The translations under genes were made by a program, and so were the position numbers. 64,000 nt of DNA from Candidatus Gastranaerophilales bacterium (GTDB lineage: Bacteria > Cyanobacteriota > Vampirovibrionia > Gastranaerophilales > Gastranaerophilaceae), in contig CALUXX010000001.1 of NCBI GenBank assembly GCA_944324845.1, forward strand, positions 1 to 64,000. The letters are read 5' to 3'. This document shows positions 1 through 64,000 of this stretch, in pieces (the first letter of the stretch is position 1; every line of letters begins with the position of its first letter). The notes below the pieces were generated by a model that worked only from the letters and a program-made list of their open reading frames with translations, had not been told where the DNA came from and did not search any database.

Positions 1-272
1 AAAATCAAGATATATTTGAAACACACCCCTATTAGTTCAAAAAAATCAAATTCCTGCAATGTCTGTTCAATGATAATGGCTTCCTTGTACCTTAACAAGT
101 TCATATCACAGTCACAAGAAGAAAATTTATCCAATCTTGTATTAGAGAAAATTTGAAATTCACGATTAACATTTCGACAAACTCTATCTGCGGTTCTTAT
201 CAGTTGATTACGAGAACCAAAAGTTGGGGTATTTATATTTAAATTTTTGTAATTATTGTCGGTTAGATACAT
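1..272 (-). CDS. Hypothetical protein, 3' end beyond window
   Basis: An open frame reads from an ATG at 272 leftwards off the window edge for 90 codons without a stop. It is preceded by AGGGA three bases before the ATG. The visible part starts MYLTDNNYKN and contains a Cys cluster (SSCDCD). It has no signal peptide or membrane segment in the first 60 residues. I do not recognise a family. It is read towards the window edge, downstream of the tRNA-Asn terminator hairpin. The open length, start context and codon use like the neighbours support a real gene, but the 3' part is needed for a name. Confidence 0.55.
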   Translation of the reverse strand, partial: MYLTDNNYKNLNINTPTFGSRNQLIRTADRVCRNVNREFQIFSNTRLDKFSSCDCDMNLLRYKEAIIIEQTLQEFDFFELIGVCFKYILI

Positions 273-293
273 AAATCCCTATATTCATGAAAT

Positions 294-323
294 AAAGGAG
301 ATGTCAACTCTGACATCTCCTTT
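294..323 (-). terminator. Hairpin after tRNA-Asn
   Basis: A perfect 13-bp inverted repeat (294-306 with 311-323, 4-base loop) lies two bases beyond the 3' end of tRNA-Asn. It is the likely transcription terminator of the tRNA, although the following T run is short. Confidence 0.6.
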
Positions 324-324
324 A

Positions 325-399
325 TGGCTCCCCAGGCTGGACTCGAACCAGCAACCCTTCGATTAACAGTCGAATGCTCCGCCATTGAGCTACTGAGGA
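325..399 (-). tRNA. tRNA-Asn (GTT)
   Basis: A complete cloverleaf is readable on the minus strand. The 7-bp acceptor (TCCTCAG with CTGGGGA) contains one G-T pair. The anticodon loop CTGTTAA gives anticodon GTT, and the T arm carries the GGTTCGAGTCC signature. The discriminator is G and the CCA end is encoded (325-327). Length is 75 nt. Confidence 0.95.
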
Positions 400-409
400 T
401 TACTCCTTT

Positions 410-438
410 AGTTTATAACAAACATTTTTTATTGTAAA
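410..438 (-). promoter_or_regulatory. Promoter of tRNA-Asn
   Basis: On the minus strand a TTTACA -35 (433-438) lies 17 bases from a TAAACT -10 (410-415). An overlapping TATAAA is also possible. The expected transcription start is a few bases upstream of the tRNA 5' end. Confidence 0.5.
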
Positions 439-465
439 GTCTTTTTTTTATTTTTTTTAGGATAA

Positions 466-493
466 TTGAGATTTTTGTTTTATATGCTATATT
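466..493 (+). promoter_or_regulatory. Promoter upstream of BI-1-like gene
   Basis: TTGAGA (466-471), a 16-base spacer and an extended TGC-TATATT -10 (488-493). It would give a leader of about 42 bases for the gene starting at 542. Confidence 0.55.
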
Positions 494-541
494 TCTTATT
501 GTATAGGCGTATTTTTATTTTAGGGAAAGGAGTTATATATT

Positions 542-1288
542 ATGTTGAATCCTACTTTAAAAGAAGCTTTTCTCAAGAATAGTTCTTTTAACTCACTCGA
601 AAATGAGCATGCGATGAGCATGACAGGTACAATATTAAAAACATGTATTCTTGGTTTGTTTGCAATGTGTACTTTTGCATATACTTGGTATTTGCAATTA
701 GGTGGTTTTGCGGACAAAGTTAATTTACTTTATAATATTGGACTTTTCGGTGGGATTGGTTTATGTTTGGCTATTTGTTTTTTACCTAAAAATAAGTCAC
801 TTATTATAACTACTCCATTGTATGCTCTTTGTGAAGGGCTTGTGTTGGGGTATATTTCTGCTATTGCTAACAAATTTTATCCTGGTATTGTTGCGCAGGC
901 AACGATTGGAACTTTCTTCACCATTTTCGGAATGTTCTTTTTGTATTCTATGAGGATTATCAAATGTAGTGATAAGTTTAGAGCTGTTGTTTATAATGCT
1001 ATATTTGCAATTTTTGGAATTTATCTTGTGCAATTTATTTTAGGATTTTTCCATGTCCAAATTCCGGGACTATTTTCTAATGGAATTGTTGGAATTGGTT
1101 TTAGTATCGGTGTAATTGTTTTTGCGGCTTTAAGATTGATTATTGATTTCAATGATATTGAAAAGTATTCAGGACAGTTGGACAAATCTTTTGAGTGGTA
1201 TTTTGGATTTTCATTATTGGTAACTATTATTTGGTTATATATTGAAATTTTGAATTTACTTATGAAATTTGCAAGTCGTAATAATTAA
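542..1288 (+). CDS. Bax inhibitor-1/YccA-type membrane protein
   Basis: A 248-residue polytopic inner-membrane protein with about seven hydrophobic segments from residue 32 to the C-terminus. The N-terminal NPTLKEAF resembles the NPxLxxAF start of the BaxI_1 branch (PF12811) of the Bax inhibitor-1 family. The central LCEGLVLGYIS and terminal DFNDIE also fit that family. The molecular role of bacterial BI-1-like proteins is not settled; pH-sensitive Ca2+ leak has been shown for a Bacillus relative. Start: GGGAAAGGAG lies about nine bases ahead of the ATG. The gene is monocistronic, with its own promoter and terminator. Confidence 0.8.
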   Translation: MLNPTLKEAFLKNSSFNSLENEHAMSMTGTILKTCILGLFAMCTFAYTWYLQLGGFADKVNLLYNIGLFGGIGLCLAICFLPKNKSLIITTPLYALCEGLVLGYISAIANKFYPGIVAQATIGTFFTIFGMFFLYSMRIIKCSDKFRAVVYNAIFAIFGIYLVQFILGFFHVQIPGLFSNGIVGIGFSIGVIVFAALRLIIDFNDIEKYSGQLDKSFEWYFGFSLLVTIIWLYIEILNLLMKFASRNN

Positions 1289-1317
1289 ATAAATTTTATA
1301 ATTTCAAAAATGTTATA

Positions 1318-1347
1318 AAGAAGGTGCTTTGGGGCATCTTCTTTTTT
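1318..1347 (+). terminator. Intrinsic terminator
   Basis: A 10-bp stem with one G-T pair (1318-1327 / 1334-1343), 6-base loop and a run of six T. It ends the BI-1-like transcript. Confidence 0.85.
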
Positions 1348-1507
1348 GCTTTTCTTTCAGTCTAGAGAGGACTTTTCCTGTTTTTATATATTTGTTTGAA
1401 ATATTTATCTCATACAAATAGAGGAGATTTCACGACAGAAGTTAAAGATTGAAAATTTACGCTCGTCATAACATGTAAATCTATATATATTATATTGGAG
1501 CTTCAAA

Positions 1508-3175
1508 ATGTCAGAACAAGTTTTAATGCCTCTAATCGGCACAGACAATGCGGAAAGCAAAGAAAAAGCAAGAGAATCACTAGAAAAAGCGCGAGTAGCG
1601 CATGAGAGATATTTAATAGGTCAAAGAAATAATGACTTAGAAGAAGCGGTAGAACATTATGTGGATGCCGTGAAATATGATCCGACAATACCGGAAACTT
1701 ACTACCGTTTAGCAACGTTAATGTGGGAGCAAGGTCAGATAAGTTTAGGTACAGCGATTGAACAGTGCAAAACTGCTATTGTACTTTCACCAAAAAATCG
1801 TGATGCTCATTTATACACCGGATATTTTATGCAATTAGCTCAGGATTATGAATCTGCAGAAAAGGAATATAAAGCTGCTATTTCTATGAATCCTTTTACT
1901 TCCGGTCGTTCCAGAATGATTTTATCTCAATCACTTTTGCAAAAAATTAACTCTAAATGTGGTTCATACAAAGATTATATCGGATTTTTATACTATTTCT
2001 TAACCGGTAGTATTATGCTGGCATGGGATAGACCAACTATGAGAATGTTTTATAGAAACATGAGCAATGACGTTTCTATATTTTCATACAATACTGTTGG
2101 TAAGTTTATGGAAAAATTCAATATGTATGATTCTGCTGAAAAAGTTTATAAAGCAGCGATTGAAAAAACTTCTAACAGTGAATATTTTTATCAAAAACTC
2201 GGAAATCTTGCATTAAGAAACAAGGATGTTGATACTACTTTAAGTTGTTATCGCAAAGTTTTGGAAGCTAATCCGAAAAATAGAGAAGTTTTAGTTAAAA
2301 TAGCAACAATATTGCAAACTTATTTCCCTGAAAATACTGATGAGGCGATTGATTGCTATGAAAGACTTCTTGAGTTTGATATTGATACTGCACAAATTTA
2401 TTATGAACTTGGACATTTATATATGTCTAAAGAAGATAAATTAAACTCAATTAGCGCATTTAAGCTTGCAGTTGATCGTGAACCTGAAAATCCGTTTTTC
2501 AATAATTCACTTGGTTATGCTTATGCAAAAGCTGAATTGTATGATGATGCGATTGAACATTATCAAAAAGCAATTACTCTTAATCCTGACGCTGAATGGA
2601 CATCTATTGTTTGTCAAGCTTTGGGTTCTATTTATGCAGAGCATAAAGGAAATATAGACGCGGCGGTTTCTACTTATCAGTCGGGTATAATTCTTGATCC
2701 TTCAAATTACGATTTGTATGTTGCTTTGGGTGATCTTTATATGGCTGAATATGACTTGGATAAGGCGATAAAAGCATATTGTGATGCGATTACTCTTAAT
2801 CCTGAAGAATATAGCGCTTATTCTAAAGTCGGAATTGCACTTTGGGAAAAAGATTATCTTGAAGAAGCTCTTGTTGCTTATCATAAAGCCGTTGAATTAA
2901 AGCCGGATAATGAATTTGCTCAAAATAACCTTGGAATATTATATTTAGACGGTTTAATGGATGCTGAAGAAGCTTTAGAATATTTTGAAGAGGCTATTGC
3001 CCTTAACCCTAATTACACACTTGCATATTTTAATGCAGGTCGTGCAAGTCAAGAAATGGGCTTTACTAATGATGCCGCAAATTATTATCAAATGGCAATA
3101 GACTTAAACAAGATTACAGATGAACTCGATGAAGATGACATTCAATCAAGACTTCATAGTCTGTTCGAAACATAA
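1508..3175 (+). CDS. Tetratricopeptide repeat protein
   Basis: A 555-residue soluble protein made almost entirely of TPR units. The 34-residue pattern with AxxxYxxAIxLxP is clear from about residue 60 to 130 and again from 195 to 540, about a dozen copies (for instance ending AIALNPNY and AVELKPDN). Residues 145-195 break the pattern with an aromatic stretch (GFLYYFLTG) that could be a packing insert. There is no signal peptide or catalytic domain, so it is probably a cytoplasmic scaffold; partners cannot be read from the context. Start: TTGGAG lies seven bases before the ATG. The gene stands alone, ended by the hairpin at 3215 and convergent with the tpsA-like gene. Confidence 0.85.
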   Translation: MSEQVLMPLIGTDNAESKEKARESLEKARVAHERYLIGQRNNDLEEAVEHYVDAVKYDPTIPETYYRLATLMWEQGQISLGTAIEQCKTAIVLSPKNRDAHLYTGYFMQLAQDYESAEKEYKAAISMNPFTSGRSRMILSQSLLQKINSKCGSYKDYIGFLYYFLTGSIMLAWDRPTMRMFYRNMSNDVSIFSYNTVGKFMEKFNMYDSAEKVYKAAIEKTSNSEYFYQKLGNLALRNKDVDTTLSCYRKVLEANPKNREVLVKIATILQTYFPENTDEAIDCYERLLEFDIDTAQIYYELGHLYMSKEDKLNSISAFKLAVDREPENPFFNNSLGYAYAKAELYDDAIEHYQKAITLNPDAEWTSIVCQALGSIYAEHKGNIDAAVSTYQSGIILDPSNYDLYVALGDLYMAEYDLDKAIKAYCDAITLNPEEYSAYSKVGIALWEKDYLEEALVAYHKAVELKPDNEFAQNNLGILYLDGLMDAEEALEYFEEAIALNPNYTLAYFNAGRASQEMGFTNDAANYYQMAIDLNKITDELDEDDIQSRLHSLFET

Positions 3176-3214
3176 GGGTATATATTTATATTTACACATT
3201 ATATTAGAGGTAAA

Positions 3215-3245
3215 GGTGTTTGACTTTTCAAGCACCGTTTTTTTT
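3215..3245 (+). terminator. Intrinsic terminator of the TPR gene
   Basis: A 9-bp stem (3215-3223 / 3228-3236, CTTT loop) followed by G and eight T. It reaches into the last codon of the convergent gene. Confidence 0.85.
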
Positions 3246-6200
3246 ATTTGAATTTGTATCTAAAATAAAACTTATCTTTCTTTTTGCTAAGTCCTGTTTG
3301 TGTGTTTTGCTCTGAGCCATTATCTGTGTCTGTATCATTGTCTGTGTCGTTATCCCCAAATAGACCGCTTGTATTTATTACACTATCGTTTGATCTATCT
3401 TCATCAGGCATTACAAAATTTGCACCAATGTCAGGTGTTCTTGATAATGGTTTTGGTGGTTCTATTTGATTTTTATATTCAGGTGGAATTGGATTTTGTG
3501 GGTCGATTACTTCCGGAATATTTGAATCATCATCTGTATCGATATCAGTATCTCCACCAATGTCATCATCAGAATCAGAATCCGTATCACCACCAGGGAT
3601 ATCTGTATCATCGTCCGTGTCGATGTCAGTATCTCCTCCAACATCTGAATCAGTATCTGTGTCAGAATCTGTATCTACATCAATGTCAATATCGGAGTCA
3701 CTATCACTATCTCCCCCTGGAATATCCGTATCATCGTCTGAATCAGAGTCAGTGTCAGAACTTCCGTCAGAATCCGTGTCGCTGTCAACGTCAGAATCTG
3801 CATCAGTATCTGTATCTCCGCCGATGTCATCATCAGAATCTACGTCCGAATCGCTATCGGTATCTCCTGTATCAATGTCAGAGTCACTGTCATTATCACC
3901 TCCAGGGATATCGGTATCATCATCTGAGTCAGAGTCAGTGTCCCCACCAACGTCTGAATCTGAGTCGCTATCAACGTCAGAATCAGCATCAATATCGGTA
4001 TCCGTGTCACCACCAACATCTGTATCAGTATCTGTGTCGGTATCTGTATCGCCGATATCAATATCCGTGTCATTATCAGAGTCAGTATCTTCGCCAACGT
4101 CAGAATCTGAGTCGCTATCAACATCAGAGTCAGCGTCAATATCGGTGTCAGTGTCACCACCAACATCTGTATCAGTATCAGTGTCGGTATCAGTATCGCC
4201 AATATCAATATCAGTGTCTGAATCAGAATCTGAATCTGTATCACCAACTACGTCTGAATCTAAGTCGCTATCAACATCAGAGTCAGCGTCAATATCGGTG
4301 TCAGTGTCACCACCAACATCTGTATCAGTATCTGTGTCGGTATCAGTATCGCCAATATCAATATCAGTGTCTGAATCAGAGTCAGAATCCGTATCACCAC
4401 CAACGTCTGAATCTGAGTCGCTATCAACATCAGAGTCAGCGTCAATATCGGTGTCAGTGTCTCCTCCAACATCTGTATCGGTATCTGTGTCGGTATCGGT
4501 ATCACCAATATCAAAATCTGTGTCAGTATCAGAGTCAGAATCTGAATCGTCGTCTAGTCCTGGAATATCAGAATCATCATCAGTATCTGTATCAGTATCC
4601 CCGCCGGTATCAGTATCAGTGTCACTATCAAGGTCACTATCAGAATCGACATCGGTATCGGTATCTCCACCTATATCAACATCATCATCTGCATCAGTAT
4701 CTGTATCATTGTCGCCGTTAGATGCAATTTCTTCTAACGTGTTAGATTGGTATATTGGAGTTTCTATAGTTAGGCTATTTTCTTCTCCTTGGTAATATAC
4801 ACGTCCAAGGTTTTCATCATGTTCAACTGCGTTAACATCATTTTCGCTTACACTATTAAATTTTATAGTAATAGAATTTCCATTTTCGGAGGTTATTGAG
4901 GAGGTTTCAGATGAGTCTGTTACTTTTATGTTTCCCACATTTATATTTGTGCCGTTTTGGAAATCTCCATCAAGTGGGGTTTCTGCTCTATCTTTACCTA
5001 AAGATACATACATCCCGTTTGCATAAACGTTATCTGCTGTAAATTCAAGGCTTGGAGTTGAGCTATTATTTCCTTCAACCTTAGCATTTTCCAGAATAAT
5101 AATGGAATCTGCAGGGTCTGTGAAATTTTCTCCAAGTCCTAATGCCGTAAATGTTGCAGTATTATCATTTGGGGAAGTTGATGAACCTTTTGTGTTATCC
5201 AAATTTTTTACGAATAAAATATTTCCTTGTGTCAAGACATCAATATTTTCTGTTGCTGAAATATTTTCGATATAAGTATTGCCTTTAAATTGAGCATCGA
5301 TGTTTCCATTTTGTGCAGTGATTGATTTAATATTTGATGAATTATCATTATCTTTGATATAGATATCGCCTCGTTTTGATAAAATTTCAATGCCATCATC
5401 CGAAGAAAATGGTGTGTAGTCAAATTTGTTATTCTCCCAGCTGGAAGTATTAAAGTTTTGGGAATTTGAGGTTGAACTGAAGCTAAGTCTTCCGCCGTTA
5501 GTTTTACTACCAATGTCACCACTTGAGGTAATTGAAATTTTTCCTCCTGCTGTTATATTAGCAACATTTGTTTGGTGATTTTTACTGCTATATATTCCTG
5601 GTGTGTAGTCTTGAGAAAATTCAGGGGTTTTATCTACATTAAGATAAACTGCATCACCTGCATTTATTGTATCAATGACCAAATTTTTATCAAGGCTTGT
5701 TAGATTGACAGAATTTTGGGCATTGATATTAACATCACCGTCAACTTGAATATTGATTGATTTTGTTAAGTCGTTTGTTGATGAAGTAGATGGAATTTCT
5801 CCAACATTGCCTTTGTTTGCTCCTGTTACAGAAATATTGAGGTTGCCTGATGAAGCAAGCAAGATATCTGTTGAACCTGCATTTAAAAGGTTTCCGTTTT
5901 TTATTGAAATATTTATATCACCATTTCGAGTTTCGACAAGTCCACCGATTTCAATGTTTCCGTTTTGGGTTGTAAGATTTATGTTTGCTTTGTTTTTCTC
6001 CATTTCGCTTGTATTAACAAGAGTGGAGAAAAGGTCTTGGGGTTGAGAATATTCAACAGAACCGGTTTCAGGATTATGCGACATAAATGTATTGTTTGTT
6101 TTTACGCCATTTAGAACATGAGCATCTTTGCCAATATTTATTTGTGCCGCATTAAGGTTTATTTCTCCATTGGCAATAAGGCTTCCGTCTATAGTAATAA

Positions 6201-6702
6201 CTCCGCTTCCATATTTTAATGCAGTCGGGTTAAATGTTATGTCTGTGTCATTTGCTATTGAATCTGCAAGGTTTGATCTGAATTGGCTGTATGATGTTGA
6301 ATCAGGTGTATAAACAGATAAAGAGCCTACATTTAATACGCCGCTTGAACCCACAACAAATCCTTCCGGAGAAATGAAAATTAATCCCCCATTGGATTTT
6401 GAAAGATCAGAGTTAACAGTATTTACAAGCCCATCAATACTTACTTTTGAATCAACAAGGTTAACAAATTTTGAAATATCGGACATTATAAAATTGGCAG
6501 CATCACCTTTTGAGAGTTCAAAGTTTTCATATTGTTTAAATCCGATACCTGAGCTGTTTATTTTGTCAGGATTGATGTTGTATATAGAGGAATTACCTGA
6601 TTGAATAGGATTAACGCCGGAAATCTCAGATGCCTGAGTATTTACGGTCACCATTTGCATAAGTAAAGCCATCCCTATTGCGGATACTCTATTAAAATCC
6701 AT
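3244..6702 (-). CDS. Two-partner secretion exoprotein (TpsA, haemagglutinin-like) with Asp-rich repeat tail
   Basis: Large secreted adhesin-type protein of about 1152 residues. Order: a signal peptide (hydrophobic stretch then TQA-S, cleavage near residue 24), a TPS/haemagglutination-activity domain (about 28-160; the line GGLIFISPEGFVVG then LNVGSLSV is the family hallmark, PF05860), a Ser/Asn/Gly-rich beta-helix-like passenger (160-660), a 400-residue Asp-rich repeat (about 663-1064) and a basic C-terminus ending FRYKFK. It should be exported by Sec and threaded through a TpsB pore; the only TpsB here is at 59148. The start is ambiguous. ATG at 6702 has GGAGG directly against it, and an in-frame TTG at 6714 has AAAAGG directly against it. 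I chose ATG because it gives a normal signal peptide. A GT41 glycosyltransferase is divergent from it. Confidence 0.88.
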   Translation of the reverse strand: MDFNRVSAIGMALLMQMVTVNTQASEISGVNPIQSGNSSIYNINPDKINSSGIGFKQYENFELSKGDAANFIMSDISKFVNLVDSKVSIDGLVNTVNSDLSKSNGGLIFISPEGFVVGSSGVLNVGSLSVYTPDSTSYSQFRSNLADSIANDTDITFNPTALKYGSGVITIDGSLIANGEINLNAAQINIGKDAHVLNGVKTNNTFMSHNPETGSVEYSQPQDLFSTLVNTSEMEKNKANINLTTQNGNIEIGGLVETRNGDINISIKNGNLLNAGSTDILLASSGNLNISVTGANKGNVGEIPSTSSTNDLTKSINIQVDGDVNINAQNSVNLTSLDKNLVIDTINAGDAVYLNVDKTPEFSQDYTPGIYSSKNHQTNVANITAGGKISITSSGDIGSKTNGGRLSFSSTSNSQNFNTSSWENNKFDYTPFSSDDGIEILSKRGDIYIKDNDNSSNIKSITAQNGNIDAQFKGNTYIENISATENIDVLTQGNILFVKNLDNTKGSSTSPNDNTATFTALGLGENFTDPADSIIILENAKVEGNNSSTPSLEFTADNVYANGMYVSLGKDRAETPLDGDFQNGTNINVGNIKVTDSSETSSITSENGNSITIKFNSVSENDVNAVEHDENLGRVYYQGEENSLTIETPIYQSNTLEEIASNGDNDTDTDADDDVDIGGDTDTDVDSDSDLDSDTDTDTGGDTDTDTDDDSDIPGLDDDSDSDSDTDTDFDIGDTDTDTDTDTDVGGDTDTDIDADSDVDSDSDSDVGGDTDSDSDSDTDIDIGDTDTDTDTDTDVGGDTDTDIDADSDVDSDLDSDVVGDTDSDSDSDTDIDIGDTDTDTDTDTDVGGDTDTDIDADSDVDSDSDSDVGEDTDSDNDTDIDIGDTDTDTDTDTDVGGDTDTDIDADSDVDSDSDSDVGGDTDSDSDDDTDIPGGDNDSDSDIDTGDTDSDSDVDSDDDIGGDTDTDADSDVDSDTDSDGSSDTDSDSDDDTDIPGGDSDSDSDIDIDVDTDSDTDTDSDVGGDTDIDTDDDTDIPGGDTDSDSDDDIGGDTDIDTDDDSNIPEVIDPQNPIPPEYKNQIEPPKPLSRTPDIGANFVMPDEDRSNDSVINTSGLFGDNDTDNDTDTDNGSEQNTQTGLSKKKDKFYFRYKFK
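3512..4714 (-). repeat. Asp-x repeat region of TpsA, with 147-153 bp higher-order units
   Basis: The DNA encodes alternating Asp and Thr/Ser/Val/Ile, with Gly-Gly breaks (DTDTD...VGGDTDTD). On top of the dipeptide period there is a higher-order unit. The GDTDTDTDTDTD block recurs with boundaries near 4051, 4198, 4351 and 4504, giving unit lengths of 49, 51 and 51 residues. The composition recalls Ser-Asp stalks of Gram-positive adhesins and Asp-rich calcium-binding segments. Long open frames on the opposite strand here are by-products of the repeat. Confidence 0.9.
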
Positions 6703-6740
6703 CCTCCAAGTCAACCTTTTCTTAAAATCTTCCCACTGGC

Positions 6741-6769
6741 ATTATACAATATTATTTGCTAAAAGTAAA
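6741..6769 (-). promoter_or_regulatory. Promoter of the tpsA-like gene
   Basis: On the minus strand TTTACT (6764-6769), a 17-base spacer and a perfect TATAAT (6741-6746). It gives a leader of about 30 bases before ATG 6702, which also argues against any start further upstream. Confidence 0.75.
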
Positions 6770-6823
6770 TAATTACAAGATATTTAATGTGTCGTTTTTT
6801 TAGTGTAAATCTAATAGTATTTA

Positions 6824-6852
6824 TTGAAATAATCAAGTTTTTAAGTTAAAAT
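6824..6852 (+). promoter_or_regulatory. Promoter of the GT41-tyrS operon
   Basis: TTGAAA (6824-6829), 17-base spacer, TAAAAT (6847-6852), about 24 bases from the start codon after the transcription start. It is divergent from the tpsA promoter about 55 bases away. Confidence 0.65.
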
Positions 6853-6882
6853 TATGTTTAATTGGATAAGAAGAGGTTTTGA

Positions 6883-8463
6883 ATGGCTGAATTGGATATA
6901 ATTTCTGATTTAAAAAAAAGAGGGTTGCAATGTTATAATTGCGAAAAATATAAGGAAGCAGAGGAATTATATAAAACGGCTCTTTCAATTAATAAATCTA
7001 AGGATTCTTATCTTTTAGGGGAATTATATATTTCTTTAGCAAATACTTATTATAAACTTAATGATTTAGACAATTATACTAAATATTATGAATTGTATTT
7101 GCAGTTATTTCCGGAAGGTCAATTTGCAGTTTTTTCAAGGCTTGCTCACGCTTATTATTTCATTGATACAAACAAAAGTATTGAGTATCACAATAAAGCA
7201 TTGGCATCTCAGATTAATGATTATGATGTTTCCAGCAAATTGTTTGCTATGATTAAGTCTTCAAATTACACCCAGCAAGAAATCTTTAGTGAGGCTGAAT
7301 TTGAAATTAATCGTTTAAAGTCTTCTGTTTATAATAATATTAAACATTACAATCATACGGCAAGGAAATATCCTAAAAATAAATTGAATATAGGTTATTT
7401 ATCTTCTGATTGTCATACACATATTATGATGAGTTATATTCTTCCTGTTTGGAAAAATCATAATACTTCAATATTTAATTTTACTGTTTATAATTGTTCA
7501 AGTAAAAATGACGTAACTACGGAAGAAATAAATAATTTGCCAAATTTCACTGTTGTAAAATGCACGGATTTTAGTATTGAAGAATTAGCTGCAAAAATTT
7601 ATAATGATGAAATTGATATTCTTGTTGATTTAAGTGGTTATACTCATCTGAAGTCTTTTGTGCATTTTTATAAACCTGCTCCTATTATTATTTCGTATTT
7701 AGGTTATCTTAATACACTTGGGATTAAGGAAGTTGATTATATTTTAGCTGATAGATTTGGAATTCCTGAACAAGTCGCTAACTCCTATACTGAAAAACCT
7801 TTGTATCTTGAGTGTGGGTATCATGTATTCAAGCCTGGTTCAAATCTGCCGGAAATAACAAAATCACCTTTTGAGTTAAACGGTTATATAACTTTTGGAA
7901 GTTTTAATTGTACTTCTAAATTTAGTCCTGCAATTTTGTATTTATGGGCAAAAATTTTAGAAAGTGTTCCGAATTCTAAGATGTTGATATATAGAACTAA
8001 AATGACCAAAAATGTTATAAAAAGATTACAGAATAAATTTTTGGAATTAGGTATTGATCCTCAAAGGCTTATTTTCATGTCAAATTCATATTTCCCACAT
8101 TTGCTTGCTTATAATGAAGTTGATATTAGTCTTGATACATTCCCTTTTTCAGGAATGTCAATTTGTATAGAAAATGAATTGATGGGGGTTCCTGTCGTGA
8201 CACTTTTGGGGGAAGGTTTGCAATCAAGAGGCGCAGCTTCAGTTAACCGTGCTGTTGGGCTTGAGGGTTTGAATGCCGAGTGTGGTCAAGAGTATGTTGA
8301 TATTGCTGCTAACTTGGCTAATGATAGAAAAAAACTTAAATATTTGAGAAAAAATCTTAGAAATATGGTTTTAGAATCCAGACTTTGTAAAGGTGCTGCT
8401 GATTTTACCAAAGATTTGGAAGAAAAATATTACAAAATCTGGGATGATTATATTTCTTCATAA
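6883..8463 (+). CDS. TPR-containing GT41 (OGT/SPINDLY-like) glycosyltransferase
   Basis: A 526-residue protein. Residues 8-120 form short TPR-like helices. From about 165 to 520 it matches the Glyco_transf_41 region (PF13844): IGYLSSDCHTH opening, DILVDLSGYTH, PAPIIISYLGYLNTLG, ITFGSFNCTSKFSP, and the donor-site line LDTFPFSGMS...MGVPVVTL. The family transfers a sugar from a nucleotide-sugar to Ser/Thr (OGT, SPINDLY) or Asn (HMW1C) of proteins, in the cytoplasm. AGAGG seven bases upstream sets the start. It is divergent from tpsA and upstream of tyrS (54-base gap). By analogy with HMW1C acting on the TpsA protein HMW1, the adjacent exoprotein is a plausible acceptor; that is inference. Confidence 0.85.
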   Translation: MAELDIISDLKKRGLQCYNCEKYKEAEELYKTALSINKSKDSYLLGELYISLANTYYKLNDLDNYTKYYELYLQLFPEGQFAVFSRLAHAYYFIDTNKSIEYHNKALASQINDYDVSSKLFAMIKSSNYTQQEIFSEAEFEINRLKSSVYNNIKHYNHTARKYPKNKLNIGYLSSDCHTHIMMSYILPVWKNHNTSIFNFTVYNCSSKNDVTTEEINNLPNFTVVKCTDFSIEELAAKIYNDEIDILVDLSGYTHLKSFVHFYKPAPIIISYLGYLNTLGIKEVDYILADRFGIPEQVANSYTEKPLYLECGYHVFKPGSNLPEITKSPFELNGYITFGSFNCTSKFSPAILYLWAKILESVPNSKMLIYRTKMTKNVIKRLQNKFLELGIDPQRLIFMSNSYFPHLLAYNEVDISLDTFPFSGMSICIENELMGVPVVTLLGEGLQSRGAASVNRAVGLEGLNAECGQEYVDIAANLANDRKKLKYLRKNLRNMVLESRLCKGAADFTKDLEEKYYKIWDDYISS

Positions 8464-8517
8464 TATAGAGCCTTTGTGCTAGAATTAAAAAAGATTTAAT
8501 ATACTAAGGAGATAAGA

Positions 8518-9741
8518 ATGAATATATTTGAAGAATTACAGGCGCGTGGTTTGATTGCGCAGGTAACAGATGAAAAAGAGATTAAAGACTTAATAAACAA
8601 TGGTGGTGCAAGATTTTATATAGGCTTTGATCCAACAGCTGATTCTTTGCATGTCGGACATTTTATGGCTCTTTGTCTTATGAAAAGATTGCAGATGGCG
8701 GGTAATAAACCTGTTGTTTTAATTGGTGGTGGAACAGCTTATATTGGCGATCCGTCAGGAAGAACCGATATGCGTTCAATGATGACACCTGAAACTATTA
8801 GACATAATAGCGAATGTTTTAAAAAGCAAATGGAAAAATTTATCACTTTTGGCGATGATGCTGCAATTATGGTTAACAATGCTGACTGGTTGCTCGGTTT
8901 GAATTATATTGATGTATTAAGAGATGTTGGTGCTTGTTTTTCTGTAAATAATATGTTACGTGCAGAATGTTATAAGCAAAGAATGGAAAAAGGTTTAAGT
9001 TTTCTTGAATTTAATTATATGATTATGCAGGCATACGATTTTTATCATCTTCATAATGAATATGGTTGTAATATGCAGTTTGGCGGCGATGATCAGTGGA
9101 GTAATATGCTTGCCGGATCTGATTTGATTAGAAAGAAAACAGGAAAAGATGCTTACGCAATGACTATTACTCTTTTGATGAACAGTGAAGGTAAGAAAAT
9201 GGGTAAAACCGCTAAAGGTGCCGTTTGGCTTGACCCTCAAAAAACTTCACCATTTGAATTTTATCAATATTGGAGAAATGTTGATGATGCTGATGTTATG
9301 AAATGTTTGAAAATGCTTACATTCATTCCGCTTGAAGAAATTGAAAAAATGGAACAATGGGAAGATTCAAGAATTAATGAGAAAAAAGAAATTCTTGCTT
9401 TCGAATTAACTGCTCTTGTTCATGGTGAAGATGAAGCTAATAAAGCTAAAGAATCTGCTAAAGCTTTGTTTGGTGGATGCGGTGACAGTGATAATATGCC
9501 AACAACTGAATTAACTACTGATGATTTTGTTGATGGAAAAATAAGTATTACTGAGTTAATTGTGAAATGTAAGTTCGCAGCAAGTAAAGGTGAAGCAAAA
9601 CGTCTTATAAACCAAGGCGGTATTAGTGTTAATGATAATGTTGTTTCAACTCTTGATGTGGTTTATTCACCTGAAGATATTAAAGATGGTTTAAAAATTA
9701 GAAAGGGTAAAAAACATTTCCATAAAATTATTATGAAATAA
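8518..9741 (+). CDS. tyrS: Tyrosine--tRNA ligase
   Basis: A 407-residue class I aminoacyl-tRNA synthetase that charges tRNA-Tyr. The HIGH-like signature is HVGH in PTADSLHVGHFM (about residues 40-51), the tyrosine pocket is in YDFYHL...QFGGDDQWSN, and the KMSKS loop reads KMGKT (about 222-226). A C-terminal S4 RNA-binding domain covers about residues 340-405 (KFAASKGEAKRLINQGGI). Length and motifs are normal for bacterial TyrRS. AAGGAG lies seven bases ahead of the ATG. It is probably co-transcribed with the GT41 gene and ended by the bidirectional terminator at 9774. Confidence 0.97.
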   Translation: MNIFEELQARGLIAQVTDEKEIKDLINNGGARFYIGFDPTADSLHVGHFMALCLMKRLQMAGNKPVVLIGGGTAYIGDPSGRTDMRSMMTPETIRHNSECFKKQMEKFITFGDDAAIMVNNADWLLGLNYIDVLRDVGACFSVNNMLRAECYKQRMEKGLSFLEFNYMIMQAYDFYHLHNEYGCNMQFGGDDQWSNMLAGSDLIRKKTGKDAYAMTITLLMNSEGKKMGKTAKGAVWLDPQKTSPFEFYQYWRNVDDADVMKCLKMLTFIPLEEIEKMEQWEDSRINEKKEILAFELTALVHGEDEANKAKESAKALFGGCGDSDNMPTTELTTDDFVDGKISITELIVKCKFAASKGEAKRLINQGGISVNDNVVSTLDVVYSPEDIKDGLKIRKGKKHFHKIIMK

Positions 9742-9773
9742 TTTTATAGTTAATTTTACAACTATAGCTAAAT

Positions 9774-9807
9774 AAAAAGATACAAGATTTTATCTTGTAT
9801 CTTTTTT
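9774..9807. terminator. Bidirectional intrinsic terminator
   Basis: A perfect 13-bp stem (9776-9788 / 9792-9804, TTT loop) flanked by A on the left and T on the right. It can end both tyrS (+) and the convergent permease gene (-). Confidence 0.85.
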
Positions 9808-9834
9808 AAACAATGTATTTTAAATTCTCAAAAT

Positions 9835-11385
9835 CTATTTACTTATTTTTCTACGTATTCTGCCACTTTCTTCAAGTCTTTTTTGCTTGTATCCGTAAAA
9901 GGCATAAATTAAAATTCCGATAACAAGCCATAATAAGAAATAAACAGAAGATGTTTTTAATGTTTTTAATGAGAAAGTGATAAGTATTGCACAAATTACA
10001 ATTCCTAAAATTGGGAACCAAGGACAAAGCGGAACTTTGAATGGTCTTGGAACATTTGGTGCGGTTTTTCTCAAAATAAGTACAGCAAGACAAATTATAA
10101 CAAATGATGTGAATGTTCCAAAGTTACATAAAGCTGCTGATATATTTAAATCCATAAACAATCCGCATAAAATAACTATGACACCCGAAATCCAAGTCAT
10201 AATGTGTGGAGTTCTGTATTTTTTATGAATTAATCTCCAAGATTTTGGTAAAAATCTATCACGGCTGATTGCATACAAAATTCTTGTTGTTCCTAATTGA
10301 TAAATTAATAAAACTGAAGTTAAAGCACATAAAGCTCCGATAGAAATTAAACCGGCAAACCAATTTAACCAACTTTTATGTAAATAGCTTATTGCATGAG
10401 CAATAGGAGCTTGAATATCGATATTATTTATCGGAACAATTCCGGTAAGAACAAGAGCAACGCAAACATAAAGTATTGTACAAATAACTAATGTTCCCAA
10501 AATTGCAATAGGTAAATCTCTTTGTGGATTTTCGGTTTCTTCAGCGGTTGTTGAAATTGCGTCAAAACCTATGTATGCAAAAAATATTATAAATGCACCC
10601 ATTATAACGCCTGAAGGTTCTTGAGGGAAAAATGGAGTCCACTGTTCCGGTTTTACATAAAATGCTCCAACAGCGATAAATGAAAGTATCATAAACATAT
10701 TTACACCAACCATAATACTTGCAACTCTGGTTGATTCTTTTACTCCTCTAATTAAAAGTAAAGTAAGTAATAGAACAATTCCGACAGCTGGTAAATTTAT
10801 GGCAACAGGAATATGTCCAAATAAATATGGGATTTTATCGTGAATATCCCAATGATAATTATTGCACATTGCGGAAATTGTTTTGTAATCATATCTTAAC
10901 CATATTGGAAAATTAGTTACAAAATCAGGTAAGACGTGCTTGAATCCTTTTAAAAATTGTATAAAATATCCAGTCCAAGCGCTAGCAACTGTGATGTTTC
11001 CGATTGCATATTCAAGCATTAATATCCAACCAACCATCCAGGCCATAAATTCGCCCATTGTTGCATAAGTATATGTATAAGCACTTCCGGCAACAGGTAT
11101 CATTGCTGCAATTTCAGAATAACATAGTGCAGGAAATACACAAGCTATAGCAGCTAAAACCATTGATAATACAATAGCATGACCCGCTCCGGGACTTTCA
11201 GGACTACCTGTTATTGCAGTTCCTATAATTGTGAAAATCCCTGTTCCTACAACTGCGCCAATACCAATTACGATAAGGTCAAATACATTTAGTGTTTTCT
11301 TTAATTCCGAACGTTTACTTGTTGTAAGCAAATCATCCAGTGAACGTTTTTTTAATATATTTCGGCTAATATCTTTTAAATTCAT
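9835..11385 (-). CDS. APC-superfamily amino acid permease (second paralogue)
   Basis: A 516-residue inner-membrane transporter with about 12-14 hydrophobic segments. The first helix carries the APC backbone signature GIGAVVGTGIF used for substrate binding, and FAYIGFDAISTTAEE marks TM6 of the CAT/YfnA branch (cationic or broad amino acid permeases). Substrate specificity cannot be assigned from sequence. AGGAAG precedes the ATG. It is 19 bases downstream of a close paralogue and two genes after glyQ, so it is probably the last gene of a three-gene minus-strand operon. Confidence 0.88.
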   Translation of the reverse strand: MNLKDISRNILKKRSLDDLLTTSKRSELKKTLNVFDLIVIGIGAVVGTGIFTIIGTAITGSPESPGAGHAIVLSMVLAAIACVFPALCYSEIAAMIPVAGSAYTYTYATMGEFMAWMVGWILMLEYAIGNITVASAWTGYFIQFLKGFKHVLPDFVTNFPIWLRYDYKTISAMCNNYHWDIHDKIPYLFGHIPVAINLPAVGIVLLLTLLLIRGVKESTRVASIMVGVNMFMILSFIAVGAFYVKPEQWTPFFPQEPSGVIMGAFIIFFAYIGFDAISTTAEETENPQRDLPIAILGTLVICTILYVCVALVLTGIVPINNIDIQAPIAHAISYLHKSWLNWFAGLISIGALCALTSVLLIYQLGTTRILYAISRDRFLPKSWRLIHKKYRTPHIMTWISGVIVILCGLFMDLNISAALCNFGTFTSFVIICLAVLILRKTAPNVPRPFKVPLCPWFPILGIVICAILITFSLKTLKTSSVYFLLWLVIGILIYAFYGYKQKRLEESGRIRRKISK

Positions 11386-11404
11386 CTATAAATTTTCTTC
11401 CTAT

Positions 11405-12994
11405 TTATTCACTTTGTCCGCTAATCAGTTCTTTATGAATTTTGTTTTCATTATCTCTGTTTTTGATAAATCCGTATAATATATAGATTATCGCGCCAAC
11501 ACCCAGCCATACAGGGAATAATAATGCGGAACTTCCTGCTTGCATTGATTTGTAAACCATCAAACCACCACAGCATATTATTCCAAGTGCCGGTGTTACT
11601 GGTGAAAATGGAACTTTAAATGGGCGAGGTCTATCAGGATCTGTGTGTCTTAAAATTAAAACTGCAACACAAACGATTATAAATGATGTAAATGTTCCAT
11701 AATTACATAATTCTGCTGCTACATCCAGATTTAATGTTAAAATCCCAACAACAGCCAATATCCCTACTGTCCAAGTTAAAAGAGCAGGTGTTTTAAATTT
11801 AGGGTGAATTTTTTGGAATCTTTTTGAAATAAAATGATCCCTGCTCATTGCAAACAAAATTCTTGTAGCTGCCATTTCTAAAACAAGTAATACAGAAGTT
11901 AAACCTGCTAAAGAACCTATTGATATAAAGTATGAAGCATATACAGCCCAAGATTGTCCTGTTTTTGTCATGCAATAAGCCATTGGTGCTTTCAAAAAGT
12001 CCAAAGGTACAGGTCCTGAAGTTTTTTGTATTCCTGTTAAAACTAATGCAACAAGTACATATACAACAGTAGTAATTAATAATGAACCAATAATACCTAT
12101 AGGTAAATCTTTTTGAGGATTTTTGCATTCTTCTGCTGCTGTTGCCAATGCATCAAACCCAATATAAGCAAAGAATATTAAAAATGCAGCTGACCAAATT
12201 CCGCTCATTCCATTTGGTGCAAACGGATGCCAGTTGTCAGGTGTAACAAAGAATGCTCCACCTATTATAAATAATGCAATAACTGCCATTTTAATAACAA
12301 CCATTACACTAGCCATCTTAGCTGAATCTTTTGTTCCTTTTACAAGTATTGCAGTTATTAAAAGAACAACTAATATAGCAGGTAAGTTTATACAAATAGG
12401 AACACCTAAAAATCTTGGAACATCTAATGTCGGATTATCTGCTAACATTTTCCCAACAGAAAATACGTCATTAGTAAGCCAAACAGGCGGATGAGCAAGC
12501 CAAGCCGGCAAAACTTTGTCAAATCCTGATAAGAATTGAACAAAATGATTTGACCAAGCGCAAGCAACTGCAATAAATCCAATCGCATATTCAAGCATCA
12601 ATACCCAGCCAACCATCCAAGCCGCAAATTCTCCAAGTGTTGCAAACGTATAAGTATATGCTCCGCCAGCAACAGGAATCATTGTAGCAAATTCAGAATA
12701 GCATAATGCTGAAAAAATACACGCAATAGCAGCTATTATCATTGATATTACAAGTGCAGGTCCTGCTCCGGCACTTGCTCCGTCTGCACTTCCTGCTGCT
12801 GCGATACCGACAACCGCAAAAATTCCGGATCCAATAATTGCACCAACTCCAAGAATTATCAAATCCCACACTCCAAGTGTCTTTTCTAATCCTTGTTCTT
12901 TTGCTTCTGCTAACATTTCATCAGGCGCTTTAATTTTTGTGATGTGCCTTAAAAAACTTCTCGTGAAAGTTGCTCTGTTAAATTTTTCAGCCAT
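11405..12994 (-). CDS. APC-superfamily amino acid permease (first paralogue)
   Basis: A 529-residue paralogue of the next gene downstream, similar over its whole length. Shared signatures are GVGAIIGSGIF in TM1, CYSEFATMIPVAGGAYTYT in TM3 and FAYIGFDALATAAEE in TM6. It belongs to the CAT/YfnA group of amino acid permeases in the cytoplasmic membrane. It differs by a longer charged N-terminus (about 40 residues before TM1) and a Gly/Ala-rich loop after TM1. AAGGGA precedes the ATG. It starts nine bases after the glyQ stop, so translation is probably coupled to glyQ. Confidence 0.88.
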   Translation of the reverse strand: MAEKFNRATFTRSFLRHITKIKAPDEMLAEAKEQGLEKTLGVWDLIILGVGAIIGSGIFAVVGIAAAGSADGASAGAGPALVISMIIAAIACIFSALCYSEFATMIPVAGGAYTYTFATLGEFAAWMVGWVLMLEYAIGFIAVACAWSNHFVQFLSGFDKVLPAWLAHPPVWLTNDVFSVGKMLADNPTLDVPRFLGVPICINLPAILVVLLITAILVKGTKDSAKMASVMVVIKMAVIALFIIGGAFFVTPDNWHPFAPNGMSGIWSAAFLIFFAYIGFDALATAAEECKNPQKDLPIGIIGSLLITTVVYVLVALVLTGIQKTSGPVPLDFLKAPMAYCMTKTGQSWAVYASYFISIGSLAGLTSVLLVLEMAATRILFAMSRDHFISKRFQKIHPKFKTPALLTWTVGILAVVGILTLNLDVAAELCNYGTFTSFIIVCVAVLILRHTDPDRPRPFKVPFSPVTPALGIICCGGLMVYKSMQAGSSALLFPVWLGVGAIIYILYGFIKNRDNENKIHKELISGQSE

Positions 12995-13003
12995 TTATTT
13001 CCC

Positions 13004-13882
13004 TTATTTTTTCTTACAAAGAGGAAAGCCCATTGCTTCTCTTTGTTCTACATATAACCTTGCTACAGATGATGCCATTGTTCTTACTCTGCCTATAAAA
13101 TTGTTTCTTTCGTCTTTACTGATTACACCGTGTGCGTCAAGTAAATTGAATGTGTGTGAACATTTTAGTACATAATCATAAGCAGGTAATACCAATTTGG
13201 CATTTACACAATTTTCAACTTCCTTTTGGTATAAGTCAAACATTGTAAATAGCGCTTTTGTATCAGAAACCTCAAAATTATATTTTGATTGTTCTATTTC
13301 GTTTTGAAGATAAATGTCACCATATTTTAGTTCGTTATTCCACATAATATCATATACAGATTCTTTGTTTTGCAAATACATTGCAATTCTTTCTAATCCG
13401 TATGTCAATTCTAAGGCTACAGGTTTTATTTCAAGTCCGCCAACTTGTTGGAAATATGTAAATTGTGTAATTTCCATCCCGTCAAGCCAAACTTCCCAAC
13501 CTACACCTGCTGCACCTAGTGTTGGTGATTCCCAGTTATCCTCTACAAATCTTACATCATGTTTGCTCAAGTCAATACCCATTGCTTCCAAACTTTGCAA
13601 GTATAATTCTTGTGCATTGTCTGGTGATGGTTTCAATATAACTTGAAATTGAAAATAATGTCCAAGTCTGTTTGGGTTCTCCCCATATCTTGCATCTGTC
13701 GGACGTCTGCAAGGTTCTATCATTGCAGTATTCCAAGGTTCCGGTCCCAATGCTCGTAAAAATGTCGCCGGATTCATTGTTGATGCACCTTTTTCTATAT
13801 CATAAGGTTGTTGGATTATACATCCATAATCTGACCAAAATTTTTGTAAATTTAAAACTAGTTCTTGAAAATTTAATGCCAT
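13004..13882 (-). CDS. glyQ: Glycine--tRNA ligase alpha subunit
   Basis: A 292-residue catalytic alpha subunit of the bacterial alpha2beta2 GlyRS. Diagnostic lines are the start [31 protein letters not shown], the motif-2 region [17 protein letters not shown] and [19 protein letters not shown]. It needs the beta subunit GlyS, which is not in this window, so the two subunits are unlinked or GlyS lies beyond it. It has its own promoter at 13923 and heads an operon with two amino acid permeases. The Shine-Dalgarno is weak (TTGGAA). Confidence 0.97.
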
Positions 13883-13922
13883 AACATAATTCCAATATTG
13901 TACTATCTACACTCGTTCTTCA

Positions 13923-13951
13923 ATATTATTACTGACATAGTACAATTTCAA
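13923..13951 (-). promoter_or_regulatory. Promoter of glyQ operon
   Basis: On the minus strand TTGAAA (13946-13951), 17-base spacer, TAATAT (13923-13928). A second -35-like TTGACA sits at 14000-14005. The leader would be about 35 bases. Confidence 0.65.
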
Positions 13952-14004
13952 TGACTTTAATAAAAATATTAACATTTATAAATATATGAAATTTTACTAT
14001 GTCA
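13933..14004. repeat. 10-bp inverted repeat in glyQ upstream region
   Basis: TGACATAGTA (13933-13942) and its exact reverse complement (13995-14004) flank about 52 bases of AT-rich DNA. The inner arm lies in the spacer of the glyQ promoter and the outer arm overlaps the upstream TTGACA. It could be a pair of operator half-sites or a remnant of a duplicated promoter. Confidence 0.4.
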
Positions 14005-14018
14005 ATAAAATTTTTTGA

Positions 14019-15800
14019 TTATGCACAAACAGCTTGTTTTTTGAATTGCATTTCATAAAGCGCTTTATATGCACCGTTTTCTATTTGCAATAATTCTTCG
14101 TGTGTGCCTACTTCTGCTATTTTTCCCTGATTTATTACTACAATTTTATTGGCGTTTTGAATTGTTGATAATCTATGTGCTATAACAAATACTGTTTTAT
14201 CTTGCATCAAATTATCAATCGCTTTTTGTACGATTGCTTCAGCTTTATTATCCAATGCACTTGTTGCTTCATCTAATATAATTATTGGAGCATTTTTCAA
14301 AAAGGCTCTTGCTATTGCTACTCTTTGTTTTTGTCCGCCGGATAACAATATTCCTCTTTCTCCGATTTCTGTATTTAATCCGTCTTTTAATGTCGCAATA
14401 AAATCATCAAGATATGCCATTTTTACGGCTTGATTTATCTGTTCATCTGTTGCATTTTCATTTCCTAACAAGATATTTTCTTTGATTGTTCCAGAAAATA
14501 AAAAGTTATCTTGGAATACAACCGCTATATTGTCGCGTAATGATTCTAATGTGTAATTTCTTATATCTGTTCCATCGATTTCTATAGAACCGGATTTTAC
14601 ATCATAAAATCTTGGAAGCAAGTTTACGATTGTAGTTTTTCCGCCACCAGAATTTCCAACAAATGCTACGGTTTCACCACAATTTACTTTTAAGTTTATA
14701 TCTTTTAATACTGGAACATTTTTTACATATTCAAAATCAACTCGCTTAAATTCGATAGTTGAATGTTCTCTGCCTAATGTTTTTGCATTTTCCTTGTTTC
14801 TAATTGCAGGTACTGAATCTAATACTTCAAATATTCTTTCTATAGAGAAGAATGAGAATTGTACTGCGTTTAAGTTGTTTCCGATATTTTTAACCGGTGT
14901 GTATAAAAGAATTAATGCAGTAATAAATGATACAAAGTTTCCTGATGTAATTTGATTTGACATAATCAAATGTGACCCGTAACCTATTGCAGCTGCAATA
15001 CCAACTGATACGATAACGTGCATCATTGGGGATAACCATTGAGTTTTTTGTACCATTTTTATTCTTAAGGTAAAGATATTTTTTAAGATATTTTGGAATT
15101 TAGCGGTTTCATGTTTTGCTAAATTATATGAGGTTATTGTTTTATTTCCGTTGAATACTTCATTGTATTCTGTAATGATTGAAGCATCTGCAAATACTGT
15201 TTTTTCCATTACAGATTTAATTCTTTTTTGTAATTTTGCAACAGGTGCAAATGCACATCCTAAAACAACAACTGCAATCAAGGCAAGCTGCCAAGAATTG
15301 TAAAATAATACGCATACAAGCGAAATTGATGAGAAAATTCTTTGTGTAAATATGCTTAAATTATCTAATAATCCGCTACATGCTATATCTGCTTGGTTGT
15401 TAAATTGGAAAACAATATCGCCTGAATTTCGTTTGTCAAAAAATGATGTTGGTAATGTCAGTAATTTTTTGAACATATCAAATTTCAGACCATTTGTAAT
15501 TCTTCCGCCAACCCAAGTTGAAAGGTATGATGACATATATTTTAAGCCGCCTTGAATTGATGTAAATGCAACAATTCCAAGCGGAATATACCAAGGTGAA
15601 GTGATTGATTTTTCAACCATTACAAGATCCATATATGGTTTAAGAGCAAGAGCGATAACAGCATCAAGTGAACCTATTGGAATACATATTAGCATTGAAC
15701 ATAATGCTCTGAACCATACAGGTCTGACGTATGGCCACATTCTGCTATAGTTAACAACAAAACGTAGATTTTTAATTTTTTCTATATATTTGTTTAACAT
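14019..15800 (-). CDS. MsbA-like ABC exporter (lipid A/lipid flippase type)
   Basis: A 593-residue half-transporter with fused domains. The six-helix exporter membrane domain is at about 20-320 and the ATPase at about 345-585. Walker A is GNSGGGKTT (about 380), the signature LSGGQKQR (about 485), Walker B IIILDEATSALD (about 505) and the switch AHRLS. Architecture and length fit MsbA/LmrA-type homodimers. With LpxK and heptose enzymes elsewhere in the window, a role in lipid A-core flipping is likely but not proven, since multidrug exporters look alike. GGAGAG precedes the ATG. It is 24 bases downstream of a glycosyltransferase gene, consistent with a cell-surface glycolipid operon. Confidence 0.82.
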   Translation of the reverse strand: MLNKYIEKIKNLRFVVNYSRMWPYVRPVWFRALCSMLICIPIGSLDAVIALALKPYMDLVMVEKSITSPWYIPLGIVAFTSIQGGLKYMSSYLSTWVGGRITNGLKFDMFKKLLTLPTSFFDKRNSGDIVFQFNNQADIACSGLLDNLSIFTQRIFSSISLVCVLFYNSWQLALIAVVVLGCAFAPVAKLQKRIKSVMEKTVFADASIITEYNEVFNGNKTITSYNLAKHETAKFQNILKNIFTLRIKMVQKTQWLSPMMHVIVSVGIAAAIGYGSHLIMSNQITSGNFVSFITALILLYTPVKNIGNNLNAVQFSFFSIERIFEVLDSVPAIRNKENAKTLGREHSTIEFKRVDFEYVKNVPVLKDINLKVNCGETVAFVGNSGGGKTTIVNLLPRFYDVKSGSIEIDGTDIRNYTLESLRDNIAVVFQDNFLFSGTIKENILLGNENATDEQINQAVKMAYLDDFIATLKDGLNTEIGERGILLSGGQKQRVAIARAFLKNAPIIILDEATSALDNKAEAIVQKAIDNLMQDKTVFVIAHRLSTIQNANKIVVINQGKIAEVGTHEELLQIENGAYKALYEMQFKKQAVCA

Positions 15801-15824
15801 ATTGCTCTCTCTCCAATTATTTTT

Positions 15825-16730
15825 TTAGGGTTTATTACATAAAATTTTGCTATTTTTCGTTTTTTTTTCTGATCTTTCAAATATCGGGATTTTTGAAAAT
15901 AAAAGATGTTTTTCTGTATAGAAACTTTCTTTTATTCGGTACCAAGTAATTCCAAATAATTTGTAATCTTTTTTTACTGCCCAAAAATCTTTATCTCTAA
16001 TTTTTGCATTTTTTAATTTAAGGAAATTTAGAACATCTCTTCTTGCTTGTTCTTTATCATTTGTTTTTTCTCTGCTTTTTTTACTTAAATTAACTGTAGA
16101 TTTCGGATTTCTGAAATAGTAATAATATGTATTCGGAACAGTTGCAATTCCATTTGCATAATATACTGCCTGTGTTGTAAATAATTTGTCTTCGCAACTT
16201 ACGCCTTCAGGAAATCTAATATTATGCCTGTTTAAAAACTCTGTTCGATATAATTTGTTTGTAGGACAACCATCTTTCCATTGGTGGCAAATATCCATTT
16301 TTTTCTGTAAATCTGTTATAAATTCTTCTTTATTTAATGTGATTCTTTTTTTTGTTTTTCCGTTTCCGGTTCTAATATTTGTTGCTAATGCTAAATCTGA
16401 ATCGTATTTTTTTGAGGCATTATATAACTTTTCAAAATAATCTAAATCAACCCAATCATCTGAATCAACAAAACCAATATATTCGCCTTGAGCGATTTTT
16501 AATCCTTTATTTCTTGCTGCTCCTTGTTTTGAGTGTTCTTGATGTATTATTTTTATACGTGAATCTTTTTGTGCATATTTATTTACGATAAGCATGGTAT
16601 CATCTGTTGAACCATCATTTACGCATATTATTTCAATGTCTTGTAAAGTTTGATTTACAAGACTGTTTAAACATTTGGCTATGTAATTTTCTGTGTTAAA
16701 AATTGGTATAATTATAGATACTTTAACCAT
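15825..16730 (-). CDS. Family 2 glycosyltransferase
   Basis: A 301-residue cytoplasmic GT-A enzyme. It opens VKVSIIIPIFNTENY and has the nucleotide-binding VNDGSTDDT (38-45) and the metal-binding DSDD (89-92) in GFVDSDDWVD, followed by an acceptor-side ED (CEDKLF). It transfers a sugar from a nucleotide-sugar, probably to a surface glycan or LPS core, since it is co-directional with and 24 bases upstream of the MsbA-like exporter. The C-terminus is basic and lacks membrane helices. An AGAG Shine-Dalgarno precedes the start. Confidence 0.85.
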   Translation of the reverse strand: MVKVSIIIPIFNTENYIAKCLNSLVNQTLQDIEIICVNDGSTDDTMLIVNKYAQKDSRIKIIHQEHSKQGAARNKGLKIAQGEYIGFVDSDDWVDLDYFEKLYNASKKYDSDLALATNIRTGNGKTKKRITLNKEEFITDLQKKMDICHQWKDGCPTNKLYRTEFLNRHNIRFPEGVSCEDKLFTTQAVYYANGIATVPNTYYYYFRNPKSTVNLSKKSREKTNDKEQARRDVLNFLKLKNAKIRDKDFWAVKKDYKLFGITWYRIKESFYTEKHLLFSKIPIFERSEKKTKNSKILCNKP

Positions 16731-17059
16731 TGTTATTGCTCTCTTTGTGCTTTTACAACATTATAAAACATCTATTGTTTTTGTGTTGTTAATTATGTAT
16801 TTCCCTGTCTTTTGTGCATCCTTTATGTGATTAAAAAGTATTTAAACTCTCCACTTCTGAAATTTTAGTCTGACATTTAAAATAATGTATTTTTATTTTT
16901 CTTACGCACAGTTTTATGCTAGCACAAACAAAAATTAAATATAGCATATTATTAAAAAATCTTAGCATTTTAGCTTAAATTATTAAATTTTCTTTTGTTT
17001 TTCTTCTTAATAATATTTCAAGATATAGCAAATTATTTTTTTACAGGATTTGTATTAGC
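16731..17059. other. Divergent intergenic region, no gene seen
   Basis: 329 bases of very AT-rich DNA between the minus-strand glycosyltransferase and the plus-strand DHH gene. No open frame with a plausible ribosome site is visible, and no promoter pair is convincing on either strand. It presumably holds the promoters of both flanking genes. Confidence 0.5.
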
Positions 17060-18169
17060 ATGGATATAAGTTTTCAAGCAAAACCAATTAGTCTTAAAAC
17101 GGCTGAATATACAAAATCTCAACTTTTAAAATCTAAATTTGTTGATATAGTATGTCATTCTTCAAGTGATGAGGACACAATCGCCAGCGCAAGGGCTATG
17201 AAGTGGTTTTTAGATAAAAATAATATTCCCTCTAGAATTATTTCTGATGGCGGGATGAAGTCTTTTCTATATAAACCAGGTGATACTTTGGATCTTTCTG
17301 TTAATAGTTTACCTGAAAAATCTGCGGATACTGTTTTGTGTGTTGATTTTTCAGAATATTCAAGAGTTTCTGCTTCTCTAAAAAATTATATTGAAAATGC
17401 TAAAAATCTTTTATGTATTGATCATCATAAAGGTTCAAATCCAATACTCAAAAATCAAAATATTTATGTTGATTTAACTGCAAAGTCATGTTCCGGGATA
17501 ATTTTAAGGTTTTTTGAGGCGTTAAAATTAAAAATTCCGATGGTCGTCAAACGAACTCTTTATTGTGGCATGACAGATGATTTAAGAAAGAATAAATATT
17601 TAACTTTTTCAGATAAAAGTTTTTTACCAATAAAATCCAAAGAATTTATGGCTGATGAAAATACTAAATATTTATATACAAAAATGGAGAATGAACTTCC
17701 TCAAAAAGAACAGGAAAAAGTTATAAAACATTTAAATATTCTAACTTCATTATCAAAAGATGAAAAAGTATTTAAAGAAGATTTGCCACGAAGAATAAAA
17801 TACAATTCAAATGGAAAATTTGCTTATGTAATTATTCCTATGAATGATAAACAATGGAATTCGCTTGGAGGAGATAATAAAAGAACAAGTGCTATAATAA
17901 GTAATTTCAGAGTTTCAACGCTTGAAAACAATCCTAATATTGATTCTGTTGCGGTGTTTTATCCTAATAGCAACGGTTATAGAATAAGTATTCATTCGAA
18001 AGGTGATAACGTTTTAAAAATGTTTGAACATGTAAGAAAATTATACCCTGAGTTTTCAGGAGGTGGACATCCTGAGCGTGGAGGGGGCGGAAATTTTACG
18101 CTTGATGTTCAAAAAAGTATTGATTGGACAAATTCTATAATAAAAGGAATTGATGATTTCTATAAATGA
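17060..18169 (+). CDS. DHH-family phosphoesterase (NrnA/RecJ-like)
   Basis: A 369-residue hydrolase of the DHH/DHHA1 class (nanoRNase, pAp phosphatase or cyclic dinucleotide phosphodiesterase type). Metal ligands are readable: motif I HSSSDED (H33, D37, D39; normally HxxPDxD), motif II VDFSE (D96), motif III DHH (121-123) and the DHHA1 GGGH at about 334. Compared with NrnA the C-terminal domain has an unusually Gly-rich stretch after GGGH. Motif I lacks the usual Pro. The N-terminal 20 residues (ISFQAKPI) are extra. The ribosome site (AGGA, 11 bases upstream) is weak. It is convergent with the next gene, with three bases between stops. Confidence 0.75.
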   Translation: MDISFQAKPISLKTAEYTKSQLLKSKFVDIVCHSSSDEDTIASARAMKWFLDKNNIPSRIISDGGMKSFLYKPGDTLDLSVNSLPEKSADTVLCVDFSEYSRVSASLKNYIENAKNLLCIDHHKGSNPILKNQNIYVDLTAKSCSGIILRFFEALKLKIPMVVKRTLYCGMTDDLRKNKYLTFSDKSFLPIKSKEFMADENTKYLYTKMENELPQKEQEKVIKHLNILTSLSKDEKVFKEDLPRRIKYNSNGKFAYVIIPMNDKQWNSLGGDNKRTSAIISNFRVSTLENNPNIDSVAVFYPNSNGYRISIHSKGDNVLKMFEHVRKLYPEFSGGGHPERGGGGNFTLDVQKSIDWTNSIIKGIDDFYK

Positions 18170-18172
18170 TTT

Positions 18173-18808
18173 TTAAATGTTTAAATCAATAAATTTTTCG
18201 TTTTCGCCTACATTAGTAATTTTTAATTTTGTTAAATTTTCAGGATCAAACTGAAATATATTTGCACTAGAGAAAAATGCACATCTTCCTTTTGTTTTGT
18301 AAGGGGTTATGCTTGTATCAACTTCTTTGGGAAAGAACTTTGATACAAGTGTTTTTACTTTATCTATAATATCATTCGGCACAGCTTCAAATTTGCCGTA
18401 ATCACTATAACCTCTTATATTAAAAAATATTTTAGGTTTGTAATTTTTATCTATATAAGAATCATAGGTATTAAGTTGTTTTTCTAATGCTTTTACTTGT
18501 CCATCAGTATTAGTGGGGACATAATGAGAAAGAATTGCAAGTGGGTCTCCTGTTTTTAGTTTTGTGATAATTCCAACAGAATTACATCCGTTTAAAGCAT
18601 CGGTATAAATTGTATTTATTCCGTTAGGGGTAATTCTTGCTGCAGCACAATGGTTCATATCAACATGCACAATAGATTTGTCACCACGGGTTCTCATTTG
18701 GTGTAAAATCATTTCAGGCATTGAGTTAATATTTTTAATGTTTTCTTTTGTATTTGCTGAAATTTTAGGGATAACTGTACGTGTTAAATTTATAATCTTA
18801 CCTACCAT
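18173..18808 (-). CDS. Unknown protein with possible CheD/CNF-like Cys-His deamidase fold
   Basis: 211 residues, no signal peptide, family not recognised with certainty. The line LNGCNSVGI (C75), 20 residues later SHY (H95), then a helix, a strand (KIFFNIRG), a second helix and a closing GRCAFFSSANIFQFD follow the order seen in the CheD/YfiH/CNF1 superfamily. There a GC...H pair catalyses glutamine deamidation or a related thiol reaction, and CheD ends with GRxxxFxxxxGxV. This is a pattern-level resemblance only. It lies 106 bases downstream of the ATP-grasp gene on the same strand. No Shine-Dalgarno is visible, so it may be a weakly translated or separately initiated gene. Confidence 0.4.
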   Translation of the reverse strand: MVGKIINLTRTVIPKISANTKENIKNINSMPEMILHQMRTRGDKSIVHVDMNHCAAARITPNGINTIYTDALNGCNSVGIITKLKTGDPLAILSHYVPTNTDGQVKALEKQLNTYDSYIDKNYKPKIFFNIRGYSDYGKFEAVPNDIIDKVKTLVSKFFPKEVDTSITPYKTKGRCAFFSSANIFQFDPENLTKLKITNVGENEKFIDLNI

Positions 18809-18914
18809 AATTTGTATAAGTATAAAAGTTATTTAAAAATTGCTATGTTGTAAATTTATGTTAAATAAGATTTTGCCGAATGTTCTATTTTTCGTTTTGG
18901 GGGCGATTTAAATT

Positions 18915-19787
18915 TTAGCCCAATTTTAGGTTTCTTATAAGTGTATCAGTGATTTCAAAGCCTGTTTGTTTTTCGAAATGGTAAAACATAGGTGCCGGAT
19001 TTGCTTCAATGAATACATATTCGCCATTATTACTTAACCTTATGTCAATTCCTGAGTATTTTAATCCCAAAAGATTTAATACTTTTAAGCAATCTTTTTT
19101 TACTTGTTCTGGTAATTCGTGTCGATTAATTTTAGCATTTGTATCAGCTCTGAAGTCTAAACTTTGTGCGAGTATTTCTCCTGGGTATATTTCTCCTGTC
19201 TCAAATGCATATACCCTTATGTCAATACCATCAATACATTCTTGTAGTTGACAAGGACAGTTTTTTAAAGTGTCCTTTCTTAAAAGGTCTTCTTCTTGCA
19301 GTTTTTTTGTATAAGCCCCTCCTCGTACAGGTTTGTAGATGATATTTTTATTATTAGATAAATAAAAATCTTCTAAGGCATCAGGATCATCAGTTACTAT
19401 TGTTTTAGGAATTCTTATTCCGTTATTGTACATAATTTTGCTCTGTAATCCTTTTTTTCGATGTAATTCAACAGCTTGTAGTGAATTCCAACTTTTGGAC
19501 TCTAATGAACATAATAGACTTTCAAGGGCAGATGTTTTTTCTCTATATACGATATCTGAGGTTTTGTAGGTAACGCCATAATACCATCTCCAATAGATTC
19601 CGGTAATTTCTTTTAGATAAATTTTTTCATTGTCTAATACAATATAATCATTTTCTCCTTCTGGTGACCAATTTATGATAGGGTATTCTCGAGAATCAAG
19701 ATATTTTACGGGTGAGTTTTCTTCTTTTAATTTCTCAAATACGTATTTTGCATGGAATTCTTCATCACTGCCTATTATAATAATCAT
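18915..19787 (-). CDS. ATP-grasp ligase, graspetide macrocyclase (MvdC/MvdD/PsnB type)
   Basis: A 290-residue ATP-dependent carboxylate ligase. The N-terminal domain has the macrocyclase-style IYWRWYYG (64-71) and a stretch RKKGLQSKIMYNNGIRIPKT (110-129) matching the 'nKl.ql..a...Gl.iP.Tl' line of MvdD relatives, then VTDDPDA. ATP and metal residues: K152 in IYKPV, hinge QECIDGID (182-189) with R191, D248 in SGIDIR and E261/N263 in FIEANPAP. The terminal FEKQTGFEITDTL equals the 'E..tGlpi...l' end of graspetide synthetases. Such enzymes join Asp/Glu side chains to Thr/Ser (esters) or Lys (amides) of a precursor. A strong AAGGAGG precedes the ATG. It is divergent from the multi-core precursor at 19921. 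Confidence 0.85.
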   Translation of the reverse strand: MIIIIGSDEEFHAKYVFEKLKEENSPVKYLDSREYPIINWSPEGENDYIVLDNEKIYLKEITGIYWRWYYGVTYKTSDIVYREKTSALESLLCSLESKSWNSLQAVELHRKKGLQSKIMYNNGIRIPKTIVTDDPDALEDFYLSNNKNIIYKPVRGGAYTKKLQEEDLLRKDTLKNCPCQLQECIDGIDIRVYAFETGEIYPGEILAQSLDFRADTNAKINRHELPEQVKKDCLKVLNLLGLKYSGIDIRLSNNGEYVFIEANPAPMFYHFEKQTGFEITDTLIRNLKLG

Positions 19788-19831
19788 ATTTCCCTCCTTA
19801 TCTATATTAAGTGTTTTTTGTATATATTTCC

Positions 19832-19844
19832 AATTGTAACAATT
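19832..19844. promoter_or_regulatory. 13-bp palindrome between ligase and precursor genes
   Basis: AATTGT-A-ACAATT is a perfect dyad in the 133-base divergent region, followed ten bases later by another TTGTA half. It is positioned to act as an operator for both graspetide genes. No clear -35/-10 pair could be assigned on either strand. Confidence 0.35.
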
Positions 19845-19920
19845 TTAATTGTATATCTAAAGTTTTTCTTAAAATTGTCGTAATTCGTTTTTGTATATAG
19901 AAAGTTTGAAAGGAGTAAAG

Positions 19921-21285
19921 ATGGTAAATAGAATTAATGGTAATTCTGACGGTAATTTTGATAAAAAATTATATGAAGCTGCAAGTAAAAAATTAGCCGC
20001 TTCAGGAAATGAAAAGCCGACATCTGCACAAATTAAAAAAGAAATCGAAAAATTGTCAAAATCTTCAAAAGCAGAAACGAATGATTCTGATATAAAAGTA
20101 CCAGGATTATACATCGAGAAAAATCCTGATGATAATACATTTGTAGATTATAAAGATGGTGCAACACTTCCAAAAACTCCTAAGAATATAACAACAGCAG
20201 CTACGAATGAAGAAGGCGGTGCAGACCTTCGTAATGATGCCGCAACTCAAAGAAAGATACTAGAGATGATTGATAAATACAGACAAGATACAGCTGCAAC
20301 AACCAAAGCCATAGGTGAAGAAGGCGGTGCAGAACTTCGCATGAATGAAGAAACTAAAAAGAAAATACAAGAAATCTTTGATGAATTTAAACAAGAAGGT
20401 GTCAGAGACCTTCGTAATGATGCCGCAACTCAAAGAAAGATACTAGAGATGATTGATAAATACAGACAAGATACAGAAGCAACGACAAAAGCCATAGGCG
20501 AAGAAGGCGGTGCAGAACTTCGCATGAATGAAGAAACCAAAAATAAGATACAAGAGTGGATTGATAAATTCAAACAAAATGAAGCTGCAACAACCAAAGC
20601 CATAGGTGAAGAAGGTGGTAGTGACATTCCTTTGGATGATGCAACTAAAAAGAAGATACAAGAGTGGATTGATAAATTTAAGGGTTCAAAGTTGACAACC
20701 ATGGCAGTTGGTGAAGAAGGTGGTGGAGAACTTCGTTTAGATAAAGAAAAGCTCCAAGAACTTTTTGATAAAATCAAACAAAATGATGGTACAACCACCA
20801 AAGCTATGGGCGAAGAAGGCGGATCCTCAACTATTACCACAGAGGCTTTAGGCGAAGAAGGTGGTTCTCCAATGGATATTACCTCCAGGGCAATCGGTGA
20901 AGAAGGCGGATCCTCAACTATTACCACAGAGGCTTTAGGCGAAGAGGGCGGTACTTCAACTACCTATGCACTTGGTGAAGAAGGTGGATCCTCAACTATT
21001 ACCACAGAGGCTTTAGGCGAAGAAGGCGGTACTTCAACTACCTATGCACTTGGTGAAGAAGGTGGCGGCGATATTCCTTTGGACGATGCTGCTAAAAAGA
21101 AAATACAGGATTTGATTGATAAATTAAAAGACACAGAGTATACAACCATGGCCGTTGGCGAAGAAGGTGGTGGTGAAACTCGCATTGCAGACGAAGACAA
21201 AAAGAAGATACAAGATCTGATTGATAAATTCAAAGACGCAGAATTGACAACTATGGAGCTTGGCGAGGAAGGCGGAGATTCATAA
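19921..21285 (+). CDS. Multi-core graspetide precursor (14 TTxxxxEE-type cores)
   Basis: 454 residues, hydrophilic. Residues 1-90 look like a leader (helical, KKLYEAASKKLAASG, then DIKVPGLYIEKNPDD). From residue 91 to 452 there are 14 copies of [I/A/L/S/Y/T]-TT-x4-EE-GG: 13 with TT and one with TS. Ten are TTxAxGEEGG variants such as TTKAIGEE, TTEALGEE, TTYALGEE and TTMAVGEE. TTxxxxEE is the core pattern of group 2 (plesiocin-type) graspetides, in which two Thr-Glu esters make a hairpin. Cores 1-6 and 13-14 are separated by a repeated amphipathic helix (KKKIQEWIDKFK type); cores 6-12 are packed with 3-6 residue spacers. Start: ATG 19921 with AAAGGAG five bases upstream; an upstream TTG at 19891 is rejected. 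Precursors of this class are normally far shorter. Confidence 0.8.
   Translation: MVNRINGNSDGNFDKKLYEAASKKLAASGNEKPTSAQIKKEIEKLSKSSKAETNDSDIKVPGLYIEKNPDDNTFVDYKDGATLPKTPKNITTAATNEEGGADLRNDAATQRKILEMIDKYRQDTAATTKAIGEEGGAELRMNEETKKKIQEIFDEFKQEGVRDLRNDAATQRKILEMIDKYRQDTEATTKAIGEEGGAELRMNEETKNKIQEWIDKFKQNEAATTKAIGEEGGSDIPLDDATKKKIQEWIDKFKGSKLTTMAVGEEGGGELRLDKEKLQELFDKIKQNDGTTTKAMGEEGGSSTITTEALGEEGGSPMDITSRAIGEEGGSSTITTEALGEEGGTSTTYALGEEGGSSTITTEALGEEGGTSTTYALGEEGGGDIPLDDAAKKKIQDLIDKLKDTEYTTMAVGEEGGGETRIADEDKKKIQDLIDKFKDAELTTMELGEEGGDS
20191..21276 (+). repeat. Array of 14 graspetide core repeats
   Basis: The first core starts at 20191 (TTAATNEEGG) and the last at 21247 (TTMELGEEGG). In order the variable four residues are AATN, KAIG, KAIG, KAIG, MAVG, KAMG, EALG, RAIG (TS variant), EALG, YALG, EALG, YALG, MAVG, MELG. 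The EEGG ending is invariant, while the residues between TT and EE vary. This is what is expected if TT and EE are the crosslinked positions. Confidence 0.85.
20225..20590 (+). repeat. 183-bp tandem duplication inside the precursor
   Basis: Units 20225-20407 and 20408-20590 are identical over about the first 70 bases and remain in register afterwards (61 codons each). At the junction the core is lost: the sequence reads FKQEGVRDLR where a TTxxxxEEGG core would be expected. This marks the recombination point. Confidence 0.8.
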
Positions 21286-21290
21286 CAAAT

Positions 21291-21320
21291 AAAAAAGAAG
21301 GTTTTATAACCTTCTTTTTT
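21291..21320 (+). terminator. Intrinsic terminator of the precursor gene
   Basis: A 13-bp stem (21291-21303 / 21308-21320, TTAT loop) with an A-run on the left and a T-run on the right, six bases after the stop. In the other direction it could also end the tRNA-Met transcript. Confidence 0.85.
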
Positions 21321-21329
21321 TATTAAAAC

Positions 21330-21401
21330 TGGGCCCGGAGGGATTCGAACCCACGACCAAAGGATTATGAGTCCTCTGCGCTACCGCTGCGCCACAGGCC
21401 C
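21330..21401 (-). tRNA. Elongator tRNA-Met (CAT)
   Basis: Minus-strand cloverleaf of 72 nt, acceptor GGGCCTG with CGGGCCC. The anticodon stem-loop reads AGGACTCATAATCCT, the form usual for bacterial elongator tRNA-Met, and the T arm is GGTTCGAATCC. The discriminator is A. CCA is not encoded, unlike in the Asn and Gly tRNAs here. A tRNA-Ile(CAU) cannot be fully excluded from the anticodon alone. Confidence 0.9.
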
Positions 21402-21488
21402 GTGACGACTTTCTATTTATTTTTATTACGGGAGATTTTTGTGCTAGTGATATTCCACCAGGCGCCTTTTTTCTCCTCGTCCTTAGTT

Positions 21489-21516
21489 ATTATAGCATGA
21501 AAGATTTTTTTTGCAA
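21489..21516 (-). promoter_or_regulatory. Promoter of tRNA-Met
   Basis: On the minus strand TTGCAA (21511-21516), 16-base spacer ending TGC, TATAAT (21489-21494). The start would lie about 80 bases before the tRNA, leaving an unusually long 5' leader that contains the self-complementary GGCGCC. Confidence 0.7.
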
Positions 21517-21519
21517 ATT

Positions 21520-22557
21520 CTATTTTGTATGTTTGTCTATTTTTTCTGCTAAATATGTTGAAAATATTGGTAATATTCCATAATATATTCCTGCAAATAT
21601 TACTGCCGGACGGAGGATATTTATTCCTTCTACATATTTTAGAACTTTTGGATCGTGGGCATTTAAGGTTTTTAGTTTTTCTATGATTTTTTCTGTTTTA
21701 CCTTTCACCAGTGAATCTATCAGATAACCCAATCCTAGGGTTGAGGCTGTTGATATTATGTTGTTATATATTAATGCTTTTTTGCGATTTTCTTTTATTT
21801 GTTTACTTTTTGCTGTTTGCTGGCATGCTACACCTGTTAGCAGTATATCTGTTCCTGCGGTTATGTGTTTTGCTATATCTTTGTCGTATTTTTCGTTGTT
21901 TATTATAATATTTTGAAGTTTTTTATTATCCATAATTTTCCCAATACCTTTTGATAATGTATTGGATATTTTTCCTGTAAAAAATATATCTTTGTCTTTT
22001 AGGATATTAAAATTATTCCCAAAACTTTCGGTTGCTTTTGGTTGAGGAGTTTTAGACTGTTGGGGTTTATTAGAGAAAAGTTTATCCATTATTATAGGTA
22101 TTAGAGCAACTGTTAGGACTGATTTGGGAATTGCTGTTAAAACGCCTGCTCCAAGTTTAAAAATTTGTGTAAAGAGTTTATAGCTCCTTGAACTTGTCAA
22201 ATCTTTAGCTCCGTGTGTTAGATTTTTTATTGTTTCAGGTTTTAAGAATTTTTCAGGGTTATTGTCAATATTTTTGACCAATGTTTCTAACGGGAGAGCT
22301 ACAGATTCTACAATAGCGAATTTTATTATTCCCGAACCGATTGAATTTGATATTGCATATTGTTTGTTTTCTTTTTCAACATCAGGGGTTAATTGTATTG
22401 CGACAGGGCGAACTCCGATTGTCATAAGTAGTGAAGTTGTGTTAGAAAATGACGAACCGTGTTCTGAAATTTTTTCCAAGCCGCGTAGAATTCGTTTGTT
22501 TGTAAGTATTTTATTAGTTAAATTTGTTCCTGATGTATATAGATTATGGATATTCAT
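21520..22557 (-). CDS. Unrecognised multi-helix membrane-associated protein
   Basis: 345 residues; family not recognised. Hydrophobic stretches at about 72-90, 135-158, 255-275 and 310-335 suggest membrane segments separated by basic loops. The central linker (160-185) is Lys/Pro/Gln-rich, followed by KDIFFTGKIS. There is no signal peptide. The basic N-terminus (NKILTNKRILRGLEKI) resembles a mobile amphipathic helix. The start has AGAGA nine bases upstream. It stands alone between the tRNA-Met promoter, which overlaps its 3' flank, and the divergent lrp-type gene. Confidence 0.6.
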   Translation of the reverse strand: MNIHNLYTSGTNLTNKILTNKRILRGLEKISEHGSSFSNTTSLLMTIGVRPVAIQLTPDVEKENKQYAISNSIGSGIIKFAIVESVALPLETLVKNIDNNPEKFLKPETIKNLTHGAKDLTSSRSYKLFTQIFKLGAGVLTAIPKSVLTVALIPIIMDKLFSNKPQQSKTPQPKATESFGNNFNILKDKDIFFTGKISNTLSKGIGKIMDNKKLQNIIINNEKYDKDIAKHITAGTDILLTGVACQQTAKSKQIKENRKKALIYNNIISTASTLGLGYLIDSLVKGKTEKIIEKLKTLNAHDPKVLKYVEGINILRPAVIFAGIYYGILPIFSTYLAEKIDKHTK

Positions 22558-22646
22558 AATTTTTCTCTATATATATTAGACATCACACAAACTTGAATGT
22601 AAAAGTTTTTTGCAAAATCTTTACCTGAAAACTTTTGATTTTAAAT

Positions 22647-22675
22647 TTTACTATTGTACTTTCTTTTGTTATAAT
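22647..22675 (+). promoter_or_regulatory. Promoter of the Lrp-aminotransferase operon
   Basis: TTTACT (22647-22652), 17-base spacer, perfect TATAAT (22670-22675). The leader is about 16 bases, just enough for the ribosome site TGGAG. Confidence 0.7.
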
Positions 22676-22698
22676 CAGTTTGTATGATGGAGTAAAAG

Positions 22699-23181
22699 AT
22701 GAGAGAAGAATTATTATCTATTATTGAAAAGAATAGCAGGATAGATTTTAGTGAACTTGCTATATTATTAGGAACGACAGAAGATGTTGTTTTGGATGAA
22801 TTGTCCAAATTGGAAAATGAAGGTATAATTTGCGGTTATCACACATTGATTAACTGGGAAAAAACTTCTATTGAAAAGGTTACAGGTTTAATTGAGGTGA
22901 AAGTTACCCCTCAGCGCGGAAGAGGGTTTGATAATATCGCTGAAAGAATTTACAATTATCCTGAAGTAAAGGCTGTATATTTAATTTCAGGCGGATATGA
23001 TTTATTGGTTATTCTTGAAGAAAAATCTTTAAAAGAAATTGCTAATTTCGTATCAGATAAGCTTTCGACACTTGATTCTGTACTTAGCACAGCTACTCAT
23101 TTTATTTTGAAAAAGTACAAAGATCACGGAACTATTTTGAATAAAGAAACTAAGGATGAAAGAGAGGTAATTACTCCATGA
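22699..23181 (+). CDS. Lrp/AsnC-family transcriptional regulator
   Basis: 160 residues. An N-terminal winged helix-turn-helix (about 4-50; DFSELAILLGTTEDVVLDELSKLENEGII written in parts fits the family) is followed by an alpha-beta RAM effector domain (about 68-145; VYLISGGYDLLVILE). Members bind amino acids and act as dimers or octamers on nearby promoters. The stop overlaps the start of the aminotransferase by four bases (ATGA), so the two are translationally coupled and the regulator probably senses that enzyme's substrate. TGGAG lies eight bases before the ATG. Confidence 0.9.
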   Translation: MREELLSIIEKNSRIDFSELAILLGTTEDVVLDELSKLENEGIICGYHTLINWEKTSIEKVTGLIEVKVTPQRGRGFDNIAERIYNYPEVKAVYLISGGYDLLVILEEKSLKEIANFVSDKLSTLDSVLSTATHFILKKYKDHGTILNKETKDEREVITP

Positions 23182-24350
23182 GGAATTTCCTTTCTGAAAA
23201 AGTTGTAGGTTTAAAACCTTCCGGTATAAGAAAATTTTTTGATATAGTAAGTGAAATGAAGGATGCAATTTCTCTTGGTGTTGGGGAACCTGATTTTGAT
23301 ACTCCTTGGCACATTAGAGATGAGGGAATTTATGCATTTGAACGCGGCAAAACTTTTTATACCTCTAATGCTGGGTTAAAAGATTTACGTGCTGAAATTT
23401 CTAACTATATAAAAAGAACTCAAGGGATTTCTTATAATTCTGATAACGAAATTCTTGTAACAGTTGGGGGTTCTGAAGCAATCGATATTGGCTTAAGAGC
23501 TGTTATTAATGATGGTGATGAAGTTATTATTCCTCAACCGTCTTATGTTTCTTACGAACCTTGTGCAATTTTAGCTGGAGCAAAGCCTGTTATTATTAAT
23601 CTTAAAGCTGAAAATGAATTTCGTTTAACTCCTGAAGAATTATTAAATGCGATTACAGAGAAAACAAAAGTTCTTGTTTTACCTTATCCGAATAATCCGA
23701 CAGGCGCGATTATGGAACGTTCTGATTTGGAAAAAATTGCAAAAATTGCGATAGAAAAAGATATTCTTGTTATGTCTGATGAAATTTATGCAGCCTTAAC
23801 TTATAAGCAAAAACATGTTTCTATAGCATCTATTGAAGGAATGAAAGAACGAACAATTTTAATAAACGGATTTTCAAAAGCTTATGCTATGACAGGTTGG
23901 CGTTTAGGATATGCTTGTGCACCTGCGCAAATAATAAAACAAATGACAAAAATTCATCAATTTGCAATAATGTGTGCACCTACAACAAGCCAATATGCTG
24001 CTGTTGAAGCCTTAAAAAACGGTGATGAAGATGTTGAAAAAATGCGTCAGGCATATAATCAAAGACGCAGATTTTTGATGAATGCTTTTAAGAATATGAA
24101 TTTGGAATGTTTTGAACCTTTCGGAGCTTTCTATGTTTTCCCTTGTATTAAAGAATTTGGTATGACAAGTGAAGAATTTGCTACAAAATTTCTGATGGAA
24201 GAAAAAGTCGCTGTTGTTCCAGGAACTGCTTTCGGTGATTGTGGGGAAGGTTTTTTGAGAATTTCTTATGCCTATTCTCTTGAAAATCTTAAAATTGCTA
24301 TAAGTAGATTGGAAAGATTTGTTTCAAAATTAAGAAATTCAAAATCTTAA
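23178..24350 (+). CDS. PLP-dependent class I/II aminotransferase
   Basis: A 390-residue fold type I aminotransferase. GVGEPDFDTPWHI and the cofactor lysine K234 in GFSKAYAMTGWRLGY are typical of the aspartate/aromatic aminotransferase I-gamma group (aspC/patA-like). PYPNNPTGA and DEIYAAL supply the PLP-phosphate and pyridine contacts, and a C-terminal substrate Arg is in EGFLRISYA. The amino donor cannot be decided. It is fused in one operon to an Lrp-type regulator by a 4-base overlap, a pairing common in Firmicutes and related genomes. Confidence 0.9.
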   Translation: MRNFLSEKVVGLKPSGIRKFFDIVSEMKDAISLGVGEPDFDTPWHIRDEGIYAFERGKTFYTSNAGLKDLRAEISNYIKRTQGISYNSDNEILVTVGGSEAIDIGLRAVINDGDEVIIPQPSYVSYEPCAILAGAKPVIINLKAENEFRLTPEELLNAITEKTKVLVLPYPNNPTGAIMERSDLEKIAKIAIEKDILVMSDEIYAALTYKQKHVSIASIEGMKERTILINGFSKAYAMTGWRLGYACAPAQIIKQMTKIHQFAIMCAPTTSQYAAVEALKNGDEDVEKMRQAYNQRRRFLMNAFKNMNLECFEPFGAFYVFPCIKEFGMTSEEFATKFLMEEKVAVVPGTAFGDCGEGFLRISYAYSLENLKIAISRLERFVSKLRNSKS

Positions 24351-24508
24351 TTAGCTTTCTTATACTTTAAAAATTTGAAATTAAGGTGTGAAATTTATTT
24401 TTTGATTAATTTTACTGATATTTGTTGACTTTACAAGTATTTACAATTAATCAATTTTTTGTCGTTTTTTGTTTTTTATAGATAAGGGGATAAGGAAGGA
24501 AATAATAT

Positions 24509-25225
24509 ATGGGATTATTATCAGGTTTAAATTTGGCAGTAAAATATTTTACTAAGTCAAAATCTATTCAAAAAGCTTGTAAATCCGTAGGGGATAATGT
24601 TCCTCTACCAAAAACGAAAAAGACATTGTTTTGTCACGAGTATTGGGGTGATGCTCTTGATGAAGGACTGGTAAAAAATAATGGGGTTAAAAATAGTGTT
24701 TCTTTACACGGAGAGGTACATGGAATTAATCATCATTTCATTGATTCTCCATACCCTGAGCATATGGATATGCCTTTTATGAATACTCACCTAACTCCTC
24801 GTGAAATGATTTCTAAAACAGATTTTGATTTTAAATCATTAAAACCTTTGGAAGAAAAAATTATATCATTCCGTTGTATAGGCGAAAAACCCACATTTTT
24901 TAAAGAGTATTCATTGTATAAAAAACGTTTGGACGTGAAAAAGGGAGATATTATTGATATGAAAGAATATGCTTATTCTACTTCTGATATTTCCTACGCC
25001 CGTGTATATTTACCGAATAATCGTGGAATTTTATACGAAATCGAATATCCTGCAGGTGCCAGAGTATCAGTGATAGGTTATGGCAATAAAAATGAAGTAG
25101 TTGCTCCCAGAGCTTCTAAATATGAGTGTACTGATGTCGAAAAAGTAGTTAATGATAATGAAGATTATTTGAAAGTTAAGTTGAAATATATTCTTCCAGA
25201 TGAACCTTGGAGAAATAAAACTTAA
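24509..25225 (+). CDS. Probable ADP-ribosyltransferase (R-S-E class, toxin/effector-like)
   Basis: 238 residues, no signal peptide. Residues 118-205 carry the order expected of mono-ADP-ribosyltransferases. There is a strand with Arg (IISFRCIG, R122), a GDIIDMKEY stretch, STS (157-159) in AYSTSDISYA, a strand ILYEIEYPAGARV and then NEVVAPRASKYE with E196 as the catalytic Glu (compare 'E.EvLlPrgtkf' in exoenzyme families such as PF03496). The residue two before E196 is Lys rather than Glu/Gln, so arginine is not an obvious target. Residues 1-115 have a His-rich part (HGEVHGINHHF) of unknown role. No immunity gene is evident next door. AAGGAAGG gives a strong start. Confidence 0.6.
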   Translation: MGLLSGLNLAVKYFTKSKSIQKACKSVGDNVPLPKTKKTLFCHEYWGDALDEGLVKNNGVKNSVSLHGEVHGINHHFIDSPYPEHMDMPFMNTHLTPREMISKTDFDFKSLKPLEEKIISFRCIGEKPTFFKEYSLYKKRLDVKKGDIIDMKEYAYSTSDISYARVYLPNNRGILYEIEYPAGARVSVIGYGNKNEVVAPRASKYECTDVEKVVNDNEDYLKVKLKYILPDEPWRNKT

Positions 25226-25325
25226 TTCTGCTTAAAAATTGCGTTTCAAATCTTAATACAACACTTGAAAAACTCTCAAAAATATCTTATACTACAAATG
25301 TAGTTTTGATTTGTGTGGGTGAAAC

Positions 25326-25601
25326 ATGTTAGTAAGTTTAATGGCAAGATTAAATGCAATTTCAGCAAGAAATAATGCTCAATATGCTATGATGCAAAAC
25401 CGAATAAATCTTATGAGTGCATTGCGCACTCCTTTTTTAGGGAATTTAGGGATGCAAAATTTACATAAAATGGATATGAATTTTGCGATGAATAATGAAA
25501 TATATCAAACGCAGTATTTGTTGGCATCTGCGCAAGAAAAAGCTGCAAGACAACTGATGGCACAAGAAGCTAAGAATAATAAGATTTCTTATATTGCATA
25601 A
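25326..25601 (+). CDS. Small helical protein, unrecognised
   Basis: 91 residues, rich in Met, Asn, Gln and Ala, entirely helical in character, no signal peptide. The N-terminal ARLNAISARNNAQYAMMQNR can be aligned by eye with the start of the 351-residue protein at 51834-52889 (ARWISLAARKSNVEYEGQQ), suggesting a shared short module. GGGTG lies five bases before the ATG, a modest ribosome site. It precedes a small HTH gene by 53 bases on the same strand. Confidence 0.55.
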   Translation: MLVSLMARLNAISARNNAQYAMMQNRINLMSALRTPFLGNLGMQNLHKMDMNFAMNNEIYQTQYLLASAQEKAARQLMAQEAKNNKISYIA

Positions 25602-25654
25602 GTATATTAATGTTAATTTTTTCATATATTTTTTTAATGTTGTATAATTAATTT

Positions 25655-25864
25655 ATGAATACTATAAATGAAGTTAAATCTATATCAGGAGCAAAAGGTA
25701 TAACTCTTACCAATGTTGCAAAATATATGACTGAGCATTCCGGTAAAAAATATACTATCGACAGTTTGTCTAAAAAACTTAGAGCTGATACTATCAGATA
25801 TTCAGAGATGAAACTTATAGCTCAAGCATTGGGAATGGAACTTGTATTTAGGGATAAAGTGTAG
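25655..25864 (+). CDS. Small Cro/CI-type helix-turn-helix protein
   Basis: 69 residues. GITLTNVAKYMTEHSGKKYT, then DSLSKKLRADTIRYSEMKLIA in two parts, fits the compact XRE HTH in which the recognition helix is followed by RYSEMKLIAQALGMELVF. Similar stand-alone proteins of this length occur in clostridia and gut bacteria, and their targets are mostly unknown. No clear Shine-Dalgarno; TATAAT lies close to the ATG (25644-25649), so a leaderless or very short leader mRNA is possible. Confidence 0.7.
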   Translation: MNTINEVKSISGAKGITLTNVAKYMTEHSGKKYTIDSLSKKLRADTIRYSEMKLIAQALGMELVFRDKV

Positions 25865-25982
25865 TTTTAAAAAGTTAGAAGTATATAACAAAATTTGAGT
25901 CGTTTACAATAAACGGTAATTCTGTGCTTTTGCTCATTCTTCGTTGAACTCGAAAAGCGAGTTCTCGCAAATATTTTTCAAT

Positions 25983-26011
25983 AAAAAAAAGACCTTTTAA
26001 TAGGTCTTTTT
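25983..26011 (-). terminator. Intrinsic terminator after tRNA-Gly
   Basis: A 10-bp stem (25986-25995 / 26002-26011) four bases beyond the encoded CCA. On the minus strand it is followed by a T-run. It may also stop plus-strand transcripts. Confidence 0.8.
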
Positions 26012-26014
26012 AAA

Positions 26015-26089
26015 TGGAGCGGGAGACGAGGCTCGAACTCGCGACATCCTCCTTGGCAAGGAGGCATTCTACCACTGAATTACCCCCGC
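26015..26089 (-). tRNA. tRNA-Gly (GCC)
   Basis: Minus-strand cloverleaf of 75 nt. The acceptor is GCGGGGG with CTCCCGC (one G-T), the anticodon loop TTGCCAA gives GCC, the T arm is AGTTCGAGCCT, the discriminator is T and CCA is encoded. Confidence 0.95.
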
Positions 26090-26106
26090 TTATTGGGTAC
26101 TTTTTT

Positions 26107-26134
26107 ATTATACATGCTAAATTTTTTATTTCAA
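26107..26134 (-). promoter_or_regulatory. Promoter of tRNA-Gly
   Basis: On the minus strand TTGAAA (26129-26134), 16-base spacer ending ATG, TATAAT (26107-26112). The start is about ten bases upstream of the tRNA. Confidence 0.75.
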
Positions 26135-26154
26135 GTATTTTTTTTATTTTTTTA

Positions 26155-26982
26155 TTATTCTTTTACTCCACCTTGTAAAATGTCGTTAATAAAGTATTTT
26201 TTGCCCAATAAGAAAACTATTATAGTGGGGATTGTGCAGATTGCTGAGCATGCCAACAGATCTCCCCACATTGTGACTTCTCTAAAACTTCCTTTAAATA
26301 TTGCAAGCCCAACAGGTAAAGTTCTCATAGTTTCTGTATTTGTAATAATAAGTGGCCACAGAAAGCTATTCCAAGTTGTGACAAATGTAAATATTCCAAG
26401 TGTTGCGATTGCCGGCAGGGCAAGCGGTAGTATAATTTTGAAAAATCCGCTTAAGATATTGCAACCGTCAATTCTTGCTGATTCTTCCAAGTCTTTAGGA
26501 AATCCCAAAAAATATTGTCGCATCATAAATATTCCAAAGCCGCCAAACAGTCCCGGTAAAATTAATGCTTGGTATGTATTTACCCAATGTAGTTGACGCA
26601 TAAGGAAAAATAACGGAATTATATTTACTTGCGGAGGAATAAGCATAGTTATTAATATTAATAGAAATATTTCATTTCTATATTTAAACTTTAATCTTGC
26701 AAAGGCATATCCTGCAATTGCTGAGATTAGAACTTGTCCGATTGTTGTCATAAGAGCGACAAACAGGCTGTTTGCAAAATATTTCCATACAGGTATTTTT
26801 TCAAAAACGCTGGTATAGTTATCAAGGGTTAGGGGGGTATATATTAGTTTTCCGCCTTCATGGCTAAAGATTTCACTATTTGGAACTAAAGAAAGATTTA
26901 GCATTGCAAAGAATGGATACAGCATGCTTATCGCAATTACTATTAGTATAAAATACCCAAATATCTTGTAAATCTTTTTCAT
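26155..26982 (-). CDS. Carbohydrate-type ABC transporter permease (MalG/AraQ-like), orphan
   Basis: A 275-residue inner-membrane subunit with six hydrophobic segments. The EAA loop reads EESARIDGCNILSGFFKI (about 185-202), the coupling site to the ATPase in binding-protein-dependent importers, and the C-terminal FINDILQGGVKE is typical of the MalG/UgpE/AraQ branch. The partner permease, ATPase and solute-binding protein are absent from the window, although such genes are usually clustered. Either they lie elsewhere or this is a remnant. The substrate is unknown. It reads towards tRNA-Gly. Confidence 0.85.
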   Translation of the reverse strand: MKKIYKIFGYFILIVIAISMLYPFFAMLNLSLVPNSEIFSHEGGKLIYTPLTLDNYTSVFEKIPVWKYFANSLFVALMTTIGQVLISAIAGYAFARLKFKYRNEIFLLILITMLIPPQVNIIPLFFLMRQLHWVNTYQALILPGLFGGFGIFMMRQYFLGFPKDLEESARIDGCNILSGFFKIILPLALPAIATLGIFTFVTTWNSFLWPLIITNTETMRTLPVGLAIFKGSFREVTMWGDLLACSAICTIPTIIVFLLGKKYFINDILQGGVKE

Positions 26983-27145
26983 AAGTTGATTATAACACAG
27001 TTATTACTCTTGATTTTTAAAATCTTATTGAATGTTTTATTTTAAACATTTCAAGATAATTAAATAAAAGTTAATTTCAAATGACTTTGCATAAAATAAC
27101 GTTAAAATAAAAATATAGAAATTTATTTGAATGGAGTTGATTATT

Positions 27146-29746
27146 ATGTTAGATTTTGACAAATTTACCAATTATTCTCAAGAAATTTTGTCAGCATCAA
27201 GCGCATTGATGGATTCATACAAAAACACAATGCTGGAACCTGAACATATATTACTTGCGATGGTAAAAGATGACGGACCTGTTAAAGACTATTTGGAAGG
27301 TTTAAAATTATTAAATCAAGGTTTTATCAATAAACTTGTTGCAAAAGTTGAATCTTTTCCAAAAGTTTCAGGGGTTACAAATTCGCAAGGATTATATCTT
27401 TCAAATAATTCACGAAGGTTGTTGGAATTGGCGATTGATCAGGCAAGAATTTTGAAAGACGATTATGTCGGAATTGAGATGATTTTGCTTGCTATGACAA
27501 AATTGGACAATTCGTCAATAAAAGAACTTCTTTCACAGTTTGGTGTGAATGAAAATTCAGTATTAAAAGTAATGAAAGACATAAGAGGAAATAAAAAAGT
27601 GGATAGCAAAAACGCAGAAGAAAATATGAAAGCATTAGAAAAATATTCAACTGATTTAACAGATCTTGCAAGGAAAGGGAAATTAGATCCTGTTATTGGA
27701 AGAGATGAAGAAGTTAGAAGAATAATACAAGTATTAAACAGAAGAACAAAGAATAACCCTGTTCTAATAGGTGAACCGGGTGTAGGTAAAACTGCAATAG
27801 TAGAGGGTTTAGCCCAAAGAATAGTAAGAGGCGATGTTCCTGAAAGTTTGAAAGATGTTCGTTTAATTTCTCTTGATATGGGGGCATTAGTTGCCGGTGC
27901 GAAATTCAGAGGTGAATTTGAGGAACGTTTGAAGGCTGTATTAAAAGAAGTTGAAGCTTCAAACGGTGAAATTGTAATGTTTATAGATGAATTACATACA
28001 GTAGTTGGCGCAGGTTCTACTGAAGGTTCTATGGACGCCGGAAACTTATTAAAACCAATGCTTGCAAGAGGTGTTTTAAGAACAATCGGGGCGACAACTA
28101 TTAATGAATATCGTAAATATATAGAAAAAGATCCTGCATTAGAAAGAAGATTTCAACCTGTTTTGGTTGATGAACCATCAGTAGAGGATACGATAAGTAT
28201 TTTGAGAGGTTTAAAAGAAAAATACGAAGTTCATCACAAGGTAAGAATTCTTGACAGTGCAATTATTGCAGCTGCAAAATTGTCAGACCGATATATTACA
28301 GACAGGTTTTTGCCTGATAAAGCGATTGATTTGATTGATGAAGCGGCAAGTTCTTTACGTATTGAAATTGATTCAATGCCTGAAGAAATTGATTCAATGA
28401 TGCGTCAAAAAATTCAACTGGAAATTGAACGTGAAGCATTGAAAAAAGAAACATCAGACGAAGCTGCACAGAAAGTTCAATCTTTGACTAAACAAATAAA
28501 TGAACTTGAAGGTAAAATTAGTGAATTAAAAGTTCGTTGGGAACAAGAAAAAACTTCAATAACGGCAGAAACTGATATCAAAGATGAAATTAATAATGTT
28601 AAATTGAAAATTGAAGAAGCAGAACGTAATACAGATTTGCAAACAGCTGCAGAATTGAAATACGGCAAACTTCTTGAATTGGAAAAGAAACTTAAAGAAT
28701 GCCAAAATAAGGAACATACAGAAAATAAATTATTAAAAGAAGAAATTTCTGAAAATGATATAGCAGAAGTTGTTTCAAAATGGACGGGTGTTCCTGTTAC
28801 TAAACTTGTTGAATCAGAAGTTAATAAGTTAATTAATATGGAAGAAATTATTCACAAACGTCTTGTTGGTCAAGATGAGGCAGTTGTAACAGTTTCTGAT
28901 GCAATAAGACGTGCAAGAGCAGGATTAAAAGATCCAAAACGTCCGATTGGTACATTCTTATTCTTAGGTCCAACAGGTGTTGGTAAAACTGAACTTGCCA
29001 AAGCTCTTGCTGAATTTATGTTTAATGACGAAGATGCCTTGATTCGTATTGATATGTCAGAATATATGGAAAAACATAATGTTGCAAGATTAGTCGGAGC
29101 ACCTCCGGGATATGTCGGATATGATGAAGGCGGTCAATTAACGGAAGCTGTAAGACGTAAACCATATTCTGTTATTTTGTTTGATGAAATAGAAAAAGCA
29201 CATCCTGATGTGTTTAATATAATGCTTCAAATCTTTGATGACGGAAGATTGACTGATTCTAAAGGTAGAACCGTTGATTTTAAAAATACATTGATAATTA
29301 TGACAAGTAATATCGGCAGCGATATCATCCTTGAAAATACCCTTAATTCAATGGTTTCTCCTGAACAGTTCGATAGTACAAAAGACCAAGTTATGGAAGT
29401 TTTACGTCAACGTTTCAAACCTGAGTTCTTAAATAGAATTGATGAAACAATATTCTTTAAAGCATTATCATTACAACAGTTAAGTAAGATTGTTGATATT
29501 CAAGCCGATTACTTAAGAAAATTATTGAAAGATCAAGATATTGATTTGATAATAACTGATGATGCAAAAGAATTTTTGGCAACTAAAGGCTTTGAGCCGG
29601 TTTATGGTGCAAGACCTTTGAAACGAGTAATTCAACAACAACTTGAAAACCCGTTATCTAAAAAATTGCTTTCTCATGAATTTATTTCAGGAGATTGTGT
29701 AAAAATAGATGTCGATGATGATAAATTGACATTTACTAAAGCTTAA
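27146..29746 (+). CDS. clpB: ATP-dependent disaggregase ClpB
   Basis: 866-residue Hsp104/ClpB chaperone that, with DnaK, extracts polypeptides from aggregates in the cytoplasm. Domain order: double Clp-N (1-145), AAA-1 with Walker A GEPGVGKTA (about 209-217) and Walker B FIDELHT, the coiled-coil M domain (about 390-530; presence of this insert separates ClpB from ClpA/C), and AAA-2 with GPTGVGKTE (about 608-616), FDEIEKAH and the D2 C-terminal domain with GARPLKR. Start: the ATG at 27131 overlaps the ribosome site TGGAG (27132-27136), so the ATG at 27146 is chosen. I see no CIRCE element. Transcription ends at the hairpin at 29770. Confidence 0.97.
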   Translation: MLDFDKFTNYSQEILSASSALMDSYKNTMLEPEHILLAMVKDDGPVKDYLEGLKLLNQGFINKLVAKVESFPKVSGVTNSQGLYLSNNSRRLLELAIDQARILKDDYVGIEMILLAMTKLDNSSIKELLSQFGVNENSVLKVMKDIRGNKKVDSKNAEENMKALEKYSTDLTDLARKGKLDPVIGRDEEVRRIIQVLNRRTKNNPVLIGEPGVGKTAIVEGLAQRIVRGDVPESLKDVRLISLDMGALVAGAKFRGEFEERLKAVLKEVEASNGEIVMFIDELHTVVGAGSTEGSMDAGNLLKPMLARGVLRTIGATTINEYRKYIEKDPALERRFQPVLVDEPSVEDTISILRGLKEKYEVHHKVRILDSAIIAAAKLSDRYITDRFLPDKAIDLIDEAASSLRIEIDSMPEEIDSMMRQKIQLEIEREALKKETSDEAAQKVQSLTKQINELEGKISELKVRWEQEKTSITAETDIKDEINNVKLKIEEAERNTDLQTAAELKYGKLLELEKKLKECQNKEHTENKLLKEEISENDIAEVVSKWTGVPVTKLVESEVNKLINMEEIIHKRLVGQDEAVVTVSDAIRRARAGLKDPKRPIGTFLFLGPTGVGKTELAKALAEFMFNDEDALIRIDMSEYMEKHNVARLVGAPPGYVGYDEGGQLTEAVRRKPYSVILFDEIEKAHPDVFNIMLQIFDDGRLTDSKGRTVDFKNTLIIMTSNIGSDIILENTLNSMVSPEQFDSTKDQVMEVLRQRFKPEFLNRIDETIFFKALSLQQLSKIVDIQADYLRKLLKDQDIDLIITDDAKEFLATKGFEPVYGARPLKRVIQQQLENPLSKKLLSHEFISGDCVKIDVDDDKLTFTKA

Positions 29747-29769
29747 TTATTTTGAAAGTATAACAAAGT

Positions 29770-29808
29770 ACAAAGCGGCGCAAGGGATTTTCCCTTGCGC
29801 CGCTTTGT
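29770..29808. terminator. Bidirectional hairpin between clpB and the LysM gene
   Basis: A perfect 18-bp, GC-rich stem (29770-29787 / 29791-29808, TTT loop) between two convergent stops. The T-run is weak, so termination would rest on stem stability. Confidence 0.7.
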
Positions 29809-29813
29809 TAAAT

Positions 29814-31040
29814 TTATGCAATCGTATTTTTCGGATCAATTTTTGCCATGTTACTTCCAACATTTCTTGGCCAGTATTGGTTAAGGTTATCTTCATCTGT
29901 TTCATCTGTTACAGGACAATATTTTGCGCCGATTGCTCCGATTGTTGTTCGACCTTCTTGGATGTAATGGTCTGATAAAAATTTTGCCATATGTTCAATA
30001 CATTCACCAACATCATCATATTTTTTGAATCTTCTTGAACCTGGAATTCTTACACCGCCAACATTTTTGTTTTTTATGGCTAAATTACTTGTTCCGTTTG
30101 CGGATTCATTCATTACTATTCCTGCAAGAAATGCCGCATTTATTCCATATTTTTCTTGAAGTTCTATGAATTTGTCGCCTTTTCCTTCAAGTACGCCTTT
30201 TAAATGTTTGTTAATATCTTCTGCACTTCCTTTAAATTCAGTAGTTACAGCAATTTGTGAATATTGCTCCATTGTTAGTTTTGGGATTTTGAATGGTGGT
30301 TCATCATCTTCTTTTTCAACATGTGGGTTTACATTTAAAAAGTCAGGTAAATCTGATTTTTTAACTTCTTGTGTTTCTGTCGTTTCTGTAGGTATATTAT
30401 TTGCTAATGGAATTTGTATATCTTCTTGTTTTAGTACTGTTTTGATTGTGTCATTTAGGTAGATATCAGGTGTTTTTAGCCATTTATCTTTTGCTGTTGG
30501 TAGAGGAATTGATTGTTCTTCTTGTTGGGAAACCTCTTGGTTGTCTTGATTTTGGTTTTGTGGTTTTGTTACTTCCTCTTTTACAGGTGTTTCTTCCGGT
30601 ATTTTTTCTTGAGTGTTTGGTTGTGTTGTTTCAACTTTTTGTGTATTTTGTGTTATGTATTCTTGGTTTTTAGGTATGAATTTTTCAGGGGCAAATTTTT
30701 CAAAATAATATTGAGTATCTTCTTCGCTAGGTTTGTTTATACTTGTTTGGGCTGATACTTCTTTTGTTGTTTTTTCTGGTTTTGCCTCTATTTTTGTTGG
30801 TTCTTTTCCAAATTCAAAACTTCTTGTTGCTGTTTTAGGTAATGTGTTGGAAGTTTCTTCTTTTTCAGTTTCTCCTAAATTCAGCTTTTGTCCAATAAAA
30901 ATTGAGTTTATATTTTTTATTTTGTTTAGTGTTGCAATTTCTTTAACTTTTTCGTTTATCTGTGTTGCATCGGTTAGCTTGAATGCGTTTTTAACTATTT
31001 TCCATAAGTTGTCGCCTGATTGCACTTCGTATGAGCCCAT
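29814..31040 (-). CDS. LysM plus glucosaminidase-type cell-wall hydrolase
   Basis: 408 residues. The N-terminal LysM (about 3-53; YEVQSGDNLWKIV, then NSIFIGQKLNL) should bind peptidoglycan. Residues 60-260 are a Pro/Gln/Glu/Thr-rich disordered linker. The C-terminus (about 285-395) looks like a glucosaminidase domain (PF01832): YGINAAFLAGIVMNESANGT with the catalytic Glu in NES, NKNVGGVRIPGSRRFKKY and the closing YCPVTDE...YWPRNV. No signal peptide or lipobox precedes the LysM, which is odd for a wall hydrolase. GAGGTG precedes the start. Monocistronic and convergent with clpB. Confidence 0.78.
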   Translation of the reverse strand: MGSYEVQSGDNLWKIVKNAFKLTDATQINEKVKEIATLNKIKNINSIFIGQKLNLGETEKEETSNTLPKTATRSFEFGKEPTKIEAKPEKTTKEVSAQTSINKPSEEDTQYYFEKFAPEKFIPKNQEYITQNTQKVETTQPNTQEKIPEETPVKEEVTKPQNQNQDNQEVSQQEEQSIPLPTAKDKWLKTPDIYLNDTIKTVLKQEDIQIPLANNIPTETTETQEVKKSDLPDFLNVNPHVEKEDDEPPFKIPKLTMEQYSQIAVTTEFKGSAEDINKHLKGVLEGKGDKFIELQEKYGINAAFLAGIVMNESANGTSNLAIKNKNVGGVRIPGSRRFKKYDDVGECIEHMAKFLSDHYIQEGRTTIGAIGAKYCPVTDETDEDNLNQYWPRNVGSNMAKIDPKNTIA

Positions 31041-31148
31041 CTTTACACCTCATATTTGTAAATTGATATAAAAAATATATATTCTTTCTGTATTAAAAAA
31101 TTTTATTTCTTATAATTGCTAAATTTTGGGACATTGTTACGAAATGTT

Positions 31149-31181
31149 AAAAAGACGGTATGGAAATTATACCGTCTTTTT
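31149..31181 (-). terminator. Intrinsic terminator of the EF-hand gene
   Basis: A 13-bp stem (31149-31161 / 31169-31181, 7-base loop). T-runs lie on both outer sides, so it works in either direction, but the only gene ending into it is the minus-strand EF-hand gene. Confidence 0.8.
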
Positions 31182-31209
31182 TTTGATTGATTTTATTTAC
31201 AATAATTTC

Positions 31210-31761
31210 TTATTCTAAGAAGTTTTTGTATTTGTAACTTAAAATACTATAAGTTGAAACATCTTCTGATGAGGAATCATCACCGTAGAATACAGACATT
31301 TGAGTTGCTTTTCTATAGTTTTCTTCATCTAATTTTTCTTGTTTTGCGCAACTGCAAGTATATGCTGAAATTTCTGCGCTTGTTACTCGTCCGTCACCAT
31401 TTGAATCTATAGCATCAAAATTATCAAGAATTTTTCCGATTTGTTCAGGAGAATATGCTCCTGAAGCTGAAAGTTGTGAAAGTTCAGCTCTTGAAATTCC
31501 TGATGCTGATATTGTATTTAGAAATTTAGACATTTCATCGCTACCTATTACACCATCGCCGTCTTTATCAAAAGATGCAAAGTTTGTTTGAAGGTATGAT
31601 GCAAACGGTTGGTTAAGAGTTAAGTAATTTGAATTATCATTTCTAGCTTCTGTAATATTTTTATAAGTTACTCCTTCTTCAGGGTATAAAGATGCTAAAT
31701 AAGAATATGTGTTTGCTAAATTTGAAGAAAGACTTGCAATAATGGATGATCCTGATGCCAT
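31210..31761 (-). CDS. EF-hand calcium-binding protein
   Basis: 183 residues with two canonical 12-residue EF-hand loops, DKDGDGVIGSDE (about 65-76) and DSNGDGRVTSAE (about 117-128), each with the terminal Glu. It is an EF-hand pair around a Ser/Ala-rich helical linker. The N-terminus (GSSIIASLSSNLANTYSYLA) is not a signal peptide, and the C-terminal part (YTCSCAKQ) has a CxC. It resembles the EF-hand segment of the CHAP hydrolase at 39349. Probably a Ca2+ sensor or structural protein, role unknown. GAGG precedes the ATG. Confidence 0.75.
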   Translation of the reverse strand: MASGSSIIASLSSNLANTYSYLASLYPEEGVTYKNITEARNDNSNYLTLNQPFASYLQTNFASFDKDGDGVIGSDEMSKFLNTISASGISRAELSQLSASGAYSPEQIGKILDNFDAIDSNGDGRVTSAEISAYTCSCAKQEKLDEENYRKATQMSVFYGDDSSSEDVSTYSILSYKYKNFLE

Positions 31762-31790
31762 AATTGTACCTCGTTTGATTTCTACCTACT

Positions 31791-31821
31791 TTTATAATAA
31801 TAATGTTTTTGGAAATGTCAA
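31791..31821 (-). promoter_or_regulatory. Promoter of the EF-hand gene
   Basis: On the minus strand a perfect TTGACA (31816-31821) lies 17 bases from ATTATA (31793-31798) or 19 from TATAAA (31791-31796). Confidence 0.55.
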
Positions 31822-31862
31822 TATTTATGTATGTAATTAAGAATTAGAATAAGGTGGATTTT

Positions 31863-32447
31863 ATGTTGGAAGATAAAGACAAAATAATTGAAATTTTAGT
31901 GAATGGTGGAGTTATCGCATATGTTACAGATACTGTTTGGGGGCTTGGGTGTCTTCCTGATAATGAGCTTGCGGTAAAAAAAATCTACGATATAAAGAAA
32001 AGAGAAGCTCAAAAACCATTAATTCTTATGTCTAACGAAGTATATAATCTTTTGGATTATGTGAAGCCTATACCTAAAATTGGGCAAGTTCTTATAAAAA
32101 AATATTTTCCTGGTGCATTGACTATCGTTACCGATAAAAGTGAAAAAACTCCTGATTATATTACTTCCAACATGGCAACTGTAGGTATAAGAGTTCCGGA
32201 TAATAAGGTGTTTAAGGAAATTTGTGAAATTATTCCGGGGCACGTTTTAGCTACTACAAGTGCAAATTTATCGCATCAACCTTCTGCTAAAAATTATGAA
32301 CAAGCATTGGAAAATATGCAAGGTTTAGCGGATTTGGTTATCCCCGATTACGGCTGTGTTGCTAAGGGGTTAGAATCTACTGTTGTTGGTGTTATGAACA
32401 ATGAATTAAGACTTTTCCGCCAAGGGGAAATTAAAATTGATATGTAA
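31863..32447 (+). CDS. tsaC: L-threonylcarbamoyladenylate synthase (TsaC/YrdC/Sua5)
   Basis: A 194-residue YrdC-fold enzyme. It makes threonylcarbamoyl-AMP from Thr, bicarbonate and ATP, the first step of tRNA t6A37 synthesis. The family lines are GGVIAYVTDTVWGLGC (usually PT[D/E]TVYGLG, so the Pro is replaced by Val here), KKREAQKPLILM, FPGALTIV, VGIRVPDN and ATSANLSHQP. The Sua5 C-terminal domain is absent. Start: a GTG at 31854 is inside the ribosome site AAGGTGG, so the ATG at 31863 is chosen. TsaB/D/E are not in the window. Confidence 0.9.
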   Translation: MLEDKDKIIEILVNGGVIAYVTDTVWGLGCLPDNELAVKKIYDIKKREAQKPLILMSNEVYNLLDYVKPIPKIGQVLIKKYFPGALTIVTDKSEKTPDYITSNMATVGIRVPDNKVFKEICEIIPGHVLATTSANLSHQPSAKNYEQALENMQGLADLVIPDYGCVAKGLESTVVGVMNNELRLFRQGEIKIDM

Positions 32448-32533
32448 CCCATACTTATATATTATCAAATTGATACATAGTTGAAATTTGTTCTGTTTTT
32501 GATTACTATATATGGTAAGACAAGGGTGAGTTT

Positions 32534-34099
32534 ATGGATTTTATTTTATATATCGTATATTTTTATTTAATCGTTTATACAATTTATTTGTTCGTGCTTT
32601 CTTTGAGAAATCTTAATGATAAGCCTTTTTCAATAGAGAAAAAATATTCTAAATATGATGGTTATAAGCGTAATTTTGCTGTAATTATATATTCTCATAA
32701 TCATAAAGATTGTCTTGCCGAGTTGATTGAAGAATTAAAAATGCAAGATTATCCTTTGGCAAGTTTCAAAGTTTATGCAATTTTGGATGATTGTAATGAC
32801 GGTTCTGAAAAAATGTTTGAGAATGACAAATTTGTGTATGTTATGAATATTCAAGAACACGGTTTGCTTGGTAAAAATCAGTCGATTTCTATGCTTTTAG
32901 ATAGTTTGAAAACTGATGAATCTATTGATGCTTATGTTTTCATTGACGGAACTCGCAGAATCGGTTCTAACTTCTTAACCCTTGCTAACGCTGCTTTGAA
33001 TAAGTCAAAAGCTGTTACAGGCGAAGTGAATGTCAATAGAACTAACCTTGATATAGTCGATAAAATTAAGGCTGTTCATAAAAAATATGTTGCAAATTTC
33101 TTTAAACAAGCCAGAACTCTTTTAGGGCTTGCAACAAGAGTTGATTCAGGTTTGTTTATTGTTGAGCGTTCTGTTATTGATGAACTTGAACAAATTAATT
33201 TTAAAGATATTAACAGTGAATTAGAATTCAGCCTTCTTCTTGCTCAGGCAGGACATAAATGTATGTATAATCCAAACATTCAATCTTATATGTTAGGGCA
33301 AGATTGTTCGTTTAAAAATCCTAGATTGAGTGTTAGGTTTAAACTTCTGGCTCAAAGTTTTAAAAATATCAAAGCGTTTAATTTGCCATTTATCGAGTAT
33401 GTAGTTTCATTGCTTAATCCAAATTGCTGGACTATCATTTTGGCTTATTTGGTGTTGATTTTGTATTCATATAATTGTCAATTTATCGTAAAATGTAATG
33501 TTGTTATATTTTCTGCGATATTATTGCTCGCTGCTTGTGGTATAAGTTTGATAAATGCTAAGTTAAACTTTAAAGAAATAGTTTTATTGATGCTTTATCC
33601 TGTTTATTCAATTTTTCATATTATAAAAAATTTCCCACCTGTAAGATATATTATGAAAAAACTTGGTGCTAACACTGATAAAGATGCAGATAAACTTGTT
33701 ATTGATGTGTTTGTTCAAACAAAATATGGTGATAGAGCTTGTAAGTTAGAATTTATTTCAACAGAGAGCGGTCTGTCAAAAATAAGATTTTTATACAAAA
33801 ATAAAAAATATGTTACAGATTCTCATTTGAGAATGATAGATGCTTTGCAACAATTAAAATCTAAAATGGAAGATTATGGTTTGATTTTGAAGATTTGTAG
33901 TTGTTGTAAGAATTTCACTTCAAAGGTGGATGGTTCTACTAATATGCTTAGAGGTTTATGTAATAATGAATTTCCAAGTCCTTTATTGAACGAGCCTCGT
34001 CAAACTTTAATTTGGAACTCTTGTTCTAGTTTTGAGCCTGCTGAGGTGAATAATTATATAGAAGAACTTGCAAAAGAAGTCGAAAATCAACACGGTTAA
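32534..34099 (+). CDS. Membrane-bound family 2 glycosyltransferase with Cys-rich C-terminal extension
   Basis: 521 residues. One N-terminal membrane segment (1-24) is followed by a GT-A catalytic domain (about 45-270; NFAVIIYSHNH, AILDDCNDGS, VFIDGTRRIGSN). Two or three membrane segments follow (about 295-365) and then a cytoplasmic tail (about 385-521) with CSCCKNF and further Cys at LRGLCNN and WNSCSSF, a possible metal site. The layout recalls processive or N-acetylglucosaminyl GT2 enzymes, but the QxxRW motif is missing, so a non-processive transferase is likelier. It directly precedes an exported protein gene (25 bases). Confidence 0.75.
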   Translation: MDFILYIVYFYLIVYTIYLFVLSLRNLNDKPFSIEKKYSKYDGYKRNFAVIIYSHNHKDCLAELIEELKMQDYPLASFKVYAILDDCNDGSEKMFENDKFVYVMNIQEHGLLGKNQSISMLLDSLKTDESIDAYVFIDGTRRIGSNFLTLANAALNKSKAVTGEVNVNRTNLDIVDKIKAVHKKYVANFFKQARTLLGLATRVDSGLFIVERSVIDELEQINFKDINSELEFSLLLAQAGHKCMYNPNIQSYMLGQDCSFKNPRLSVRFKLLAQSFKNIKAFNLPFIEYVVSLLNPNCWTIILAYLVLILYSYNCQFIVKCNVVIFSAILLLAACGISLINAKLNFKEIVLLMLYPVYSIFHIIKNFPPVRYIMKKLGANTDKDADKLVIDVFVQTKYGDRACKLEFISTESGLSKIRFLYKNKKYVTDSHLRMIDALQQLKSKMEDYGLILKICSCCKNFTSKVDGSTNMLRGLCNNEFPSPLLNEPRQTLIWNSCSSFEPAEVNNYIEELAKEVENQHG

Positions 34100-34124
34100 A
34101 TTGGCTTTAGCGGAGGTTCAAGGT

Positions 34125-35282
34125 ATGAAAAAGTATATAAGTTTAACAATTATCCTATCAATAATAATGCTCTCAATGCTTCCTGTTACGGCATCTGAAC
34201 CATTGAAAGGTTCTGTTACCGAATCAACCGAATTTAAACAGATGGAAAATGATATTTTTACAGGAAAAGTTGAAACATTAAATCGTAAAGAAATTATAAA
34301 TATGACTGTTTCTCAAGTTTTAGATTCTTCATATTCCATAGAAGGCGATGAGTTTTTTGCAGAAGTTACTGATGATGTGTATGGAGAAGAGGGAATTATT
34401 ATTCCAAAAGGAACTTATGCTCATGGTAAACTCACAAATACGACAGCTCCCGGTCGCATGGGAAAAGAAGCAACTATGGATTTAACCTTTGATTATTTGG
34501 TTACTCCTGATGGTAGAGAAATTCCTATTGAAGGTCAAATGACAACAAAACTTCACCCTGTTGTCGAAGGTGCAAAAATTGTTGCTCAAGATGTCGGATA
34601 TACGGTTGCAGGAGGTGCTGTTGGCGGTTTGATGGCATTAAATTGGCTTGGACTGGGTGCTGCGATTGCTTCTCAAGGTTACACTCTTGCAGGTGGTGCT
34701 GCTATTGGTGGTGTTGCCGGACTTGGAGTTGCATTGATAAGAAAAGGTAGTCATGTTCTTATTGCTCCTGGTGATGAAATTAAAGTTCGTATTAATACTT
34801 CTTTGGATTTGCCTGTGTATAAAAAAGAAGCTCTTCAACAAGAAGAAATTAAGTATGATGGTTTGACAATAAGTATTAACGATGTGAAACACGAAAAAGA
34901 TCCGTTTGGTGAGGTTAATACTATTACCCTTACTGTTTTAATATCTAATATGTCGGATAAAACTTTGTCAGGATTTGATATGGCATTGGTTAATGATTAT
35001 AATGCAAAGTTTAGTCCTTCGATTTTCGGGAATACCAGGTTGATGTTTAGACAAATAAAACCCGGTGATAAGTTAGTTGAACAGGTTTCTTTTGCGGTTG
35101 ATAATATAAATCGAAAATATTGGTTAACTTTCTATGATAGAAAAAACAGTGAAATAATTTCTAAAATATCTGTAGATAATGCTTATATGAATTTATCCCC
35201 AAAAGCAAAAAGGAAAAATGAAAAAGTAAGAAGACAAAAAAATTATAAAAAAGAAGTAGATTTGTTAGATATGGATATTTAA
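34125..35282 (+). CDS. Exported protein of unknown function
   Basis: 385 residues. A signal peptide (MKKYISLTIILSIIMLSML, cleavage after VTA-S) precedes two parts. Residues about 55-240 contain IIIPKGTYAHGKL and DGREIPIEGQM, a beta-rich pattern seen in periplasmic TrbI/VirB10-like barrels, interrupted by a Gly/Ala-rich hydrophobic hairpin (about 158-206) that could insert in a membrane. Residues about 250-350 look like an Ig-like DUF4352-type domain (NTITLTVLISNMSDKTLSGF). Start: ATG 34125 with GGAGG eight bases upstream; longer starts overlap the previous gene and lose the signal peptide. Probably co-transcribed with the glycosyltransferase. Confidence 0.65.
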   Translation: MKKYISLTIILSIIMLSMLPVTASEPLKGSVTESTEFKQMENDIFTGKVETLNRKEIINMTVSQVLDSSYSIEGDEFFAEVTDDVYGEEGIIIPKGTYAHGKLTNTTAPGRMGKEATMDLTFDYLVTPDGREIPIEGQMTTKLHPVVEGAKIVAQDVGYTVAGGAVGGLMALNWLGLGAAIASQGYTLAGGAAIGGVAGLGVALIRKGSHVLIAPGDEIKVRINTSLDLPVYKKEALQQEEIKYDGLTISINDVKHEKDPFGEVNTITLTVLISNMSDKTLSGFDMALVNDYNAKFSPSIFGNTRLMFRQIKPGDKLVEQVSFAVDNINRKYWLTFYDRKNSEIISKISVDNAYMNLSPKAKRKNEKVRRQKNYKKEVDLLDMDI

Positions 35283-35330
35283 TTTTGTGGTAAAATAAAA
35301 ATTACACTGTTGAAAAATTTTTATTTTATG

Positions 35331-35345
35331 TTACACTTATAGTAA
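35331..35345. promoter_or_regulatory. Candidate BlaI-type operator
   Basis: TTAC-ACTTATA-GTAA is an imperfect dyad just upstream of the BlaI-type gene and covers a -10-like TATAGT. BlaI/MecI operators are dyads around TACA/TGTA, so autoregulation is possible; only one half-site matches well. Confidence 0.25.
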
Positions 35346-35366
35346 TTAGTACGTATGGAGGAATAT

Positions 35367-35711
35367 ATGAGTTGTGGATCTCTTGAAATCGAAATTCTAA
35401 ACACTTTTTGGAACTTTGCATCAGAAAATGAAGATGTAGATATATCAATTCAGGATGTAGTTGATGCATTGTCTCAAAATGGAACTGAGCGTGCTTATAC
35501 AACTATTAAGACAGTTATGGATCGTTTAGTATCCAAAAGTATTTTGGTTAGATATAAGGTTGGTAAAAAGTTTTTCTATAAAACTACTATGGATAAACGA
35601 GAAATGGCACTTGATATGCTACATGAATTTACAAATGATTTCTTTGGTGGTAATATAGCAGAGATGGTTCGCTTTGTAGAAAAAGAAACCGTTGAATTAC
35701 TAGTAAAATAG
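35367..35711 (+). CDS. BlaI/MecI/CopY-family transcriptional repressor
   Basis: 114 residues. A winged helix (about 5-75) has the family line LEIEILNTFWNFA and ERAYTTIKTVMDRLVSKSIL (recognition helix), then GKKFFY for the wing and a C-terminal dimerisation helix. In Gram-positives such repressors are released by a BlaR1 protease or by copper; here no BlaR1-like sensor is adjacent. Start: the first ATG (35355) overlaps the ribosome site GGAGG, so ATG 35367 is used. It heads an apparent operon with two uncharacterised genes (nine-base gap to the next). Confidence 0.85.
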   Translation: MSCGSLEIEILNTFWNFASENEDVDISIQDVVDALSQNGTERAYTTIKTVMDRLVSKSILVRYKVGKKFFYKTTMDKREMALDMLHEFTNDFFGGNIAEMVRFVEKETVELLVK

Positions 35712-35720
35712 TAGATAAAT

Positions 35721-36104
35721 ATGTCCGTAAATCTGGAAGATAGAGTCTTTGTTTCAAAATTGTTACGCAGTGTTCGTATTGGAGACTGTTGTGTAAGAGA
35801 GGCATTGTTACAATATCCTAAGGATACAACTGATGAAAGTTTAATAGCTGTTTATCAAGCATTGATTCATTATGAGGCTGATGAAGATTTGCGCAGGAGA
35901 GATGCTTTATACAAAGAAGAGCAAGATGATTATATAGAGTTTCTTTCCTACATACTTGAAAAAGGAGATGATTTGCCTCAAAATATTATAGACAATTACA
36001 AAAAGTATTATGAATCAGCTCCAATATTACACAAAAGAGGTTTGAGAGGGTTTTTCAAGGGCTTTTTCAAAGTATTAAATATAGGAAGGAAAAAAGATAA
36101 ATGA
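35721..36104 (+). CDS. Unrecognised small cytoplasmic protein in the BlaI operon
   Basis: 127 residues, charged and helical, no signal peptide. It contains CCVREALLQYPKDTTDESLIA in two parts and a basic amphipathic C-terminus (LRGFFKGFFKVLNIGRKK) that could contact membrane. Family not recognised. It starts nine bases after the repressor stop with no clear Shine-Dalgarno, so translation is probably coupled. Its stop overlaps the start of the exported protein gene by four bases. Confidence 0.6.
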   Translation: MSVNLEDRVFVSKLLRSVRIGDCCVREALLQYPKDTTDESLIAVYQALIHYEADEDLRRRDALYKEEQDDYIEFLSYILEKGDDLPQNIIDNYKKYYESAPILHKRGLRGFFKGFFKVLNIGRKKDK

Positions 36105-37144
36105 TGAAACATTTTATGATGAAATTATCGGTGGCTTTATTCACCGTGTTTATGTTATTTCAAGGTGTATCAGTGCAAGCTGCTGATATTGAATTAGTTC
36201 CTACAATGTCTTCAGCATCTACAGCATCAAATAGAGTATGGGTAGGAACCTTCCAATTGGTTTGGAACAAGTTTTCTGAATCAGTTATAAAAGGACCTAT
36301 TGTGTTTGAAGATTATGATTCTCCTGTAGCACAGGCTCTTAATGCTAAAGAATTTACTAAAGATAATTTGAGCAGTTCTGCTTATTATATCAAGTATGGT
36401 ACTGTTTCTCCTAAATTGAAACAAACCATTGAAAATGGTATTAAAAGAAAATTCAAAGAAACCAGCGATATTTTAGATACATTTGATTGGACTTTAGATC
36501 CTAGCAAATATATTGTTTATGCAATGTTGAAAAAAGACTTCAAATTTGAAAAAGCTTTTGACAGACTTCCTGAAAGCGGATTTGGAAGAAATCCTGAACC
36601 TGTCAAGTATTTTGGTATTAACAATATTAGTAATAGCGAATTGTATGATAATGTTAGTGTATTATTCTACAATTCTCCATCTGATTATGCTGTAAAACTT
36701 AATACAAAAGGTAATGATTCTGTAATTCTATACAGAAGCAATTCAGAAAAAACTTTTGATAAGTATTATAACGATGTAGTTCGTAAAACTCAAAAATATA
36801 ATGGTTCTCCATTATTCCAATATAGAGATACTTTATTGATTCCTGATATCAATATGTATTTAGAAACAAGTTTTGAAGATGTAGAAGGTCATAAAATCAA
36901 AGGAACTGATATCGTAATTGATAAAACTATCGAAACTGTAGATTTTAAATTAGATAATGAAGGTGTTAAATTGAAAAGTGAAGCAGCTTTAATGGCAAGA
37001 ACAACTTCATTCATCCCTGCAGAAGGTAGAGATTTCAATTTCAATGATTCATTTGTTCTATTCTTAATTGAAAAAGACCAAAATGTTCCATATTATGCAA
37101 TGAGAGTTAGTGATGTGGATACATTAAACAAAACAGGCAGATAA
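36101..37144 (+). CDS. Exported protein, weak serpin-like C-terminus
   Basis: 347 residues with a signal peptide (hydrophobic core KLSVALFTVFMLF, cleavage after VQA-A near residue 28). The mature part has NRVWVGTFQLVWNKF, YYIKYGTVSPKLKQTIENG and LDTFDWT..YIVYAMLKKDF, features I associate with an uncharacterised family in gut bacteria. The C-terminal FNFNDSFVLFLIEKDQNVPYY, then AMRV, recalls the end of serpins (PFLFLIR...GRV); overall length is close to a serpin, but no reactive loop is obvious. The gene is last in the BlaI operon (4-base overlap) and ended by the hairpin at 37175. GGAAGG precedes the start; ATG 36104 is an alternative. Confidence 0.6.
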   Translation: MMKHFMMKLSVALFTVFMLFQGVSVQAADIELVPTMSSASTASNRVWVGTFQLVWNKFSESVIKGPIVFEDYDSPVAQALNAKEFTKDNLSSSAYYIKYGTVSPKLKQTIENGIKRKFKETSDILDTFDWTLDPSKYIVYAMLKKDFKFEKAFDRLPESGFGRNPEPVKYFGINNISNSELYDNVSVLFYNSPSDYAVKLNTKGNDSVILYRSNSEKTFDKYYNDVVRKTQKYNGSPLFQYRDTLLIPDINMYLETSFEDVEGHKIKGTDIVIDKTIETVDFKLDNEGVKLKSEAALMARTTSFIPAEGRDFNFNDSFVLFLIEKDQNVPYYAMRVSDVDTLNKTGR

Positions 37145-37174
37145 TGGATTGAAAATTATAAAATAATGAAGATT

Positions 37175-37209
37175 AGGCGGAGCGGATTTTTAAATCCGCT
37201 CCGCCTTTT
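37175..37209 (+). terminator. Intrinsic terminator of the BlaI operon
   Basis: A perfect 15-bp GC-rich stem (37175-37189 / 37192-37206) with a minimal loop and TTTT. Confidence 0.8.
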
Positions 37210-37285
37210 ATTATCGTTAAAAGATTTATATTAAATCTGATTTTCTCCTATTGACCGAGATATTATTAGAAACTATAATCAAAGT

Positions 37286-38656
37286 ATGGCAAAAGTTAAA
37301 TCAAAATGGATATGTCAGCAATGTGGGTATGAATCAGCGGGGTATTTGGGAAAATGTCCTGAGTGTGGTTCTTGGAGTAGTTTTGTAGAGGAAGTACAAA
37401 CAAATTTGAAGGTTCAAAATGTTTTGCCACAAGGTATTGTAAATGATACAAAACCTGCATTGATAAAAGATATTCAAATTGGAAAAGAAGTTCGCGTAAG
37501 TACGAATATTTCGGAATTTGATAGAATTTTAGGCGGTGGATTAGTTCAAGGTTCTTTGATTTTGATAGCAGGAGATCCGGGGATTGGAAAATCAACAATT
37601 TTATTACAAACAAGTGGTGAACTTGCTAAGAATAATCAAAAAATTTTATATGTGTCAGCTGAAGAATCTGCAAGTCAGTTAAAATTAAGGGCAAATAGGC
37701 TTGGAATTAATTCAGATAATTTATATATATATCCGCAAACCAATTTAGAAAGTATAAGGCAGCAAATAACAGAACTTCAACCGGATACTGTTGTAATAGA
37801 TAGTATTCAGGCCATATATTCACAAACTGTAGCAAGTTCAGCAGGAAGTGTTTCACAAATTCGAGAATGCTGTAATATTTTAATGCAAATTGCAAAATCA
37901 TTGAATATTACAGTAATTGTAATTGGTCATGTTACAAAAGATGGTAATATTGCAGGTCCTAAAATTTTGGAGCATATGGTTGATGCGGTTATTTCATTTG
38001 AGGGTGATAAATATAAATCATATAGAATGCTGAGGGCGTTGAAAAATCGTTTTGGAAACACTTCTGAGGTTGGAATTTTCGAGATGCACGAAAAAGGTTT
38101 GGTAGAAGTTAAAAATCCTAACGAACTATTTTTAAACGAACGTTCACAAGATGCAATTCCAGGTAGTGCTATTATTGTTACTAATGAAGGTACAAGGCCG
38201 CTATTAGTTGAAATTCAAGCGCTTGTTGGTACAACACCTTATCCGACACCGAGAAGAGTTACAAATGGTGTTGATACAAGCAGGTTATTACAAATTCTTG
38301 CGGTTTTGGAAAAACGTGTCGGGCTGAATTTATCTAAACAGGATGTTTATGTCAATGTTATGGGTGGTTTGGAAATAGATGAGCCTAGTGCAGATTTGGG
38401 AATTGCTTTGGCTATTGCGACTTGTGCAAGAGATGTTGTTGTAGATTCTCAAACTGTTATAATTGGTGAAATAGGTTTGTCAGGTGAAATTCATCCTGTG
38501 AATAACCTTGATAAACGTTTGAATGAAGCTGTAATTTCAGGGTTTAAAAAGGCAATAGTTCCTTATGCAAATCGAAATGTTGAAAATGATAAGATTAAGG
38601 TTGTGCCTGTAAAACGTTTGATTGATGCAATTTCTGCTTGTATTTCTCCAGCTTAG
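37286..38656 (+). CDS. radA: DNA repair protein RadA (Sms)
   Basis: A 456-residue RecA-like branch-migration helicase acting in recombination. The N-terminal C4 zinc finger is C10, C13, C24, C27. The RecA core has Walker A GDPGIGKST (96-104), the RadA-specific KNRFG motif (in LKNRFGNTSEVG) and a C-terminal Lon-protease-like domain (about 290-450; NVMGGLEIDEPSADLG) lacking protease function. Full normal length. The start has no strong Shine-Dalgarno (an AAAG a few bases upstream). It is followed by pncC on the same strand after 97 bases. Confidence 0.97.
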   Translation: MAKVKSKWICQQCGYESAGYLGKCPECGSWSSFVEEVQTNLKVQNVLPQGIVNDTKPALIKDIQIGKEVRVSTNISEFDRILGGGLVQGSLILIAGDPGIGKSTILLQTSGELAKNNQKILYVSAEESASQLKLRANRLGINSDNLYIYPQTNLESIRQQITELQPDTVVIDSIQAIYSQTVASSAGSVSQIRECCNILMQIAKSLNITVIVIGHVTKDGNIAGPKILEHMVDAVISFEGDKYKSYRMLRALKNRFGNTSEVGIFEMHEKGLVEVKNPNELFLNERSQDAIPGSAIIVTNEGTRPLLVEIQALVGTTPYPTPRRVTNGVDTSRLLQILAVLEKRVGLNLSKQDVYVNVMGGLEIDEPSADLGIALAIATCARDVVVDSQTVIIGEIGLSGEIHPVNNLDKRLNEAVISGFKKAIVPYANRNVENDKIKVVPVKRLIDAISACISPA

Positions 38657-38753
38657 GTTTATAAAGGTTTGAAATTCAACAAAAGAGGAATTTATTTTGA
38701 TGTTGTGTTGAATATAATATTGCTATATTTTGTTATTAAATGAGGGTAAGATT

Positions 38754-39242
38754 ATGAAATTAGAAGAAGAACTTGGGAAATTTCTTATAGAAAATAAATT
38801 AACTATAGCAACAGCCGAATCTTGTACGGGTGGTCTTTTGAGTTCAAAATTGACGGATGTTTCAGGTAGTTCTGCGTATGTAAAACTTAATTTTGTAACT
38901 TATGCCAATGAAGCAAAACATGATATATTAGGTGTTAGTTGGGATATTTTAAATACCAAAGGTGCAGTTAGCGAAGAATGTGCTGAAGCTATGGCAAATG
39001 GACTTTATGAAAAGACAGGTTGTGATATTGCATTATGTACGACAGGTATTGCAGGTCCTGATGGTGGTACAAAAGAAAAACCTGTTGGGCTTGTTTTTAT
39101 TTCTGTCAGGTATAAATCTACTGTCACTGTGAAAGAAGTTCGATTGGCTTCAAATATTGAACGTGTGAAAATGAAAGATGAGTTTGCTAATCAGGCTTTA
39201 AAACTTGCTTTGTCTATTGTTAAAGAAAATAGACTTTGTTAA
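38754..39242 (+). CDS. pncC: Nicotinamide-nucleotide amidase (CinA C-terminal domain)
   Basis: 162 residues comprising only the CinA C-terminal domain, which deamidates NMN to nicotinate mononucleotide in pyridine nucleotide salvage. Motifs: ATAESCTGGLLSSKLTDVSG (about 21-40), YANEAKHDILGV, GAVSEECAEAMA and TTGIAGPDGGTKEKPVG. Stand-alone forms of this size are common (E. coli YgaD/PncC). Start: an in-frame TTG at 38730 is possible, but GAGGGT lies eight bases before ATG 38754. Confidence 0.93.
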   Translation: MKLEEELGKFLIENKLTIATAESCTGGLLSSKLTDVSGSSAYVKLNFVTYANEAKHDILGVSWDILNTKGAVSEECAEAMANGLYEKTGCDIALCTTGIAGPDGGTKEKPVGLVFISVRYKSTVTVKEVRLASNIERVKMKDEFANQALKLALSIVKENRLC

Positions 39243-39348
39243 TTAGAATATTTTTGTATTGTATTCTCGTAAAGAAATGTATCAAGAATTTTTACAGTAA
39301 GCAATTTTACACTTTTTATATCCTTTATATATAAAAGAGTGTATTATT

Positions 39349-41181
39349 ATGAATTACTATGATTTTTTGAATAAGAGATTATCGACCAACGGATTACCTG
39401 CAGGGTATTCAATTTCTAATGACGGAAAATCTAATGTAAAATCTGATAATAAGACAACAAATGCAATGGATAAATCAATTTTTAAACCAGCAAGTCGTGA
39501 GGATTTATCCAAAGTAGATTATAAAAAAGTATTGGGCGAAAATAAACAGGGTGAAAATGTCGAAATGACATCTTTAGAATATTCATTAAAAGAGTTTTTC
39601 GCTTTAGATCAGGTTAAAGCAGTAGCGGATAAAGATGGTGATGGAAAAGTTTCAGAAGAAGAAGCAAAGGCTTATGTCGATCAAATGGCATTAAAAGACG
39701 GTGATGGAGAAACACTTTCATTAGATGATTTTGAAAAAGTAATTAGTGAACAAGGTATAGATCTTGATGCTATTTCAAAATTTTTAAGTTCACAAGGAGC
39801 GTTTGAACAACCAGCTGAAATTGCAGCACCTCAACAAGCTCCTGCAACAGCTAGTGCTTATTCTGGAGGTGGCGGAGGCGGAGTTGCTAATTATGCTGCT
39901 CCAGCTCCTAAAACTATTCACAATATGAGTTTAAACGAGTTGAAGTCTGAAAAAGAGAATAGAGAATCTACTCTATCTGAAAAGCAAGATGCCTTAAAAG
40001 AAGTTCAAGCAGGTGAAACCGAAGGAATTAAAACTGCTAAAGAACAAATGAAAGATGCAAAAGAAGCTTATGAAGCTGCTTTGAATAATGATGAGAAAAC
40101 TTCTAAATTCGCAAAAGTCGTAAGTGATACTAATAGCAAGATCGAAAAAAATCAATCTGCATTAGATAAAAATTCAACAGAAATTACAAATAAACAATCT
40201 GAAATTACTCAACAAAATTCTACAATTTCAGCAACAGAAACAATGCTTTCTTCTTTAAAAAACACACTTTCAGGTCTTCCTGCTCCAACAGGTAAGCCGG
40301 AAGACAAAGAACGTGATGCTCAAATTGAGTCTAAAAAAAGCCAATTACAAAAAGAAATATCATCAAAAGAAGTTGAGCTTAGAAAACAAAAAGCTCAGTT
40401 AGATAAGTTAAATAAAGGTTTAGATGAATTAGAAAATCAAAAAACTCAATTAGAAAGTGAAAAAAATACATTGCTTGACAGAAAAGCAAAATTTGATGAA
40501 TTAGTAAATAAAAACTGTTCAGAAACTATAAAAGCAAAATTAGAAGCATATAATAATGCGGTGAAAAACGTTGATGCTGTAAAAGCAAAAGAATTGGAAG
40601 CCGCAAATAGTGCATATTCTTCAGCTCAAAAACAAGTACAAGAGATAAATACTGTAATTGCACAAAAAGAAGCTAATGCAGCAGCTTCAAAATATTCAGT
40701 ATCGTCAGATAAGATTGATAAAGCACTCGAACTTGCAGAATCTCAAATTGGTGTTCGTGAAATTGGAGGTTCTAATGACAGTGCTGAAATAAGAAAATAT
40801 AAAAACGGAGCCGCTAATGGTAATCCTTGGTGTGCTTCATTTGCCTCTTGGTTATATGGTGCCGGTCAAGAATCATCTAATGATAAAACATTTGGCTATA
40901 CAGCATCTTCTCAAGAAATTAAACGAAAGGCCTATTCTGCCGGTTGTTATGCAAGTAAAAATTCAAATTATGTGCCTAAAAAAGGAGATTTAGCTATGTG
41001 GTCTAAATCCGCATCTTCAGGTCACGTTGGTATTGTATCAGAAGTTTACGCGGATGGCTCTTTTGACGTTATTGAAGGTAATTCTGGTAATGCAGTTAAG
41101 AAACGTCATTATTCATCAAAACATTCTGCAGGCGGAAGCTTTGATGGATTTGTTCAAATGGATAAATGGTTACAAGCCTAA
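39349..41181 (+). CDS. EF-hand, coiled-coil and CHAP-domain amidase-like protein
   Basis: 610 residues. An EF-hand pair is at about 92-135 (DKDGDGKVSEEE, then DGDGETLSLDDF). Residues 150-190 form an Ala/Pro/Gly linker (YSGGGGGG). A long coiled coil spans about 195-440 (Lys/Glu/Gln/Asn heptads), and a CHAP cysteine peptidase/amidase domain about 455-605, with C495 in NPWCASFASW and H559 in SGHVGIVSEV, then IEGNSGN for the third residue. CHAP domains cut peptidoglycan cross-bridges or stems. There is no N-terminal signal peptide (MNYYDFLNKRL), so export would need a non-Sec route or lysis. Compare the LysM and EF-hand genes at 29.8-31.8 kb. Confidence 0.8.
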   Translation: MNYYDFLNKRLSTNGLPAGYSISNDGKSNVKSDNKTTNAMDKSIFKPASREDLSKVDYKKVLGENKQGENVEMTSLEYSLKEFFALDQVKAVADKDGDGKVSEEEAKAYVDQMALKDGDGETLSLDDFEKVISEQGIDLDAISKFLSSQGAFEQPAEIAAPQQAPATASAYSGGGGGGVANYAAPAPKTIHNMSLNELKSEKENRESTLSEKQDALKEVQAGETEGIKTAKEQMKDAKEAYEAALNNDEKTSKFAKVVSDTNSKIEKNQSALDKNSTEITNKQSEITQQNSTISATETMLSSLKNTLSGLPAPTGKPEDKERDAQIESKKSQLQKEISSKEVELRKQKAQLDKLNKGLDELENQKTQLESEKNTLLDRKAKFDELVNKNCSETIKAKLEAYNNAVKNVDAVKAKELEAANSAYSSAQKQVQEINTVIAQKEANAAASKYSVSSDKIDKALELAESQIGVREIGGSNDSAEIRKYKNGAANGNPWCASFASWLYGAGQESSNDKTFGYTASSQEIKRKAYSAGCYASKNSNYVPKKGDLAMWSKSASSGHVGIVSEVYADGSFDVIEGNSGNAVKKRHYSSKHSAGGSFDGFVQMDKWLQA

Positions 41182-41220
41182 TAAAATAAAGATATGAAAT
41201 AATTTTGGAATAAAATAAAA

Positions 41221-42126
41221 CTAGCCTGCTACGATTTCTGCAATAATTTCAGGATATTTGTTAATTAGAGCATCAGCAAATTTTTCAGTATCTATTTGTG
41301 TTGTGACTACTGAAAGTAAATCTTGCGGCAATTCCATTATCATTTTTTGTAAATATTCAGGTTTTATTACTCGCATGCCTTTAATTGTTTCGTTTTTATC
41401 TCTTTCTCTATTTATAATTTTTGTGTAGGCATCAGAGTCAAAACTTTCAAATAATTTGTTTTCTTGATTTACAAGTATGTATGTTAATTCTTTTTTCTGA
41501 GCTGGTTGTAGATTTAAAATTGCATTTCTATAATCCAAATCGCCAAGTTGGCTTATCTGTTCAACCATTTCTCTTGCATTTCCGTTTGCTTCTTTGCCTG
41601 AAACGCTTTCATAAATTTGTTGAAGATATATTTCAGGAAGTGTTTCTAGGTTATTTAACAGCATTTTTTTATCCATATCAAGTCCGGTTAGCAATCCGTC
41701 TAATTGTTCTTCCGGCATGTATTCAATAATTTGTTGTTGTGAAAATAAATCTAATACTGTTTTTACAAGTTCTTCTTTCGGAATATCTTTTAGCATATCA
41801 AGTAGTGCGTCTTGGGTGAAAAATTTCAAACCCTCTACAAGATCATTTTTTTCTAACATTGGAACTAATTTTTCTAACTGTGCAGTTGACATTCCTGACA
41901 TTATTGCAAGTTTGTTGTTGGGATCTGCAAGTTGAAATAGTTCAATTAATTGAGAAACATTGGTAAACATGTCAGCCGCAAGTTGTATTGCAGCTTGGTT
42001 TCCAGAGGCAGCTTCGGCTTCGATAATTTCTTCAATACTTTTTTCTCGATACATCTCCATTTTTGAGGAAGATATATTGAGCTTCGATTGTATATACGCT
42101 AGATCGGTATCGATTGTTATTGCCAT
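41221..42126 (-). CDS. All-helical protein resembling MgtE-N/FliG-like repeats
   Basis: 301 residues, no signal peptide or membrane segment. It is built of short helical repeats with the rhythm LxxMPxEQLxxLLxxLD (MSTAQLEKLVPMLEKND, YMPEEQLDGLLTGLD, ELPQDLLSVVTTQID). This recalls the MgtE intracellular N domain and FliG/M superhelices, but there is no magnesium channel or flagellar gene nearby. Family membership is only a guess. GAGG precedes the start. Convergent with the CHAP gene and divergent from asd. Confidence 0.5.
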   Translation of the reverse strand: MAITIDTDLAYIQSKLNISSSKMEMYREKSIEEIIEAEAASGNQAAIQLAADMFTNVSQLIELFQLADPNNKLAIMSGMSTAQLEKLVPMLEKNDLVEGLKFFTQDALLDMLKDIPKEELVKTVLDLFSQQQIIEYMPEEQLDGLLTGLDMDKKMLLNNLETLPEIYLQQIYESVSGKEANGNAREMVEQISQLGDLDYRNAILNLQPAQKKELTYILVNQENKLFESFDSDAYTKIINRERDKNETIKGMRVIKPEYLQKMIMELPQDLLSVVTTQIDTEKFADALINKYPEIIAEIVAG

Positions 42127-42323
42127 TATATAACCTCGTAGTCTCTCTTAAATATATTAACGTATTTTTTTAGGCTCAATTTCAATAAAATTACAAAATT
42201 TAACAAAAAGTAATATTTATGTTTGTTTGTAAACTCTTTTAAAATATTTTCCTTGAAACCTAGATTATAATTATTCTTGTAGTATTATTAGAGGGTAAAA
42301 TTTAGTGAAAAGAAGAGGATATT

Positions 42324-43346
42324 ATGGCAAAAGAAAAAGCAAATATTGCAATTTTAGGTGCAACTGGGGTTGTTGGAAGAGAAATTATCAAGATTGTTGA
42401 TGAATTGAAAATTGAATTTAATTCTATAAAATTTTTATCAAGTGCTAAAAGTGCCGGTACAAAAATAGAATTTCAAGGCAAAGAATATACAGTAGAAGAA
42501 GCTGTTCCTGAAAGTTTTGACAATGTGAATATTGTTTTGGCTTCTGCAGGTGGTTCAACTTCTCAAAAGTTCGCTCCTGAAATAGTTAAACGCGGCGGGG
42601 TTATTATTGATAATTCTTCAGCTTTCAGAATGGACAAAGATGTTCCTTTGGTTATCGCTTATGTTAATGATGAAGATTTGAAAAAACACAAAGGTATTAT
42701 TGCTAATCCTAACTGTTCAACTTCTCAACTGATGCTTGTTTTAAAGCCTCTTCATGAAAAATTTGGTATCAAGAAACTTCTTGTATCTACTTATCAAGCT
42801 GTTTCGGGTGCAGGTTTAAAAGCAATAAATGAATTGACTGAAAATACTAAAGCTACTATGAATGGTGAAGATTTTACAAACGTAGCGTTTAAAAAACCTA
42901 TTTCGTTCAACGTAATTCCGCAAATTGACGTATTTTGTGAAAACGGATATACAAAAGAAGAAATGAAAGTTGTTAATGAAACGAAAAAAATTCTTCATCT
43001 TCCACAAGATTTACCAATCTCTTGTACTGCAGCTAGAGTTCCTGTTTATAACGGACACTCTGAAGCTGTTGATATTGAGTTTGAAAAAGAAGTTACACCT
43101 GATGAAGTTCGTGAAATTTTGAAAAATTCTTTCGGTGTTGAAGTTATTGATAATCCTGAAAATTATGAATATCCGACAACAAGAGATGCTTCAGGAGTTA
43201 ACCCTGTTTTTGTCGGTCGTATTAGAAAGAATTTGGCTTTCGATAACGGAATTTCTCTATGGTGTGTTGCCGATAATCTTAGAATCGGTGCTGCTTTGAA
43301 TACCGTTAGACTTTGTAAAAAAGTTATTGAAATGGGATTATATTAA
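42324..43346 (+). CDS. asd: Aspartate-semialdehyde dehydrogenase
   Basis: 340 residues. It reduces aspartyl phosphate to aspartate semialdehyde with NADPH, on the route to diaminopimelate, Lys, Thr and Met. The Rossmann start is ILGATGVVGREI (about 10-21), the catalytic Cys sits in NPNCSTSQL (about 130), and the substrate region includes VSGAGLKAINEL and ARVPVYNGHSEAV with its catalytic His. Typical length for the Gram-negative/cyanobacterial form. AGAGGA precedes the ATG. Not clustered with dapA or lysC here. Confidence 0.97.
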   Translation: MAKEKANIAILGATGVVGREIIKIVDELKIEFNSIKFLSSAKSAGTKIEFQGKEYTVEEAVPESFDNVNIVLASAGGSTSQKFAPEIVKRGGVIIDNSSAFRMDKDVPLVIAYVNDEDLKKHKGIIANPNCSTSQLMLVLKPLHEKFGIKKLLVSTYQAVSGAGLKAINELTENTKATMNGEDFTNVAFKKPISFNVIPQIDVFCENGYTKEEMKVVNETKKILHLPQDLPISCTAARVPVYNGHSEAVDIEFEKEVTPDEVREILKNSFGVEVIDNPENYEYPTTRDASGVNPVFVGRIRKNLAFDNGISLWCVADNLRIGAALNTVRLCKKVIEMGLY

Positions 43347-43424
43347 TTTTCGTTACAAAATGAAAGAAATAAGACAATTATTTTTTTCAGCAAACTTTAT
43401 CTAGCCAGATAAAGGAGTAAGGTA

Positions 43425-43586
43425 ATGAATGATATAACAGAAATGAAGTTAGAAGGTTTGATGGATGGGATAAATACTGTTGGCGAATTTTTAGATAAAT
43501 ATGCCGGTATTTATCCTTCCTTAAATGAAGTAGAATTCAAAAAACAACTTGACTATTTGGAAGAAGAATTTTTTTGTAATTTATAA
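43425..43586 (+). CDS. Small acidic protein, 53 residues
   Basis: A short frame (MNDITEMKLEGLMDGI...) with an excellent ribosome site, AAAGGAG eight bases before the ATG. It is acidic and helical, ends EEEFFCNL and has no membrane segment. It lies 78 bases after asd and 87 before the heptose nucleotidyltransferase gene, co-directional with both. The strong Shine-Dalgarno and a sensible composition argue that it is translated; no function can be given. Confidence 0.6.
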   Translation: MNDITEMKLEGLMDGINTVGEFLDKYAGIYPSLNEVEFKKQLDYLEEEFFCNL

Positions 43587-43673
43587 ATTCTGATAACTTT
43601 AAAATATTTTAATATTTATGTTTGTTTAAAGAACCTTTTTAATGTATAATTTTTGCATTAGAAAGGTTTATTT

Positions 43674-44147
43674 ATGGGACAGGTTTTAAGAAAAGAAAAT
43701 GTGGCAGAATTTGTTGCTAAGTTGCACAAATCAGGTAAGACAGTTGTTACTACAAACGGGTGTTTTGATATTTTGCATGTCGGTCATGTTAGATATTTGC
43801 AAAAGACAAAGAGTTTTGCCGATTATTTAATCGTTTTGTTAAATTCTGATAAATCTGTAAAATCTATAAAGGGTCCATCTCGTCCGATAAATAATGAAAG
43901 TGATAGAGCAGAAATCTTATGTGCATTGTCTTGTGTTGATTATGTTGTTCTATTTGATGAAGATAGTCCGGGAGCTTTGATTGACGAAATTAAACCTGAT
44001 GTTTATACAAAAGGTGCCGATTATACTATGGAAACCCTGCCTGAAGCTGATATTATGCGAAAAAACAACATTCGTGTTGAATTTATTGAATTTGTTCAGG
44101 GCAAATCTACTACGAATACTATAAATAAAATTAATGAAAATAATTAA
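43674..44147 (+). CDS. D-glycero-beta-D-manno-heptose 1-phosphate adenylyltransferase-type nucleotidyltransferase
   Basis: A 157-residue cytidylyltransferase-fold enzyme matching the second domain of HldE (RfaE2/HldC). Signatures are VVTTNGCFDILHVGHVRYLQ (HxGH at about 31-34), GPSRPINNESDRAEILCAL and KGADYTMETLPEAD. It would activate heptose-1-phosphate with ATP for LPS inner core. The kinase domain (HldE N-terminus) is absent, so the pathway must use separate proteins. GAAAGG precedes the start. Convergent with the HAD gene. Confidence 0.88.
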   Translation: MGQVLRKENVAEFVAKLHKSGKTVVTTNGCFDILHVGHVRYLQKTKSFADYLIVLLNSDKSVKSIKGPSRPINNESDRAEILCALSCVDYVVLFDEDSPGALIDEIKPDVYTKGADYTMETLPEADIMRKNNIRVEFIEFVQGKSTTNTINKINENN

Positions 44148-44158
44148 TTTTATTTTGA

Positions 44159-44857
44159 TTATTTTATAGCGTAGTTGCTTTGTTCAAAAAGTGATAAGTC
44201 AAATTCTTTAAAGCTTTTAATTATTCCGGTTACTGCAGGAATAGATTTATATAATTCAGGACTTTCTTCTGAACATATTGCAATGATTTTACCGATACCT
44301 GCTGCTTTTGCTGAGTCTATACCTGAAATTGCGTCTTCAACAACTATACATTCAGATGGAGAAAGTTCAAGATTTTTTGCTGCAATTTCATAAATATCAG
44401 GGGCCGGTTTTCCAGGAATTATACCGTTTGAATATACAATTTTATCTATATCAAACCATTTGTCCAATTTGAAATGTTCTATATAAAAATCTACATTGTT
44501 TTTATCTGACATTGTTGCGATTGTTCTTGGAATATTGTTATCTTTTAAAAAGTCTAAAAATTCTTCTGCGCCTTCTGCTAAATGGAAATTTTCGGCATCA
44601 TCAAGACACATTTGTCTATATACAGCTTCTTTTTCATCGCCTAATTCTTTTACCATTTGCGGGGTTGGTTGTTTTGAGATGGCATAACTTATAATTTGTT
44701 CATTTGTTCTGCCAAACATATATTTAATCATTTCTTCATCAGTAAACGGCGTTCCTCTTAATTTCTTTGAGTATTCTCTCCACGCTTGTTTGTGTTTTGC
44801 AGAATCCCAATATAAGGTTCCGTTAAAGTCAAAAATTATCCCTTTATATAATGTCAT
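44159..44857 (-). CDS. HAD-superfamily hydrolase (beta-phosphoglucomutase-like)
   Basis: A 232-residue class I cap HAD phosphatase or mutase. Motif I is GIIFDFNGTLYWDS (usually DxDGT; here DFNGT with Asn, which occurs in a minority of members), with a helical cap, motif II TIATMSDKNN, motif III GKPAPDIY (Lys) and motif IV VVEDAISGIDSAKAAG. The substrate is a small phosphorylated sugar or similar and cannot be specified. It starts two bases after the stop of the TPR protein gene, whose 3' end supplies the GGAAAGA ribosome site, so the two form a unit. Confidence 0.85.
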   Translation of the reverse strand: MTLYKGIIFDFNGTLYWDSAKHKQAWREYSKKLRGTPFTDEEMIKYMFGRTNEQIISYAISKQPTPQMVKELGDEKEAVYRQMCLDDAENFHLAEGAEEFLDFLKDNNIPRTIATMSDKNNVDFYIEHFKLDKWFDIDKIVYSNGIIPGKPAPDIYEIAAKNLELSPSECIVVEDAISGIDSAKAAGIGKIIAICSEESPELYKSIPAVTGIIKSFKEFDLSLFEQSNYAIK

Positions 44858-44859
44858 TT

Positions 44860-45477
44860 TTACTGTCTTTCCATTATTTTGTTGTATAAATCATAATATA
44901 CTTTTGCTTGTTTTTCGTTGTTAAGCATTTTGAATGTGTAAGCTAAATTATAATATATTGCAGGCTCATCACCTTTTGCATCAAGTGCTCTAAAAAAGTT
45001 ATATCTTGCATTTCTGTATTGTTTTAACTGCAAATAAGCACAACCCATATTATAATAGCCATATGCAAAGTCATCTTTATATTTTACGGCTTGTTTAAAT
45101 TCTGCAAGTGCCATGTTTGGTTTGTCTTGGGTTAGATATATGTAACCTAAATTATAGTGAGCTTTGTAATATTTCGGATCAACTTCTATTGCTTTTTTAA
45201 ACATATAAACAGCTTCATTAAGTCTGTCTTTATCTTGTAAAATGTTTCCAATTAATAGCCAATCTTCTGCTGTTCTTGTCATTTCACCTTTGCTTTGTAA
45301 AAGTTTTAATGCGCCATCAATGTTGTTTTGTGCATATAAAACTTTTGCCTGTTCAGATGTCGGATCCGTTTCAACTTTTTCTTCTTGTTTTTTCCAAGGA
45401 AGATCTATTGCATTTGAAGGTGTCACTATACTTAGTGATAAAACCAATGTTAGTAATAATAAAAATAACTTTTTCAT
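44860..45477 (-). CDS. Secreted TPR protein
   Basis: 205 residues. A signal peptide (KKLFLLLLTLVLSLSIVTP, cleavage after SNA-I near residue 23) precedes about four TPR units (about 45-195; AVYMFKKAIEVDPKYYKAHY, NLGYIYLTQDKPNMALAEF and so on). Probably a periplasmic scaffold for protein assembly. No Cys follows the signal, so it is not a lipoprotein. It is upstream of and adjacent to the HAD hydrolase. Confidence 0.82.
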   Translation of the reverse strand: MKKLFLLLLTLVLSLSIVTPSNAIDLPWKKQEEKVETDPTSEQAKVLYAQNNIDGALKLLQSKGEMTRTAEDWLLIGNILQDKDRLNEAVYMFKKAIEVDPKYYKAHYNLGYIYLTQDKPNMALAEFKQAVKYKDDFAYGYYNMGCAYLQLKQYRNARYNFFRALDAKGDEPAIYYNLAYTFKMLNNEKQAKVYYDLYNKIMERQ

Positions 45478-45558
45478 ACTCGTAGTATAAAATAAATTAT
45501 AAAAAATTTCCAGTAAGAAAAATTTGACGTTTTTAAAAATGAGGTAATAATGTTTATT

Positions 45559-45620
45559 GATTGATGTCTCTTTTACTGAACTTAGTCCTGCTATTACTCC
45601 TTTTAGCAGGATTTTTTTTT
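45559..45620 (+). ncRNA. Candidate short regulatory RNA
   Basis: TTGACG (45524-45529) with a 17-base spacer to ATAATG (45547-45552) predicts a start near 45559. An intrinsic terminator (8-bp stem 45586-45593 / 45604-45611 plus nine T) ends at 45620. The roughly 60-nt product holds no real open frame and no plus-strand gene precedes the terminator, so the terminator otherwise has no client. Confidence 0.35.
45586..45620 (+). terminator. Intrinsic terminator without an upstream gene
   Basis: TCCTGCTA paired with TAGCAGGA across a 10-base loop, then nine T. Plus-strand orientation, while both flanking genes are on the minus strand or start further away. Confidence 0.75.
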
Positions 45621-45623
45621 ATT

Positions 45624-45654
45624 AAAACGCCTGAACTAAAAATAAGTTCAGGCG
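45624..45654 (-). terminator. Terminator of the minus-strand gene at 45684
   Basis: A perfect 10-bp stem (45628-45637 / 45645-45654, 7-base loop) followed on the minus strand by TTTT. Confidence 0.75.
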
Positions 45655-45683
45655 ATATTTAAGGAATAGAAAAAGAAATTATA

Positions 45684-46466
45684 TTAGGTTGTTACTTTTC
45701 CGGTTAAGAATGAGATTGCTGCAGAAATTCCACCGGCAATTAAGCCTATCATTTTGGCTTTGCCAGATTTGCAAGCTTTGGCTATACCTGCTGCTATACC
45801 ACCAACGGTTGCAGCACCTGCTATTCTGCCTAGGTTATGTTTTGTTTTTTCACCTTTTCCTACAGGTGAGTTTGTTATATGGGAGATATTGTCTTCTGCG
45901 CTATATCTGTCATAAGTTCCAAATGTCAGTGATTGGATAAATCCTTGAGTTGCTGAGCCGTGTCCATATTGACGTAAATCTTGAATTAGGGATACTCCAT
46001 TATTCATTTGTGCATATAAACTATTTGCACGTGCTCTTATAATGTTTTTATCGCCTCCGCTTCCGTATGCGGCTGCTACTGCATTTACATAACGTTCATA
46101 AGCATCTTTTATTTGATCTTGTTCGTTATTTACTATTTTATCTTTTAATGCGACTGCAGCTCCTTTGATAGCTTCTAATGGAGCGTTAATTTGCAAGTCT
46201 GCATTTCTGTTTAAGCGTTGTTGATCTATTGAATATTCTGTTTGGAATTGTTGTTGTTGACGCATATTATTATAAAAATCTTGATTGCTATATCCGCCAA
46301 ATCCTGTACCCATTCCCATCATTGGAGTTGTGAATCCCATTCCAAATACGCTTCCTGTTCCAAACATTGGATATGATCCATAGTTTAAATCCATATCTAC
46401 ATCGTCAAATCCATATTGTCCATACATTCCACCAAAAGGAACGATACCTAAATTGTAATCTGACAT
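45684..46466 (-). CDS. Unrecognised protein: Gly/Met/Tyr-rich N-terminus, helical middle, glycine-zipper C-terminus
   Basis: 260 residues. The first 60 are low-complexity (GMYGQYGF, GMGFTTPMMGMGTGFGGY). A Gln-rich helical middle (75-190) follows, with KDKIVNNEQDQIKDAYERYV. The C-terminal 55 residues are Gly/Ala-rich and hydrophobic (GRIAGAATVGGIAAGIA; GLIAGGISAAISFLTG), like a two-helix membrane hairpin. No signal peptide, no family recognised. Start: GGAGG lies six bases before ATG 46466; the in-frame TTG at 46478 is inside that ribosome site and is rejected. Confidence 0.6.
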   Translation of the reverse strand: MSDYNLGIVPFGGMYGQYGFDDVDMDLNYGSYPMFGTGSVFGMGFTTPMMGMGTGFGGYSNQDFYNNMRQQQQFQTEYSIDQQRLNRNADLQINAPLEAIKGAAVALKDKIVNNEQDQIKDAYERYVNAVAAAYGSGGDKNIIRARANSLYAQMNNGVSLIQDLRQYGHGSATQGFIQSLTFGTYDRYSAEDNISHITNSPVGKGEKTKHNLGRIAGAATVGGIAAGIAKACKSGKAKMIGLIAGGISAAISFLTGKVTT

Positions 46467-46538
46467 TCTAACCTCCAAATATTAAATTTTCTAACCTACC
46501 TTATCTATATAAAAAATTTTTGATTATCCGGATTGCGT

Positions 46539-46552
46539 ATAGTATATACTAT
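46539..46552. promoter_or_regulatory. 14-bp palindrome in a divergent intergenic region
   Basis: ATAGTATATACTAT is a perfect dyad between the divergent genes at 46466 (-) and 46636 (+). It could be an operator, but chance is not negligible in such AT-rich DNA. Confidence 0.25.
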
Positions 46553-46635
46553 GTGAAGATTTTGTTACATTATTCGGTTGATGTTATTATTATCAATTCA
46601 GTTTATTATTATTGTGTATAAATTTGGTACCTATT

Positions 46636-47802
46636 ATGAAGAAAGTTTTATCAGCTTTATTTTCATTATTTGTAATTGCTGCGATTGGTGTGCTTGCATA
46701 CTTCAACCAACAATTTGTTTTGCATCAAGTTGATAAACTTAAGGGGATGTATTTCGTTGAAAAAGGTGATCAGGCTTATAAAGAATCTAAAATGAATGAG
46801 GCTATCAGGTTTTACAGTAAAGGATTATCATTATTCCCTGAACATTATAGCGCTTGGTATAATTTGGGTAATATTTATGTTGTTTATGAAGATTACCAAT
46901 CAGCAATGTATGCTTATTCTCAGGCGTTTAAATATAATCCTAGGCTTATGATTGCCAGAATTAATTATGGTATTGTGGCTTCAGAAAAAATGGGTAATTT
47001 TGATAGCGCTATTGAACAGTATGATAATGTTATAAATACAGAGAGAAAGTTAATAACAATTCCTTATGTTTATGATAACAAGATAAGTTCTAAAGAAAAT
47101 AAGGCTATCGCATATTACAATAAGGGTGTTACATACAAAATGAAGGCTTTATATACAGATGATAAAGTTCTTAAGCGTATTTACATTAGTAAGGCTATTA
47201 ATGCCTATGAAAATGCGGTAAAAATTGATAATAACAATTATGATGCCTTGTTCAATCTTGCATTAGCTTATCATTCATACGGAGATTATCGCAGGGCGGG
47301 TAAATGCTATTGTAAAGCCATCAATCTTGAACCGATGAATTATGAAACTCATTATAATTTAGCTGTATTGCTTAAAAGACTTGGGCATTATGATGATGCC
47401 TATGAAGAAATAGATAAAGCTATTACCTTATTGACTGCATTAGATGGAAATTCAAGCGTTCAGGAATACATGGCAGTTGTTATGAATGATATAACAAGAA
47501 GCGTTTATCAAGATAATGAACGCAGAAAATATATGCAAAACCTTTTGGAAAAAGAAAAACAAAATCTTGCTAAAAAAGACAAAAAGTCCAAAGAAAAGTG
47601 GGAAAAAGAAAAGAAAAAGAAACAAAAGCATAAAAAAGATACCCAAGATGATTTTGTCTTTTCTCCGGGTGTCAAAATTATTGATGGTAAAGTCGTAGAA
47701 CCTGAAGAGATGGATGATGCTATGGTTGAAACTTTTGGAAAATGTCCTTCTATCAGATTTTTTGATCCTTCCCAAAAAGAGTTTGAACAAAGTTATGAAT
47801 AG
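46636..47802 (+). CDS. Membrane-anchored TPR protein
   Basis: 388 residues. One N-terminal membrane segment (about 5-24; LSALFSLFVIAAIGVLAYF) probably remains uncleaved. Six or more TPR units follow (about 35-270; EAIRFYSKGLSLFPEHYSAW, NAYENAVKIDNNNYDALF). A strongly basic Lys-rich coil (about 300-345) and an acidic tail (VVEPEEMDDAM) complete it. Likely an inner-membrane scaffold facing the periplasm or cytoplasm. Start: ATG 46636 begins a normal anchor (MKKVLSALF). The longer TTG start (46612) adds eight residues with no better ribosome site, and the site is weak in both cases. Confidence 0.8.
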   Translation: MKKVLSALFSLFVIAAIGVLAYFNQQFVLHQVDKLKGMYFVEKGDQAYKESKMNEAIRFYSKGLSLFPEHYSAWYNLGNIYVVYEDYQSAMYAYSQAFKYNPRLMIARINYGIVASEKMGNFDSAIEQYDNVINTERKLITIPYVYDNKISSKENKAIAYYNKGVTYKMKALYTDDKVLKRIYISKAINAYENAVKIDNNNYDALFNLALAYHSYGDYRRAGKCYCKAINLEPMNYETHYNLAVLLKRLGHYDDAYEEIDKAITLLTALDGNSSVQEYMAVVMNDITRSVYQDNERRKYMQNLLEKEKQNLAKKDKKSKEKWEKEKKKKQKHKKDTQDDFVFSPGVKIIDGKVVEPEEMDDAMVETFGKCPSIRFFDPSQKEFEQSYE

Positions 47803-47811
47803 AGTTTTAAT

Positions 47812-48261
47812 TTATCTTTGAGCTTCAAGTTCTTGGCGTATTGCTTCTACAGTTACGTGTTCGATAGGTGAATTGTCATCTTTTTTTAGGACACAGTGTT
47901 TTATTCCTGATTGAACTATAAAACGTTTGCATAATATGCAAATAAAATTGTGTCCCCATATGTATATTGTAGCATCTTTACATCTGTCTTGACCTGCTTG
48001 TATAATAGCGTTTTGTTCTGCGTGAATTGAACGGCAGGTTTCATATTTCGTACCTGATGCAATATTGTTTTTTATTCTGTAACATTCACCACGTTCTAAG
48101 CAAGATTCTACTTTCGATGGTGTGCCATTATAGCCTGTTGCTTTTATCTTTTTATCTTCTCCGACTATTACAGCTCCAACTTGTGCTCTGATGCAATTTG
48201 AGCGGCTTGCACATGTTTTTGCAAGGTCTAAAAAATATTCATCCCACGATTTTACGCCCAT
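47812..48261 (-). CDS. dCMP/cytidine deaminase-family protein (ComEB-like)
   Basis: A 149-residue zinc deaminase of the dCMP deaminase type (dCMP to dUMP, dTTP supply). Zinc and catalytic motifs: HAEQNAI (His and Glu) and CILC in NFICILCKRF (the usual Pro before the first Cys is replaced). The N-terminal CASRSNCIRAQVGAVIV and GYNGTPSK are typical of ComEB/dCMP deaminases. AAGGA precedes the start. It lies 16 bases after the AICARFT-like gene, which suggests a nucleotide-metabolism pair. Confidence 0.88.
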   Translation of the reverse strand: MGVKSWDEYFLDLAKTCASRSNCIRAQVGAVIVGEDKKIKATGYNGTPSKVESCLERGECYRIKNNIASGTKYETCRSIHAEQNAIIQAGQDRCKDATIYIWGHNFICILCKRFIVQSGIKHCVLKKDDNSPIEHVTVEAIRQELEAQR

Positions 48262-48277
48262 TTTTTGTTAATCCTTT

Positions 48278-49219
48278 TTATTTCCAGTATCTGTAATTTC
48301 TTATTCCTGTATGTATTATAGAAATATTATATTTGTCAGCAAGTGATATAGTCTTTTTTGAATCAGGACTGTCGCCGGCTTCAATTATAAGTCCTATTCT
48401 GCCTTGAATTGCTGCATTTATTACTTCTGTTTGCTCAATTACTCCATCTATAGCCAAGACTGCTTCTTTTGAATTTTCACAAGCTATATCCATTGCACTT
48501 TCTACCGCATCTGCAAGGTTTCCTGCTGATTGTACTATTGCTTTTGTTGCTAAATCTTTTACTACTATCGCAGATTGACTGTTTGTGTATTTTGCAATTT
48601 TCCACGCAAATATTGCATCTTCGGCTTGTTGTTGGGTAGGTTTTATTTTCCCTGCAACTTTGAATGATGATTTTGTTAATTTGCTTGTGTTTTGCTCTTG
48701 TACTAAATATCCAAAAGGAGTAACTTTTATATCTTTTGCGTTAAAACCTAAAAGTTCTTGTAGCGGACTTTTTATTTTTATTACGTTTATTTGTGTGTGT
48801 TTTTGTAAGTATTCAAGTGCTTCTTTTGAATAACTTGTTGCGATAAGGTTGCGAATTTTCATTGCATTTAGTTGCATTGAAAGTTCTATTGTAACTTCTT
48901 TGCTGAAACCAAGTGTTCCTCCTGTTATTGATAATGGATCACTTTCTATGATTTTTTCGAAGGCTGTTTCTACTGAACTTCCCAGTGCTGCTGCACATAA
49001 TCTTGATTCTTTTGCCAAAGCTGATGCGTTTACATCAAAAAATTCCGCAAGAACTTCAACTGTCTTTGTTAAATCAAGATAATCAATGTATGTTATATTA
49101 TCTTCATCACTTAATATTTCGTATTCCAGTCCGTCTGAAATTTCTGAAAGTACCGCTATTTGATGAATGTTTTCACCATTAGGTAAATTCTTAAATTCGT
49201 TTATTTCTATACTTTCCAT
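48278..49219 (-). CDS. Divergent AICAR-transformylase (PurH C-terminal)-like protein
   Basis: 313 residues similar in layout to the AICARFT domain of PurH (PF01808) but without the N-terminal IMP cyclohydrolase domain. Matching landmarks: SDPLSITGGTLGFSKEV (PurH DPVSAFGGIVAFNREVD), EDAIFAWKIAKYTNSQSAIV (DLxFAWxVxKxVKSNAIV), VIEQTEVINAAIQGRIGLII and the closing ISIIHTGIRNYRY (GxxMxFTGxRHFxH). The catalytic KHANPCG line is not conserved; the corresponding place reads ESRLCAAALG. Activity on AICAR is therefore doubtful, and the protein may be a pseudo-enzyme or have a new substrate. Start: AGGAG six bases before ATG 49219. Confidence 0.7.
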   Translation of the reverse strand: MESIEINEFKNLPNGENIHQIAVLSEISDGLEYEILSDEDNITYIDYLDLTKTVEVLAEFFDVNASALAKESRLCAAALGSSVETAFEKIIESDPLSITGGTLGFSKEVTIELSMQLNAMKIRNLIATSYSKEALEYLQKHTQINVIKIKSPLQELLGFNAKDIKVTPFGYLVQEQNTSKLTKSSFKVAGKIKPTQQQAEDAIFAWKIAKYTNSQSAIVVKDLATKAIVQSAGNLADAVESAMDIACENSKEAVLAIDGVIEQTEVINAAIQGRIGLIIEAGDSPDSKKTISLADKYNISIIHTGIRNYRYWK

Positions 49220-49312
49220 AATGTCTCCTGTCACGGTTGATATTATCACGAAGAAATATCCCTATCAAGTTAATAATTTTTAAACTATTTGGTCGATATT
49301 ATCAATTTTTTC

Positions 49313-49341
49313 TTGATAATTTCGCATGTTTTTAATATAAT
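49313..49341 (+). promoter_or_regulatory. Promoter of the gene at 49371
   Basis: TTGATA (49313-49318), 17-base spacer, perfect TATAAT (49336-49341). Leader about 23 bases, containing the AGAGGA ribosome site. Confidence 0.7.
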
Positions 49342-49370
49342 TTAGATGATTTAATTACTAAGAGGAAAAG

Positions 49371-50129
49371 ATGGCGATAGAGAATATGAATGACGGAGTT
49401 GGAAAAAAGATAGTTGAAGCATTAAAAATGCAAAGTGCCGGCGCTCCTAATGGAGAAGTTGTTATAAGCGAAGAACCTCAAGAAGAAAAAGATAATGAAC
49501 AAGTTTATGATGATTTTGCAGATGTTCAAACTGATGATTCTGTAGGTCTTGAAAATAATGAATCTGTTCAAGTTGATCAGTTTGCTCAACAACCTTCAGC
49601 ACTTTATAATGCTCAATTTGATGAACCTAATTTGTCATCAGATAGTTTTATTCCAAATTTGCAAAGTTCAATTCAGCCATCAGAAAGACAAATGCAAATA
49701 AAATCTCAATTACAATTCCAAGCTGCGACTCAAGGTGCAGCTCCGCAGTCTTTTATTGATAGCGCATTTAATCAAAGTATTGTACAGGCCCTTGGTGCCG
49801 GTTATTCACAGGCTCAAGATGATTTTGAATACCCTGCTAATGTTGCGGTTTTAAAACAATTAATTGCTAAGTTACCTTCAGGTGTGCCTAAGCAAACAGG
49901 TGCTTTGATTATTAAACAAACTATGGAAGCTCTTGGTATTTCTATGGGTAGTGTTTTGCAAGAAGCTAAACAGGTTCAGGTTGCTCTTGCTAATAATTCT
50001 AAAGAATGCCAAGCCAGTATTGTTGAATACCGCAAACAGATTGGTATTTTAGAAGCTAAAGCTCAAAGTTATCAGCATCAGGCTGCTATTATGAATGAGA
50101 TTATTAATTTATTTATCCAAACTCGTTAA
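49371..50129 (+). CDS. Unrecognised Gln-rich protein, disordered N-terminus and helical C-terminus
   Basis: 252 residues. Residues 1-110 are acidic and Gln/Ser-rich (disordered). Residues 135-250 are helical (PANVAVLKQLIAKLPSGVPK, GALIIKQTMEALGISMGSVL) and end in a coiled coil (VEYRKQIGILEAKAQ). The final part has the look of a polymer- or membrane-associated oligomerising protein, but no family is recognised and there is no signal peptide. AGAGGAAAAG precedes the ATG, and a good promoter lies at 49313. Convergent with the next gene (six bases between stops). Confidence 0.65.
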   Translation: MAIENMNDGVGKKIVEALKMQSAGAPNGEVVISEEPQEEKDNEQVYDDFADVQTDDSVGLENNESVQVDQFAQQPSALYNAQFDEPNLSSDSFIPNLQSSIQPSERQMQIKSQLQFQAATQGAAPQSFIDSAFNQSIVQALGAGYSQAQDDFEYPANVAVLKQLIAKLPSGVPKQTGALIIKQTMEALGISMGSVLQEAKQVQVALANNSKECQASIVEYRKQIGILEAKAQSYQHQAAIMNEIINLFIQTR

Positions 50130-50135
50130 TGGTTA

Positions 50136-50468
50136 TTATGCTGCTTTATAACTAAATAATTCTTGGACATTGTTGTTTATCATTTCGTCACAAGATTTTA
50201 TTTCAGCATCGTATTCCGAAATTTGTGTTTCTATCATTTGCTTTTGCTGTTTTAATTTTGTTTCAAGTGAATTGAGTTTGTATTGCCTTTCTTGCAATTT
50301 TTTAGCAATAAGCGTTTCTGATTGGTAATCTGTACCAACTTGAAGCAGGTTATTAGCAGAGTTTTGTGCTGCTGCGATTGCTGCTGTGATTAGTTGTAAT
50401 TTCCAGGCAGCATTTGACTTTTGCAGCGTCAAAAATCTTTTTCTGATTATACCTATTAGTAAACCCAT
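50136..50468 (-). CDS. Small coiled-coil protein, unrecognised
   Basis: 110 residues. An N-terminal basic segment (GIIRKRFLTLQKSN) and an Ala-rich helix (LITAAIAAAQNSANNLL) lead into a coiled coil (about 52-98; LQERQYKLNSLETKLKQQ). No signal peptide. AAGG lies eight bases before the ATG. It starts ten bases after the end of the 90-residue gene upstream, so the two are probably co-transcribed. It shares the coiled-coil style of the C-terminus of the 351-residue protein in this cluster. Confidence 0.6.
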   Translation of the reverse strand: MGLLIGIIRKRFLTLQKSNAAWKLQLITAAIAAAQNSANNLLQVGTDYQSETLIAKKLQERQYKLNSLETKLKQQKQMIETQISEYDAEIKSCDEMINNNVQELFSYKAA

Positions 50469-50478
50469 GTTTCGCCTT

Positions 50479-50751
50479 CTATCTTTTTTGGTCTAGATTT
50501 GTACCTTGTAAGAAACTGTGTTGGCTGTTTTCTGCTATCAGCTGTTCCATTTTGTTTAGCTGATGTCTGTGATAATTTAGTCGGTATTGGGCCATTTTTA
50601 GTTTCTTCTTTATCGTCAGAAAATCTTTGATTCCTTCTACTATTGAATTCCAAAATGATTGTATTGGGTTTGTTCGAATTATGTAATTCTTAGCATACAT
50701 TAAGAAATCTAAGATTCTTCGGATATATAGCTCTAGAGTTTCTCGAAACAT
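50479..50751 (-). CDS. Small basic helical protein, unrecognised
   Basis: 90 residues, basic and helical (LELYIRRILDFLMYAKNYII; LTIKKKLKMAQYRLNYHRHQ). AAGGA lies seven bases before the ATG. It is favoured over an overlapping minus-strand frame at 50456-50653 because it has the ribosome site and joins in close spacing to the next gene. No family recognised. Confidence 0.5.
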   Translation of the reverse strand: MFRETLELYIRRILDFLMYAKNYIIRTNPIQSFWNSIVEGIKDFLTIKKKLKMAQYRLNYHRHQLNKMEQLIAENSQHSFLQGTNLDQKR

Positions 50752-50930
50752 TTTTATTCCTTACACTTTAGACCTACATGTATTTAAAAACATTATTTGC
50801 TTAAGTATTGATATTTTTTGCTTAAGACTGTAACATTTCTTTACATGGGTCGTTCTATCTTCTTTCTATAATACGGTTAAAATTTTTGTTTCTTTAATTT
50901 TTTTAATAAAAATACACAATAAATATGACA

Positions 50931-50960
50931 AATGACCGATACTTTATAGTATCGGTCATT
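50931..50960 (-). terminator. Terminator-like hairpin after the minus-strand pair
   Basis: A perfect 13-bp stem (50931-50943 / 50948-50960, TTAT loop) 21 bases past the stop of the gene at 50982. The T-run is interrupted. Confidence 0.65.
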
Positions 50961-50981
50961 GCTTCTTTCTCGGGGTTCTTA

Positions 50982-51803
50982 TTATAAGTCTTGAATTGCT
51001 TTACTGTCGCCTTCGATACCTTCTTTGAGCATCTTTTTAGCTACGTCACCTTGTGTATCAAGCATTTTACATACAGTTTCAATATTTCTTACTTTTGTTG
51101 ATAAAATTGTATCTGCACTGTTTGTAATATTTCCTGATACATTTTGGTAGGCGGCAAGTGCAGCTGAAGATGTTCCTTGCATTAAGTTTCCTAAAACTGT
51201 TGTGCCTGCTCCATAGACACCCAAATATGGTGATATTGCTGTTAATATTCCGCCAAATCCTGATATACAGCTTGCAAACGGCATAACAATATTTGATGCA
51301 ATTTTGCCTAGTCCTGAACCTGTTCCGATACCATAGGCTGCTGCGTTTGCTATATCTGCAAGTCCGCCAATACTTGATGCGTAACCTGTTGGGGTTCCTG
51401 AGATTGTAGAACTACCCCAGCCGTCAAGTATGGATGATGCTCCGCCTGTTGCAAGTCCGTATATTGAATTTATTGACGCTGCTCCGCTTGGAAAACCTGA
51501 GTAATTATACAAACTGTCAACTCCATAGGATGAGCCGCCGCTTGTTCCTGAATAATATGAGGTTCCTGAAATGTTCATGGTTTCTGAACTTCCAAATACC
51601 GTTGCAAATGATGATGGTGCTAACAAACTTGCCAGATTATATAAAAATCCGCCTGCTGATTCAAATCCGGTTCCTGTTCCACTTCCTGATACCGTTAAAT
51701 CTCTTAATCGGTCATAAGTTTCCCATAGTTGAGCTTTGGCGTTTCCGCTTGCTTCTCCAAATTTGTTTGCTATTACCAAATTGCTATCATTTTTGTATGA
51801 CAT
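50982..51803 (-). CDS. Gly/Ser-rich protein, unrecognised
   Basis: 273 residues. Residues 1-40 and 215-273 are helical (AQLWETYDRLRDL; KVRNIETVCKMLDTQGDVAKK in two parts). Between them, 40-210 is Gly/Ser/Ala/Tyr-rich low complexity (SGSGTGTGFESAGG, SYYSGTSGGSSYG). It has no signal peptide. The layout, with conserved helical ends and a variable glycine-rich middle, would suit a secreted or filament-forming protein. GAGG precedes the ATG. It is 30 bases downstream of the 351-residue gene on the same strand. Confidence 0.6.
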   Translation of the reverse strand: MSYKNDSNLVIANKFGEASGNAKAQLWETYDRLRDLTVSGSGTGTGFESAGGFLYNLASLLAPSSFATVFGSSETMNISGTSYYSGTSGGSSYGVDSLYNYSGFPSGAASINSIYGLATGGASSILDGWGSSTISGTPTGYASSIGGLADIANAAAYGIGTGSGLGKIASNIVMPFASCISGFGGILTAISPYLGVYGAGTTVLGNLMQGTSSAALAAYQNVSGNITNSADTILSTKVRNIETVCKMLDTQGDVAKKMLKEGIEGDSKAIQDL

Positions 51804-51833
51804 TTTAAACCTCTTATTATATCGATTATTTTA

Positions 51834-52889
51834 TTATTCACCAAATGTTTTGAATGTACTTTCAACGTTTTTAGAAATAACTTTCTTAACTGCATCCATT
51901 TCGGTTTGTAATGCATTCTGTTCGGTATCCAGTTGTTTTAGTCTTAGTTCTAATGTTCTGTCTTCTGTTTGTATTTGTTCTGTTTTTGCGTTGATGTCTT
52001 GAACTTTCTTATCATATAGTGCTTGTTCATAATAATATTTGTTCATTGCATCATTGTATGCATTTTCATCTGTTTTGGTTGATGTTTCCAGTGTGTACAC
52101 TGCTGATGAGCCTTCAAGTTGCATTGCTGTTGCTCTTCCATCTGCATCGTAATCTATCAATGCGTATTTTGAAACTTCTTTTGTTGTTTCTTGAGTGTCC
52201 GCATAATATGAATGTAATGATGCTGATGGATCTGCCGCACAAGATGCTAAGGAATCTCCTGTTGTAGAAGTTCCTGATGCAAAGTTTACATTACCAGAAC
52301 TATCTGTCCAGAAAAAGATGTTATCAAGTGCTGTTGTGTCACCTGCTTTGTAGTTTGCCCAGTCTTTTGCAAGTTGTGAATCCGGCCAATCTACTGCGAT
52401 TTGGTCTAATTCAGTTTCGTATGATGGCCATACGCTATCTGCTGAGTTGTCTTCTCTATCTACTGTATTTAGACAAGATACTTTCTTGGTTCCTATCATA
52501 TAGTATCCTGCTTCACCTTCTTCTGTTCCTGCAACATATTGTACTTGAGGATTAGAATTAGTGTTTCTTATTCCTTTATATTCATTTACTTTTTGACTAT
52601 ATGTAACGTAGGAGTTATAGTGGACACCGTCTGCATCTGTGTAATCTGCACTTCTTATGCTTGTGATTGCTTGATCTGCATCACCATCTGAGAATGTGTA
52701 TTCTGTTGTTGAAAAATCAGTTGTACTTGGTGGACTAGGTACATCCATTTGGTATAATTGATTCCACAGTTCTGCACTTTGATTTGACAAGGCTAATCTT
52801 GCCTGATTTATCTGCTGTCCTTCGTATTCTACGTTTGATTTACGTGCTGCCAGTGATATCCATCTGGCTTGAGATGCTGCCATGCCCAT
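51834..52889 (-). CDS. Unrecognised protein with conserved helical ends and variable middle
   Basis: 351 residues. The N-terminus (MGMAASQARWISLAARKSN, then VEYEGQQINQARLALSNQSA) and the C-terminus (ALQTEMDAVKKVISKNVEST) are helical and look strongly constrained. The middle (50-290) is Asp/Ser/Thr-rich with Trp/Tyr. This helical-end layout is reminiscent of self-assembling secreted proteins such as flagellin or hook-type axial proteins, but no family match is claimed and no secretion genes are adjacent. AAGGAG lies eight bases before the ATG. It heads the two-gene minus-strand unit ended at 50931. Confidence 0.6.
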   Translation of the reverse strand: MGMAASQARWISLAARKSNVEYEGQQINQARLALSNQSAELWNQLYQMDVPSPPSTTDFSTTEYTFSDGDADQAITSIRSADYTDADGVHYNSYVTYSQKVNEYKGIRNTNSNPQVQYVAGTEEGEAGYYMIGTKKVSCLNTVDREDNSADSVWPSYETELDQIAVDWPDSQLAKDWANYKAGDTTALDNIFFWTDSSGNVNFASGTSTTGDSLASCAADPSASLHSYYADTQETTKEVSKYALIDYDADGRATAMQLEGSSAVYTLETSTKTDENAYNDAMNKYYYEQALYDKKVQDINAKTEQIQTEDRTLELRLKQLDTEQNALQTEMDAVKKVISKNVESTFKTFGE

Positions 52890-53155
52890 AGTGTCTTATC
52901 TCCTTCTATCTTCTATCTTGTTACTTTCTATTTTCCTTTTAATTATTTTTTTATAAAAGTCAACATTATCTAATTATAATTATATACTATTTTTGTCGCT
53001 TATGCCCTCTGTTCCTTTAAAAATCAACTGTTTAGAGGAATGGTTTTTTAATTTTTCATCTGTTTTGACTAATTAAGTTTAGTTAAATTTTAGTTTTTTT
53101 TTATTTTTCTGTTAAAATATTCCATATAATTGAAATATGTTAAGGGAAGGGTAAC

Positions 53156-54523
53156 ATGAAATTTTCATCATCTTTTAAAGTTGGACTTTTAACATTAGCG
53201 GCTCTTGTGTTGTTAATAGGTACTGTCTTAAAAGTTAAAGGTAGAGCTTTTTCTTCTGCAGAAAGAGTTGAAATTCAATTTAAAGACGTTAACGGTTTAA
53301 GACCCGGCGCAGGTGTGCAGATTATGGGGTTAAAGGTCGGGCAGGTTGAAGAAATTGTTCCTGTTGTTAAGGGTGAAGAAAGTTATGTTAATGTAAAATT
53401 TGTTATTACAGATCCTAGTGTTGTTATTCCTAGGGCTTCTTCTTTCTCTATTCAACAATCAGGTATTATTGGTGAGTTGTTTTTAGAAATTACTCCGCCT
53501 AGAGTGCTTACTATTTATGTTCCGATGAATGATAAGTATTTGTTGGATAAAAATGATCCTGTTGAAATGAAGTTGAACGATAAATACGAAAATGTTGGGC
53601 TTGTTAAATCTGTTGAAGTTATTTCTCGTGATTCTATCCCTTATACTCAGAAAAATAATATTAAAACTAAGTATGCTTATAAGATTAGCTACTTTATTAA
53701 TTTACCGGGTTTAATTTTGCCTGAATTTATTAAAGGACGTATTGTTAAAGAAAAATCTGATTTTAAATTGAGAATTTCTTCTATTGATGAAACTCCGGTT
53801 GCTTATAAAAAACAAGATTCACCTTATACAATTATTGAACCAATGAGACTATCTGATTTTATGGATTGGCAGTATAAGGCGGCTGAAACACTTACTGAAA
53901 CTAATAAAAAGGTTAATGATATTTTAACAGATGAAACTATTGCAGATTTGAAAAAGACTATTGCTAATTTAGATGCCTTGACTGCAAAATCAAATGTTAC
54001 TTTGGGTAAAGTCGACGAACTTTTGGATTCTTCAAGAGATGATATTGACAAGTTGTTATCTATGACTCAACAAGCTACTGATGATTTTTCAAAATTGTCT
54101 GCTAATCTTAATGAGATTATTGGAGATAAACAGTTTAAGCAAACAATGCTTTCTACTGCTGATTCTGTTGATAAATTGGCGCAAAATCTTAACAAGGTTA
54201 TGGATGCTGCTGATGCTGAACAAACAGGTAAAAATTTGAAAATTATTGCTGAAAATCTTTCTGAAATCAGTGTTAGCGTAAATGAAATTACTAAAGATGA
54301 AAAATTAAAGAAACAAATTACTGATGCTATTGATAATGCAAATTGTGCTATGTCTCAGGTTGCGACTACCCTTGAAACTGTTAATAGAGTTAATCCGGCT
54401 AATGCAAATCAAGCATCTGATTTGGAAAAAATTGTTAGTGATACTGTTGTTACTACAAGTAATTTGAGAAAATTCTCAGAAAAATTGAATAAACGTTTCT
54501 TATTATTCAGATTGTTATTCTAA
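53156..54523 (+). CDS. MlaD-family MCE-domain protein
   Basis: 455 residues. One N-terminal membrane anchor (about 8-24; VGLLTLAALVLLIGTVL) is followed by an MCE domain (about 35-120; VEIQFKDVNGLRPGAGVQIM, then GLKVGQVEEI). A second beta-rich stretch (120-230) follows, and then a long helical/coiled region (about 245-440). Such proteins are periplasmic lipid-transfer subunits of Mla-type systems between inner and outer membranes. The MlaE permease and MlaF ATPase are not in the window. AAGGG precedes the ATG. It heads a tight operon with lpxK, nth and a DUF2339 gene. Confidence 0.88.
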   Translation: MKFSSSFKVGLLTLAALVLLIGTVLKVKGRAFSSAERVEIQFKDVNGLRPGAGVQIMGLKVGQVEEIVPVVKGEESYVNVKFVITDPSVVIPRASSFSIQQSGIIGELFLEITPPRVLTIYVPMNDKYLLDKNDPVEMKLNDKYENVGLVKSVEVISRDSIPYTQKNNIKTKYAYKISYFINLPGLILPEFIKGRIVKEKSDFKLRISSIDETPVAYKKQDSPYTIIEPMRLSDFMDWQYKAAETLTETNKKVNDILTDETIADLKKTIANLDALTAKSNVTLGKVDELLDSSRDDIDKLLSMTQQATDDFSKLSANLNEIIGDKQFKQTMLSTADSVDKLAQNLNKVMDAADAEQTGKNLKIIAENLSEISVSVNEITKDEKLKKQITDAIDNANCAMSQVATTLETVNRVNPANANQASDLEKIVSDTVVTTSNLRKFSEKLNKRFLLFRLLF

Positions 54524-54524
54524 T

Positions 54525-55544
54525 ATGTTAAATTTAAAAACCGAAATAACTAAAATACATTATCAGAGAAACCCGAAGGGCAAGTTGTTTGAATTTTTGA
54601 AATTTTGTTCTCATTTCTATTCGTTTGCCAGCAGGTTTAAAAATTTTTGTTATGATAAGAAACTTATCAAGCCTAAAAAAGTTAATGCTTACGTAATTTC
54701 TGTAGGTAATATGACAACCGGAGGGGTTGGAAAAACTCCTGTAGTTGCGGAGATTGCTAAATACCTTATCGGATGTAATCAAAAGGTTGCGATAATTTCT
54801 CGAGGTTATGGCGGAAGGCTTAATAATAAAAATATTAATATGATTTCTGACGGGAATGTTATTTATTTTGATGCTTCTCAAGCTGGTGATGAACCTTTTT
54901 GGCTTGCTGAAAATACTCCAAATTGTTATGTTTTTACTTGTAAAAACAGATATATGGCGTCTAAATATGCTGTTGAAAAATTCGGTGTTAACGTAATAAT
55001 TTTGGATGACGGTTTTCAACATAGAAAACTTCATAGAGATTTGGATATTGTTTTAATGGATAGTGTTAAGGGTTTTGGTAATGAATGTTTACTCCCTGCA
55101 GGTCCGTTAAGAGAAGGTGCGGAAGCGCTTGAACGTATTGATAAGTTTGTTGTCGTCAGCAAAAGTGTTAATCACGAAACTGCTGAAAAAGTTGCAAAAA
55201 TTATGCAAGAAAGATTACAAATTCCAACAAGTGTTTGTTATACTGAGCCTGATTATGTTTATAATATTAAAACCGGTCAAAGATTGATGGAAGGTTTGGA
55301 AGTTACTGCTATGTGTGCTATCGGACAGCCTCAGCAGTTTTATGATTTCCTTACTTCGTATATTGTTAAGGATACAAAAACCTTTGACGATCATCATCAA
55401 TATTCTCCAACTGATATTGTTGATATTAATGGCAGTATTATTACTACCGAAAAAGATGCTGTTAAGTTGGCTAAATTCGATAGAAATAATATTTATGCAC
55501 TTAAATTAAAAGTTAATATTAATGTAGAGGAATTGCTAAAGTAA
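54525..55544 (+). CDS. lpxK: Tetraacyldisaccharide 4'-kinase (lipid A)
   Basis: A 339-residue membrane-associated P-loop kinase. It adds the 4'-phosphate of lipid A. The Walker A-like line is VGNMTTGGVGKTPVV (about 62-76), followed by ISRGYGG, DEPFWLA and the catalytic LDDGFQHRKLHRDLDIV. RFxPAGPLRE is represented by LLPAGPLREG, and the C-terminus has TTEKDAVKL. It confirms a lipid A-bearing outer membrane. The start is one base after the mlaD stop with no Shine-Dalgarno, so translation is probably by reinitiation. The stop overlaps the nth start by one base. Confidence 0.95.
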   Translation: MLNLKTEITKIHYQRNPKGKLFEFLKFCSHFYSFASRFKNFCYDKKLIKPKKVNAYVISVGNMTTGGVGKTPVVAEIAKYLIGCNQKVAIISRGYGGRLNNKNINMISDGNVIYFDASQAGDEPFWLAENTPNCYVFTCKNRYMASKYAVEKFGVNVIILDDGFQHRKLHRDLDIVLMDSVKGFGNECLLPAGPLREGAEALERIDKFVVVSKSVNHETAEKVAKIMQERLQIPTSVCYTEPDYVYNIKTGQRLMEGLEVTAMCAIGQPQQFYDFLTSYIVKDTKTFDDHHQYSPTDIVDINGSIITTEKDAVKLAKFDRNNIYALKLKVNINVEELLK

Positions 55545-56179
55545 TGGATGAGAATAAAATTTCTGAGGTTGTAAGACTTTTAGAAGAAGCTAAGCAGCCT
55601 AAAAGTGATTTCGTTTGTCTTATGGATTCGTTTAAGGATCCTTATTTGGTTTTGATTGCTTGTATTTTAAGTCTTCGAACAAATGATAAAACAACTTATC
55701 CGGCAACTTTAAGAATGCTTGAACTTGCTAAAACTCCGCAACAGATGATGAATGTTGATGTGGATACTTTGGCGGAAGCAATTTATCCTGTTGGTTTTTA
55801 TAAAAATAAAGCGGGACAAATTATTGAACTTTCAAAATTGATTGTTGAAAAATATAATGGTAAAGTTCCTGATTCTATTGATGAGTTGTGTAAATTTAGA
55901 GGTGTGGGAAGAAAAACTGCTAATCTGGTTATGACTCTTGGGTTTGGTGTACCTGCTATTTGTGTGGATGTTCATGTGCATAGAATTTTTAATAGGCTTG
56001 GGTATATTAAAGCTTCCAACCCTGAAGAAACGGAATTTGCTTTGCGTGAAAAACTTCCTGTTGAATTTTGGATTCCTATTAATACTCTTCTTGTTACTCA
56101 TGGTCAAAATGTTTGTAAGCCGATTAACCCAAAATGTTCGCAATGTCCTGTTTTTGCCTATTGTGACAAATTGAAATAG
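55544..56179 (+). CDS. nth: Endonuclease III
   Basis: A 211-residue DNA glycosylase/AP lyase for oxidised pyrimidines. The helix-hairpin-helix reads ELCKFRGVGRKTANLV with the catalytic Lys (in GRKTA, about 124), and the catalytic Asp is in VDVHVHR (about 142). The [4Fe-4S] ligands are C-x6-C-x2-C-x5-C in VCKPINPKCSQCPVFAYC at the end. Normal length. It overlaps lpxK by one base, so it is in the same operon. Confidence 0.96.
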   Translation: MDENKISEVVRLLEEAKQPKSDFVCLMDSFKDPYLVLIACILSLRTNDKTTYPATLRMLELAKTPQQMMNVDVDTLAEAIYPVGFYKNKAGQIIELSKLIVEKYNGKVPDSIDELCKFRGVGRKTANLVMTLGFGVPAICVDVHVHRIFNRLGYIKASNPEETEFALREKLPVEFWIPINTLLVTHGQNVCKPINPKCSQCPVFAYCDKLK

Positions 56180-56226
56180 TTTGCCAGATTTTAAATATTA
56201 TGATAAACTCCTTTTGAGGAGGAGAG

Positions 56227-58356
56227 ATGAATTTTTTATTTTTTGTAAGTGATTTATTTTTATGGATTTTAATGTTTGGCTTGATTGTGTGGGTTATTTT
56301 GCTTGCAAATAGAGTCACTCAGTTAGATAAAGCCTTGAAAAATGCTTTAAGGCGTTTAGGTGCTGCAAATGTTGAATTAAATAACGATTTTGTTCAAGAA
56401 ACTTTTAATTCGCAAAAGGAAACAAATGATTTAACAGTTAATAAACAGGCTGAGGTTTCTCGAGTTCAACAGGAAGAAACTTTTATTCCTGCTAAGGCGC
56501 CTGAATATGTTAATTCTAAAAATACGGATAAAACTTTAAAGAAAAATAATACTATTGAAAATGTTTTTCTTGGAAATATTTTCAATAAAATTGGAGCGAT
56601 TGCTTTGATTATTGCTTTTATTTTCTTTATTAAATTAGTTTCTCCTTATATTGTTATTACCAATACAATGAAAATTATATTAGGTGCTTGTGCAGGTTTG
56701 GGATTATTTTTTACAGGGGTGCGTTTGCATATTTCCGAAAGGTTTAAAAATTATTCTGAAGTGCTTATTGGCACTGGGTTTGCTACTTTATTTATAACGT
56801 TGTATTGTTCATATTATTTGAATGTTTTAAATGCAACACCTGCTATTGTTGCCGGAGTTGTTCTGTTATTATTAGTATTTGGAATTTCTCATAAGATGCG
56901 TTCTTTGTCATCTTTGATTATTGGGCTTATTGGTGGTTATTTAACTCCTTATTTTGCCGGTGCATCAAGTGATATTAGTTATACTTATTTGATATTTTTG
57001 AATATTGTTTCGCTAATTTATTCTCTTAATAATGTTAAGTCTAAATGGATTAATCCTGTTAACTTGTTTATTACTATGATTATTATGTTTTCGGGATGTA
57101 TTTCTATGGATAGTCCAAAGGTTGTTTATCCTGTTGTTTTATGGGCTATTTATATTTTGTATGATTTAGTTAGAGATAAATTAAGTAAAATTGATAATAT
57201 TACTTGTATTATTAATTATATATTCTTGACAGTTATTACTTTGACGCTTTTCAAAACTTCTGTTAAAGCTGTTGGTATAATGTTTGGAGTTACTGCTCTT
57301 ATTTATGCGTTACTTGCATTTATTGGTAAAAGAGTTGCTAATCCGCTTTATAAAAGATATGAGCATTGTATTTTCCTTAGCGTTTGGTTTTCTGTTTTAT
57401 TTACTTTGAATGATATATATAGTATTGTTACTTGGTCTATAATCGCTCTAATGCTTAGTTTTGCTGTTAAAAAAGATAAGTTGAATGCTGTTAAACATTA
57501 TATTACGATTTACTACCTTTCAGCTTTTGTCGGTGTGCTTTTGGCAAAAGATGGCTCTGTATTTATGTTGTTTGAACAGTATAGACCGCTTTTGAATGTT
57601 AGAAGTTTAGTCTTCTTAATACCTGTGTTGTGTATGGCTTTGTCTGTTAATAGGCTTAAAGCTAAAGAACATTTCATTTCTAATTTCTTACGTTTTGATA
57701 TTGTTCTACTTACTTATTTATATTTAGTTTGTGAAGTTTCACATTTTATGAAATATATGAATCCAAACTCCGAGGTTGGTTATTCTATTTTCATGATTAT
57801 TACAACAGGTACTTTGGTGTATTCTGTATTGTTGTATTTTATGTACAAAAAAACAGCGTTTGCTTTGTTTAATGTTGTTTCAAGTATTTTCGGTTTTGTG
57901 GCTTTAGTAATGTTCACTATTGGATGCTTTATTCACCCAGATGGTATCCTACCAATTTTAAATCTTCGTGTTATGGCATTTTTAGCTGTTTTATATTTCT
58001 GCTATTACTTCTCAAGAGTTACAAGGTTGAATATTTTTAGATATCTTGCTATATTGCTAGGATTTATTCTTTGTGGGGCTGAGGCATCTTTAATTAGTGC
58101 AAAAATGAATATAAATTATATTACAACTTTGAGTTGGTTGGTTTATTCTTCTATTGTTACTTTGTTTGGGGTGCTTAAGTCTAAAAAAATCCTTATAAAT
58201 GCTGGAATTTGGCTTTTGATATTCACTATTTTAAGAGTTTTTGTTTATGATATGGCTAAGGTTGAATCTGTTTATAAAATATTAGCCTTCTTAACTTTGG
58301 GTGCTGTACTTTTAGTTATCTCTTATATTTATGTGAAAACTAAGTCTGATAATTAG
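56227..58356 (+). CDS. DUF2339 polytopic membrane protein
   Basis: 709 residues with about 20 hydrophobic segments. The N-terminal helix and short coiled segment (LDKALKNALRRLGAANVEL) are followed by the family landmark NVFLGNIFNKIGAIALIIAF (in part) and a continuous run of helices to the end. This is the DUF2339 family of large integral membrane proteins, whose function is not established. GGAGGAGAG precedes the ATG. It is the last gene of the mlaD-lpxK-nth operon and is ended by the hairpin at 58386. Confidence 0.85.
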   Translation: MNFLFFVSDLFLWILMFGLIVWVILLANRVTQLDKALKNALRRLGAANVELNNDFVQETFNSQKETNDLTVNKQAEVSRVQQEETFIPAKAPEYVNSKNTDKTLKKNNTIENVFLGNIFNKIGAIALIIAFIFFIKLVSPYIVITNTMKIILGACAGLGLFFTGVRLHISERFKNYSEVLIGTGFATLFITLYCSYYLNVLNATPAIVAGVVLLLLVFGISHKMRSLSSLIIGLIGGYLTPYFAGASSDISYTYLIFLNIVSLIYSLNNVKSKWINPVNLFITMIIMFSGCISMDSPKVVYPVVLWAIYILYDLVRDKLSKIDNITCIINYIFLTVITLTLFKTSVKAVGIMFGVTALIYALLAFIGKRVANPLYKRYEHCIFLSVWFSVLFTLNDIYSIVTWSIIALMLSFAVKKDKLNAVKHYITIYYLSAFVGVLLAKDGSVFMLFEQYRPLLNVRSLVFLIPVLCMALSVNRLKAKEHFISNFLRFDIVLLTYLYLVCEVSHFMKYMNPNSEVGYSIFMIITTGTLVYSVLLYFMYKKTAFALFNVVSSIFGFVALVMFTIGCFIHPDGILPILNLRVMAFLAVLYFCYYFSRVTRLNIFRYLAILLGFILCGAEASLISAKMNINYITTLSWLVYSSIVTLFGVLKSKKILINAGIWLLIFTILRVFVYDMAKVESVYKILAFLTLGAVLLVISYIYVKTKSDN

Positions 58357-58385
58357 TTGTAATGAATATAAAACCTTTTGAGAAT

Positions 58386-58421
58386 AAAAAATGACCGGTA
58401 ATTTAATTACCGGTCATTTTT
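58386..58421. terminator. Bidirectional intrinsic terminator
   Basis: A long near-perfect inverted repeat centred on 58403 (TGACCGGTAA with TTACCGGTCA) flanked by A-run and T-run. It serves the convergent DUF2339 (+) and ompH (-) genes. Confidence 0.85.
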
Positions 58422-58434
58422 GTTTTGATATTTA

Positions 58435-58887
58435 TTATTTAATTGTTTTAATCAATTCGGAAGTAATATCAACTCCACCGTATAGAACCATATTTTTACT
58501 TAATACTAAATCATAACCTTTTGCTTTTGCTTGTTCGTTAATTTGCTTAGTGATAGAATTATCTATTGCTTTTAACTTATCAGCATATTCTTTGTCCATT
58601 TTTTCTTTTTTTGCTTGGAATTCTTTGTTGTATTTATCTTCTGCTGCTTTTTTCTTTGTTGCGTCTGTTATATCAGCAACACTTTTTCTTGCATTTTCAA
58701 TGAATTTAACCATTTCTTCAGCTTTAGCTTGTTGGTCTTTTTTAAGTGCTTGAACTTGAGCAGAAGAACTTACAAGTTGCGGAACGTCAACTATTGCAAC
58801 GTTGAAATCAGCAGCCATAACTGTATTAACTGATAGTGCGAAAACTAGTGCTGCTAAGAATGATAATAATCCTAAATTTTTCTTCAT
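58435..58887 (-). CDS. OmpH/Skp-family periplasmic chaperone
   Basis: 150 residues. A signal peptide (KKNLGLLSFLAALVFALSV, cleavage after VMA-A near residue 25) precedes a beta strand FNVAIVDVPQLVSSSAQVQ and a long Lys/Glu/Ala coiled coil (about 45-120). A closing YDLVLSKNMVLYGGVDIT, typical of OmpH/Skp, then follows. Skp holds unfolded outer-membrane proteins in the periplasm, and here it sits next to the TpsB barrel gene. Start: AAGGAG seven bases before ATG 58887. A longer in-frame start at 58980 would spoil the signal peptide. Confidence 0.92.
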   Translation of the reverse strand: MKKNLGLLSFLAALVFALSVNTVMAADFNVAIVDVPQLVSSSAQVQALKKDQQAKAEEMVKFIENARKSVADITDATKKKAAEDKYNKEFQAKKEKMDKEYADKLKAIDNSITKQINEQAKAKGYDLVLSKNMVLYGGVDITSELIKTIK

Positions 58888-58912
58888 AACCAATCTCCTT
58901 TTTACAGATTTG

Positions 58913-58941
58913 AGTTTATCATAAAATTTTGTAAATGTCAT
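58913..58941 (-). promoter_or_regulatory. Possible ompH promoter
   Basis: On the minus strand ATGACA (58936-58941), 17-base spacer, TAAACT (58913-58918), the same -10 variant as proposed for tRNA-Asn. Confidence 0.4.
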
Positions 58942-59147
58942 TCGTATAATGTATTTTTTCTTTACAACTTTACATATCAATAAAAATTTTGTATAATATT
59001 CCCGTAAGTATGATTGGACTAAGTGTAAATTTTATTGGCTTTCCTTAATAAAATTTAACAAACAGTTTATATTTATTCATTAGTGTTGCACAATGAATCA
59101 TAAGATATCTTATAGGATATAATACTAGATATAAAATTAAAGGTAGA

Positions 59148-61283
59148 ATGAAGATGATTAAGAAAAATAATCGAATATTAACAGCAGTTTTGGCGCTATC
59201 TGCAGTCGGCGCTTTTTCAATGTTTACCTCAGGTGCTGCTGTTTCTGCGACTGATGTTTTGAGTTATCCAACAGGGGGTGCTGCAAATAATTATTCAGGT
59301 TATGGTTATTCTACCGGAACTATTCCTGTTCAAGTTTATAATGAAGTTGGCAACGAAGTTGGTAATACTATCATTCATGATAGTGATATTATGAGATATG
59401 ATAAGAATAGACGCAGAGTTGAGTCTGATTATTATCAATATGAACAAAACAGATATTATGGTGGAGATGTTTCTCCAGTAAATGATTACACGCCAAAAGA
59501 TGTTTATGGCGGTGGTAATAATTATAATCAACAACAGTCGCAGCCTCAAGTGCAAGAAGGTGACAATAACATTTTTCACGGTACCGTTCAGGATGATATA
59601 AATTCTACCGGTATTTATATCAATTCTATTGAGGTATCACCTTCTCAGGTCTTGACCAAAGAAGAGATTAACAGTATTGTTGGTCCTTATGTTGGTAGAA
59701 ATATTTTAGTTTCTGATATTCAGGCTGCTATCAATGCTTTAAATAATTTATATGCTGAAAAAGGTTTTGTTACTGCAAGAGCATACTTACCGGAACAAAC
59801 TGTTTCTAATGGTAATTTAAGAATTGAACTTATTGAAAGTAAAATTGGTAATATTACTGTTGTTAACAATAGATATACCAAAAGCAAATATATTTTAGAT
59901 CGTTTACCTGAAAAGGAAGGAGATTTGTTTGATATCGTTAGTTTAGAACAGAATGTTTTGGATTTTAACAGGTATCATGATGGTGTTAATCTTGCTGCTA
60001 ATTTGAAGGCGGGTACTGTTCCTGGTACTACTGATATTGAATTGACAGCTCAAGAAACTTTTCCATTTCACGTTATTGGTATGATGGATAATGCTGGTCG
60101 TAGAAGTACCGGTCAGTTAAGAGGTGGTCCTGCTATTGTTGCTGATAGTTTATTCCATAACAGAGACCAAATGACATTAGGTGCTTACTTCTCAAAAGGT
60201 TCTCAAAGTCCATTCTTTGATTATAGTTATCCAATAAACAAAAAAGATGGTAGAATCGGGTTTTCTTATTCATCAACCTTTGCTCGAGTTATCAACGGTG
60301 AATATGACTGGATGGGTTTAAAGAGCAACTCTTATTTATATAGTTTATACTATGACCAACCACTTGTTAGAAAACGTGGTTTTGAATTCAAGACATTTGC
60401 ATCTTTGAACTATAAACGTTCTAGTAGTCGTTCTAATTTAGGTGATATTTTATCTGAAGCGTTTGATGAACATATTGCTGACCCTATGAGGGATACCGAC
60501 CAAATTACCAGTATTACTGTAGGTGCAAATATTAGAAAAGATACTAAATATGGTATTTGGTATTTGAACCAAAATGTTGAAGCGGCTGTTCCTATTTTTG
60601 ATAGTCAGTCAAGTTACTTTAAAATCGCCGGTGGTGCTTTAAGATTACATGATTTCTCTCACGGTATAATTGGTCAATTACGTGGTAGTTATCAAGTTAT
60701 TCCGAACAGCAAGCATATTCCATACTTAGATCAATTCCAAGTTGGTGGTTTGGCTACTGTTAGAGGTTATTCTGAAGGTGTTACTATCGGTAAGAACGGT
60801 TACTTCATTAGTGGTGAATTGATATTCCCTATCGGACCTCGTTATATTACCAGAAAAGATGGTAGAACTCGCAGATTTATCGGTAATTACTTAAAAGGTG
60901 CGGTATTTGCTGATACAGCAGGTATTTTCCCTTATGCGGGCGAAGATTATTATAATGGAAGTTATTTCTTAGCTTCTATCGGTATGGGGCTTCGTGTTCA
61001 ATTACCGGGTGACTTGAGTGCTCGTTTATATTGGGGCTATCCGCTAATCAACAATGCTTATGAACAACATAGACATATGGGTAGATTCCACTTTGAATTA
61101 ACATTAGAACCTGATTTAGGTGCATTGTTAGCTAAACGTAACAAACCTGAACCTGTTAAGCCTGCACCAGCTCCAAAAGTTGAGCCGCAGCCAGAACCGG
61201 AACCATTACCGCCATTGGATAATAATTATGATGATATTCGTCACTATGATTATTTACTTGATGGTTCTTCTAATACTTTATAA
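59148..61283 (+). CDS. Two-partner secretion outer-membrane transporter (TpsB, ShlB/FhaC type)
   Basis: 711 residues. A signal peptide (ILTAVLALSAVGAFSMFTSG) precedes a 100-residue Tyr/Asn/Gln-rich region (45-145) that is long for the family. POTRA domains follow (about 150-300; IYINSIEVSPSQVLT; EKGFVTARAYLPEQTVSNG), then a 16-strand beta-barrel (about 305-655) with the conserved VRGY motif in TVRGYSEG. A Pro/Glu-rich tail (about 665-711; EPVKPAPAPKVEPQPEPEP) follows the barrel, which normally ends the protein. It should export TPS-domain proteins such as the one at 3244-6702, although the two genes are 52 kb apart. AAAGG precedes the start; ATG 59154 is an alternative. Confidence 0.9.
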   Translation: MKMIKKNNRILTAVLALSAVGAFSMFTSGAAVSATDVLSYPTGGAANNYSGYGYSTGTIPVQVYNEVGNEVGNTIIHDSDIMRYDKNRRRVESDYYQYEQNRYYGGDVSPVNDYTPKDVYGGGNNYNQQQSQPQVQEGDNNIFHGTVQDDINSTGIYINSIEVSPSQVLTKEEINSIVGPYVGRNILVSDIQAAINALNNLYAEKGFVTARAYLPEQTVSNGNLRIELIESKIGNITVVNNRYTKSKYILDRLPEKEGDLFDIVSLEQNVLDFNRYHDGVNLAANLKAGTVPGTTDIELTAQETFPFHVIGMMDNAGRRSTGQLRGGPAIVADSLFHNRDQMTLGAYFSKGSQSPFFDYSYPINKKDGRIGFSYSSTFARVINGEYDWMGLKSNSYLYSLYYDQPLVRKRGFEFKTFASLNYKRSSSRSNLGDILSEAFDEHIADPMRDTDQITSITVGANIRKDTKYGIWYLNQNVEAAVPIFDSQSSYFKIAGGALRLHDFSHGIIGQLRGSYQVIPNSKHIPYLDQFQVGGLATVRGYSEGVTIGKNGYFISGELIFPIGPRYITRKDGRTRRFIGNYLKGAVFADTAGIFPYAGEDYYNGSYFLASIGMGLRVQLPGDLSARLYWGYPLINNAYEQHRHMGRFHFELTLEPDLGALLAKRNKPEPVKPAPAPKVEPQPEPEPLPPLDNNYDDIRHYDYLLDGSSNTL

Positions 61284-61358
61284 TAATTTGTTTATTTTGA
61301 TATATAATAAAGGCGGTGAGTTTATTCATCGCTTTTATTTTTATTGGAGGTATAGGAT

Positions 61359-62048
61359 ATGTGTGCAAAATCCGTTTTTATAACCGCAACTGGTACTGAT
61401 ATTGGTAAAACTTATGTTTCTGGGTTGCTAGTTAAGAAAATGAGAGAGTTAAATTATAATTGCGGATATTATAAACCGGCTTTAAGTGGTGCAATTAAAC
61501 AAGGTGATGGAAGTTTATTGCCCGGAGATTGCGATTTTGTTTGTGGTTTGTCAAAATTAGATATAAAGCCGTCAGATTGTGTTAGTTATTGCTTTGAAGA
61601 AGCTGTATCTCCTCATTTGGCAGCAAATCGAATCGGGGTTGAAATCTCTGTAGATAAAATAGTTGATGATTTTGCAAATATTTGTCAAAATTTTGATTAT
61701 ATGGTTGTCGAAGGTGCCGGTGGTATTACTTGCCCTTTTTGTATAACTGATAAAAAGGTTGTATTGCTTCCTGAGATTATTAAAAATCTTGGACTTGATA
61801 TTGTTATTGTTGCTGATGGTGGATTGGGAACTATTAATTCTGTGATTTTAACTGTTGAATATGCTAAATCTCATAACCTTAATATTAAAGGCATAATTTT
61901 GAATAATTATAAAAAGGATGATTTTATGCATATTGATAATTGTGCACAAGTTGAAAGATTAACAGGAATTCCTGTTATTGCAAAAGTTGCGGCAGGTGAT
62001 AGAGATTTAATTATTGAAGAAAAAGATTTGATAGAAATTTTTAGTTAA
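61359..62048 (+). CDS. bioD: Dethiobiotin synthetase
   Basis: 229 residues. ATP-dependent carboxylation of 7,8-diaminopelargonate, the penultimate step of biotin synthesis. The P-loop is TATGTDIGKTYVS (about 6-18), YYKPALSG is the substrate Lys/Ser region, and VVEGAGGITCP is the second conserved line. Length is normal. GGAGG lies eight bases before the ATG. It precedes bioA by 20 bases in one operon; bioB, bioF and bioC are not in the window. Confidence 0.96.
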   Translation: MCAKSVFITATGTDIGKTYVSGLLVKKMRELNYNCGYYKPALSGAIKQGDGSLLPGDCDFVCGLSKLDIKPSDCVSYCFEEAVSPHLAANRIGVEISVDKIVDDFANICQNFDYMVVEGAGGITCPFCITDKKVVLLPEIIKNLGLDIVIVADGGLGTINSVILTVEYAKSHNLNIKGIILNNYKKDDFMHIDNCAQVERLTGIPVIAKVAAGDRDLIIEEKDLIEIFS

Positions 62049-62068
62049 TAAAGAAAGAAGGTATAATT

Positions 62069-63418
62069 ATGAATTGGCAAGAAGAGGATTTGAAGTATAT
62101 TTGGCATCCTTGTTCTCAGATGAAGGATTATGAAACATTACCGCCAATCGTTATTGATCATGCAAAAGGTATAAATCTTTATGATACAGACGGAAATTGC
62201 TACAAGGATGTTGTAAGTTCTTGGTGGTGTAATCTTTTGGGGCATTGTAATCCGAGAATAAATGAAGCTATGAAAAAACAACTTGATAAGTTGGAACATG
62301 TTATTTTTGCTAATTTTACTCATAAAACGGCGATTACTCTTTGTCAAAAATTGATGGAAGTTATTCCAAAGGGGTTATGTAAGTTTAATTTTGCAGATAA
62401 TGGTTCTGCTTCTATTGAAATGGCTATGAAAATGAGTTTTCAATATCATCAGCAAACAGGTAATACTCAGAAAAAACGTTTTATGGCACTTTCTGATGCT
62501 TATCACGGAGAAACAATAGGAGCATTGTCTGTTGGGGCTTGTGATTTGTATTCGGAGATATATAAACCGATATTGATGGATGTTGTTCGTGTTGAGGGTC
62601 CTGATTGCTTCAGATGTCCGTATGGAAAATGTCGTGATAATTGTAGCTGTGAATGCTTTGAAAAGGCTGAAAAAACTTTCGAAAAATACGGTAATGAAAC
62701 TTGCGCAATGCTTGTAGAGCCTTTATTGCAAGGTTCTGCAGGAATGAAGGTTTATCCGCCATTATATTTGACAAAATTGAGAAGCCTTTGTGATAAATAT
62801 AATGTTCATCTTATTGCGGATGAAATTGCAACAGGTTACGGTAGAACAGGTAAAATGTTTGCTTTTGATCATGCAGGTGTTTCTCCTGATATTATGTGCC
62901 TTTCAAAAGGATTAACAGGTGGATATATGCCAATGTCAATTTGTGTTACTACTCGAAAAATTTATGATGCTTTTTATGATGATTACGGCAAAGGAAAAGC
63001 TTTCATGCACAGTCATACATACGCAGGTAATCCTCTTGCGTGTTCTGCAGCTATTGAGGTTTTGAATATTCTAAAAGATGAAAATATTATTCCGAATGCT
63101 GTTGAAAATGCAAAATATTTTAATAATCTTATTAAAGAAAAATTTCTTGACTTGCCTTATGTAGGCGAAGTTCGCCATATTGGGCTTGTTAATGCGATTG
63201 AAATTGTTAAAAATAAGGATACTAAACAGGCTTATCCTTCAAATTTGCGTCTTGGTTATCAGATTTATAAGAAGGCTTTGAAAAAAGGTGTCTTGCTAAG
63301 ACCTCTTGGTGATGTGATTTATTTTAATCCTCCTTTGATAATTGAACGTGAAGATATGGATTTTGTTACCGATGTAGCTAAAGAATGCATGATCGATGTT
63401 ATGAAAGATAATTATTAA
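62069..63418 (+). CDS. bioA: Adenosylmethionine-8-amino-7-oxononanoate aminotransferase
   Basis: A 449-residue PLP enzyme that makes 7,8-diaminopelargonate (DAPA) with SAM as amino donor. BioA landmarks are YIWHPCSQMKDYE (start), VSSWWCNLLGHCNPRI, ADNGSASIEMAMKM, SDAYHGETIGALSVG, DEIATGYGRTGKMFA, and the PLP lysine in CLSKGLTGGYMP. A Cys-rich insert (CFRCPYGKCRDNCSCECF in two parts, about 180-196) fits the longer clostridial/cyanobacterial-type BioA. GAAGG precedes the ATG. Second gene after bioD, ended by the hairpin at 63446. Confidence 0.96.
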   Translation: MNWQEEDLKYIWHPCSQMKDYETLPPIVIDHAKGINLYDTDGNCYKDVVSSWWCNLLGHCNPRINEAMKKQLDKLEHVIFANFTHKTAITLCQKLMEVIPKGLCKFNFADNGSASIEMAMKMSFQYHQQTGNTQKKRFMALSDAYHGETIGALSVGACDLYSEIYKPILMDVVRVEGPDCFRCPYGKCRDNCSCECFEKAEKTFEKYGNETCAMLVEPLLQGSAGMKVYPPLYLTKLRSLCDKYNVHLIADEIATGYGRTGKMFAFDHAGVSPDIMCLSKGLTGGYMPMSICVTTRKIYDAFYDDYGKGKAFMHSHTYAGNPLACSAAIEVLNILKDENIIPNAVENAKYFNNLIKEKFLDLPYVGEVRHIGLVNAIEIVKNKDTKQAYPSNLRLGYQIYKKALKKGVLLRPLGDVIYFNPPLIIEREDMDFVTDVAKECMIDVMKDNY

Positions 63419-63445
63419 TATTTTTAAATTCGAATTGTAACAGTG

Positions 63446-63484
63446 AAGTAGCAAATATACATGTATAATGTATATTTGCTACTT
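63446..63484 (+). terminator. Hairpin after bioA
   Basis: A perfect 17-bp stem (63446-63462 / 63468-63484, GTATA loop) 28 bases after the bioA stop, followed by ATTCTTT. Terminator-like, with a weak T-run. Confidence 0.6.
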
Positions 63485-63735
63485 ATTCTTTATATACTGC
63501 GTATTACCGATTAAGAAGTGTTAACAACATTATCGGCTAAATAGCAATATTTTTGTGAAAAATGTGTTTATATATATGTAAGGGGAATTTAATAGATGTA
63601 ATTAGTAAAATGGTTTATTTATAAAAAAAAGGATATAACAAAGATTTTTTTATACTCTCTCTCTTAATATCCTCGTGTTTATTTAATGTTGCCGATAAGT
63701 TTATTGGCAACTTTTTCTTTATATACCTGTTTTTA
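63485..63735. other. Intergenic region with a second hairpin, no gene seen
   Basis: AT-rich, no open frame with a ribosome site. AAGGGG at about 63580 is followed only by ATG-TAA. An 11-bp hairpin (63688-63698 / 63701-63711) with TTTTT on the plus side lies 20 bases from the fabZ stop. It is oriented to end a plus-strand transcript although no plus-strand gene directly precedes it. Confidence 0.4.
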
Positions 63736-64000
63736 TTACTTAAGTGCAAATGTCATATCTGCTTCGATACAAGTTTTTCCGTCAACTTTTCCTATACCGT
63801 GAGCTTTGCAGATAGGTCCTTTTACTTTTGTTAATTCAATTTCCATTTCAAATCTGTCGCCAGGTCTTACCATATTTTTAAATCTTACGTTGTCAACTCC
63901 CGCGTATAATGTTAATTTTCCTGCAAATTCAGGCATTGTCATCAATACAGGTGCTGAACATTGTGCTAAGGCTTCTAGCTGTAATACGCCAGGCATAATT
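63736..64000 (-). CDS. fabZ: 3-hydroxyacyl-ACP dehydratase FabZ, 5' part beyond window
   Basis: The visible 87 residues are the C-terminal two-thirds of a hotdog-fold dehydratase of type II fatty acid synthesis. MPGVLQLEALAQ carries the active-site Glu of FabZ, followed by YAGVDNVRFKNMVRPGDRFE and a terminal DMTFALK. The N-terminal part with the active-site His (HRYPFLLVD-type) is cut by the window edge. In many diderms fabZ sits with lpxD/lpxA, so lipid A genes may follow outside. Confidence 0.92.
   Translation of the reverse strand, partial: IMPGVLQLEALAQCSAPVLMTMPEFAGKLTLYAGVDNVRFKNMVRPGDRFEMEIELTKVKGPICKAHGIGKVDGKTCIEADMTFALK

What the first reader, a model, noticed from the sequence alone, without database searches (positions are those of the whole stretch)
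18915..21285. Graspetide system with a giant precursor carrying 14 TTxxxxEE-type cores
Seen: an ATP-grasp protein with MvdD/PsnB-like motifs is divergent from a 454-residue hydrophilic protein in which [T][T/S]-x4-EE-GG recurs 14 times. Known: group 2 (plesiocin-type) graspetides use a TTxxxxEE core, and their ATP-grasp enzyme forms two Thr-Glu esters. Inference: this is a graspetide locus in a probable melainabacterium. Its precursor is far longer and has many more cores than the plesiocin precursor (a few cores). I know of no description of such an array in this lineage. No protease or exporter gene is adjacent, so the array may stay as one crosslinked protein.
Basis: partly seen in the sequence, partly recalled or inferred. 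Interest (0 to 1): 0.95.

Follow-up and report, generated by a model that had tools for sequence, protein, structure and literature searches.

The report
Many-headed stapled protein in gut bacteria
A bacterium from a probably gut-dwelling branch of cyanobacterial relatives carries an enzyme gene beside the gene for a long protein with fourteen copies of a short motif; the enzyme is predicted to tie each copy into a small double loop, likely making one long protein that would block several kinds of protein-cutting enzymes at once.

Summary
The divergent ligase (18915-19787, -) is a PsnB/MdnC-type graspetide synthetase: PsnB is the nearest solved relative by sequence and fold, ahead of RimK. In 18 of 21 related loci the ligase adjoins a core-bearing precursor, 17 divergently; core number runs from 1 (58 aa) to 14. 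Core residues 1 and 8 are kept or lost together (41/0/3/26 distinct cores), as expected for nested Thr1-Glu8 and Thr2-Glu7 esters. Loop residue 3 varies most (K, M, E, Y, A, R here). No C39 peptidase was found in the genome; 37 of 85 more distant array proteins have a Tat-like signal. I infer an intact, many-headed protease inhibitor. Chemistry, export and target are untested. Large arrays are not unique to this lineage, and long repeat precursors are reported for graspetide groups 34/35 (PMC13097080). A new variant of a known kind.

The parts
18915..19787 (-). graspetide synthetase (ATP-grasp ligase), 290 aa, PsnB/MdnC type
   Evidence: NCBIfam and PDB sequence hits; AlphaFold2 model pLDDT 93.1; Foldseek top match PsnB 7drm_A, TM 0.84, 26% identity; invariant R67, K152, R191, D211/R213, D248, E261, N263 over 64 homologues
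19921..21285 (+). giant precursor, 454 aa, no Cys, 14 cores
   Evidence: sequence; 305 homologues at E<=1e-3 of which 120 listed
19911..19917 (+). ribosome-binding-site-like AAGGAGT before ATG 19921
   Evidence: read from sequence
19960..20067 (+). helical leader segment, inferred to be a decayed LysM-like module
   Evidence: residues about 14-49 are the best-modelled part (block pLDDT 74-88); aligned with precursors that still score as LysM; the window protein itself has no Pfam hit
20122..20163 (+). leader box NPDDNTFVDYKDGA, likely ligase recognition site
   Evidence: T73, F74, V75 invariant over 31 precursors; F-[VI]-x-[FY] kept in 58-72 aa one-core precursors; resembles the published Phhx(1,2)h leader motif (PMC8939145)
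20191..20724 (+). cores 1-5 (20191, 20299, 20482, 20590, 20695), 33-61 residues apart, separated by predicted helices
   Evidence: coordinates; helices
20794..21066 (+). cores 6-12, close-packed, 12-15 residues apart
   Evidence: 78-nt duplication at 20896-21065
21142..21276 (+). cores 13 and 14 with helical spacers
21291..21320 (.). terminator-like stem-loop after the precursor (listed by the scan on the - strand)
   Evidence: 4 found against a shuffle mean of 1.4, so weak

Best explanation
A PsnB-type ATP-grasp ligase, encoded divergently beside a 454-residue protein with fourteen TTxxxxEE cores, is predicted to close each core into a double-ester hairpin, and the product would likely work as one intact, many-headed protease inhibitor of mixed specificity. 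Predicted steps: the ligase binds the leader box (TFVDY) of the N-terminal leader, then joins Thr1 to Glu8 and Thr2 to Glu7 of each core, up to 28 esters. Each hairpin presents loop residue 3 to a serine protease as microviridin presents its position 5. The 14 heads here carry K (4), M (3), E (3), Y (2), R and A, so one molecule could meet trypsin-like, chymotrypsin/elastase-like and Glu-specific proteases. The array probably stays whole and reaches the cell surface or the gut by a route not identified here. Shown: genes, motif, linkage, covariation, ligase family. Inferred: esters, inhibition, export, intactness.
For: Ligase family and fold. Physical linkage: 18 of 21 loci have a core-bearing precursor beside the ligase (12 with TTxxxxEE-type cores, 2 with the leader box but mostly decayed cores, 4 with TxAYPSDDA repeats), 17 divergent and 1 convergent, while flanking genes differ between loci. 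Connectivity: among 70 distinct xTxxxxExG nine-mers of the nearest precursors, pos1 T/S with pos8 E/D 41, T1 kept with E8 lost 0, T1 lost with E8 kept 3 (one of them is the leader box), both lost 26; Fisher p=3e-16 (a looser first count gave 45/1/12/34, p=1e-13). Specificity site: residue 3 has the highest entropy, 2.41 bits here, 2.39 in 304 cores of the nearest set, 3.20 in 731 others, while residue 5 (about 2 bits) is almost always aliphatic or Thr; 33 of 36 nearest proteins with at least 4 cores carry 3 or more side-chain classes at residue 3. Intactness: no C39 peptidase in the genome; no GG or SG within 15 residues before an early first core in 36 of 36 nearest proteins, whereas two cyanobacterial short precursors have TGG/SGG there (L085, L087); 37 of 85 more distant array proteins have an RR + hydrophobic (Tat-like) signal ahead of the array, one is joined to Calx-beta domains (L086) and one to RTX repeats (P0208). 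[quoted passage not shown] microviridin position 5 sets specificity, R trypsin, Y chymotrypsin, L elastase (PMC7823629).
Against: No signal peptide, hydrophobic stretch (highest 15-residue mean 0.05) or exporter explains how the precursor would leave the cell. Residue 5 is nearly as variable as residue 3. That residue 3 is the protease-contact residue is by analogy with microviridin and from recall of plesiocin work. The 2-7 pair has too few losses to test. Covariation is weaker in the 85 more distant proteins (148/11/31/26), and distinct nine-mers are not independent events. Three of 21 loci have a ligase and no precursor found within 4 kb (L018, L019, L059). Two close relatives keep the ligase (78-79% identity) but have mostly decayed cores (L010, L011). 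The precursor model has mean pLDDT 43.
Confidence: 0.5

Rival explanations
1. Multi-copy precursor cut into many small plesiocin-like peptides: the ligase staples the cores, and a protease encoded elsewhere then cuts after EEGG or in the helical spacers and releases 14 separate or a few clustered inhibitors.
For: Each core ends in EEGG (14 of 14), which looks like a double-glycine site; short 3- to 5-core precursors with TGG/SGG leaders sit beside related ligases in cyanobacteria (L085, L087); graspetide proteases are often not in the locus (PMC8939145 passage).
Against: No C39 peptidase found in the genome and no protease conserved beside the pair. GG also follows cores in 58-aa one-core precursors where nothing needs separating (L057, L060). 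Relatives with Tat-like signals or other domains on the same chain suggest whole-protein use.
Confidence: 0.2
2. Cross-linked structural or cytoplasmic protein: the esters stiffen a repeat protein (surface fibre, envelope filler or aggregating matrix) and protease inhibition plays no part.
For: No export signal; LysM-like leader in some relatives; regularly spaced predicted helices; corallotide, a large repeat graspetide, aggregates and is compared with collagen (PMC13097080 passages).
Against: The loop residue expected to contact proteases is the most diverse one, across charge classes, while the frame is fixed, which a purely structural repeat does not need. One-core 58-aa precursors in the same ligase family could not form a fibre.
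Confidence: 0.22
3. The precursor is not modified, or only partly: the ligase acts on another peptide and the array is a passive repeat.
For: No chemistry was tested; NCBIfam scores are below curated cut-offs; two relatives have mostly decayed cores.
Against: Paired loss of T1 and E8, adjacency in 18 of 21 loci, a common leader box and no other TTx4EEGG gene in the genome.
Confidence: 0.05

Closest known systems
Plesiocin and its synthetase PsnB (group 2 graspetide)
   Same: TTxxxxEE cores in tandem (motif recalled; that plesiocin has four repeat units with two esters each is from PMC12291112 passages); ligase nearest to PsnB among solved structures.
   Different: 14 cores against 4, helical spacers, a different leader, divergent gene order, no NHLM-type transporter (which PMC13097080 says co-occurs highly with group 2), and only about 26% structural-alignment identity to PsnB.
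Cyanobacterial TTxxxxEE loci found here (L085, L086, L087)
   Same: Same TTLALGEEGG-type cores beside a ligase 36% identical to the window's (L085); L086 precursor is 600 aa with seven strict cores.
   Different: HPF leader, co-directional genes, TGG/SGG site in the short ones, Calx-beta domains in L086.
Graspetide groups 34, 35 and 41 of the 2026 survey (PMC13097080)
   Same: Long precursors with repeated motifs; group 35 has only ligase and precursor (section 7 read).
   Different: Their sequences and taxa are in supplements I could not read, so identity with this family is open.
AMdnA/AMdnC, chryseoviridin and corallotide multicore systems
   Same: One ligase works on several cores in one chain (PMC5934393 abstract and passages; PMC13097080).
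   Different: 3 to 5 cores and other linkage patterns.

Membership tests
Graspetides | ATP-grasp ligase of the MdnB/MdnC/PsnB peptide-maturase family | tested here: met
   Caveat: MvdC 101 of 425, MvdD 98 of 475, SAV_5884 96 of 350 bits, all below curated cut-offs, as are two cyanobacterial ligases beside TTxxxxEE precursors.
Graspetides | Adjacent precursor with repeated Thr/Ser donors before Glu/Asp acceptors | tested here: met
   14 cores; 18 of 21 loci.
Graspetides | Leader recognition motif (Phhx(1,2)h, found in about half of precursors) | tested here: inconclusive
   Window has TFVDY with Thr in place of Pro; L060 (PFVKF) and L017 (PFIKF) have Pro.
Graspetides | Side-chain ester or amide macrocycles in the product | not testable with these tools
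   Needs mass spectrometry; only indirect support from 1-8 covariation.
Plesiocin type (group 2) | TTxxxxEE core with nested bicyclic hairpin | tested here: met
   Motif met in 13 TT and 1 TS cores; nesting supported by 1-8 covariation, while the 2-7 pair is too invariant to test.
Plesiocin type (group 2) | Ligase in the group 2 cluster of the published similarity network | not tested
   The network was not available. Nearest solved enzyme is PsnB, on a long branch.
Plesiocin type (group 2) | NHLM-type transporter usually co-occurring (typical, not defining) | tested here: not met
   None beside the pair; no C39 peptidase found in the genome.
Serine protease inhibitors | Inhibition of a protease | not testable with these tools
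   Inferred from the family and loop variability.
RimK-type ligases | Best match to the RimK family in sequence and fold | tested here: not met
   63 bits, below cut-off and below the peptide-maturase models; first RimK is rank 32 in Foldseek.

The most novel reading that the evidence does not exclude
A gut-lineage bacterium makes a single stapled protein that is a natural multi-headed inhibitor: fourteen ester-locked hairpins whose loop residues are diversified across trypsin-, chymotrypsin/elastase- and Glu-type specificities, held on a leader derived from a LysM wall-binding module, so that it acts as a broad antiprotease shield against host or rival proteases. Tat-like versions in other phyla would make stapled arrays a general class of extracellular protein and not a source of small peptides.
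Probability: 0.3. Interest if true: 0.85.

Novelty: new variant of a known kind. Interest (0 to 1): 0.62.

Why it matters
The native targets and ecological roles of microviridins and plesiocin are described as elusive (PMC9826346 passage). A two-gene system with a ready set of heads of different predicted specificity lets the link from loop residue to target be tested head by head in one molecule. If the array stays whole, ribosomal peptide stapling becomes a way to build large cross-linked proteins without disulfides. The paired loss of residues 1 and 8 gives a natural test of ring connectivity. For biotechnology, a ligase that accepts 14 cores and long spacers would be a useful stapling tool.

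Tried and rejected
RimK-type or glutathione-synthetase ligase: rejected. Chance or low-complexity repeat: rejected. A second ligase or precursor paralogue in the genome: ligase search found one copy; leader search found only one weak extra hit, E 0.05, in an unrelated-looking long ORF; the core pattern occurs nowhere else. The 211-aa neighbour (18173-18808) as a partner: no Pfam hit, weak NCBIfam XopAK hit E 5e-4 far below cut-off, and no similar protein at any relative locus. Tree with two other ATP-grasp proteins of the same genome as outgroups: very long branches (6-7) pulled PsnB towards one of them (82/79), so it was dropped and the tree rebuilt without them; hence the tree has no RimK outgroup. 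Structure of the precursor: mostly disordered, mean pLDDT 43, not searched further. In the covariation count, Ser at position 2 and register-shifted reads were dropped for the second version; both versions are reported.

The 'nearest set' of 35 homologues (P0121-P0152, P0154, P0156, P0175) was chosen by me by rank and by eye; 31 of 35 match the leader-box regex. The Tat-like count is a regex plus hydropathy scan, not a trained predictor. Four near-set precursors were tested for LysM because they showed GDTLW-like starts; two passed the Pfam cut-off and two fell just short.

Papers: 9 of 10 searches used. 37 papers hold 'graspetide', 31 listed. 'graspetide' with 'Melainabacteria' 0; with 'twin-arginine' 0; 'TTxxxxEE' 0. 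The library holds open-licence PMC papers only; the primary plesiocin, PsnB and 24-group genome-mining papers were not read (recalled or seen as references). Seen: PMC13097080 passages and section 7; PMC8939145 outline and passages; PMC5934393, PMC12291112, PMC7823629, PMC10452190, PMC9826346, PMC13003496, PMC11048544 passages only.

Full report
What is there. The window encodes a 290-aa ATP-grasp ligase at 18915-19787(-) and, divergently, a 454-aa hydrophilic protein at 19921-21285(+). The protein has 14 [TS][TS]x4EEGG cores; residue shuffles give a mean of 0.0015 and a maximum of 1 in 10,000. The DNA pattern for TTx4EEGG is found 13 times in the genome, only here. Spacing falls into two kinds: 33-36 residues (once 61) with a predicted helix between cores, and a close-packed block of 12-15 residues. 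Thr1 uses four codons, Gly9-Gly10 several, while 78-nt and 183-nt units show recent duplication.

The ligase. Peptide-maturase models of NCBIfam score 96-101 bits, RimK 63, all under curated cut-offs. Among solved chains PsnB is first (106 bits; next 57), also with a 64-row profile (193 against 132 for MdnC). The AlphaFold2 model (pLDDT 93.1) matches PsnB chains first (TM 0.84, 26% identity); RimK starts at rank 32. Chain names 7DRM=PsnB, 5IG9=MdnC, 5IG8=MdnB are confirmed in PMC10452190 (passages). In a 23-row unrooted tree microviridin-type ligases separate from the window ligase, its relatives, three cyanobacterial ligases and PsnB (100/100); PsnB sits on a long branch, and an attempt with other ATP-grasp outgroups was unstable.

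The pair across relatives. 25 of 286 genomes of the order match at E<=1e-3, 19 of them at E<1e-50 with 20 loci. With L011 from genome contigs I examined 21 loci. Twelve have a TTxxxxEE-type precursor next to the ligase: window 14 strict cores, L009 13, L012 10, L015 8, L014 7, L017 5, L061 2, L057, L058 and L060 one each in 58-72 residues, L013 at least 2 (contig end) and L016 at least 3 (part masked). L010 and L011 keep the leader box but have Cys/His/Trp-rich arrays with few cores. L062-L065 have 160-174 aa precursors with TxAYPSDDA repeats. L018, L019 and L059 show none. Seventeen of these 18 pairs are divergent; L017 is convergent. Flanks fall into several unrelated neighbourhoods, so ligase and precursor are the common unit.

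Covariation. Some repeats read VTYALGENG or VTTAIGESG in place of TTxxxxEE. Among 70 distinct xTxxxxExG nine-mers of the nearest set (35 homologues plus the window), T1 and E8 are both kept in 41 and both lost in 26; T1 kept with E8 lost never occurs; the reverse occurs 3 times, once in the leader box itself and twice with Asp at position 8 (p=3e-16). The looser count gave 45/1/12/34. Other homologues show a weaker link (148/11/31/26, p=6e-10). Distinct nine-mers share ancestry, so the p-values are descriptive, but at least ten residue pairs replace T/E. This is what a Thr1-Glu8 ester predicts. Position pair 2-7 hardly varies and says nothing.

The loop. Residue 3 is the most diverse position: entropy 2.41 bits in the window, 2.39 in 304 cores of the nearest set and 3.20 in 731 others; residue 5 is close to 2 bits but mainly aliphatic; residues 4 and 6 are nearly fixed as A and G. 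Here residue 3 is K4, M3, E3, Y2, A1, R1. In microviridin the residue beside the ring Thr (position 5) sets the target: R trypsin, Y chymotrypsin, L elastase, M subtilisin (PMC7823629 passages). [quoted passage not shown] A two-target engineered plesiocin is known to me only as a title in that reference list. Hence the reading as a natural multi-headed inhibitor, which is an inference.

Leader and export. Some near homologues begin with a LysM domain (P0141 and P0154 over the Pfam cut-off, P0134 and P0148 just under), and the window leader aligns with them but scores with no Pfam family. The leader box F-[VI]-x-[FY] is shared by giant and one-core precursors. The window protein has no hydrophobic segment. 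Own-genome LysM proteins with wall-hydrolase domains (window 29814-31040; L024) also lack an obvious signal peptide, so a signal-less export route in this lineage is possible but unproven. Of 85 more distant array proteins, 60 have HPF in the first 12 residues and 37 an RR-plus-hydrophobic Tat-like stretch; 0 of 35 nearest ones have either. Tat carries folded proteins (established knowledge), which would suit arrays stapled in the cytoplasm.

Evolution. At one shared location (L009, L012, L014, L015) flanking proteins are 94-99% identical, ligases 83-91%, and precursors 42-61% except L014-L015. In that pair the array is 99% identical while the leader is 72% and the ligase 91%, which suggests array exchange.

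Verdict. The locus is a plesiocin-type graspetide system with a many-core precursor. The kind is known; the size, mixed heads, spacer architecture, LysM-related leader and lineage are, as far as my limited searches show, not described. All chemistry and function remain to be tested.

Noticed in passing
P0153, P0158, P0163, P0170, P0225 and others (37 of 85): TTxxxxEE arrays in planctomycete-named and unnamed proteins carry a Tat-like signal between an HPF leader and the array; P0163 and P0213 have a Cys that looks like a lipobox.
   Followed up: partly
L062-L065, beside ligases 38-40% identical: Precursors with repeated TxAYPSDDA motifs, which recall the microviridin TxKYPSD core, beside ligases on the window's side of the tree.
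   Followed up: partly
L010:4709-5863(-), L011:4703-5863(-): Precursors that keep the leader box but are rich in Cys, His and Trp (KPSWGKPDCD, HHWGHHHWG) with few intact cores; ligase still 78-79% identical.
   Followed up: no
L061:5955-6698(+): 247-aa precursor with one core at each end and five GTPGPGVHLDEGQ-like repeats between.
   Followed up: no
L014 and L015: Array 99% identical although leader is 72% and ligase 91%: likely array exchange between strains.
   Followed up: partly
window 29814-31040(-); L024: LysM plus wall-hydrolase proteins (Glucosaminidase; Amidase_3) without an obvious N-terminal signal, hinting at a signal-less export route.
   Followed up: partly
L086:5821-7623(-): Cyanobacterial 600-aa precursor joining two Calx-beta domains to seven strict cores, directly beside its ligase.
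   Followed up: partly
G231 second ligase hit (L056): A second, more distant ligase (35% identity, residues 50-283) in a genome that has a one-core system.
   Followed up: no
window 18173-18808(-): 211-aa ORF beside the ligase with a weak match to the XopAK effector family model (E 5e-4, 19.5 of 150 bits); not found at related loci.
   Followed up: partly
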